IMG/VR virus record: IMGVR_UViG_3300030116_002175
Location: 27,231-49,044 of that record
DNA from: a virus
DNA: 21,814 nucleotides
Reading direction: 5' to 3' (one strand)
The notes below the pieces were generated by a model that saw only the letters and a program-made list of their open reading frames with translations, was not told the DNA's origin and did not search any database. The first letter of the stretch is position 1. Each line of letters opens with the position of its first letter. Shown piece by piece: positions 1 to 21,814 of the stretch. The position numbers were made by a program, and so were the translations under genes.

Positions 1-8
1 TTTATTAA

Positions 9-133
9 TGCTAGTGTTTAGTAGTGTGACATGCAAACCGTTCACTTGGCTACCAAAAGCCCCAAGCTCCTAGCTCCTAGGCATGGTGTTTGGATTTACC
101 TGATGAGGTAGCGACAAGGGTTAAACACTAGCA
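9..133 (+). ncRNA. Candidate structured RNA or 5' leader, closed by a 12-bp inverted repeat
   Basis: The arms at 9-20 (TGCTAGTGTTTA) and 122-133 are perfect reverse complements separated by about 100 bases. Inside them are CATGC/GCATG (30-34 with 81-85), a bulged hairpin (45-51 with 58-66, loop ACCAAA) and a 5-bp hairpin TACCT-GATG-AGGTA (97-110), so one multibranched fold is possible. The direct repeat AGCTCCT occurs twice near 65-78. No open reading frame of note covers the stretch, and it ends 27 bases before a GTG-started gene. It could be a leader RNA, a cis-regulatory element or a DNA-level site such as an origin. The pairing was found by eye and no covariation is available. Confidence 0.42.
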
Positions 134-159
134 AGACTAACAACAGCATAGGAGAAAGT

Positions 160-468
160 GTGACTGTATTTATTACGCAAGAAGTTCCTGGTAGAGATAT
201 AACGAAGGCTTCTGAGTTTGGCGATCTGCAAATCCTCATTCCTGCAAAGGAACAAGTTGCCTTATCCTCACAGCCAACGGCTAGGAGAATAAATCGCTTG
301 TTGCGTAATTTTAACAATGAAGACTATTTGCTATTATCTGGGGATCCTGTGATTATTGGCATCTCTTGTGCTGTTGCCATGTCAAACAATTTAGGTAAAG
401 CAAAAATACTTAAATGGGATAGGCTTGATGAAGAGTATTATCCTTTAACAGTTGACATTTATAAATAA
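160..468 (+). CDS. Conserved phage protein of unknown function
   Basis: This encodes a 102-residue protein with a GTG start, chosen because GGAG lies at 151-154 and no in-frame ATG is nearby. It resembles a protein family common in podoviruses and siphoviruses near replication genes, with N-terminal V-F-I-T-Q-E, a central Y-L-L-L-S-G-D-P followed by a hydrophobic segment (residues about 64-75), and a C-terminal I-L-K-W-D-R. The central segment looks like a buried strand and helix rather than a membrane anchor. It is the first gene of the replication group and lies 10 bases upstream of the next gene. The family resemblance is from memory of phage proteins; no function is assigned. Confidence 0.75.
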   Translation: MTVFITQEVPGRDITKASEFGDLQILIPAKEQVALSSQPTARRINRLLRNFNNEDYLLLSGDPVIIGISCAVAMSNNLGKAKILKWDRLDEEYYPLTVDIYK

Positions 469-478
469 GGAGGCTTAC

Positions 479-1024
479 ATGGATTTTGAATCAACTGCTA
501 ACGAGCTTACGAAAGTAAGTGAAAAAGGTTTAAGTGCTGTTAGTTCGCTTTGCAAAATGCAAGTAGAACTTGAGGACAGAGTTAAAACCTTAAAGTCAGA
601 ACTAAAAGAGGCTGAGCAAAAGTTAAGAGAAATATCACACGACTTATTGCCCTCTGCTATGCAAGAACATAATTTAAAAACCTTGCAAACAGAAGATGGT
701 CATGAGATTACTGTGGCAGACTTTGTATCAGCACACATAACAGAAGCTAATAGGAAGGAAGCTCATGAGTGGCTAGTTTCTAATGGCTTTGGAAGTATAA
801 TAAAGAATACTGTTACTGCTTCATTTGGTAGGAACGAAGATAATAAGGCTAAAGATTTGTTAGCTGACCTACAAGGTAAAGGTATGACAGTAAGTAATAA
901 GGTTTGGGTAGAGCCAATGACACTAAAGTCATTTGTTAAAGAACAAACTGGAAAAGGTGAAAATATACCTCATGACTTGTTTGGTGTATTTTTAGGTTTA
1001 CAAGCTAAAGTAAGGAGAAAGTAA
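479..1024 (+). CDS. Coiled-coil phage protein upstream of the putative ssDNA-binding protein
   Basis: This encodes a 181-residue protein. The ATG at 479 is preferred over the in-frame TTG at 452 because AAGGAGG (467-473) sits 5 bases upstream. Residues about 20-55 are rich in E, K, L and Q with heptad spacing, suggesting a coiled coil. The C-terminal half has a helical pattern with E-A-x-x-W-L-x-x-x-G-F-G and T-L-K-S-F-V-K-E, which I recall from conserved phage proteins encoded beside ssDNA-binding proteins. The stop overlaps the next start by one base (TAATG), indicating translational coupling. A role with the replication proteins is inferred from position only. Confidence 0.7.
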   Translation: MDFESTANELTKVSEKGLSAVSSLCKMQVELEDRVKTLKSELKEAEQKLREISHDLLPSAMQEHNLKTLQTEDGHEITVADFVSAHITEANRKEAHEWLVSNGFGSIIKNTVTASFGRNEDNKAKDLLADLQGKGMTVSNKVWVEPMTLKSFVKEQTGKGENIPHDLFGVFLGLQAKVRRK

Positions 1025-1848
1025 TGGCTGAAGTTGTAAAGAAACAAGGGGGAGCACTTGTAAACGCTTCATTTGAAGAGATGTCTGGTTTAGGTTTTGC
1101 AGAAACTACAACTCAAGATATGTCTATACCTTTTTTAAGAATACTTGGAGCACAAAGCCCACAAGTTGATGAGTCTGACGGTGCTTATGTTGAAGGTGCA
1201 AAAGGAGGTATGCTATATAATACGGTCACAAACACAGTAACTTCAGGTAAAGAAGGAATGTTAGTTGTGCCGTGTTACTATAACAGACGGTATGTTGAGT
1301 GGAAGCCAAGAACAGAGGGTGGTGGTTATGTAGCTAGTTATTTACCAGATGACCCAATCGTGCCTACGGCAGTACGCAATGATAAAAACGAAGAAGTTTT
1401 GCCAAATGGTAACTTGTTGACAAACACTGCTCAACATTTTGTAATGCTTGTTGAAGGTGACCAATACAGTAGGTGTCTAATAACAATGTCTAGTACACAA
1501 TTAAAAAAGTCAAGACGTTGGTTATCACAAATGAACGCTATGACAGCTATGGGTAAGAATGGACCATACACTTTACCAATGATGTCTCAGTTCTACACCT
1601 TAACAACTGTGCCTGAGCAAAATGATTTAGGTAAATGGTATGGTTGGGCTATCGCTCGTGAAAGGCAACTAGATTTATCTAACGACTTTGAAAAAAGTTT
1701 GTTTGACAATGCAGTTGCTTTTGCAAAGTCTGTTGAAGCTGGAGAGGTAGAGGCAAAAGAAGTTTCGCCTGACCCTACTCCAGAAGACTTACCACCAATT
1801 AAAGATGCACCAAAGCAAACTGCAGAAGTTGATGGTGACCCTTTCTAA
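1024..1848 (+). CDS. Putative phage single-stranded DNA-binding protein
   Basis: This encodes a 274-residue protein. The N-terminal two thirds look like a beta-rich domain (P-F-L-R-I-L-G near residue 36, then V-V-P-C-Y-Y-N-R-R-Y-V-E-W near 82). The last about 35 residues are acidic and proline-rich, ending D-G-D-P-F. Acidic tails ending in aromatic residues are the partner-binding signature of SSB (D-D-D-I-P-F) and T7 gp2.5. Position supports this: it is coupled to the preceding gene and sits just upstream of primase and helicase. The fold itself was not recognised, so an annealing or recombination protein is an alternative. Length is close to phage SSBs such as gp2.5 and gp32. Confidence 0.5.
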   Translation: MAEVVKKQGGALVNASFEEMSGLGFAETTTQDMSIPFLRILGAQSPQVDESDGAYVEGAKGGMLYNTVTNTVTSGKEGMLVVPCYYNRRYVEWKPRTEGGGYVASYLPDDPIVPTAVRNDKNEEVLPNGNLLTNTAQHFVMLVEGDQYSRCLITMSSTQLKKSRRWLSQMNAMTAMGKNGPYTLPMMSQFYTLTTVPEQNDLGKWYGWAIARERQLDLSNDFEKSLFDNAVAFAKSVEAGEVEAKEVSPDPTPEDLPPIKDAPKQTAEVDGDPF

Positions 1849-1893
1849 GAACACTTGATATTGTAGCAATGGGATTAGGACAATATTAAGTTA

Positions 1894-1948
1894 GAAGCCA
1901 CAATGCCTCCTTTCTGTGTTACTCATGGGTTGTGGCTTCGTTTTCTTT
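1894..1948 (+). terminator. 10-bp hairpin followed by a T-rich run; terminator or attenuator candidate
   Basis: GAAGCCACAA (1894-1903) and TTGTGGCTTC (1930-1939) are perfect reverse complements with a 26-base loop. GTTTTCTTT follows at 1940-1948. The long loop is unusual for an intrinsic terminator. The 3' arm ends about 10 bases before the primase Shine-Dalgarno (GGAGAGG, 1949-1955), so the hairpin may instead regulate primase expression. Confidence 0.45.
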
Positions 1949-1957
1949 GGAGAGGTT

Positions 1958-3475
1958 ATGGAGTTAGCAGAAAAGTTATTTAAATTATTTGAAGGTAATA
2001 AACGAGCCTACGGTGTTGTTGACCTTGATGAAAACGGTAGTGGTAAAAAGACTGGTGTATATAAGATAATTAAAAAGCCACCCGAAGTACAACACTGGAT
2101 TGACCATTTAAATGGTAAACAAGGTCTAGGTATTATACCTATTATGGATGATAATACTTGTTTATGGGGAGCTATCGATGTTGATAACTACCAAGTAGAC
2201 CATAAGAATTTAGTTGAAAGATTACGCAAAGAAAGAATTATAGGTTGGGTCGCAAGAAGTAAATCAGGTGGAGCCCATATATATTTCTTTTTTAAGGAAC
2301 CTATAAAAGCATCTACAGTAAAAAATAAACTTGCAGAGATTGCGTCAGGATTGGGGCAAGCTGAAGGTGAAGTGTTTCCTAAACAATCAGAAATATTAGT
2401 GGAGCGTGGTGATACTGGCAATGGATTAAACATGCCTTACTATAAAGGTAAGATGAGTACACGGTCTGTGTATGATCTTAAAACACTAGATGTACTATCA
2501 CCTGAGGAGTTTGTTAAAAAAGCCTCACAATATAAAATAGGTAAACAACAGTTTACTGATTATAAGATAAATGCCAATCAAGACAATCACTTACCCGATG
2601 GACCACCTTGTCTTCAACACTTATGCAGTATGGGTTTTGGCGAAGGGTCACGCAATAATGCTCTATTTAATCTAGGTGTTTACGCTCGCATGTTTGATGC
2701 TGATAACTGGGAGGCTTTGATACAAAGATATAATCTAGAGTATTTGAAACCCTCACTTTCACATGCTGAAGTTGGAGCAGTGATCAAGCAGTTGCAACGC
2801 AAAGATTACTTTTATAAATGTGAAGACCAACCTATAAAACCTTTTTGTAATAAAGAAGTGTGTGTCACACGCAAACATGGTGTTGGACCAAATGGTGTAC
2901 AGAACAGTATGTCAGCACTTACAAAAATAGATGGTGATCCACCCATCTGGATTTTAAATGTAGATGGACAAAGGTTAGAGTTAAGTACGGATGGATTAGT
3001 TTCACAAACAAGATTCCAAAAAGATTGTGTATCACAGATAAATAGATTACCAAGAACAGTAAGTCAAAATGCTTGGCAGACAAGAATACAATTACTGTTG
3101 GATAGTTTAACTATTGTAGAAGTGCCACCAGATGCTACTATTAAAGGTGAGTTTGAAGATTTACTGCATTCCTTTTGTAGTGAAAGAGCAAGGGGTGTGG
3201 AACGTGAAGATATTTTGCAAGGAGTTGCAGTATGGATGGATGGAAAAGTTTACTTTCAAGTTAAAGATATTAAGAAACATCTTTCAGTAAATGATTTTAA
3301 CCATTACTCTTCTTCTAAAATAACTTTACGATTACAGAATATAGAGGCTGATAAAATGTTTTGGCGAGTCAAAGGTAAGGGAATACATGTATGGTCGTTA
3401 CCACAAGAGTATTTTGAAACAGATGATGAGCCTATGAAGTTACCTGACATACCTAAACAAGAAGATGTAATATAA
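1958..3475 (+). CDS. Archaeo-eukaryotic-type primase of the TOTE/AEP family
   Basis: This encodes a 505-residue DNA primase. The ATG at 1958 is chosen for its GGAGAGG site; an upstream in-frame start at 1916 lies inside the hairpin region. AEP motifs are visible: the metal-binding pair A-I-D-V-D (D74, D76), S-K-S-G-G-A-H (S101-H107), and E-V-F-P-K-Q (138-143) followed by G-N-G-L-N-M-P-Y. A helical middle region leads to a cysteine cluster (C288, C297, C302) followed by T-R-K-H-G, which may bind metal. The C-terminus (about 400-500) looks like a winged-helix domain. It synthesises primers for replication. It overlaps the helicase start by one base (TAATG), so the two proteins are probably made together. 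Confidence 0.8.
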   Translation: MELAEKLFKLFEGNKRAYGVVDLDENGSGKKTGVYKIIKKPPEVQHWIDHLNGKQGLGIIPIMDDNTCLWGAIDVDNYQVDHKNLVERLRKERIIGWVARSKSGGAHIYFFFKEPIKASTVKNKLAEIASGLGQAEGEVFPKQSEILVERGDTGNGLNMPYYKGKMSTRSVYDLKTLDVLSPEEFVKKASQYKIGKQQFTDYKINANQDNHLPDGPPCLQHLCSMGFGEGSRNNALFNLGVYARMFDADNWEALIQRYNLEYLKPSLSHAEVGAVIKQLQRKDYFYKCEDQPIKPFCNKEVCVTRKHGVGPNGVQNSMSALTKIDGDPPIWILNVDGQRLELSTDGLVSQTRFQKDCVSQINRLPRTVSQNAWQTRIQLLLDSLTIVEVPPDATIKGEFEDLLHSFCSERARGVEREDILQGVAVWMDGKVYFQVKDIKKHLSVNDFNHYSSSKITLRLQNIEADKMFWRVKGKGIHVWSLPQEYFETDDEPMKLPDIPKQEDVI

Positions 3476-4992
3476 TGAAGATTGTAGTTGGACCTCCTGG
3501 AACTGGAAAGACTACAAAGCTATTATCATTAGTAGAACAATACCTAGCTTCTGGAGTGCCTCCAGATAAAATTGGTTACTTTGCTTTTACAAGAAGAGCA
3601 GCGAATGAAGCTATTGAAAGAGCATGTGAAAAATTTAAATTAGTAAAGCGTGACTTACCTTATTTTAGAACACTCCACAGCCTAGCGTTTATGCAGATAG
3701 GTATAAGCCACTCACAAATACTTACACAAAGTAAATATAAAGAAATATCTGACTGGCTTAAGATCGGTAACTTTTACGGACAAATGGATCAAGCTGATAG
3801 CCCCTTTAAGGATTATGGTTATGGAGATAAATTTTTAGAGATTATAAATATGTCTAGAATTTTACAACAACCTCTACGTTCTGTTTACAACTCTTCTACT
3901 GTGCCAATGCGTACTGATTGGTCAAGAGTGGATTATGTAAATCGTGGGTTACAAAGATGGAAGCAAGTTTATGACTTATATGATTATACAGATATGTTAG
4001 AATCATTTTGTAAAAGAGAGTTATCGCCAAGACTAGAGGCTGTGTTTATTGATGAAGCACAAGACTTATCACCCCTTCAGTGGCAAATGGTTCATCAGTT
4101 ACAAAACAATACTAAAGAAATATATGTAGCAGGAGATGATGACCAAGCTATATTTAGGTATGCTGGAGCAGATGTGGATTACTTTATAAACCTAGATGGA
4201 GAGGTTACTGTGTTAAATCAAAGTTATAGGATACCGTCCTTACACCATAAATTAAGTCAAAGTGTGATCAGTAAAGTCGTGGGTAGGAGACAAAAAGCGT
4301 TCTTGCCAAGAGCAGAACAAGGCACAGTGAACTGGTACAGACACTCAGAGATGGTTGACATATCGGATGGAGACTGGTTATTGTTAAGTAGAACAACTCG
4401 TGGTGCTAAACAACTTGAGGAAGAAGTAAGAAGGCGAGGACATTTATATATCTATAACGGAAGTAACTCGATTGATAATAAAGTTTTGGAAGCTGTAAGA
4501 CTCTGGGAAAAATTAAGGTCAGGTGAAAGGTTAAGGATGGAACAAGTAAAAGTCGTCTACAAACAAATGTTATTAGGAAAACAAGTAGAGTATGGACATA
4601 AGACTTTACCCAAAGCGAAGGAAGGTGAATTTTATAGTCTACAAGATTTAAAAGACTTTCATGGATTATTACATAATCTTCCTTGGGATGAGGGGTTAGG
4701 TAAGATAGCTGAGTCGGATAGGCGATATATTAAGGCTTGTCTTCGTAAAGGTGAATCATTAACAGCGACGCCACGCATAAGAATCTCTACTATTCATTCT
4801 GCAAAAGGAGCTCAGGCTACAAATGTTCTAATGTTGACAGATACAATGCGTCGATCATATTCTATGTGGCGAAGGTTTGATAATGCACACTATGATGAAG
4901 CTAGGGTCTTTTATGTTGGTTTAACTAGAGCGATAAAAAATCTACACTTGATACAACCTATGTACTCACAAGGATACTCCATACCAAACTAA
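3475..4992 (+). CDS. Superfamily 1 (UvrD/Rep-like) DNA helicase
   Basis: This encodes a 505-residue helicase with the complete SF1 motif set: Walker A G-P-P-G-T-G-K-T-T (6-14), motif Ia with A-F-T-R-R-A-A, Walker B F-I-D-E-A-Q-D (D193, E194), motif III G-D-D-D-Q-A-I-F (around 221-228), motif IV N-Q-S-Y-R-I-P (248-254), motif V S-T-I-H-S-A-K-G (438-445) and motif VI V-G-L-T-R-A (481-486). All ATP-binding and arginine residues I can check are intact. It would unwind duplex DNA at the fork or during recombination. It is shorter than UvrD and closer in size to Dda-like phage helicases. The start overlaps the primase stop. Confidence 0.93.
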   Translation: MKIVVGPPGTGKTTKLLSLVEQYLASGVPPDKIGYFAFTRRAANEAIERACEKFKLVKRDLPYFRTLHSLAFMQIGISHSQILTQSKYKEISDWLKIGNFYGQMDQADSPFKDYGYGDKFLEIINMSRILQQPLRSVYNSSTVPMRTDWSRVDYVNRGLQRWKQVYDLYDYTDMLESFCKRELSPRLEAVFIDEAQDLSPLQWQMVHQLQNNTKEIYVAGDDDQAIFRYAGADVDYFINLDGEVTVLNQSYRIPSLHHKLSQSVISKVVGRRQKAFLPRAEQGTVNWYRHSEMVDISDGDWLLLSRTTRGAKQLEEEVRRRGHLYIYNGSNSIDNKVLEAVRLWEKLRSGERLRMEQVKVVYKQMLLGKQVEYGHKTLPKAKEGEFYSLQDLKDFHGLLHNLPWDEGLGKIAESDRRYIKACLRKGESLTATPRIRISTIHSAKGAQATNVLMLTDTMRRSYSMWRRFDNAHYDEARVFYVGLTRAIKNLHLIQPMYSQGYSIPN

Positions 4993-5016
4993 ATGCTCAA
5001 AAAGAGTATGCGACGA

Positions 5017-5044
5017 TTTACAGTTAGGTATCACACTATATATT
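5017..5044 (+). promoter_or_regulatory. Candidate sigma70-type promoter for the 5081 operon
   Basis: TTTACA (5017-5022) is 16 bases from TATATT (5039-5044), in an 88-base gap after the helicase gene. ATCAC at 5030-5034 lies four bases before the -10 box, matching three other gaps in this window. The gene start is 37 bases downstream of the -10. Confidence 0.55.
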
Positions 5045-5080
5045 ATAAGCATAACGCAAACAAACTACGAAAGGTTTATT

Positions 5081-5395
5081 ATGTCGCAGTTATATGTAAA
5101 CAAAGAGCTACTTATTAAGCTCAACAATAGGGCAATTAGGCGTAAGTCTAATAGAAGCCTTGTTGTAAAAAAATTGCAGGAATTACCTAACACCCTTGCA
5201 GATATTGGGTTTGAAGGTGATGATGCTACCGACCTTGTGCGTTATCCCGTAACACAAGCAATGCCCCACAATGATGTGGAGATGCGTGTTTGTTTTGCAA
5301 CGCACGAGGGTAAACAAATGTGGCTAGATATTAGTTTTAAGGAGTACGACAGCCTCCCACAACTAGACCTAGCTACTAACAATGATGTGCAGTAA
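5081..5395 (+). CDS. Hypothetical phage protein
   Basis: This encodes a 104-residue protein that I do not recognise. The ATG follows GAAAGG at about 5069-5074. The N-terminus is basic and helical (R-A-I-R-R-K-S-N-R), while the rest is mixed and acidic, with D-I-G-F-E-G-D-D and a likely beta hairpin (V-E-M-R-V-C-F, then W-L-D-I-S-F). There is no signal peptide or membrane segment. It is the first gene after the promoter at 5017-5044 and lies 11 bases upstream of the DUF932 gene. Confidence 0.65.
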   Translation: MSQLYVNKELLIKLNNRAIRRKSNRSLVVKKLQELPNTLADIGFEGDDATDLVRYPVTQAMPHNDVEMRVCFATHEGKQMWLDISFKEYDSLPQLDLATNNDVQ

Positions 5396-5406
5396 AGGAG
5401 GTTTAT

Positions 5407-6435
5407 ATGGCTCACATGGTTGAAACTATGGCTTATGCAGGACAAGTTCCTTGGCATGGGTTAGGTAATAAAGTCGACGCTAACTTATCCCCTGAGGAAA
5501 TGTTAGTCGCCGCTGGACTTGACTGGACTGTGTCCAAGCGTCCATTCTATTTTGCTGACAAGCCAAATACTTGGGACTTAAATGACCCACGAGGTGAAGC
5601 AAAATTACTCAAGGCAGATAAGCATTTTGCTATTGTGCGTGACACTGACAATAGGGTGTTGTCGCATTGTGGTGAGGCTTTTGTGCCATTCCAAAACAGT
5701 GAAACAATGTCGTTTTTCAAAAAGTTTACCGAAGCAGGACATATGCAAATGGATACTGCAGGAAGTTTATCAGACGGTGAACGTGTTTGGGGTCTTGCTA
5801 AAATTAAAAAAGGTTTTAAGTTAGCAGGAGGCGATGAAATAGAAGGCTACTTACTTATGGCTAACAGTCACAAGGTAGGTTCTGCTATGACTATTATGTT
5901 CACACCTATCAGGGTTGTTTGTAATAATACGATAACTCTGGCACTTAATCAAGACGGTATCACTGGTAAGTTCCGTATGTTACATTTACAAATGTTTGAC
6001 GAAGAGGTTATGCGTTCTGCTGAACAAGCATTGGGTATATCTGGCGAGCAAATGAAAGTGTTCCAGGAACAATCAGAGTTCCTTGCTAGTAAGCGAGCAA
6101 AGCAAGAACAAATTGATAACTACATTGCTGAGATGTTACAGCCGAAGTTACTTATTGAAAGGGCAAAGGCTGACGGTCTTGACCAACCACTACTACACGA
6201 GCAGTTTACTAATACTTCTGAGCTTGTAAGACAAGCTATTGAAACAAGTCCTGGAAGTAATATGCAATCTGCAAAGGGTACTTGGTGGGGTGTTCTCAAC
6301 GGTCTTACTTATGTAATGGACCACCAGAAAAAAGCTAGTACCCAAGACAATAGACTTACTTCCTCATGGTTTGGTGGTAATGCTGTCCTCAAGCGTAAGG
6401 GTCTAGCAAAAGCCTTGGAGTATGCAAAGGCTTAA
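5407..6435 (+). CDS. DUF932-family phage/plasmid-like protein
   Basis: This encodes a 342-residue protein of the DUF932 family (TIGR03299, phage/plasmid-like), widespread in phages and plasmids and without an established activity. Family features are visible: V-P-W-H-G-L-G near residues 14-20, S-P-E-E-M-L-V-A-A-G-L-D-W near 28-40, a central F-T-P-I-R-V-V-C-N-N-T segment and, in the C-terminal half, K-G-T-W-W-G-V-L-N-G. The start follows AAAGGAGG (5395-5402), one of the strongest ribosome sites in the window, so it is probably well expressed. It lies among early and replication genes; no membrane or export signal is seen. Confidence 0.82.
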   Translation: MAHMVETMAYAGQVPWHGLGNKVDANLSPEEMLVAAGLDWTVSKRPFYFADKPNTWDLNDPRGEAKLLKADKHFAIVRDTDNRVLSHCGEAFVPFQNSETMSFFKKFTEAGHMQMDTAGSLSDGERVWGLAKIKKGFKLAGGDEIEGYLLMANSHKVGSAMTIMFTPIRVVCNNTITLALNQDGITGKFRMLHLQMFDEEVMRSAEQALGISGEQMKVFQEQSEFLASKRAKQEQIDNYIAEMLQPKLLIERAKADGLDQPLLHEQFTNTSELVRQAIETSPGSNMQSAKGTWWGVLNGLTYVMDHQKKASTQDNRLTSSWFGGNAVLKRKGLAKALEYAKA

Positions 6436-6443
6436 CTTCCTCG

Positions 6444-6472
6444 GGTAGAGCACAATGTTATTGTGTTCTACC
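6444..6472 (+). terminator. 13-bp perfect hairpin after the DUF932 gene; no T tract
   Basis: GGTAGAGCACAAT (6444-6456) pairs with ATTGTGTTCTACC (6460-6472) through 12 Watson-Crick pairs and one G-U, with a 3-base loop. It starts 8 bases after the DUF932 stop. No T run follows (CTATCCCTT), so it is not a typical intrinsic terminator. It may protect the upstream mRNA 3' end or be a processing or Rho-associated site. Confidence 0.5.
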
Positions 6473-6522
6473 TATCCCTTGTTAATATTAATTATGTAAA
6501 CTTTTATAGAAAGGGAAGTTTT

Positions 6523-6894
6523 ATGAACAAACTAACAAAGCAGATCTACAATGCTTTAAAAAATGTAGACAAAGCAGATTTTTGGGACGTATTTGGTGAT
6601 GCTCATACAATATTTGCACCCTCAGCTTTTACAAAGTTAGGTCTCCCAGAAAGTTATGTCAACACTTTTGTATATAATTACATGTCAGACGGCACTCCAA
6701 AAGGCACTATTACTGACAATGATGGTAATATGCTTGATGAGTTAAAAGGTGTAATGTCTTCTAATGTTGCAAGTAATATCGCTGGAAAGTTTGACTTAAA
6801 TGATGCTATACTTGAGGCAGGACAAAAGATGGGCAGAGGTTCTTCTTTGCGTATTATTTCTGGTGCTATATGGAAGCATGTACATGAAGTGTAG
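6523..6894 (+). CDS. Hypothetical phage protein
   Basis: This encodes a 123-residue protein with no function recognised. The ATG at 6523 is preferred over the in-frame start at 6463, because 6463 lies inside the hairpin and GAAAGGGAAG (6509-6518) directly precedes 6523. The N-terminus is basic (N-K-L-T-K-Q-I-Y-N-A-L-K-N-V); the C-terminus ends in a helix with I-I-S-G-A-I-W-K-H-V. It looks like a small soluble alpha/beta protein. Its 3' end overlaps the next gene by 11 bases. Confidence 0.65.
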   Translation: MNKLTKQIYNALKNVDKADFWDVFGDAHTIFAPSAFTKLGLPESYVNTFVYNYMSDGTPKGTITDNDGNMLDELKGVMSSNVASNIAGKFDLNDAILEAGQKMGRGSSLRIISGAIWKHVHEV

Positions 6895-7066
6895 AAAGTG
6901 TGATGAACGCATAACAATTAGGCGAGTAGAGTTAGGTTACTCTACTTGCTTAACTTGTGGTGAAGCAGAGGCAAAGCAAGTTACTCACACTGTTGTGCCA
7001 ATGCACAAATCTAATTATGTTGTGATTACCAACATGAAACATTTAATAGGAGTAAATGTAAAATGA
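6884..7066 (+). CDS. Small zinc-ribbon protein
   Basis: This encodes a 60-residue protein. The ATG at 6884 is chosen over an in-frame start at 6800, because the extra residues would be a shadow of the upstream gene and the cysteine domain begins here. Residues 3-6 are C-R-K-C and a second C-L-T-C follows about 20 residues later, the spacing of a zinc ribbon like the C-terminal part of TraR/DksA proteins; E-R-I-T-I-R-R-V-E between them resembles that group. The long DksA coiled coil is absent. It ends in an ATGA overlap with the hypermodification gene at 7063. A regulatory or nucleic-acid-binding role is inference. Confidence 0.6.
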   Translation: MKCRKCDERITIRRVELGYSTCLTCGEAEAKQVTHTVVPMHKSNYVVITNMKHLIGVNVK

Positions 7067-7962
7067 TAGAAAATTTTTACGAGTGGATAAATGAACGTCA
7101 TTCCATTTATCTCGCTAGAGTTAGGGGGGACAGTCCACCATGGACTGAAGACCCTATTTTGCGTGAATATAAATTTACAAATCCATTTAGGGAAAACGAC
7201 CGTACTACTGTGTGGATGAGGCAAAACTGGACAAAGCCTAATGACAATAAGAAGGCTGGAGAAATAATTTTTAATTGTTGTATGTTCAGAATGATAGGCA
7301 CAATAGAGTTTGCAAATGCTCATGGTTGGGTCAACGCTGATGCACTGGAGTGGGATCCTGATAAAACAGTAGCCTTAATTGAAGATAGATTAAAACAAGG
7401 TTTACGAACATTTACTGGAGCGTATATTATAACTAATCAAGGTATTAAGAAACCAAAGTCGGAGGTAGTTGTATATGAGTTCCTTGTTCCGATATACCAA
7501 AACCAAGTCATGCTTGGGTCGGTGGCAACCGAAAGTCAGTCGCTTCAAGCCTTACACAAAGTGTTGGCTACCTATAAAGGGTGGGGAGGCGGAGGCTTTA
7601 TGTCATACGAAGTCGTTTCCGACCTCAACTACACATCTGTATTGGACAAGGCGAAAGACCGTTTTACTTGGGCAAACGCAGGACCAGGAGCAATGAGGGG
7701 TATTAATAGAATACATGGCTATGACCTAAAAAGAATGCACTCTCAAGAAAGAGCTAACAGATTTATGCAAGACATATTAGCTGAAAAGCATAAGTATCTT
7801 GACATAGAAGTAGTAAATGCTTTTGATGTAGACATGCGAACTATTGAGCATAGCTTGTGTGAGTGGGACAAGTATGAAAGAGTTAGGCTTGGTCAGGGCA
7901 AACCAAGAAGTAAATTTAAAGAAGTAATGTTGCCCATACCGAAAGGACCAGTCAATGAGTAG
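7063..7962 (+). CDS. Alpha-glutamyl/putrescinyl thymine pyrophosphorylase-family protein (amino acid:DNA transferase-like)
   Basis: This encodes a 299-residue protein matching the helical domain family named after 5-hmdU DNA kinases (HMUDK_hel) and the aGPT-PPlase group. Signature stretches are W-T-E-D-P-I-L-R-E-Y-K-F-T-N (about 27-40), R-E-N-D-R-T-T-V-W near 43-51, F-T-G-A-Y-I-I-T near 115, G-P-G-A-M-R-G-I (207-214) and L-C-E-W-D-K-Y-E-R-V-R-L-G (from 265). In phages with hypermodified thymidine, members of this family replace pyrophosphate on activated 5-hydroxymethyluracil in DNA with an amine-bearing group. There is no fused P-loop kinase domain and none elsewhere in this window. It is ATGA-coupled to the zinc-ribbon gene and overlaps the glycosyltransferase gene by 8 bases. 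Confidence 0.8.
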   Translation: MIENFYEWINERHSIYLARVRGDSPPWTEDPILREYKFTNPFRENDRTTVWMRQNWTKPNDNKKAGEIIFNCCMFRMIGTIEFANAHGWVNADALEWDPDKTVALIEDRLKQGLRTFTGAYIITNQGIKKPKSEVVVYEFLVPIYQNQVMLGSVATESQSLQALHKVLATYKGWGGGGFMSYEVVSDLNYTSVLDKAKDRFTWANAGPGAMRGINRIHGYDLKRMHSQERANRFMQDILAEKHKYLDIEVVNAFDVDMRTIEHSLCEWDKYERVRLGQGKPRSKFKEVMLPIPKGPVNE

Positions 7963-8767
7963 CACAATGATCTATATTCCTACACGAGGTAGGATAAGCA
8001 CACAAACAACTTGGCATAGTATAGGCGATTGGGCAAGAGCAAATGCTTGTTTAGTTTGCCCTGAAGATGAAATGAGTTATCATGTTAAGTATGGTAGAAA
8101 CTGTTTATCAAGAGGCGACATTAAGGGCATCAATAATGTACGATCTTTCATAATGCAACATGCAGTAGACAATCAAATTGAAAAAATAATTATGCTTGAT
8201 GATGACTTAATATTTGGTAGAAGAGCAAGTAATGATGCACCTAATCTACGCAAAACAACACAAGAAGAAATGGAACAGTTGTGGCAACGAATGTTTCATT
8301 TACTTGACAGATATGTTCATGTTGGGTTAAGTCCTCGCCAAATGAATGATAAACATTTTCCTGCCGTAACAAAGTATGGCATGAGGATGAACGCAGTACA
8401 TGGTATAAGACCAATGGGTGTAGCTCAATACAATATAAAATACAATGATGTAGAACTTATGGAAGATTATTTTGTGACATTATCTTTATTTGCAAATGGA
8501 GAGCCTAGTGCTACCATAGTAGATTGGACATGGGATCAACGTGGTGGTAGTGGACAAAGCGGAGGGTGTAGTAATTATAGGACACCTGAGTTACAAGAGA
8601 AAGCTAGTTTTAAATTAGCCGAACTGTTTCCTGACTTTGTTAAAGTTGTGGAAAAAGAAACCAAAACTGGTTGGGAAGGAATGAAAAAAAGATATGACGT
8701 TAGAGTACAATGGCGACGAGCGTTTAAGGCAGGATGCCCCAAATTCAATCCAAGTGGAGCTAACTGA
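7955..8767 (+). CDS. GT-A-type glycosyltransferase, TAGT-like (DNA base modification)
   Basis: This encodes a 270-residue protein. It begins with I-Y-I-P-T-R-G-R (6-13), a nucleotide-sugar-binding start typical of the TET-associated glycosyltransferase (TAGT) family. The metal-binding acidic cluster is M-L-D-D-D-L (D82-D84), and a second acidic pair (E170, D171, in L-M-E-D-Y) fits the usual catalytic or substrate region of GT-A enzymes. A glycine-serine-rich loop (R-G-G-S-G-Q-S-G-G) lies near residue 195. TAGTs are predicted to add sugars to hydroxymethylated bases in phage DNA. No TET/JBP oxygenase is in this window, so 5-hydroxymethyluracil would come from the nucleotide pool. The family call is from motif memory; another GT-A family is possible. 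Confidence 0.62.
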   Translation: MSSTMIYIPTRGRISTQTTWHSIGDWARANACLVCPEDEMSYHVKYGRNCLSRGDIKGINNVRSFIMQHAVDNQIEKIIMLDDDLIFGRRASNDAPNLRKTTQEEMEQLWQRMFHLLDRYVHVGLSPRQMNDKHFPAVTKYGMRMNAVHGIRPMGVAQYNIKYNDVELMEDYFVTLSLFANGEPSATIVDWTWDQRGGSGQSGGCSNYRTPELQEKASFKLAELFPDFVKVVEKETKTGWEGMKKRYDVRVQWRRAFKAGCPKFNPSGAN

Positions 8768-9734
8768 AGGTTGTAACCTCGCTTGTTCTTTCTGTGGTAT
8801 ACAACAGATTCGTGACAATGGTGCTGATGGTCCAAGTTGGACTCACGGTAAAAATTCAAAAGAGTATAAGTTTATGACTAAAGAAACTTTGTATTCTATA
8901 ATTAATACAGTCAAAAACAGCAACTGGAATCCTAGGTTTGAGTTTGCAATGCACGGTGAACCTACCATGCACCCTGAGTACAAAGAGTTTATTCATATCG
9001 TGCGAACAAGTTTACCAAAAGCCTCTATCATGATGACAAGTAATGGTGGAGGTTTGCTTGGTGATGTCAATACAAAAGTAAACGAACTTATGGAAGCTGG
9101 ACTTAACATATTATTTTTAGATAATTATGAAAGAATTAGGATAGTGGACAAAATAAAAGAAAAATACAATGGTCCATACAAAGTTGTAGAATATCCACAA
9201 AACCCAGAAGGCAACCCTCACAAACGAAAAAAGCCTCATGAAAAAATTATTGTAGTTGGTGCTGACCTTACTATTGCAACGAGTGGAACACACGCACAAG
9301 TCAGTAACCATGCTGGATCAGCCTTCCCACTAAACCACAAGCAACAAGGAAAAAGATGTGCAAAACCTTTCCGTGAGTTAAGTGTTCGTTGGGACGGTAA
9401 TGTAGCAGTTTGTTGTAATGACTGGACTGGGATTTATAAATGTGGTAATGTAAATGATTATGCAAAAATAGATGACTTATGGAACAATGATGCTTTTTAT
9501 TCTGCAAGAGTAAAACTTTACCACGGACAACGAGACTTCGGTCCATGCAATGGTTGTGATAATACTACTATCCGTAATGGGTTACTGCCTGACCGTATGG
9601 GTAAACAAGACTTACCATTACCTGATAAGACGACTAATTACTTTATTGATAAAGCGTGTGGTGGTAATAGTTATACTAAAGCAGTGAAGCCAGTTTATGA
9701 CTTTATTAACTTGCCCTCTGACAAGTTGATTTAG
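8694..9734 (+). CDS. Radical SAM enzyme with SPASM-like C-terminal cysteine region
   Basis: This encodes a 346-residue protein. The 4Fe-4S/SAM motif is C-N-L-A-C-S-F-C (C27, C31, C34), preceded by S-I-Q-V-E-L-T-E-G. A-M-H-G-E-P-T-M-H-P follows as the usual SAM-ligand strand. The C-terminal part has R-C-A-K-P-F, W-D-G-N-V-A-V-C-C-N-D-W and finally P-C-N-G-C, typical of SPASM or twitch auxiliary iron-sulfur clusters. The ATG at 8694 lies within the end of the glycosyltransferase gene, giving a 74-base overlap; later in-frame starts would cut into the core. Radical SAM enzymes occur in phage thymidine-hypermodification loci, where they rearrange the attached amino acid; that role here is inferred from position. 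Confidence 0.85.
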   Translation: MTLEYNGDERLRQDAPNSIQVELTEGCNLACSFCGIQQIRDNGADGPSWTHGKNSKEYKFMTKETLYSIINTVKNSNWNPRFEFAMHGEPTMHPEYKEFIHIVRTSLPKASIMMTSNGGGLLGDVNTKVNELMEAGLNILFLDNYERIRIVDKIKEKYNGPYKVVEYPQNPEGNPHKRKKPHEKIIVVGADLTIATSGTHAQVSNHAGSAFPLNHKQQGKRCAKPFRELSVRWDGNVAVCCNDWTGIYKCGNVNDYAKIDDLWNNDAFYSARVKLYHGQRDFGPCNGCDNTTIRNGLLPDRMGKQDLPLPDKTTNYFIDKACGGNSYTKAVKPVYDFINLPSDKLI

Positions 9735-9767
9735 TGGTAGGTAGGTTAGGTGCAAAACACAACGCTC

Positions 9768-9784
9768 CGCCCCTCGAGAGGGCG
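9768..9784 (+). other. Short GC-rich hairpin upstream of the TS-family gene
   Basis: CGCCC (9768-9772) pairs with GGGCG (9780-9784), with one more C-G pair and a bulged A around loop TCGA. It is unusually GC-rich for this region and lies 27 bases before the TS-family start. No T run follows, so termination is unlikely. It may mark an mRNA processing or translational control site, or be chance. Confidence 0.25.
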
Positions 9785-9811
9785 TATACAACCTCAAAGA
9801 AAGGGGGACTT

Positions 9812-10807
9812 ATGTTAAAACAACTATCTGGAGTGCATACCTTTGTCGTAGGTAACGTAGCTGAAGCTCTTTACCTTACAATACAATCATTGAAAGAAAG
9901 TGGTATAGAGGTAGAAACTAGGAATGGCTCAGCAAAAGAGTTTCCTATGCCAGTTGCTATCACTTACAATAAACCTTTGGAGAGAGTTATATATTATCCT
10001 GAACGTGATGCTAATCCAGTGTTTCACTTTATGGAATCACTCTGGATGCTAAATGGTAATAATGACCTACAGTCTATTGAGTATTTTAATAAACGTATGC
10101 GTGACTTTAGTGATGATGGTGAGTGGCTACATGGTGCTTATGGTCATAGATGGCGTAGACATTTTGTAATCGACCAACTACAAATTATTATTCGCAGACT
10201 TAAATCTATACCTAATGATAGACGGTCAGTGCTTACCATGTGGGATCCACACGCTGATTTATTAGAACACAATGCTAGAAAAGACTTACCATGTAATACT
10301 CATGTATATTTTACAATAAGAAACAAAAAGTTACATATGACAGTATGTAATAGAAGTAATGATTTGATATGGGGTTGTTGTGGTGCTAATGCTGTGCATA
10401 TGAGTTACTTACAAGAATACGTTGCAACAATGGTTGGTGTAGAGGTAGGGACATACACACAGTTTACACAAAACCTTCATGCTTATAATAGTGTTTTGAA
10501 AACATTAGTAGACATGCAACCAGACTATGATTCTTATGATACACGAGGGTTTGAATATCAAGCACCTTTGATAAATGACAAAGACTTGTTTGATTATGAA
10601 TTACAAGCCTTTATGGATGGAAGCATAAACAGAGATTTTAGAAATAATATTTTTACAGAAGTAGCTCTCCCAATGTTTTGGTTATGGGAAGCATGGAAAA
10701 GTAAAAATCATATGGAGTGCATGACAGCTATATCACAAATACAATCGGATGATTGGCGTTTGGCATGTAGAGAATGGATAGATAGAAGGAGTGATAAATT
10801 AAAATGA
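9812..10807 (+). CDS. Thymidylate synthase family protein (ThyA-type TS or dUMP hydroxymethylase)
   Basis: This encodes a 331-residue enzyme. The ATG at 9812 follows AAAGGGGG; the in-frame start at 9734 would add an unrelated N-terminus. TS landmarks are present: F-H-F-M-E-S-L-W-M-L-N-G (Glu75), D-R-R-S-V (R137-R138), catalytic Cys161 in L-P-C-N-T-H, phosphate-binding R-S-N-D (181-184), the pyrimidine-contacting Asn193 in G-A-N-A-V, and N-L-H-A-Y (221-225). Asn rather than Asp at the base-recognition position points to dUMP rather than dCMP. The G-A-N-A-V-H variant differs from the cellular P-F-N-I-A and resembles phage enzymes. Because it sits with hypermodification genes, it may make 5-hydroxymethyl-dUMP; sequence alone cannot separate the two activities. 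Confidence 0.88.
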   Translation: MLKQLSGVHTFVVGNVAEALYLTIQSLKESGIEVETRNGSAKEFPMPVAITYNKPLERVIYYPERDANPVFHFMESLWMLNGNNDLQSIEYFNKRMRDFSDDGEWLHGAYGHRWRRHFVIDQLQIIIRRLKSIPNDRRSVLTMWDPHADLLEHNARKDLPCNTHVYFTIRNKKLHMTVCNRSNDLIWGCCGANAVHMSYLQEYVATMVGVEVGTYTQFTQNLHAYNSVLKTLVDMQPDYDSYDTRGFEYQAPLINDKDLFDYELQAFMDGSINRDFRNNIFTEVALPMFWLWEAWKSKNHMECMTAISQIQSDDWRLACREWIDRRSDKLK

Positions 10808-10944
10808 CCAATAAACAAATTATAGAAAAAATTAAAAGATGGTTACAAAATAACTTGGAGCATAGGGAACTATCAAACGCAACAAGACACGATAGTAAAC
10901 TTTTATTACAGTACATAGAAAGATTACAAAATGGCAAAAGTTAA
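10804..10944 (+). CDS. Small hypothetical protein (46 aa)
   Basis: The ATG at 10804 overlaps the TS-family stop (ATGA), and the frame stays open to TAA at 10944, 14 bases into the next gene. The peptide is basic and helical (M-T-N-K-Q-I-I-E-K-I-K-R-W, then R-H-D-S-K-L-L-L-Q-Y-I-E-R-L). Without it, the 123 bases between the neighbouring genes would be empty, unlike the rest of this compact stretch. No function is recognised. Confidence 0.6.
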   Translation: MTNKQIIEKIKRWLQNNLEHRELSNATRHDSKLLLQYIERLQNGKS

Positions 10945-11239
10945 ATCAATAATTATACACGAGGTTGGCAACTTATCACATCAAGATGCTGAACAATTAC
11001 ATGTGTCAGAACAATCATATGGTGACAGTTGGCGTAAACGAGGGGGTGTTGGTGCTTTTATGATGTTAGCTCGTAAGTGGGATAGGTTAGAAAAACAAGT
11101 AGAAGAACATGGCTATGATGTATTCAAAGCTATAGAAACAGATACTAGACCTGAAGGTATTATAGATGATATTAGGGATTTAAGGCGTTATCTATTATTA
11201 GTAGATGCTCACATACAAACAAAAGGTGCGAATGAATAA
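10931..11239 (+). CDS. Conserved phage protein, possibly all-alpha nucleotide-modification-associated (Nmad1/MazG-like)
   Basis: This encodes a 102-residue, mostly helical protein with a conserved phage motif, Y-G-D-S-W-R-K-R-G-G-V-G-A-F-M-M-L-A-R-K-W-D-R-L (about 30-53), followed by an acidic helix P-E-G-I-I-D-D-I-R-D-L-R-R-Y. A Y-G-D start, an R-K-W-D-R-L helix and a late D-D-I-x-D-L helix are arranged as in small all-alpha NTP-pyrophosphatase-like proteins linked to nucleotide modification. The family match is uncertain. It lies directly downstream of the TS-family enzyme, which supports a nucleotide-pool role, but this is inference. It overlaps its neighbours on both sides. Confidence 0.6.
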   Translation: MAKVKSIIIHEVGNLSHQDAEQLHVSEQSYGDSWRKRGGVGAFMMLARKWDRLEKQVEEHGYDVFKAIETDTRPEGIIDDIRDLRRYLLLVDAHIQTKGANE

Positions 11240-11408
11240 AGTAACATTAGACTCAAAAGCCATAGCTTACTGCGAAAGCTGTAATGTAAGAATAGAAACA
11301 ACTATGAGAAAATTAAAAAACAAATGGAATATATGTATGAAGTGCAATACTCCAATGAAAGTAAAGGTAATAAAAGATGCAGTTCCCTCTGTTCACGCCA
11401 CCGACTGA
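11232..11408 (+). CDS. Small zinc-ribbon protein (58 aa)
   Basis: The ATG at 11232 overlaps the previous stop by 8 bases. Residues 14-17 are C-E-S-C and a C-M-K-C pair follows about 18 residues later, separated by a basic segment (R-K-L-K-N-K-W), forming a likely single zinc ribbon. Its last 32 bases overlap the DNA polymerase start. It is too small for catalysis; a nucleic-acid or polymerase-accessory role is possible but not shown. Confidence 0.55.
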   Translation: MNKVTLDSKAIAYCESCNVRIETTMRKLKNKWNICMKCNTPMKVKVIKDAVPSVHATD

Positions 11409-13284
11409 ATGGGTTATGCCAGATGGCTACCCAGACTTAACACACGCAAAAGAAGTAGCGATAGATTTAGAAACACGTGATCCTAACTTACTATCACACG
11501 GTAGTGGTTGGGCTAGAGGTGACGGTGAGGTTATAGGTGTAGCAGTATCAGCAGGATCTGACTCATGGTACTTTCCTATACGACACTTCAATGGTGGTAA
11601 CCTAGACCCTAAACAAACTCTGGCTTGGGTAAAAGATTTATGTAGTGTTGACCGTGATTACATTATGCACAATGCTCTGTATGATGCTGGATGGTTGTGG
11701 CGAGAGGGTATAGAAGTAAAGGGCAGGATTATTGATACGATGATTGTAGGTGCGTTACTTGATGAAAACAGATTTAGTTATGCCCTCAACGCTCTTGGCA
11801 GAGATTACTTGAGTGAACGTAAGAACGAGGCTGAATTAAATGAAGCCGCTCAGTCGTTTGGAGTCAACGCAAAAAGCGAGATGTGGAAACTTCCTGCTCA
11901 CTTTGTAGGTGCTTATGCAGAACAAGATGCAAGTTTAACTTTGAGGTTATGGAAACGATTCCAAAGTGAAATGCAAAAAGAAGACATACAAGATATATTT
12001 GATTTAGAAACAAATGTATTAAGAGTTGTATTAGCTATGCGGAAGCAAGGTGTAAGAGTAGATTTAGAAAAAGCTGAACACCTTAAAGTCCAGTTAGAAA
12101 AACAAGAGAAAGAAGTGTTACACTCTGTAGGTGGCAGTGACATTGACATCTGGGCGGCTCAGTCCATTGCGAAAGCGTTTGATAAAGTCGGACTACGTTA
12201 CCCTCGTACACAGAAGATTGATGCTCCAAGTTTCACCAAAAACTTTCTAGCTAACCATGAACATGAATTACCTCGTGCAGTTGTAAGAGCTAGGGAACTT
12301 AATAAAGCTAGAACAACCTTTATTGATACTATACTTAAACATCAACACAATGGTCGTATCTTTGCTGAGGCACACCCACTCCGTAGTGATGGTGGTGGCA
12401 CAGTCACTGGTAGATTTAGTTACACTAATCCTAACTTACAACAAGTTCCAGCTCGTAATGCTGAGATTGGTCCTATGATACGCAGTTTATTTTTACCTGA
12501 AGAAGATAGCTTGTGGGGAGCATTTGATTATAGTAGCCAAGAGCCACGACTCGTTGTTCACTATGCTGGATTGATGAACTTTACGGGAGCACAAAAGTTT
12601 GTTGCTGAGTACCAAAAAGATAGACTTACTGACTTCCATCAGCTCGCGGCAGATATTGTAGGAGTACCACGAAAGCAAGCGAAAGATATAAACTTGGGTC
12701 TATTCTACGGTATGGGCAAGAATAAATTAGCAGAGCAGTTAGGTTTAGAGTATGAAGATGCACAAGAACTGTTCGCTCAATACCATGCTAAAGTTCCTTT
12801 CGTGCAAGAGTTAGCAACATTTGCTATGAATAAAGCAAGTAAGAAAGGTGTAATAAGAACATTACTTGGTCGTAAGTGTAGGTTTGATAAGTGGGAGCCA
12901 AACATGTATGGAACATTTAAGCCTATGTCTTATGAAGATGCGTATGCAGAACATGGTCCAGCGATTAAAAGATGCTTTACTTATAAAGCACTCAACAAAC
13001 TAATACAAGGATCAGCGGCTGATCAAACAAAACAAGCGATGGTAGCCCTACACAAAGAGGGTATTATACCAATGATACAAGTACATGATGAGTTAGATAT
13101 TAGTGTAGGGAGTGAAAAAGAATGCGAAGTAATCACAGAAATAATGCAGGACTGCGTGTCCTTGGAAGTACCGAGCGTGGTAGACGCGGAACTTGGTCCA
13201 AGTTGGGGACAAGCAAAACAAACACTGAGCGACAAACCGTGGACAAGGGGGATAAAAAGTGGACACAGCGAGCAACCAAATTAA
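11377..13284 (+). CDS. polA: Family A DNA polymerase with 3'-5' exonuclease domain
   Basis: This encodes a 635-residue replicative polymerase. The exonuclease domain has D30/E32 (D-L-E-T), H-N-A-L-Y-D (98-103) and Y-A-E-Q-D (D184), so proofreading should work. There is no 5'-3' exonuclease domain, as in T7-type phage polymerases. In the polymerase domain, motif A is D-Y-S-S-Q-E (D384, E389), motif B is R432-x3-K436-x3-L440-G-L-F-Y444-G, and motif C is V-H-D-E (569-572). The residue equivalent to E. coli Phe762 is Leu440. The gene overlaps the zinc-ribbon gene by 32 bases and the HD gene by 26. It is likely the genome replicase working with the primase and helicase encoded upstream. Confidence 0.95.
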   Translation: MQFPLFTPPTEWVMPDGYPDLTHAKEVAIDLETRDPNLLSHGSGWARGDGEVIGVAVSAGSDSWYFPIRHFNGGNLDPKQTLAWVKDLCSVDRDYIMHNALYDAGWLWREGIEVKGRIIDTMIVGALLDENRFSYALNALGRDYLSERKNEAELNEAAQSFGVNAKSEMWKLPAHFVGAYAEQDASLTLRLWKRFQSEMQKEDIQDIFDLETNVLRVVLAMRKQGVRVDLEKAEHLKVQLEKQEKEVLHSVGGSDIDIWAAQSIAKAFDKVGLRYPRTQKIDAPSFTKNFLANHEHELPRAVVRARELNKARTTFIDTILKHQHNGRIFAEAHPLRSDGGGTVTGRFSYTNPNLQQVPARNAEIGPMIRSLFLPEEDSLWGAFDYSSQEPRLVVHYAGLMNFTGAQKFVAEYQKDRLTDFHQLAADIVGVPRKQAKDINLGLFYGMGKNKLAEQLGLEYEDAQELFAQYHAKVPFVQELATFAMNKASKKGVIRTLLGRKCRFDKWEPNMYGTFKPMSYEDAYAEHGPAIKRCFTYKALNKLIQGSAADQTKQAMVALHKEGIIPMIQVHDELDISVGSEKECEVITEIMQDCVSLEVPSVVDAELGPSWGQAKQTLSDKPWTRGIKSGHSEQPN

Positions 13285-13780
13285 CTACGAAAAGTTAGAA
13301 ACTATATATGACGCACAATTTATTAATAGATATCACACTGTACCACTTGGCGGATTGAGACAAACAGTGGGTGCTCATTCATACGCAGTTGTAGTTTTAC
13401 TTGACCAGTTGTGGGATAATTGTTCTAAGAATTTATTACTATCAGCCCTTTACCATGATGTGCCAGAAATAGTTCTTGGTGATATTCCTGCGACTGCAAA
13501 GTGGTCATATCCTGATGTGCAAAAAGTATTTAAAAAAGCAGAACAAAAAGTTATGAAAGATCTTGATATAGATTTTGTTCTTACAGACCGTGAACTCAAT
13601 AGGTTAAAGATGGCAGATATGTTGGAGTTAGTCATGTATTGCCACAAACTAAACGATAGTAACCCTCGCATGAAACTTATTATGCAGACTGGTGTGAATT
13701 ACCTTATGGACAATTACTCTCAGCTTCCTGATTTTAATCCAGTAAAACAAGTACTTAGAAAATTAAATTTAGTCTTATGA
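13259..13780 (+). CDS. HD-domain 5'-deoxynucleotidase-like hydrolase (YfbR family)
   Basis: This encodes a 173-residue protein with a GTG start supported by AGGGGG at 13246-13251, inside the end of the polymerase gene. The HD metal-site residues are visible: H40 (G-A-H-S-Y), H66-D67 (A-L-Y-H-D), the following E-I-V-L-G-D-I-P, and D120 (K-M-A-D-M-L-E-L). The pattern matches YfbR-like enzymes, which dephosphorylate dNMPs, and related phage HD triphosphatases. Position beside PolA and downstream of the TS-family enzyme suggests control of the deoxynucleotide pool, for example removal of dTMP if the DNA carries a modified thymidine. Substrate cannot be read from sequence. Confidence 0.82.
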   Translation: MDTASNQINYEKLETIYDAQFINRYHTVPLGGLRQTVGAHSYAVVVLLDQLWDNCSKNLLLSALYHDVPEIVLGDIPATAKWSYPDVQKVFKKAEQKVMKDLDIDFVLTDRELNRLKMADMLELVMYCHKLNDSNPRMKLIMQTGVNYLMDNYSQLPDFNPVKQVLRKLNLVL

Positions 13781-13791
13781 CTACATAGGGG

Positions 13792-13817
13792 TTTACACTG
13801 ACCATCTATTGTATAAT
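13792..13817 (+). promoter_or_regulatory. Candidate promoter for the 13846 operon
   Basis: A perfect TATAAT (13812-13817) lies in the gap after the HD gene, 29 bases before the next ATG. TTTACA (13792-13797) is 14 bases upstream, shorter than ideal. TAGGGGTTTACA (13786-13797) recurs at 21099-21110 in another gap. Confidence 0.42.
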
Positions 13818-13845
13818 ACTATTATTATAACAAAAGGAGGTTATA

Positions 13846-14037
13846 ATGTACAAAATACAATTAAAAGATGAAAGTATGAGTGCTTACACGCCACACTTTG
13901 CTGACAGAACATTCAAGTCACCTAGTGATGCTAACAGTTTTTTATACAGTGAGTACTTAGATGATTCCTTTCATCGCAAAGTCAAGCTTGACTTGGTTGA
14001 CTTTATCAATTTATTTAACATAGTTAAGGTCAAGTAA
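13846..14037 (+). CDS. Small hypothetical protein (63 aa)
   Basis: The ATG follows AAAGGAGG (13833-13840), a near-perfect ribosome site. The sequence is mixed, with a beta-like N-terminus (Y-K-I-Q-L-K-D), an S-P-S-D-A-N-S-F helix and a hydrophobic tail (L-D-L-V-D-F-I-N-L-F-N-I-V). Not recognised. It is the first gene after the 13792-13817 promoter and one base upstream of the next ATG. Confidence 0.6.
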   Translation: MYKIQLKDESMSAYTPHFADRTFKSPSDANSFLYSEYLDDSFHRKVKLDLVDFINLFNIVKVK

Positions 14038-14038
14038 T

Positions 14039-14266
14039 ATGTCAGGTGTTGAACAGTATGAAGACTACTTACGCAGTCACATTGTAAAATATAGTGTGAC
14101 TGAGTTTTTGGGTAGAGGTAAGTATAAAAAGACTTACTTTAATTTAAATGAAGGCTACAAAGCTCAGCAGTATGCTGACATGCTCAGGGAACAAGGTGCT
14201 CGTGTTATGCTTTACGGTGTATCACAGCCACCTGACCGTGCCGTACCAATATCGGTGACGCTATGA
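14039..14266 (+). CDS. Small hypothetical protein (75 aa)
   Basis: The protein begins M-S-G-V-E-Q-Y-E-D-Y and has a beta strand followed by a helix (G-Y-K-A-Q-Q-Y-A-D-M-L-R-E-Q-G-A-R-V-M-L-Y), an alpha/beta pattern seen in small phage proteins. No clear ribosome site precedes it, consistent with coupling to the gene ending one base before. It ends in an ATGA overlap. No function recognised. Confidence 0.58.
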   Translation: MSGVEQYEDYLRSHIVKYSVTEFLGRGKYKKTYFNLNEGYKAQQYADMLREQGARVMLYGVSQPPDRAVPISVTL

Positions 14267-14433
14267 AGATTACTGTTAAAGAACTAATAGAAGCGGCAGA
14301 AGCAATAAAATCTGATACTTCTTGGGTTAACGATAGTCATACTCAAGCAGAACATCGTGGTATTTGTGAAGGTCTAAATTGTCTCGTTGGACATTTTAAA
14401 TTAATGGAAAAACTTAAAAAGGGGCAAAAATGA
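14263..14433 (+). CDS. Small hypothetical protein (56 aa)
   Basis: The ATG at 14263 and the stop at 14431-14433 both form four-base ATGA overlaps with the flanking genes, strong evidence that this short frame is translated. The peptide is helical: an N-terminal E-L-I-E-A-A-E-A-I-K helix, a middle H-T-Q-A-E-H-R-G-I-C-E-G-L segment and a basic end. Function is unknown. Confidence 0.62.
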   Translation: MKITVKELIEAAEAIKSDTSWVNDSHTQAEHRGICEGLNCLVGHFKLMEKLKKGQK

Positions 14434-14933
14434 ATATATTTATGTTAGATAGTAATATGGACAAATGTGTTCAGTACCATTGTGATAAACATATTGTCAA
14501 AATGCCATTGGAAACTACGCAGATGGTGTGTACTATATCACATAAGGTAGCACCAATATCAGGACTTACTCCACCTTACTTGCCAGTTCATGCCAAGCAT
14601 CCTTGCACTCTGTGGGGTGGTTTGAACAAACGTAACTTCACTTGGCTCTGGTGGTTTGGAGTGGCTTTATGTGCAGAGTATGAGTATAGGTATGGTCGCA
14701 AACATGCTTGTGTAGACGTGTTGTATGATATTGCTTGTCAATGTTGGAATGATTTACCTCCAGGAGAGATGACAGAGCAACCACAAGCTATGCCTGATGA
14801 GTACAAAGACCCTGATGTTATTCAGGCTTATCGTAAATATTATTATTATGAAAAAAGTCGTTTCGCTAAATGGACAAAGCGACCACGACCATTCTTTATG
14901 GAGGAGGGATATTATGGAAAGATTGAAGCCTAA
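14430..14933 (+). CDS. Conserved phage protein with C-D-K-H-I-V-K-M motif, function unknown
   Basis: This encodes a 167-residue protein of a family I recall from many large phages. It opens with M-N-I-F-M-L-D and continues with H-C-D-K-H-I-V-K-M-P-L-E-T-T-Q-M (about 17-32), then H-P-C-T-L-W, N-F-T-W-L-W-W-F, C-A-E-Y-E-Y-R-Y-G, and a C-terminal Y-R-K-Y-Y-Y-Y-E-K. The many conserved Cys, His, Trp and Tyr residues suggest a metal- or nucleotide-binding enzyme, but no activity is established to my knowledge. The start is in an ATGA overlap behind AAAAGGGG. Its end overlaps the next gene by 20 bases. Confidence 0.75.
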   Translation: MNIFMLDSNMDKCVQYHCDKHIVKMPLETTQMVCTISHKVAPISGLTPPYLPVHAKHPCTLWGGLNKRNFTWLWWFGVALCAEYEYRYGRKHACVDVLYDIACQCWNDLPPGEMTEQPQAMPDEYKDPDVIQAYRKYYYYEKSRFAKWTKRPRPFFMEEGYYGKIEA

Positions 14934-15165
14934 CTTTGAAATATATGATTTCAAAGGTTGCTTTCTTGTGCGTTATTTTAGACCACAAGAAACTGGACCA
15001 CGCAGACATGTTGCTAACAGCATGGAAGATGCACTCAAGTTCATACAGTCGTTTTATGTAAAAGATAGAGAACAACGCACTTTTGATTTTAAGCAAGGTG
15101 ATGCTAGTAAACCTAGACACCCTTATGATCGTAGTGATGAGTATTGGGAGGAGCAAGATGTTTAA
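14914..15165 (+). CDS. Hypothetical protein (83 aa)
   Basis: The ATG at 14914 is chosen for GGAGGAG at about 14900-14906; an in-frame start at 14797 would only add a translation of the overlapping gene. It has an alpha/beta N-terminus (F-E-I-Y-D-F-K-G-C-F-L-V-R-Y-F), a helix M-E-D-A-L-K-F-I-Q-S-F, and an acidic, proline-containing disordered end (Y-W-E-E-Q-D-V). It may be a short annotation-less phage accessory protein. It overlaps both neighbours. Confidence 0.6.
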   Translation: MERLKPNFEIYDFKGCFLVRYFRPQETGPRRHVANSMEDALKFIQSFYVKDREQRTFDFKQGDASKPRHPYDRSDEYWEEQDV

Positions 15166-15382
15166 AGCAATAGGATTAATTTGTTCTGCTTGGATAGTTA
15201 ACGGTGAGCCTAAACAAGCATGTTACACTCATAAATTTAGATGGGAGTTTGAAACTAAAAAAGAATGCCAAATTAGATTTTTTCATTATAGAACTAGGGA
15301 AAAACCAGTCTGGCAAAATATTGTTTTAGGTGAATGTTTTAAAGAAGAAAGGAAAGAAAATGCAATATCAAACAATAAATGA
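15158..15382 (+). CDS. Small Cys-containing protein with hydrophobic N-terminus (74 aa)
   Basis: The ATG at 15158 follows GGGAGGAG, 8 bases before the end of the previous gene. Residues 4-14 are hydrophobic (A-I-G-L-I-C-S-A-W-I-V), long enough for a short signal-like segment but not a clear lipobox. Four cysteines (9, 22, 37, 60) could form disulfides if the protein is exported. It contains a W-E-F-E-T-K-K-E-C motif I associate with small phage proteins. It overlaps the next gene by 23 bases. Unrecognised. Confidence 0.5.
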   Translation: MFKAIGLICSAWIVNGEPKQACYTHKFRWEFETKKECQIRFFHYRTREKPVWQNIVLGECFKEERKENAISNNK

Positions 15383-15557
15383 ATTACCAGAAGATGTACA
15401 AAGCGAAGTCAGGCTTGAGTTAAGGAAACAATCATTACTCGGTAAAAACGCTTTCCCTTATCAATACATTGGGAGTGGTTGGCTATCTCGCAAAAAAGAT
15501 GGCACAATATTATTTAGACCTCATGGGTTTAGGAAAGCAGAGGTAAGACGTGACTAA
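15360..15557 (+). CDS. Small hypothetical protein (65 aa)
   Basis: The ATG at 15360 follows AAAGGAAAG; an in-frame start at 15330 has no ribosome site. The protein has an acidic helix (E-L-P-E-D-V-Q-S-E-V-R-L-E-L-R-K) and a basic end (R-K-A-E-V-R-R-D). It overlaps the previous gene by 23 bases and the regulator downstream by 8, so it appears to be co-translated. Function unknown. Confidence 0.55.
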   Translation: MQYQTINELPEDVQSEVRLELRKQSLLGKNAFPYQYIGSGWLSRKKDGTILFRPHGFRKAEVRRD

Positions 15558-15897
15558 ACTAACACCTGATGTTGAGGACAGCATACGGACTTGTTTGACA
15601 CACTTGAACCAACCGAGTATGAGATGGACAAATAAAAAATTGGCAAAGTTCTTCAATGTGTCTGAAGTAACGATGCGTAGATGGATTGATAAACTACAAC
15701 TCGCACGATTTGTGGTGGATGGACGTAATAAAATGTCACCCTTCTACAACAAAGATCGTAACAGTCTTATCTATGAGGATTACTGGACTCACCAAAGAAG
15801 TCTAGCTGATATTGGTAAGATATATGGTATGTCACGTCAACGTGTCCATCAAATAGTAAAGAAAGCAGAGAAGCATAGATTAAAAGGATTACTATAA
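15550..15897 (+). CDS. Double helix-turn-helix protein with sigma-region-4-like motif; putative transcription regulator
   Basis: This encodes a 115-residue basic protein with a GTG start (AGAGG upstream, coupled to the previous gene). Two helix-turn-helix segments are visible. Residues 29-48 read K-K-L-A-K-F-F-N-V-S-E-V-T-M-R-R-W, and residues 84-105 read S-L-A-D-I-G-K-I-Y-G-M-S-R-Q-R-V-H-Q-I. The second closely follows region 4.2 of sigma-70 factors (D-I-G-x-x-x-G-x-S-R-x-R-V-x-Q-I), which contacts the -35 element. There is no region 2, so it is not a complete sigma factor. It is a plausible phage regulator of the downstream promoters; targets are unknown. Confidence 0.7.
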   Translation: MTKLTPDVEDSIRTCLTHLNQPSMRWTNKKLAKFFNVSEVTMRRWIDKLQLARFVVDGRNKMSPFYNKDRNSLIYEDYWTHQRSLADIGKIYGMSRQRVHQIVKKAEKHRLKGLL

Positions 15898-15899
15898 TA

Positions 15900-15937
15900 T
15901 TGTAATCAACTATCTATTTGGTACTATTTATTATAAG
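15900..15937 (+). promoter_or_regulatory. Weak promoter candidate upstream of 15964
   Basis: TATTAT (15929-15934) lies in the 66-base gap after the helix-turn-helix gene. No good -35 is correctly spaced; TTTGGTACT just upstream recurs before 21133. Low support, based on gap position and A+T content. Confidence 0.25.
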
Positions 15938-15963
15938 TAATTTATTCACAGAAAGGAAAACTT

Positions 15964-16236
15964 ATGGAAGCAAAACAAAAGTCGCCACGACATGCAGATA
16001 ACATGGTCAGGCAACATTTACCTGAAAAGTTATTTACAAAGGGTCATGGTCCAATGGCTCTCGCCCATGAGTGTATGGAGTTAAGTACAAAAATCCAGCA
16101 CTTATCTGAGGACTACATGTTTGTCACAGTGTTTATGGAATATGTTAAATTAAAAGATCCAGCACTCTACAAGCAAGGTAAGTTGACAGCAGAGAGTGTA
16201 ATTAATAATAGCAACAAGGAGGAAACCAGTGATTGA
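15964..16236 (+). CDS. Hypothetical protein (90 aa)
   Basis: The ATG follows CAGAAAGGAAAA. The protein is helical and His/Met-rich, with H-G-P-M-A-L-A-H-E-C-M-E-L-S-T-K-I at about 28-44 and a C-terminal acidic, asparagine-rich tail. No motif is recognised. The AAGGAGG near its 3' end (16216-16222) serves a short frame that overlaps it by 8 bases. Confidence 0.6.
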   Translation: MEAKQKSPRHADNMVRQHLPEKLFTKGHGPMALAHECMELSTKIQHLSEDYMFVTVFMEYVKLKDPALYKQGKLTAESVINNSNKEETSD

Positions 16237-16297
16237 TTATGTAATACATTTTGTTTTTGAGCAAACGCTCTACACTCTTTTTACACAGATTTTTTAA
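16229..16297 (+). CDS. Short hydrophobic peptide (22 aa), possible leader peptide
   Basis: GTG at 16229 is 6 bases after a perfect AAGGAGG (16216-16222), and the frame runs to TAA at 16297. The product is rich in aromatic and aliphatic residues (M-I-D-Y-V-I-H-F-V-F, then L-Y-T-L-F-T-Q-I-F). No other start nearby explains this strong ribosome site. It ends just before the structured region 16302-16487, so it could be a leader peptide coupled to that RNA, or a small membrane peptide. Confidence 0.42.
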   Translation: MIDYVIHFVFEQTLYTLFTQIF

Positions 16298-16301
16298 CAG
16301 T

Positions 16302-16487
16302 TACGAGGGTGGAGGCAACTCCTTTACATGGGGTCGGTGGCAAGTCCGACCTCTACAATGGTGTAGATGCACAAACTGTCTTCCCTCATTTATTAGTGAA
16401 CGAGACAGTTTTGTGGAGCTGAGTTTTAATATGTTTTTCATGGTGATGGGATCGTCTCCTCTAAAAATGGTTGTCCCGAATCTACAC
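16302..16487 (+). ncRNA. Candidate structured non-coding RNA in a gene-free stretch
   Basis: Four local hairpins can be drawn. GGAG-GCAA-CTCC (16311-16322) has a GNRA loop. GGTCGG/CCGACC (16332-16337 with 16346-16351) is the second. TCTACA-ATGG-TGTAGA (16352-16367) is the third. The fourth is a 9-bp stem (16373-16381 with 16403-16411) topped by a smaller hairpin (16386-16399). GTGTAGAT (16361-16368) can also pair with ATCTACAC (16480-16487), which is exclusive with the third hairpin, and GAGGG (16305-16309) can pair with CCCTC (16383-16387). I counted 58 G or C in 16301-16420, GC-rich for this area. The open frame over it starts at TTG without a ribosome site and looks non-coding. No known RNA family was recognised. 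Confidence 0.5.
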
Positions 16488-16517
16488 AAACTTGCACTTT
16501 TATAGAAAGGAAAGTAA

Positions 16518-16724
16518 ATGGAAGAGTTAATTAATCATAAGGGCGAGCGTCAAAGAACAGACGGCATACCTAGAAGAATAGTATCAACCCGAATATTATT
16601 ACAATGGAATGATACACCTAAAGAAGAAATAAGCCTACACGAGATGCCTCATGAGGTGGCTGAAAGTTTTGACCGTTGGCTGTCAATGATTGAAGACGAA
16701 GAAAACAAAAAGGTCGGCTTATGA
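16518..16724 (+). CDS. Small hypothetical protein (68 aa)
   Basis: The ATG follows TATAGAAAGGAAAG. The first half is basic (H-K-G-E-R-Q-R-T-D-G-I-P-R-R-I-V) and the second acidic, with a helix H-E-V-A-E-S-F-D-R-W-L-S-M-I-E-D-E-E. It may be regulated by the structured RNA region directly upstream. The stop is in an ATGA overlap with a tiny hydrophobic frame. Function unknown. Confidence 0.58.
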   Translation: MEELINHKGERQRTDGIPRRIVSTRILLQWNDTPKEEISLHEMPHEVAESFDRWLSMIEDEENKKVGL

Positions 16725-16771
16725 TCTGTTGGGTGATTTTAATATTAATTGTCGTTTGGATATTTAGTTAG
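16721..16771 (+). CDS. Tiny hydrophobic peptide (16 aa), possible membrane peptide
   Basis: ATG at 16721 overlaps the previous stop (ATGA) and the frame ends at TAG 16769-16771. Almost every residue is hydrophobic (M-I-C-W-V-I-L-I-L-I-V-V-W-I-F-S), one membrane span with no charged residue. The ATGA coupling and composition argue for translation, but a frame this short can arise by chance in A+T-rich DNA. Confidence 0.35.
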   Translation: MICWVILILIVVWIFS

Positions 16772-16784
16772 TACCTCTTACGGT

Positions 16785-16799
16785 ATCACTTGGTATAAT
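16785..16799 (+). promoter_or_regulatory. Candidate promoter (ATCAC-N4-TATAAT) for the 16831 operon
   Basis: ATCAC (16785-16789) is followed after four bases by TATAAT (16794-16799), 31 bases before the next ATG. No good -35 hexamer is seen. Three other gaps share the same arrangement. Confidence 0.5.
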
Positions 16800-16830
16800 T
16801 AATTATAGTAAACAACAGAAGGAGGTCTAT

Positions 16831-17028
16831 ATGGCTAATGATACTATAAAAAAACCAGACAGTGAGTGGTTTACTTTTTTAACTGACTTACGTGATTCTG
16901 GTGCAATAAATATGATGGGAGCACCTCGCATCATGCACGAAGAGATGGGTGTACCATTACAAGAAGCTAGGGATATCTTTACAAGGTGGACCAAGCATTT
17001 AACGGAGCAACGCAATGCCACTGACTAA
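16831..17028 (+). CDS. Small conserved phage protein (65 aa)
   Basis: The ATG follows GAAGGAGG. The segment L-R-D-S-G-A-I-N-M-M-G-A-P and the following helices E-E-M-G-V-P-L-Q-E-A-R-D-I-F-T-R-W match a pattern I recall in small phage proteins (S-G-x-x-N-M-x-G-A, then A-R-x-I-x-x-x-W). It looks like a compact helical domain, perhaps nucleic-acid binding. It overlaps the next gene by 14 bases. Function unknown. Confidence 0.65.
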   Translation: MANDTIKKPDSEWFTFLTDLRDSGAINMMGAPRIMHEEMGVPLQEARDIFTRWTKHLTEQRNATD

Positions 17029-17206
17029 AGAAGGTGGCAACTTCGTTGCTAAACAAAAGAGTCGCAACCTTGTGATGGTATCTAATGAGGAAACTATAAA
17101 GGATCTTAAATACATACAAGAAACTTTGTATAACAATCAAGGTATCCAGTTGAGTTTACAAAAGGTTGTTGACCATTTAATTCACCATTATTTAAAGGAG
17201 CGTTAA
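17015..17206 (+). CDS. Small protein with ribbon-helix-helix-like pattern (63 aa)
   Basis: The basic N-terminus (K-Q-K-S-R) leads into a short strand (N-L-V-M-V) and two helices (E-E-T-I-K-D-L-K-Y-I-Q-E-T-L, then S-L-Q-K-V-V-D-H-L-I-H-H-Y-L) separated by N-N-Q-G-I-Q-L. This order fits ribbon-helix-helix DNA-binding proteins, often small phage regulators. The stop overlaps the next start (TAATG). The assignment is by pattern only. Confidence 0.5.
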   Translation: MPLTKEGGNFVAKQKSRNLVMVSNEETIKDLKYIQETLYNNQGIQLSLQKVVDHLIHHYLKER

Positions 17207-17394
17207 TGGAAAAAGAATATTGTTTTAAAATAGAGTTGGAGGGTGTCCAAGGACACCTTACCTACTCAGTGTTTGCAGAGTCAGAACAAGAAGCTAAAGA
17301 TATGGTTAGTTTTTTCATACAGTCTCTGCCTTTTATAATAACTAAAATGTGGGAGTATCCAAATGGGAAAAGTCAAACAACTCTGGCAGGATGA
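17206..17394 (+). CDS. Small hypothetical protein (62 aa)
   Basis: The start overlaps the previous stop by one base and lies behind AAAGGAG. The protein has a beta strand, then strand and helix (Y-C-F-K-I-E-L-E-G, Y-S-V-F-A-E-S-E-Q-E-A-K-D-M-V), a common layout for small phage alpha/beta proteins. It overlaps the next gene by 32 bases. Function unknown. Confidence 0.52.
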   Translation: MEKEYCFKIELEGVQGHLTYSVFAESEQEAKDMVSFFIQSLPFIITKMWEYPNGKSQTTLAG

Positions 17395-17596
17395 GATTGA
17401 TCAAGCCGTTGATGAATATCATGACGAAGTTAAATTATGGACAGAGCGTTATGGTATTAATTACTCAGACGACAGTAGAAAGGTAATGATCATCAAATCT
17501 CAAGAAAGAGCTAAAAAAAGACTGGTCAGCAAACTACACGCTAATGGATGTAGTGCTGATCACATTGAAGAAATAGTAAACTGTGAGTGTCGGTGA
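17363..17596 (+). CDS. Small hypothetical protein (77 aa)
   Basis: The ATG at 17363 lies 32 bases inside the previous gene. The product is highly charged and helical (W-Q-D-E-I-D-Q-A-V-D-E-Y-H-D-E-V-K), with a basic middle (R-A-K-K-R-L-V-S-K-L-H) and a C-terminal Cys pair (N-C-E-C-R) plus a C at residue 61. No domain recognised. The stop forms a GTGA overlap with the next gene. Confidence 0.55.
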   Translation: MGKVKQLWQDEIDQAVDEYHDEVKLWTERYGINYSDDSRKVMIIKSQERAKKRLVSKLHANGCSADHIEEIVNCECR

Positions 17597-18174
17597 ACGA
17601 AGAGATAGATAACATACTCAGGGAGTTTGCTGAACTTCACAATTTAAAAAAGGAAGAGGTTAAGGTAGAGCCTCTTCCCTCAATGCGTATTGTACCTCTA
17701 CCTCCCCTAAAATTTAGAGCCAAACATTTGATTGATGATGGCAAAAAAGATTCATTTACAAAAAACACTAAGAAAAAATATAAGAAGAAAGCTACACCTT
17801 ACATTCGCTCACGTCGTCTGCAAGGTCACAGTATGACTAAAAAACAAGCTGATGAGCGTAGTTTAGCCGATGGAGGATGGCACTTGGATAATTTTACATG
17901 CCTTAAATTAACGGATGCACGACCAACTTGCCTGATGTGTGATTTACCACCACGAACGATTGGTGATTTAATTTTAGCGTTGTTCTCTCCTTTTTACAAA
18001 TGTGAAGTCTGCTTTTCCATTCGCCCCTTCAAGATGGCGACTAAAAGTAATCCAAATGATATTTTCTTTCCTCCAGAGTCCAGTAAAAAAGTTAGACGGC
18101 ATAGTGCTATGGGATTAGGTATACTGAAGCAAAAGATAAAAAGGCTACAAGACGAAGACAAAAAATGGCTATAA
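17593..18174 (+). CDS. Basic Cys-containing hypothetical protein (193 aa)
   Basis: GTG at 17593 is preferred because it forms a GTGA overlap with the previous stop; a GTG six bases earlier (17587) is also possible. Neither has a strong ribosome site, so coupling is likely. The middle is very basic (K-K-K-Y-K-K-K-A-T and R-S-R-R-L-Q-G-H-S-M-T-K-K-Q-A-D). It is followed by C-L-K-L, then C-L-M-C and about 24 residues later C-E-V-C, a likely zinc-binding domain. The C-terminus is again basic. Nucleic-acid binding is a reasonable guess. Not recognised. Confidence 0.6.
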   Translation: MNEEIDNILREFAELHNLKKEEVKVEPLPSMRIVPLPPLKFRAKHLIDDGKKDSFTKNTKKKYKKKATPYIRSRRLQGHSMTKKQADERSLADGGWHLDNFTCLKLTDARPTCLMCDLPPRTIGDLILALFSPFYKCEVCFSIRPFKMATKSNPNDIFFPPESSKKVRRHSAMGLGILKQKIKRLQDEDKKWL

Positions 18175-18182
18175 CTCCCTAA

Positions 18183-18197
18183 ATCACGTGTTATTAT
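18183..18197 (+). promoter_or_regulatory. Candidate promoter (ATCAC-N4-TATTAT) for the 18231 operon
   Basis: ATCAC (18183-18187), four bases, then TATTAT (18192-18197), in the 56-base gap before the next gene. Same layout as the candidates before 5081, 16831 and 19916. Confidence 0.48.
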
Positions 18198-18230
18198 ATT
18201 TATATGGTTAATTATAGAAAGGAGTCAACC

Positions 18231-18419
18231 ATGGATAACAAAAAGCAATGGGCTACTGGCGTCATTTATGATGAGGACGGTAGCATTCGTGAAGTATTCC
18301 AACACGAAAATGAAAAAGACGTTAAGGATATGATGGCTTTTGTATTAGCACTCAGTGGTAAAAATCTACGGTCTGAGTACATTGGTCGCATCAATGGCAA
18401 GTATAAGGTGGCGTTATGA
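18231..18419 (+). CDS. Small hypothetical protein (62 aa)
   Basis: The ATG at 18231 follows GAAAGGAG (18217-18224); an in-frame start at 18204 has no ribosome site. The pattern is strand (W-A-T-G-V-I-Y-D-E-D-G), strand (I-R-E-V-F-Q-H), helix (E-K-D-V-K-D-M-M-A-F-V-L-A-L), then strand (Y-I-G-R-I-N-G-K-Y-K-V), a compact alpha/beta fold. The stop is in an ATGA overlap with the next short gene. Function unknown. Confidence 0.57.
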   Translation: MDNKKQWATGVIYDEDGSIREVFQHENEKDVKDMMAFVLALSGKNLRSEYIGRINGKYKVAL

Positions 18420-18538
18420 AAGTAAAAAAATCTATGACGTTGTCAGAATATCAAGAGTTACAGAGTATCGTAATGTCTTGGTGGTTTAGCCTACCACAAG
18501 GATTGCAAAAAGAGTTAAGGGAGTTTTATGATGACTAG
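18416..18538 (+). CDS. Small hypothetical protein (40 aa)
   Basis: ATG at 18416 overlaps the previous stop (ATGA), and the frame ends at TAG 18538, 11 bases into the next gene. The peptide is basic at the start and then helical (L-S-E-Y-Q-E-L-Q-S-I-V-M-S-W-W, then L-P-Q-G-L-Q-K-E-L-R-E-F). The tight junctions on both sides support translation. Function unknown. Confidence 0.55.
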   Translation: MKVKKSMTLSEYQELQSIVMSWWFSLPQGLQKELREFYDD

Positions 18539-18902
18539 AACTTTATTTGATGATATGGACATACCTTACCATGAGTGGTTCGGTAATGTCGTAGGTGGTT
18601 GGATCTATAAAAACTTTCGTAATTGTGGCATGGGTCCGTTTTCTGCTGATACTGATAATAAAAAAGGTAAATATATTTTCCGTGTCAGTGACCACACAAC
18701 CTTCTATATATTTGTTGATGAGGCTTACGAAAGTCTTGTTATAACTTATACTTGGAACAATGGTAAAGAGGCTCAGTGCAATAGTCTGTATCTCACTAAA
18801 CAAGAGTTAAGTTTTGGTAAAGACCATTGTGATGAGTTAATGTGGCAACTGACAAAGCCATCAGGTGATGTTTATAAATGGGAATATAGAAAGGAGGAAT
18901 AA
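18528..18902 (+). CDS. Hypothetical protein (124 aa)
   Basis: The ATG pair at 18528 and 18531 follows AAGGGAG; either could start it. The protein is beta-rich and aromatic (Y-I-F-R-V-S-D-H-T-T-F-Y-I-F-V, then L-V-I-T-Y-T-W-N-N-G) with a helical C-terminus. It shows no signal or membrane segment. The stop codon directly abuts the next ATG. Function unknown. Confidence 0.62.
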   Translation: MMTRTLFDDMDIPYHEWFGNVVGGWIYKNFRNCGMGPFSADTDNKKGKYIFRVSDHTTFYIFVDEAYESLVITYTWNNGKEAQCNSLYLTKQELSFGKDHCDELMWQLTKPSGDVYKWEYRKEE

Positions 18903-19178
18903 ATGCCTAAGAATCATTATTATACATTAAAGGCTGAGGAAGCACCGTTCAAACCTTCAGCCTTGAGTAAAGTGTTTCCACAAAAGGAGGATACAATGCA
19001 CTATGAAGTACGCACCATGCCAGATGGTCTGTATATTGTGGTTGATGCTGAGGGCAAAAAGGTTACTCAGCATTATACCTATGACGATGCCAAAGGGGTC
19101 TCGGATCATATGAACAGAAAATTAGAGCATGAACAAAACAAAAGTCTGCTATATAGTAGTAAATTGAAATCAGAGTGA
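18903..19178 (+). CDS. Hypothetical protein (91 aa) with a possible internal start
   Basis: The ATG at 18903 follows TATAGAAAGGAGG. A second AAAGGAGG lies within the gene (18984-18991) with an in-frame ATG at 18996, which would yield a 60-residue form starting M-H-Y-E-V-R-T-M. The downstream half reads as a complete alpha/beta domain (Y-E-V-R-T-M-P-D-G-L-Y-I-V-V-D-A-E-G, then Y-D-D-A-K-G-V-S-D-H-M). The first 31 residues look disordered. The ORF may make two products. Function unknown. Confidence 0.58.
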   Translation: MPKNHYYTLKAEEAPFKPSALSKVFPQKEDTMHYEVRTMPDGLYIVVDAEGKKVTQHYTYDDAKGVSDHMNRKLEHEQNKSLLYSSKLKSE

Positions 19179-19186
19179 AAAACAAA

Positions 19187-19215
19187 ATCAGATATTATAA
19201 TATACGATATCTGAT
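19187..19215. repeat. 9-bp perfect inverted repeat, A+T-rich
   Basis: ATCAGATAT (19187-19195) and ATATCTGAT (19207-19215) are exact reverse complements with an 11-base spacer, followed by ATATTATTT. It could be an operator or a weak terminator for the upstream gene. The stem is A+T-rich, so an RNA hairpin would be weak. Confidence 0.4.
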
Positions 19216-19233
19216 ATATTATTTCCGTTTCGC

Positions 19234-19280
19234 GACAACAACTGGATTCCATTCGGCATGATAAGAATTTAGTTGTTGTT
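19234..19280. repeat. Long imperfect inverted repeat upstream of terminase small subunit; candidate pac/cos or regulatory hairpin
   Basis: ACAACAACT (19235-19243) and AGTTGTTGT (19271-19279) are exact reverse complements. Two bases further in, ATTC (19246-19249) faces GAAT (19265-19268), with GG opposite TT between them. As RNA this gives a 15-bp helix with two G-U pairs and a 15-base loop. No T tract follows. It lies 30 bases before the small terminase gene, where packaging sites are often found. Confidence 0.45.
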
Positions 19281-19303
19281 ACTATTAAGCAGAGTTATAT
19301 AAT
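19276..19303 (+). promoter_or_regulatory. Candidate promoter very close to the terminase small subunit start
   Basis: TTGTTA (19276-19281), 16 bases, then perfect TATAAT (19298-19303). The ATG is at 19310, seven bases after the -10, so transcription would begin at about the start codon. No Shine-Dalgarno precedes this gene. Confidence 0.5.
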
Positions 19304-19309
19304 AAAGAT

Positions 19310-19822
19310 ATGGCAAAGGCGAAAGAAACCCATAGAAAGAAGCTTGAGGTTGTAGCTAACCCAAAGATTGATTTTGGTTTGACACCAAAGCAAGAAAAGT
19401 TTTGTAAAATCTATGCAACTGAAGAAGTTACACAAACTGAAGCGGCGATCCAAGCTGGATACGCAGTATCAAATGCTCATGCGATTGCTAGTAAGATGCT
19501 TAATGGTCGGGATTATCCACAAATATTGGATAGGATACACCAACTTAAATTAGAACTCCAACATAAATACGAAGTAACTTTTGAAAGTCATGTTCGTAAA
19601 CTATCACAAATAAGAGATGATGCGATGGCTAACCAAAATTACGCATCAGCAGTCGCGGCTGAAAAAGCAAGAGGTCAAGCGGCTGGATTATATATAGATA
19701 GAAAAGAAATATTGATGGGACGGATTGACCAAATGAGTCGTGATGAAGTAATGCACGAAATAAAAAGAATCCAAGAAGAGTTTCCACAATTAGTGAATCA
19801 CAAAGAATCATCAACTAAATAA
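19310..19822 (+). CDS. terS: Terminase small subunit
   Basis: This encodes a 170-residue protein of the Terminase_2 type. After a basic N-terminus it reads F-G-L-T-P-K-Q-E-K-F-C-K-I-Y (about 22-35) and T-Q-T-E-A-A-I-Q-A-G-Y (41-51), then A-H-A-I-A-S-K-M-L, the typical DNA-binding helix-turn-helix that recognises the packaging site. The rest is helical, as expected for a ring-forming oligomerisation region. The start lacks a visible ribosome site and no upstream in-frame start exists. The large terminase gene is not in this window; the next genes are small unknown proteins. Confidence 0.82.
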   Translation: MAKAKETHRKKLEVVANPKIDFGLTPKQEKFCKIYATEEVTQTEAAIQAGYAVSNAHAIASKMLNGRDYPQILDRIHQLKLELQHKYEVTFESHVRKLSQIRDDAMANQNYASAVAAEKARGQAAGLYIDRKEILMGRIDQMSRDEVMHEIKRIQEEFPQLVNHKESSTK

Positions 19823-19862
19823 CTTTGATATCTGTTTGACAACTTAAATAACATCTATACAA

Positions 19863-19877
19863 ATCACACTTTATAAT
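19863..19877 (+). promoter_or_regulatory. Candidate promoter (ATCAC-N4-TATAAT) for 19916
   Basis: ATCAC (19863-19867), four bases, then perfect TATAAT (19872-19877), 38 bases before the ATG. TTGACA occurs farther upstream at about 19836-19841 but is too far for this -10. The layout matches three other gaps. Confidence 0.55.
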
Positions 19878-19915
19878 AAAAGTATATTTAAACATAAACA
19901 TCAAAGGAGTAAATC

Positions 19916-20212
19916 ATGTTTGAACGTACAAAAAAGTTTTTTCTTGATTATAGTAACAATCCAGCCAAATACGATTATGACAGTTGGAGTATTAATGAGG
20001 TTATACAAATAGAAAATGTCTGGTGTTGGCTACCAGATGATATCAGCCAGTGGACTATAATACGCAGTCCAAGTTCACCACTTTGCCAAGCTGAAGCTAT
20101 TTGGATAATGTATGAAAATTGGAATCAGGAGCGTATCACTTATACTTGGTTTTGTCAAGAGTCTGCTGAGTTAGATGGTGCTATGCAAGAAATCAAAACT
20201 AAATATTTATAG
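19916..20212 (+). CDS. Hypothetical protein (98 aa)
   Basis: The ATG follows AAAGGAG. The protein is rich in Trp and Tyr (W-C-W-L-P-D-D, W-T-I-I-R, I-W-I-M-Y-E-N-W, Y-T-W-F-C) and acidic, with strands followed by a C-terminal helix. It is soluble by appearance, with no signal peptide. It is followed after 9 bases by the next gene. Function unknown. Confidence 0.6.
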   Translation: MFERTKKFFLDYSNNPAKYDYDSWSINEVIQIENVWCWLPDDISQWTIIRSPSSPLCQAEAIWIMYENWNQERITYTWFCQESAELDGAMQEIKTKYL

Positions 20213-20221
20213 GAGGGTAAT

Positions 20222-20566
20222 ATGGGTTTAGATCAATATGCTTTTAGCAAACACGGCGATGGTTTTTATCAGTGGAGGAAACACGCAAAGCTCCAATACT
20301 TTATGGAAGATCATTGGCTTCATGATATGAAAATGAAACATAGTATTAACGGTCAGCCAATTAGGTTGACTGAAGATTTAATTGTGCAACTGCAAAGGAT
20401 GGTTGATACTGATGAGCTACCTACTAGGATGGATGGATTCTTTTATGGGCAGGATTATCAGGATGAAAGTGCAGAGGGTTACAAAGAATATGATTTGCAA
20501 TTTTGTGATTGGGCGTTGAAAGAACTGCAAGACGGTAATGACGTTTATTATGAATGTAGCTACTGA
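20222..20566 (+). CDS. Conserved phage protein with M-G-L-D-x-Y start, function unknown
   Basis: This encodes a 114-residue protein; the ATG follows TAGGAGGG. M-G-L-D-Q-Y-A, Q-W-R-K-H-A-K-L (about 17-24), L-T-E-D-L-I near 49, G-F-F-Y-G near 72 and a final D-V-Y-Y-E are arranged as in a widespread phage family that also begins M-G-L-D and has a W-R-K-H motif. No activity is known to me for this family. It is acidic and soluble. The family link is from memory. Confidence 0.68.
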   Translation: MGLDQYAFSKHGDGFYQWRKHAKLQYFMEDHWLHDMKMKHSINGQPIRLTEDLIVQLQRMVDTDELPTRMDGFFYGQDYQDESAEGYKEYDLQFCDWALKELQDGNDVYYECSY

Positions 20567-20656
20567 AGATATTATGATATCATAAAACACAAATCAATAA
20601 TCTGTGTGTTACTATAATATATAAAGTAAATTAACATTCAAACAAAGGAGTCAATT
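20567..20656 (+). promoter_or_regulatory. Gap with TATAAT and short inverted repeats
   Basis: This 90-base gap holds GATAT-TATG-ATATC (20570-20583), a further short AACACA/TGTGTT pair and TATAAT (20613-20618), 39 bases before the next ATG, which has an AAAGGAG site. No good -35 is seen. A promoter is plausible. Confidence 0.35.
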
Positions 20657-21034
20657 ATGTTAGTTAATAAACAGAAAAATACTAATTATATTCAAATAGT
20701 AGACCATCACAATTATACTATTGAGGAGGTCACTTGCAGGAATATGAGTAAGGCAGATGTAGCTAAAATGATAAAAGCTACAAGGTTTTATGAAAATAAT
20801 TATAGCCACCCGAAAGTTGACGCATATGATGGTTATGACACACCGACTTTAAAACCAACAATACCAAATCAGGATTGTGTCATTTACTTTTATGGTAAGA
20901 ATGCAACTGTGTATGAGTATGTACCATCAGGTGGTAATTATGAAAGTAATAATGGTAAGTATTGGAAACAACTTACAACTGATATGCCTAGCCACCCTTT
21001 GAATGAAGACTGGGGTTTGTTTGAGTATATTTAA
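20657..21034 (+). CDS. Hypothetical protein (125 aa)
   Basis: The ATG follows AAAGGAGTC. The protein is Asn- and Tyr-rich, with a strand (Y-I-Q-I-V-D-H-H-N-Y-T), a helix (S-K-A-D-V-A-K-M-I-K-A-T-R-F-Y) and C-terminal strands (V-I-Y-F-Y-G-K-N-A-T-V-Y-E-Y-V). It is alone between a promoter-bearing gap and a strong terminator, so it may be a single-gene unit. Function unknown. Confidence 0.6.
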   Translation: MLVNKQKNTNYIQIVDHHNYTIEEVTCRNMSKADVAKMIKATRFYENNYSHPKVDAYDGYDTPTLKPTIPNQDCVIYFYGKNATVYEYVPSGGNYESNNGKYWKQLTTDMPSHPLNEDWGLFEYI

Positions 21035-21041
21035 TTATGAG

Positions 21042-21068
21042 GGGGGTGTTAAATCGCCCCCTTTTTTT
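21042..21068 (+). terminator. Strong intrinsic terminator
   Basis: A G run with TG (21042-21048) pairs with CGCCCCC (21055-21061), seven pairs around loop TTAAAT, followed directly by seven T (21062-21068). It lies just after the gene ending at 21034. Confidence 0.9.
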
Positions 21069-21132
21069 ACGACGAAAAGTTTTATCGTTATGAGTATTTA
21101 GGGGTTTACAATGAGGAAGTTATTTGGTACTC

Positions 21133-21138
21133 TATACT
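21133..21138 (+). promoter_or_regulatory. Candidate -10 box for the 21185 gene
   Basis: TATACT lies 47 bases before the ATG, after TTTGGTAC. TTTACA (21105-21110) is upstream but 22 bases away, too far for a standard pair. A promoter is expected because terminators bound this gene on both sides. Confidence 0.38.
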
Positions 21139-21184
21139 TATGCAATAAAGCATTAACTTAATCTCACAGAAAGGAGATTTTATT

Positions 21185-21655
21185 ATGGCTCAGGTAGCTA
21201 AAAAAGTTCAGGCATCTTCTCAAAAGCCTATCGTGTTCACTGGTATTACTGCTTTATCAGCTGAGCGTATACAAAAGCGTGAGGGTGTTACAGTTGCTGA
21301 CATCACTGCTTTTGTTCAACAAAATGCTGGGGGTAACATCAATAATGTTGGTGTGCGTCTTGTTGAGGGTGTTAACCTCAAAGATGAGTTACCATTTCCT
21401 TGGGAAAAGAAAAAAACCCTTTATGAAGAAAATGGTACAGCAAAGTCCACTCTTCGTGCAAAGGTGGTCTGGCAATTAATCAATTGCCAAAAGGGTAAAG
21501 ATCCACTTACCCTTGCAATGGTGGATCAGTTTCATAAGTCAATTAAGGCACGTTCGTTCCACGCTTTAATTGATGCTCTTAACGGTGGACAGTCTGCAAA
21601 GTCTACTAGTTGGGGTAAGAACTTTGTGGAGTTATATGTAATTCCAAAAAAATAA
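21185..21655 (+). CDS. Hypothetical protein (156 aa)
   Basis: The ATG follows AGAAAGGAGA. The N-terminus is basic and low-complexity (A-K-K-V-Q-A-S-S-Q-K-P). The middle is alpha/beta with S-A-E-R-I-Q-K-R-E-G-V-T and a hydrophilic, basic later half (K-K-K-T-L, L-R-A-K-V-V-W-Q-L). No motif recognised. It forms its own transcription unit between two terminators, so it may be strongly or separately expressed, like phage structural or host-takeover proteins; this is inference. Confidence 0.65.
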   Translation: MAQVAKKVQASSQKPIVFTGITALSAERIQKREGVTVADITAFVQQNAGGNINNVGVRLVEGVNLKDELPFPWEKKKTLYEENGTAKSTLRAKVVWQLINCQKGKDPLTLAMVDQFHKSIKARSFHALIDALNGGQSAKSTSWGKNFVELYVIPKK

Positions 21656-21663
21656 TTTACCTT

Positions 21664-21692
21664 CCCCCAGTTTAACGACTGGGGGTTTTTTT
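21664..21692 (+). terminator. Strong intrinsic terminator
   Basis: CCCCCAGT (21664-21671) and ACTGGGGG (21678-21685) form a perfect 8-bp stem with loop TTAACG, followed by seven T (21686-21692). It is 9 bases downstream of the gene at 21185-21655. Confidence 0.95.
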
Positions 21693-21703
21693 GACCTAGT
21701 GTT

Positions 21704-21814
21704 ATGATTAAACCTGAAACAAAATTTTGGAACATAATTAAAAAACAGACTGAGGGACTGTGTCACTGGTCTAGGTTGGAATCATATACTGCGACTGGGA
21801 TACCTGACCTTACT
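21704..21814 (+). CDS. VRR-NUC-type nuclease, N-terminal fragment (runs off window)
   Basis: The frame from ATG 21704 stays open for 37 codons to the window edge. It reads M-I-K-P-E-T-K-F-W, then W-S-R-L-E-S-Y, then T-G-I-P-D-L. An early glutamate, an R-x-E-S segment and G-I-P-D are the signature start of VRR-NUC/PD-(D/E)xK nucleases found in many phages, often near replication genes. The catalytic lysine region lies beyond the edge. No good ribosome site precedes it, so the start is uncertain, and it sits only 12 bases after a terminator. Confidence 0.6.
   Translation, partial: MIKPETKFWNIIKKQTEGLCHWSRLESYTATGIPDLT

Follow-up and report, generated by a model that had tools for sequence, protein, structure and literature searches.

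Results and Discussion

Four Linked Genes and Their Neighbors

The window, by which we mean the whole 21,814-nt stretch of viral DNA analyzed here, contains four consecutive plus-strand genes that were confirmed as open reading frames at 7063–7962, 7955–8767, 8694–9734, and 9734–10807. The features relevant to the discussion below are the following.

7063–7962, + strand: HMUDK_hel protein (PF18723), 299 aa; Pfam, AF2 model, invariant columns
7955–8767, + strand: TAGT-family GT-A glycosyltransferase (PF20691), 270 aa; Pfam, PHROG, LDDDL
8198–8206, + strand: codons of the TAGT DDD motif, residues 82–84; invariant in 13 aligned proteins
8694–9734, + strand: 346-aa radical SAM protein whose auxiliary domain is twitch/SPASM-like; Pfam, and BtrN by profile and fold
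8772–8795, + strand: CX3CX2C (C27, C31, C34), expected site of the SAM [4Fe-4S] cluster; invariant in 16 relatives
9357–9557, + strand: region of the auxiliary cluster, with C222-x17-C240 and C285-x2-C288; in register with BtrN cysteines
9812–10807, + strand: ThyA-superfamily enzyme, probable dUMP 5-hydroxymethylase; Pfam, MilA, M6 enzyme
10388–10390, + strand: codon for the Asn that reads the base (GANAVH); Asn in all of 15 aligned enzymes
11377–13284, + strand: family A DNA polymerase, conserved neighbor; 51–56% identical to HTVC023P-type phage polymerases
13259–13780, + strand: HD/YfbR-like 5′-deoxynucleotidase, conserved neighbor; PF12917, 36.3 bits

The domains named in a preliminary description of this DNA all score above the Pfam cut-offs: PF18723 at 178 bits (cut-off 25), PF20691 at 63.1 bits (27.5), PF04055 and PF13186 (SPASM) in the radical SAM protein at 38.7 and 36.8 bits (29.5 and 21.5), and PF00303 in the TS-type enzyme at 77.4 bits (24.3). 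The same description had three of the four genes overlapping. Overlaps of 8 bp (7955–7962) and 74 bp (8694–8767) are real, but the TS-type gene, whose frame is open from 9734, probably starts at the ATG at 9812, which is preceded by AAAGGGGG (SD); with this start, there is no overlap with the radical SAM gene. Scans for promoters and terminators gave results near chance. The four-gene arrangement is not a chance one, because this set of four genes is found again in many viral contigs. The HD/YfbR-like 5′-deoxynucleotidase is likewise recurrent in the related cassettes. The source phage is marine-type, and a large protein of the record (L003:5849–8956) has no match among cultured phages.

The TS-Type Enzyme and the Glycosyltransferase

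The catalytic Cys and the Asn of the GANAVH motif are invariant in 15 aligned TS-type enzymes, which bears out the earlier assignment of Asn to the base-reading position. The nearest solved relative is MilA, a cytosine-specific CMP 5-hydroxymethylase with Asp at this position, and the counterpart in phage M6 is 45% identical. In place of the EWAxENG segment of thymidylate synthases, the aligned enzymes have [FY]SD(D) and lack TS Trp80. On these sequence features, we regard it as a probable dUMP 5-hydroxymethylase. The glycosyltransferase also matches PHROG 842 (152 bits), and the YIPTRGR and Asp-rich motifs noted earlier are kept in its relatives; LDDDL, expected to bind metal and nucleotide sugar, is invariant in 13 aligned proteins, including that of phage LuckyBarnes. 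Family membership would make it a DNA-type glycosyltransferase, like the PF20691 GT-A enzymes that T2 and T6 use on phage DNA (PMC13216743). In T6, the TAGT puts a further glucose on glucosyl-hmC (PMC13216743), whereas the TAGT of the window is a "solitary" one in the company of an hmU-type cassette.

The relationship to a CMP hydroxymethylase, when taken with the already glucosylated hmC that serves as substrate for the T2/T6 TAGTs (PMC13216743), could suggest that the modified base is glycosylated 5-hydroxymethylcytosine, with the TS-type enzyme acting as a dCMP hydroxymethylase and the TAGT as in T6. However, the base reader is Asn, not Asp, in 15/15 aligned enzymes, M6-like phages, which are modified at T and not at C (PMC11946847), supply the closest phage relatives, and HMUDK_hel is an hmU-pathway family. 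We consider hmC glycosylation very improbable and rejected it.

Linkage across Viral Contigs

HMUDK_hel, TAGT, and TS-type genes occur together, in varying order, in 40 of 43 distant TAGT loci, and nearly all environmental relatives have a glycosyltransferase, either TAGT or GT-B, beside HMUDK_hel and the ThyA-type enzyme. The radical SAM gene travels with the same partners; among 80 contigs that carry it, HMUDK_hel is found in 69, a TS-type gene in 73, a glycosyltransferase in 73, and a kinase or ADDT in none. In close relatives, a GT-B enzyme replaces both the TAGT and the radical SAM protein between HMUDK_hel and TS. This replacement is called a glycosyltransferase from Pfam matches in five of nine members, a solved GT-B-type relative, and profile comparison; cultured phages have no relative of the GT4-type replacement. 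Since phages often carry glycosyltransferases as cargo, one might picture the glycosyltransferase and radical SAM genes as serving host surface or metabolite modification, as mere neighbors of a plain thymidylate synthase. Their tight recurrent linkage with HMUDK_hel and the TS-type gene, in varying order and across divergent viral contigs, speaks against this picture, to which we give almost no weight; both surface glycosylation and a plain thymidylate synthase were rejected.

HMUDK_hel and the Missing Kinase and ADDT

The first gene had been taken for an amino acid transferase. It does not hold up as one: PF18723, once called aGPT-PPlase clade 1, now carries the name "5-hmdU DNA kinase, helical domain", and the amino-acid:DNA transferase (ADDT) is a distinct family, PF18724. 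Weak, sub-threshold ADDT matches do land on HMUDK_hel genes, and the two families look distantly related. Annotation as "aGPT-PPlase1" does not imply amino acid modification. The AF2 model is all-alpha (pLDDT 91.4), and 17 columns are invariant across 36 relatives. A Foldseek search with the model gave nothing significant, and comparison of the HMUDK_hel and TAGT sequences with the PDB gave no credible match. We note that ranks 1–3 of the Foldseek search (E 0.3–1.1), two chains of the queuine salvage protein DUF2419 together with OGG1, hint at a DNA-glycosylase-like fold but do not amount to evidence for it.

The preliminary description also proposed a search for a P-loop 5-hmdU kinase on the rest of the genome. 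The kinase (PF18748) was not found, and ADDT (PF18724) gave nothing over its cut-off, in the own 51-kb record and in 113 related viral records, which comprise 41 relatives, 36 distant TAGT records, and 37 radical SAM records, with one record common to the last two sets. M6 served as the positive control each time, joined by Sonora in the search of the own record and the 41 relatives. The own record is a fragment, and its relatives reach 57–69 kb. The kinase of PaMx11 reaches only 17–18 bits, and a divergent kinase under the Pfam threshold is possible in these records. We regard the outcome for the kinase, which covers the record, the longer relatives, and the related records, as decisive against that part of the earlier proposal.

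HMUDK_hel is found in one chain with a P-loop kinase in phage Goe26. Its tree requires at least four changes between kinase and glycosyltransferase partners, or two when long branches are left out; a single kinase clade was rejected. With two to four such changes, HMUDK_hel looks like a shared hmU-handling module, and we propose that it handles or presents 5-hmU in DNA.

Comparison with Known Hypermodification Systems

Phages of the M6/YuA/PaMx11/ViI type share with the window a dUMP-hydroxymethylase-type ThyA enzyme, HMUDK_hel, an HD protein, and PolA, in similar order. They have, in addition, the 5-hmdU DNA kinase, ADDT, and PLP, FAD, or acetyltransferase genes; the kinase and ADDT were not found in the window, which has a glycosyltransferase. 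M6 also encodes a radical SAM-type enzyme, gp053, but it is unrelated to that of the window beyond the superfamily. An amino-acid-hypermodified thymidine as in M6, for which HMUDK_hel would act as transferase, the amino acid would be reworked by the radical SAM enzyme, and the TAGT would add a sugar as well, could accommodate the weak ADDT matches and the 45% identity of the TS-type enzymes. Against it stand more than 110 viral records with neither an hmU-activating kinase nor ADDT, and a radical SAM protein that is not gp053-like; we judge it quite unlikely. The same observations favor, as the more likely product, a hydroxymethyluracil that is glycosylated and radical-tailored but carries no amino acid. 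Of the hypermodification operon first described, the dUMP hydroxymethylase-type enzyme, the DNA-type glycosyltransferase, and the radical SAM protein are retained and the amino-acid-derived part is not.

The preliminary description knew of no earlier account of this combination, but part of it had been described. TS, aG/PT-PPlase1, 5′-deoxynucleotidase, and glucosyltransferase were reported together in HTVC023P-type pelagiphages in 2022 (PMC9599517), whose polymerases are the 51–56% identical relatives of the window PolA. The radical SAM protein is not part of that set; the main text of the report does not mention one and interprets these genes in terms of M6-like hypermodification (PMC9599517).

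A BtrN-like Radical SAM Protein

The CX3CX2C motif and C222, C240, C285, and C288 are invariant in 16 relatives. These cysteines and the PF13186 match agree with the SPASM-like domain described earlier, except that the auxiliary cysteines fit a one-cluster "twitch" domain of the BtrN type. BtrN, the butirosin twitch radical SAM dehydrogenase, is the nearest solved relative by sequence profile (E 5.7e-16; ∼20% identity) and the best fold match (E 3.3e-12, prob 1.0, TM 0.50/0.68), followed by anSME, DesII, BlsE, and SpeY among others. It shares CX3CX2C, and four of its four auxiliary cysteines align in register. BtrN dehydrogenates a sugar-like ring, that of a free aminocyclitol, whereas the protein of the window presumably acts on DNA. 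The type of reaction is a guess, given the moderate confidence of the model (pLDDT 70) and the ∼20% identity to BtrN.

No NCBIfam model matches the protein over a cut-off. The family is virus-restricted, with 141 viral stretches against one occurrence in 85,000 prokaryote genomes, and no member was found in cultured phages. In one phage (L345), the TAGT and radical SAM proteins are fused. In some other loci, the glycosyltransferase is from another family, or the radical SAM gene lies apart from it and adjoins HMUDK_hel or TS; the radical SAM protein is thus not tied to TAGT alone.

A Proposed Pathway

We lean toward reading the locus as a kinase-free 5-hydroxymethyluracil glycosylation cassette in which the sugar, once bound to DNA, is tailored by the radical SAM enzyme. 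The ThyA-type enzyme would form 5-hydroxymethyl-dUMP, while the HD nucleotidase, judging from its family, may trim the dTMP pool, and PolA would incorporate hmdUTP, so that hydroxymethyluracil would most likely stand in for thymine in the phage DNA. HMUDK_hel would then bind hmU in DNA and serve it to a catalytic partner, which partner swapping suggests is a P-loop kinase elsewhere and the glycosyltransferase here. Family and linkage point to the TAGT as the enzyme that would transfer a sugar to the hydroxymethyl oxygen. The BtrN-like enzyme could finally abstract a hydrogen from the sugar, with the auxiliary cluster as electron sink, and oxidize or epimerize it; dehydrogenation to a keto-sugar is our first guess. 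The likely role would be protection from host nucleases and glycosylases. Every chemical step here, hmU itself included, is inferred; the gene identities, their linkage, the lack of kinase and ADDT in the records tested, the fusion, and the relatedness to BtrN are observed. The proposed product is of the same kind as base J of kinetoplastids, a glucosyl-hmU. Base J arises by oxidation of T in DNA, whereas here hmU would originate in the nucleotide pool.

The radical SAM enzyme might instead act before glycosylation on the hmU base or its hydroxymethyl group, or on the nucleotide sugar before transfer. In the M6 pathway, a modified thymidine undergoes radical SAM chemistry, the substrate of the fold neighbor DesII is a nucleotide sugar, and the loci in which the gene adjoins HMUDK_hel or TS would fit. 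The TAGT fusion, the near-constant presence of a glycosyltransferase, and BtrN as nearest relative count against action elsewhere than on the DNA-bound sugar, and we hold this order of events to be rather unlikely.

To the best of our knowledge, no reaction is known on DNA in which a radical SAM enzyme remodels a bound sugar. A broader proposal, of which we are more doubtful than convinced, is that this widespread virus-restricted radical SAM family remodels an hmU-bound sugar in phage DNA and that HMUDK_hel is a general hmU-presenting module, not a kinase part, that has several times swapped a kinase for a glycosyltransferase partner. If true, radical chemistry on a DNA-bound sugar would join the known DNA modifications, and HMUDK_hel and the solitary TAGTs would belong to a single modular system for hmU glycosylation that is widespread. 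Many "solitary" TAGTs would thereby gain a role, which bears on their unexplained presence in 288 of 753 phage genomes, stated in 2026 as an open question (PMC13216743). LuckyBarnes, a phage of Brevibacterium iodinum, and Neferthena, a phage of Microbacterium foliorum, like the window, have the TS-type enzyme, TAGT, and HMUDK_hel without the PF18748 kinase, but their core comes without the radical SAM gene. We found no determination of DNA modification for either phage in the literature; since both carry the core in laboratory hosts, our reading can be tested quickly.

Domain content of the cassette

Pfam searches of the window (G000:C1:27231-49044, within a parent virus record of 51,249 bases) place all four proteins in the domain families given in the preliminary description, with every score above the respective cut-off. 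The genes are consecutive and share one strand:

7063-7962, plus strand: HMUDK_hel gene (PF18723, 178 bits)
7955-8767, plus strand: TAGT glycosyltransferase gene (PF20691, 63.1 bits)
8694-9734, plus strand: radical SAM gene (Radical_SAM, 38.7 bits; SPASM, 36.8 bits)
9812-10807, plus strand: TS-type gene (PF00303, 77.4 bits)

The TS-type frame is open from 9734, and its ATG at 9812 has a good SD sequence. Upstream, a TOTE-type archaeo-eukaryotic primase adjoins a UvrD-like helicase (1916-4992), apparently a phage replication pair; downstream are a YfbR-like HD protein and a PolA nearest to HTVC023P-type phages (51-56% identity). The gene at 14430-14933, present in the same neighbourhood in 8 of 10 close relatives, gives a weak PF03013 (pyrimidine dimer DNA glycosylase) match of 22.7 bits, slightly below cut-off.

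The closest solved relatives of the TS-type enzyme are the MilA CMP hydroxymethylases. All 15 phage enzymes compared have the catalytic Cys and the base-reading Asn, whereas MilA has Asp at the latter position. The EWAxENG segment of thymidylate synthases, which contains Trp80 of the E. coli enzyme, is mostly replaced by [FY]SDDG, as in the M6 enzyme and one annotated as a deoxyuridylate hydroxymethyltransferase. Because of the Asn and this replacement, the sequence favours uracil over cytosine and hydroxymethylation over methylation.

Kinase and amino acid transferase searches

The first gene had also been read as an amino acid transferase, which it is not: it belongs to PF18723, while the true amino acid:DNA transferase (PF18724) is a separate gene in phages Sonora (L005) and M6 (L127). 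There, HMUDK_hel has the P-loop 5-hmdU DNA kinase (PF18748) as its direct neighbour, and PF18724 is close to that kinase; in Bacillus phage Goe26, kinase and HMUDK_hel form a single 636-aa chain. For each of these two families the search covered entire records: G000 with 41 relatives, 36 distant-TAGT records, and 37 radical SAM-family records (one shared with the 36). The kinase gave zero matches in these sets, including G000, for which the preliminary description had suggested looking for it on the rest of the genome, and the transferase gave none above cut-off. As positive controls, M6 was recovered each time and Sonora in the search of G000 and its relatives. Several relatives, at 57-69 kb, exceed the window's own 51,249-base fragment. 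Weak transferase scores occurred in eight relatives; the case checked maps onto the HMUDK_hel gene itself, which fits a distant common origin of the two families.

Apparent exchange of the glycosyltransferase

Close relatives show two alternatives at one site between HMUDK_hel and TS: either TAGT and radical SAM, in that order, or a single 330-440-aa gene. The genes found there instead resemble GT-B glycosyltransferases. In one group, five of nine members match Pfam glycosyltransferase models, and there is a weak solved relative of GT-B type; an alignment of the second group with this one spans 323 columns (hhalign 97%, E 4e-11). TAGTs just 33-49% identical to that of the window lie beside HMUDK_hel and TS-type genes, in varying order, in 40 of 43 contigs (local profiles derived from the same loci; contigs partly redundant). 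Among cultured phages, LuckyBarnes carries TS, two TAGTs and HMUDK_hel, and Neferthena TS, TAGT and HMUDK_hel; the Pfam family search found PF18748 in neither, and none of the cultured phages tested had PF18748 and TAGT together above cut-offs.

In pelagiphages, TS, aG/PT-PPlase1, a 5'-deoxynucleotidase and a glucosyltransferase have been found together and a broader function suggested (PMC9599517), with the radical SAM enzyme unmentioned in the main text; many solitary TAGTs have been counted, without explanation (PMC13216743). The literature searched yielded no description of radical SAM enzymes within cassettes of this kind; remarks by Lee/Iyer on combinatorial virome cassettes may touch on it.

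FkbM-type methyltransferases (PF05050) occur in the same kind of cassette (L068:11991-12728, L337:5539-6321), adjoining a glycosyltransferase or radical SAM gene, and may O-methylate a DNA sugar. LuckyBarnes (L006:7445-8995) and Montesquieu (L370:4998-6545) have TS-type proteins of ~516 aa, whose C-terminal half extends beyond the assigned part; in Montesquieu, which has HMUDK_hel, no recognised kinase or TAGT was found.

The radical SAM family

Across 16 relatives, the most divergent at 46% identity, neither the CX3CX2C motif nor any of the four auxiliary cysteines varies. BtrN ranks first in both the profile search (E 5.7e-16) and the fold search (E 3.3e-12; predicted structure of moderate confidence), with all four of its auxiliary ligands in register; anSME, DesII, BlsE and SpeY are among those that follow. 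BtrN carries out a two-electron oxidation of a hydroxyl on a sugar-like ring, the auxiliary cluster probably accepting the electrons (PMC9012708). M6 gp053, by comparison, is unrelated to the window protein beyond the superfamily.

The family is viral, with 141 stretches in viral contigs versus one in 85,000 prokaryote genomes. That one, a 19-kb 'Patescibacteria' MAG contig (L364, JAGWWT010000024.1), carries HMUDK_hel, TS, HD and PolA and is probably a phage contig; it also has a C5-type DNA methylase fragment. In 80 viral contigs with the family, tallied with the same kind of profiles and likewise partly redundant, HMUDK_hel occurs in 69, a TS-type gene in 73, a recognised glycosyltransferase in 73, and kinase or amino acid transferase in none. 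Some contigs outside the 73 hold TAGT-like genes undetected by profiles (u17, hhalign 98%). L345 encodes a fusion of the two enzymes, with TAGT at residues 1-197 and the radical SAM enzyme at 277-533.

Another recurring family, u12 (305-380 aa), is found beside radical SAM, HMUDK_hel and TS genes (L337:8277-9221, L341:9267-10406, L343:6157-7083, L354:9766-10683, L358:9041-9970, L364:7059-8144); it matched neither a Pfam family nor, by profile, the glycosyltransferases.

Proposed pathway and possible role of HMUDK_hel

The genes, their linkage, the lack of kinase and amino acid transferase hits in the searched records, the TAGT-radical SAM fusion and the family relationships are observed; the following series we infer, in its reactions, their order and the sugar itself alike. 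dUMP would be converted to hmdUMP and hmdU then incorporated into DNA; HMUDK_hel would present hmU, TAGT would transfer a glycosyl group, and the sugar would undergo radical tailoring.

In a tree of 48 HMUDK_hel proteins, well-supported branches impose four switches of partner between kinase and glycosyltransferase; two are left when long-branch rows are removed. A single kinase clade was rejected. Within the window's own ten-row group, which is weakly resolved, the glycosyltransferase type switches six times. The most economical interpretation would make HMUDK_hel the handler of hmU in DNA, serving any catalytic partner that is present. Its predicted fold is all helical (pLDDT 91), and a fold search gave no significant structural match.

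The Microbacterium phages Golden (L365) and Neferthena (L369) have sister HMUDK_hel proteins, the former with an adjacent PF18751 P-loop kinase and ThyX, the latter with TAGT and a ThyA-type gene, and form a natural pair for examining partner exchange.

Follow-up and report, generated by a model that had tools for sequence, protein, structure and literature searches.

RNAs as complex as the one described here and with covariation as strong are uncommon, and most of them have proved to have basic roles. GOLLD and ROOL are several times larger than our ~195-nt RNA and form large homo-oligomers; HK022 putRNA is much smaller, consisting of two stem-loops near the transcript start that act in cis on RNA polymerase.

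GOLLD and ROOL are established examples of orphan phage-associated structured RNAs (PMC12286853). Like our RNA, they are structured and non-coding, are in some cases phage-borne, contain pseudoknots, show covariation and have no assigned function (PMC12286853), although the resemblance is in kind only, with no sequence or model match between them. HK022 putRNA is comparable as an RNA element of a phage whose action depends on its structure (PMC9378689). The manA (RF01745) and wcaG (RF01761) motifs are also pseudoknotted and come from marine phages; they lie in presumptive 5′ UTRs of metabolic genes and are regarded as candidate riboswitches (PMC2864571). By contrast, the RNA described here has no conserved next gene and no Rfam match. 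It is of a known sort, the orphan structured RNAs of phages, with a new fold.

The first-pass annotation of this locus, made from the sequence, had proposed an undescribed structured RNA and had suggested an Infernal/Rfam search as one check. The search returned no family match for the window or its relatives: across Rfam 15 (4227 models), no covariance-model score reached the gathering score for the window and six relatives, and E values of up to 10 yielded chance-level matches only. The open-access literature contained no description of this RNA in related phages, and the main text of a 2022 paper covering 80 genomes of related pelagiphages does not mention non-coding RNA. Together with the conservation and covariation of the proposed long-range helix and GAGGG/CCCTC pairing (see below), these results bear the proposal out. 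With no counterpart in Rfam 15, the family is probably new among phage RNAs, and it would show that marine phage RNAs escape surveys based on protein genes.

Genomic setting and relatives

The window (the whole stretch analyzed, 21,814 nt, positions 27,231 to 49,044 of IMGVR_UViG_3300030116_002175) comes from a 51,249-base marine virus record, a phage related to pelagiphages. Its DNA polymerase is 52–56% identical to those of 023Pt_psg01, the Pelagibacter phages HTVC027P and HTVC023P, and DSL-LC04; BLASTN against cultured phages gave no match. The RNA and its neighbors are as follows.

15964 to 16236, + strand: upstream gene g15964, 90 aa, without a family match
16302 to 16496, + strand: whole RNA element, from the PK1 5′ strand to the PK3 3′ strand, defined by homologs and fold; candidate transcript limits
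16518 to 16724, + strand: downstream gene, 68 aa, without a family match; kept as a neighbor only in the window's sub-clade

The gap holding the RNA (16237–16517, 281 nt) is the longest in the window without genes, the other gaps reaching ~100–150 nt, and it had rightly been singled out as unique and GC-rich (G+C 0.446 versus 0.375 for the window). ARAGORN detected no tRNA or tmRNA gene in the window. The interval first proposed, 16302–16487, is indeed structured, but the 3′ end lies at ~16496, as judged from PK3. Positions 15550–15897 of the window encode an HTH protein of 115 aa that matches sigma-70 region 4 (Pfam E 3e-8); its gene precedes the RNA in several clades.

The RNA family is present in at least 40 viral contigs. 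An exact-core scan returned three contigs, one near-identical to the window and two others in which the element is 97–99% identical and the downstream gene 81–88%. The upstream gene is as conserved as the element, and the conservation of the element in these nearest contigs is therefore not special by itself. A protein frame through the region would have argued against a non-coding element, and we looked for one: the differences between the nearest relatives include an indel of 1 or 2 bases that shifts the frame, no reading frame is open across the three nearest relatives, and stops occur in every frame in the members checked from other clades.

We retrieved 80 loci through their DNA polymerase (L numbers denote the loci compared) and located the element by synteny and profile searches. 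It was found in L012–L016 (polymerase 93%), in L017 and L018 (80%), in L019–L039 and L081 (77–79%, the 78% clade), and in L040, L041 and L054; pattern scans added L094 and eight more contigs. A model from the 78% clade recovered L040, L041, L019, L020, L017 and L054 (E 4e-17 to 9e-4), and the L017 and L054 RNAs found in this way carry new PK2 and PK3 sequences that are perfectly matched. With filters off, model R2 had no match in HTVC027P, HTVC023P and 023Pt_psg01, which are cultured relatives, nor in L068, L069, L071 and L082; weak upstream-gene matches occur in L069 and L071, with no RNA found behind them. No copy turned up when 85,000 bacterial and archaeal genomes were scanned twice by pattern, with patterns that fit two sub-clades only.

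Two search tools were set aside. The pattern CTCCTTT-GGTGAGT-TGTRGATG returned true members but also chance matches in L091 and L095, and a hand-written descriptor (P1 plus the Pb loop/tail pairing) placed true members at the top in most known loci and was unspecific in distant ones.

Predicted fold and covariation

The elements are arranged in the order 5′-PK1a-PK2a-(Pa)-Pb(PK3a)-(Pc)-P1-P3(PK1b)-(P4)-P5(PK2b)-P1′-PK3b-3′, where the bracketed Pa, Pc and P4 are clade-specific. Pb, P1, P3 and P5 together with PK1, PK2 and PK3 occur in this order in the window and its relatives. The parts in the window are listed here.

16305 to 16309, + strand: PK1 5′ strand GAGGG; partner CCCTC at 16383–16387 in the P3 loop
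16311 to 16316, + strand: PK2 5′ strand GGAGGC; partner GTCTCC at 16454–16459 in the P5 loop
16311 to 16322, + strand: hairpin Pa, GGAG-GCAA-CTCC, with a GCAA loop; overlaps the PK2 5′ strand
16319 to 16325, + strand: pyrimidine motif CTCCTTT, 3′ arm of Pa; anti-Shine-Dalgarno-like, recurring in many members
16330 to 16353, + strand: hairpin Pb, GGGGTCGG-TGGCAAGT-CCGACCTC; three pairs changed on both sides, window versus L012–L015
16340 to 16345, + strand: PK3 5′ strand GCAAGT in the Pb loop; partner ACTTGC at 16490–16495
16352 to 16367, + strand: local hairpin TCTACA/TGTAGA, seen in the window sequence
16361 to 16368, + strand: P1 5′ strand GTGTAGAT, with covariation; 8-bp long-range pairing
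16370 to 16415, + strand: P3 hairpin CACAAACTGTC/GACAGTTTTGTG, PK1 3′ strand in its loop; covaries in the 12-member alignment
16420 to 16440, + strand: P4 hairpin TGAG/TTCA; window clade only, weak in the window, missing from L017
16448 to 16477, + strand: P5 hairpin GGGA/TCCC, PK2 3′ strand in its loop
16480 to 16487, + strand: P1 3′ strand ATCTACAC, pairing with GTGTAGAT at 16361–16368
16490 to 16495, + strand: PK3 3′ strand ACTTGC, in the 3′ tail of the RNA

Comparison of the relatives showed a predicted fold in which P1 closes a domain with P3 and P5, whose loops capture the 5′ strand (PK1 and PK2). The comparison likewise showed that the Pb loop captures the 3′ tail (PK3), which fixes both ends of the RNA within a single compact body. 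The hairpins, GCAA loop, 8-bp pairing, GAGGG and CCCTC named in the first-pass annotation are all present in the window sequence, and PK2 and PK3 are pairings that it lacked. Its hairpin set stood only in part, as the local TCTACA hairpin and the GNRA loop are present in the window but not conserved in relatives.

Pa and the PK2 5′ strand share bases, so the two predicted pairings are mutually competing, and PK2 is weaker in the window than in relatives. Pa reads GGAG/CTCC in the window and GGGU/ACCU in the 78% clade, with no covariation. The apical part of P3 varies in length between clades, and unpaired bases are conserved around P1 (CAANG before it, AAC after it). The CTCCTTT motif has exceptions in L019, L023, L040 and L041; in many members CTCCTTT(C) complements GAAAGGAG, the ribosome-binding sequence common in the phage, as does the 3′ end of 16S rRNA, and it could pair with Shine-Dalgarno sequences.

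The folding energy did not stand out from that of random sequence (z = -1.09 over 291 nt, -1.81 over 191 nt), and the case for structure therefore rests on comparative evidence. For our main test, 12 RNAs from the 78% clade were aligned by MAFFT from sequence only, with a clade-specific hairpin trimmed from three, and the result is independent of hand-set segment limits. In this alignment, 96.8% of cells were paired versus 85.0% after shuffling (0/500 shuffles), 21 out of 44 pairs had changed on both sides versus 11.1 (0/500), and the covariation score was 0.360 versus 0.140 ± 0.014 (0/500). Sliding the partner by 1–3 columns lowered pairing to ~40%. PK1 was paired in 98.3% of cells, with GC/AU exchange, all P5 pairs (4/4) had changed on both sides, and the weakest helix, Pb, was 84.7% paired. 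RNAalifold predicted Pb, Pc, P1, P3 and P5 without a supplied structure. The covariation check suggested at the outset thus found arms that change with compensation, and both the 8-bp pairing (P1) and the GAGGG/CCCTC tertiary pairing (PK1) are conserved in relatives through compensatory change.

For the window itself, we aligned its sequence with L011, L012, L013 and L015, with linkers trimmed to align. Pairing reached 98.8% of cells, the covariation score was 0.276 versus 0.150 for shuffles (0/500), and each of Pb, PK3, P1, P4 and P5 contained pairs changed on both sides. The number of further pair types was not above that of the shuffles (330/500), and the support that this five-sequence alignment gives the predicted structure is good but not complete.

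Between sub-clades the primary sequence has been almost wholly replaced, and the fold has been kept through compensatory change. In a cross-clade test on 13 members from all clades, with strand limits set by hand, we compared pairing with the own partner and with permuted partners. The values were 17.7 versus 13.7 for PK2 and 15.3 versus 10.8 for PK3 (0/20000 permutations for each; hand-set segments). PK1 showed no own-versus-other difference among the 13 members; with one strand rich in G and the other in C throughout the clades, the test is uninformative for this pairing. PK3 pairs GCAAGT with ACTTGC in the window, GTGAGTA with TACTCAC in L013 (GTGAGT/ACTCAC across L012–L015), CTAAGT with ACTTAG in L019, AAAGGGT with ACCCTTT in L021, and TGTATAG with CTATACA in L054. 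The PK2 pairs include GAGGGAACG/CGTTCCCTC (L013), GGTAGACA/TGTCTACC (L024) and GATAATCA/TGATTATC (L054); PK2 was not seen in L040 and L041.

A recombination or attachment site acting at the DNA level on the border of variable cassettes, with incidental pairing, would agree with cassettes that change right after the element while the upstream genes stay. Such a site predicts the opposite of the pattern between clades, where single-strand pairing is conserved and sequence is not, and we regard it as extremely improbable. The compact multi-pseudoknot fold and the conserved unpaired bases around P1 would suit a ribozyme, for example one processing a polycistronic transcript, but no Rfam ribozyme family was matched, and we consider a ribozyme improbable. 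A hammerhead-like reading of CTGATG...GAA was rejected on account of a misfit in cleavage-site context and junction.

Following genes and mode of action

Across the family, the gene that follows the RNA belongs to one of ~10 unrelated groups and is inherited separately from the RNA. The RNAs of L026, L029 and L030 are ~96% identical and precede unrelated genes; those of L028 and L026 are 68% identical and precede genes that are 92% identical. Inheritance of the predicted RNA independently of the following gene is shown by these comparisons, and the RNA, as mapped, sits at the edge of a variable region. Gene cassettes are swapped directly downstream of it in L024, L026, L028, L029 and L030. In the seven distinct window-clade loci compared, the same gene comes next, 15–26 nt past the element.

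That constancy would fit the initial proposal that the RNA controls the gene at 16518 as a riboswitch or attenuator, with two TCTACA copies forming mutually exclusive pairings. However, the upstream TCTACA copy is missing in L012–L016 and in all other clades, so only the nearest relatives share the competition. In other members, unrelated genes follow and are swapped without regard to the RNA, control of the 16518 gene is not supported in general, and no terminator-like expression platform was found. The consistent tie to a regulated gene or pathway that marks a riboswitch is absent across the ~10 unrelated downstream groups, and we judge such a switch very unlikely. A free small RNA, which the first-pass annotation had offered as a second option, is the better fit, the next gene being swapped freely.

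In most members of the 78% clade, the RNA is followed after 23–39 nt by a promoter-like motif, TCACRCTTTATTATA. Counted in the loci it came from, it occurs 14 times in 23 kb of intergenic sequence versus 8 times in 199 kb of coding sequence (~15-fold denser), and this recurrent intergenic motif is probably a phage promoter. Copies followed by a TATA-like sequence lie at 5031, 18184 and 19864 in the window, at 16191 and 16655 in L036, and at 16805 and 17316 in L026. In the window's sub-clade, the motif after the RNA is degenerate and the next gene is always the same, and cis control is therefore possible there. Searches for a promoter and terminator of the RNA's own, and for a terminator-like site after it, found none.

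On the 5′ side, other clades have a different small gene upstream, whose stop codon often falls inside the first bases of the RNA; in the 78% clade, these bases contain the last stop codon of the upstream operon. A small protein family, MDKQDLE...DWASPT..., without a Pfam match, is encoded upstream of the RNA in L019–L041 and L054, and in most members its gene stops at the RNA's 5′ strand or within it.

We favor, as the likeliest account and with fair confidence, a gene-independent structured non-coding phage RNA of ~195 nt that is read from the upstream operon and probably acts in trans. Read-through transcription from this operon, which often includes the sigma-70 region-4-like HTH gene, would make the RNA, and its body would end ahead of the next gene's promoter. 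A discrete RNA would then be released or processed and would act in trans in the infected cell, as a stable RNA that binds protein or serves as a scaffold and not as a single-gene leader; we infer trans action because the RNA is independent of the next gene. More tentatively, it may represent a new functional RNA class, catalytic or an RNP scaffold, of an abundant marine phage group, with a fold unlike any known ribozyme, riboswitch or regulatory RNA in which three loop–strand pseudoknots bind both ends to a central helix.

A general cis-acting element would likewise tolerate gene swapping, working on the transcription or stability of any downstream gene as a put-like antitermination element, an attenuator or a processing signal. 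The RNA is always on the same strand as the gene cassette and directly before it, and in most clades it lies downstream of a sigma-70 region-4-like HTH gene, as such an element might. Yet it follows genes, unlike HK022 putRNA-like elements near the transcript start, the promoter-like motif often comes after it, and the missing downstream terminator also argues against this account, which we hold to be unlikely. The RNA's length of ~195 nt, its many natural variants and a secondary-structure model already tested make probing, cryo-EM and in vitro selection directly feasible.

Elsewhere in the window, a TET-associated glycosyltransferase family protein (7955–8767), a radical SAM/SPASM protein (8694–9734) and a thymidylate synthase homolog (9830–10807) are encoded in a row, which suggests DNA base hypermodification. 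Positions 1916–3475 encode a primase with a match to the TOTE-type archaeo-eukaryotic primase domain (Pfam E 4e-17).
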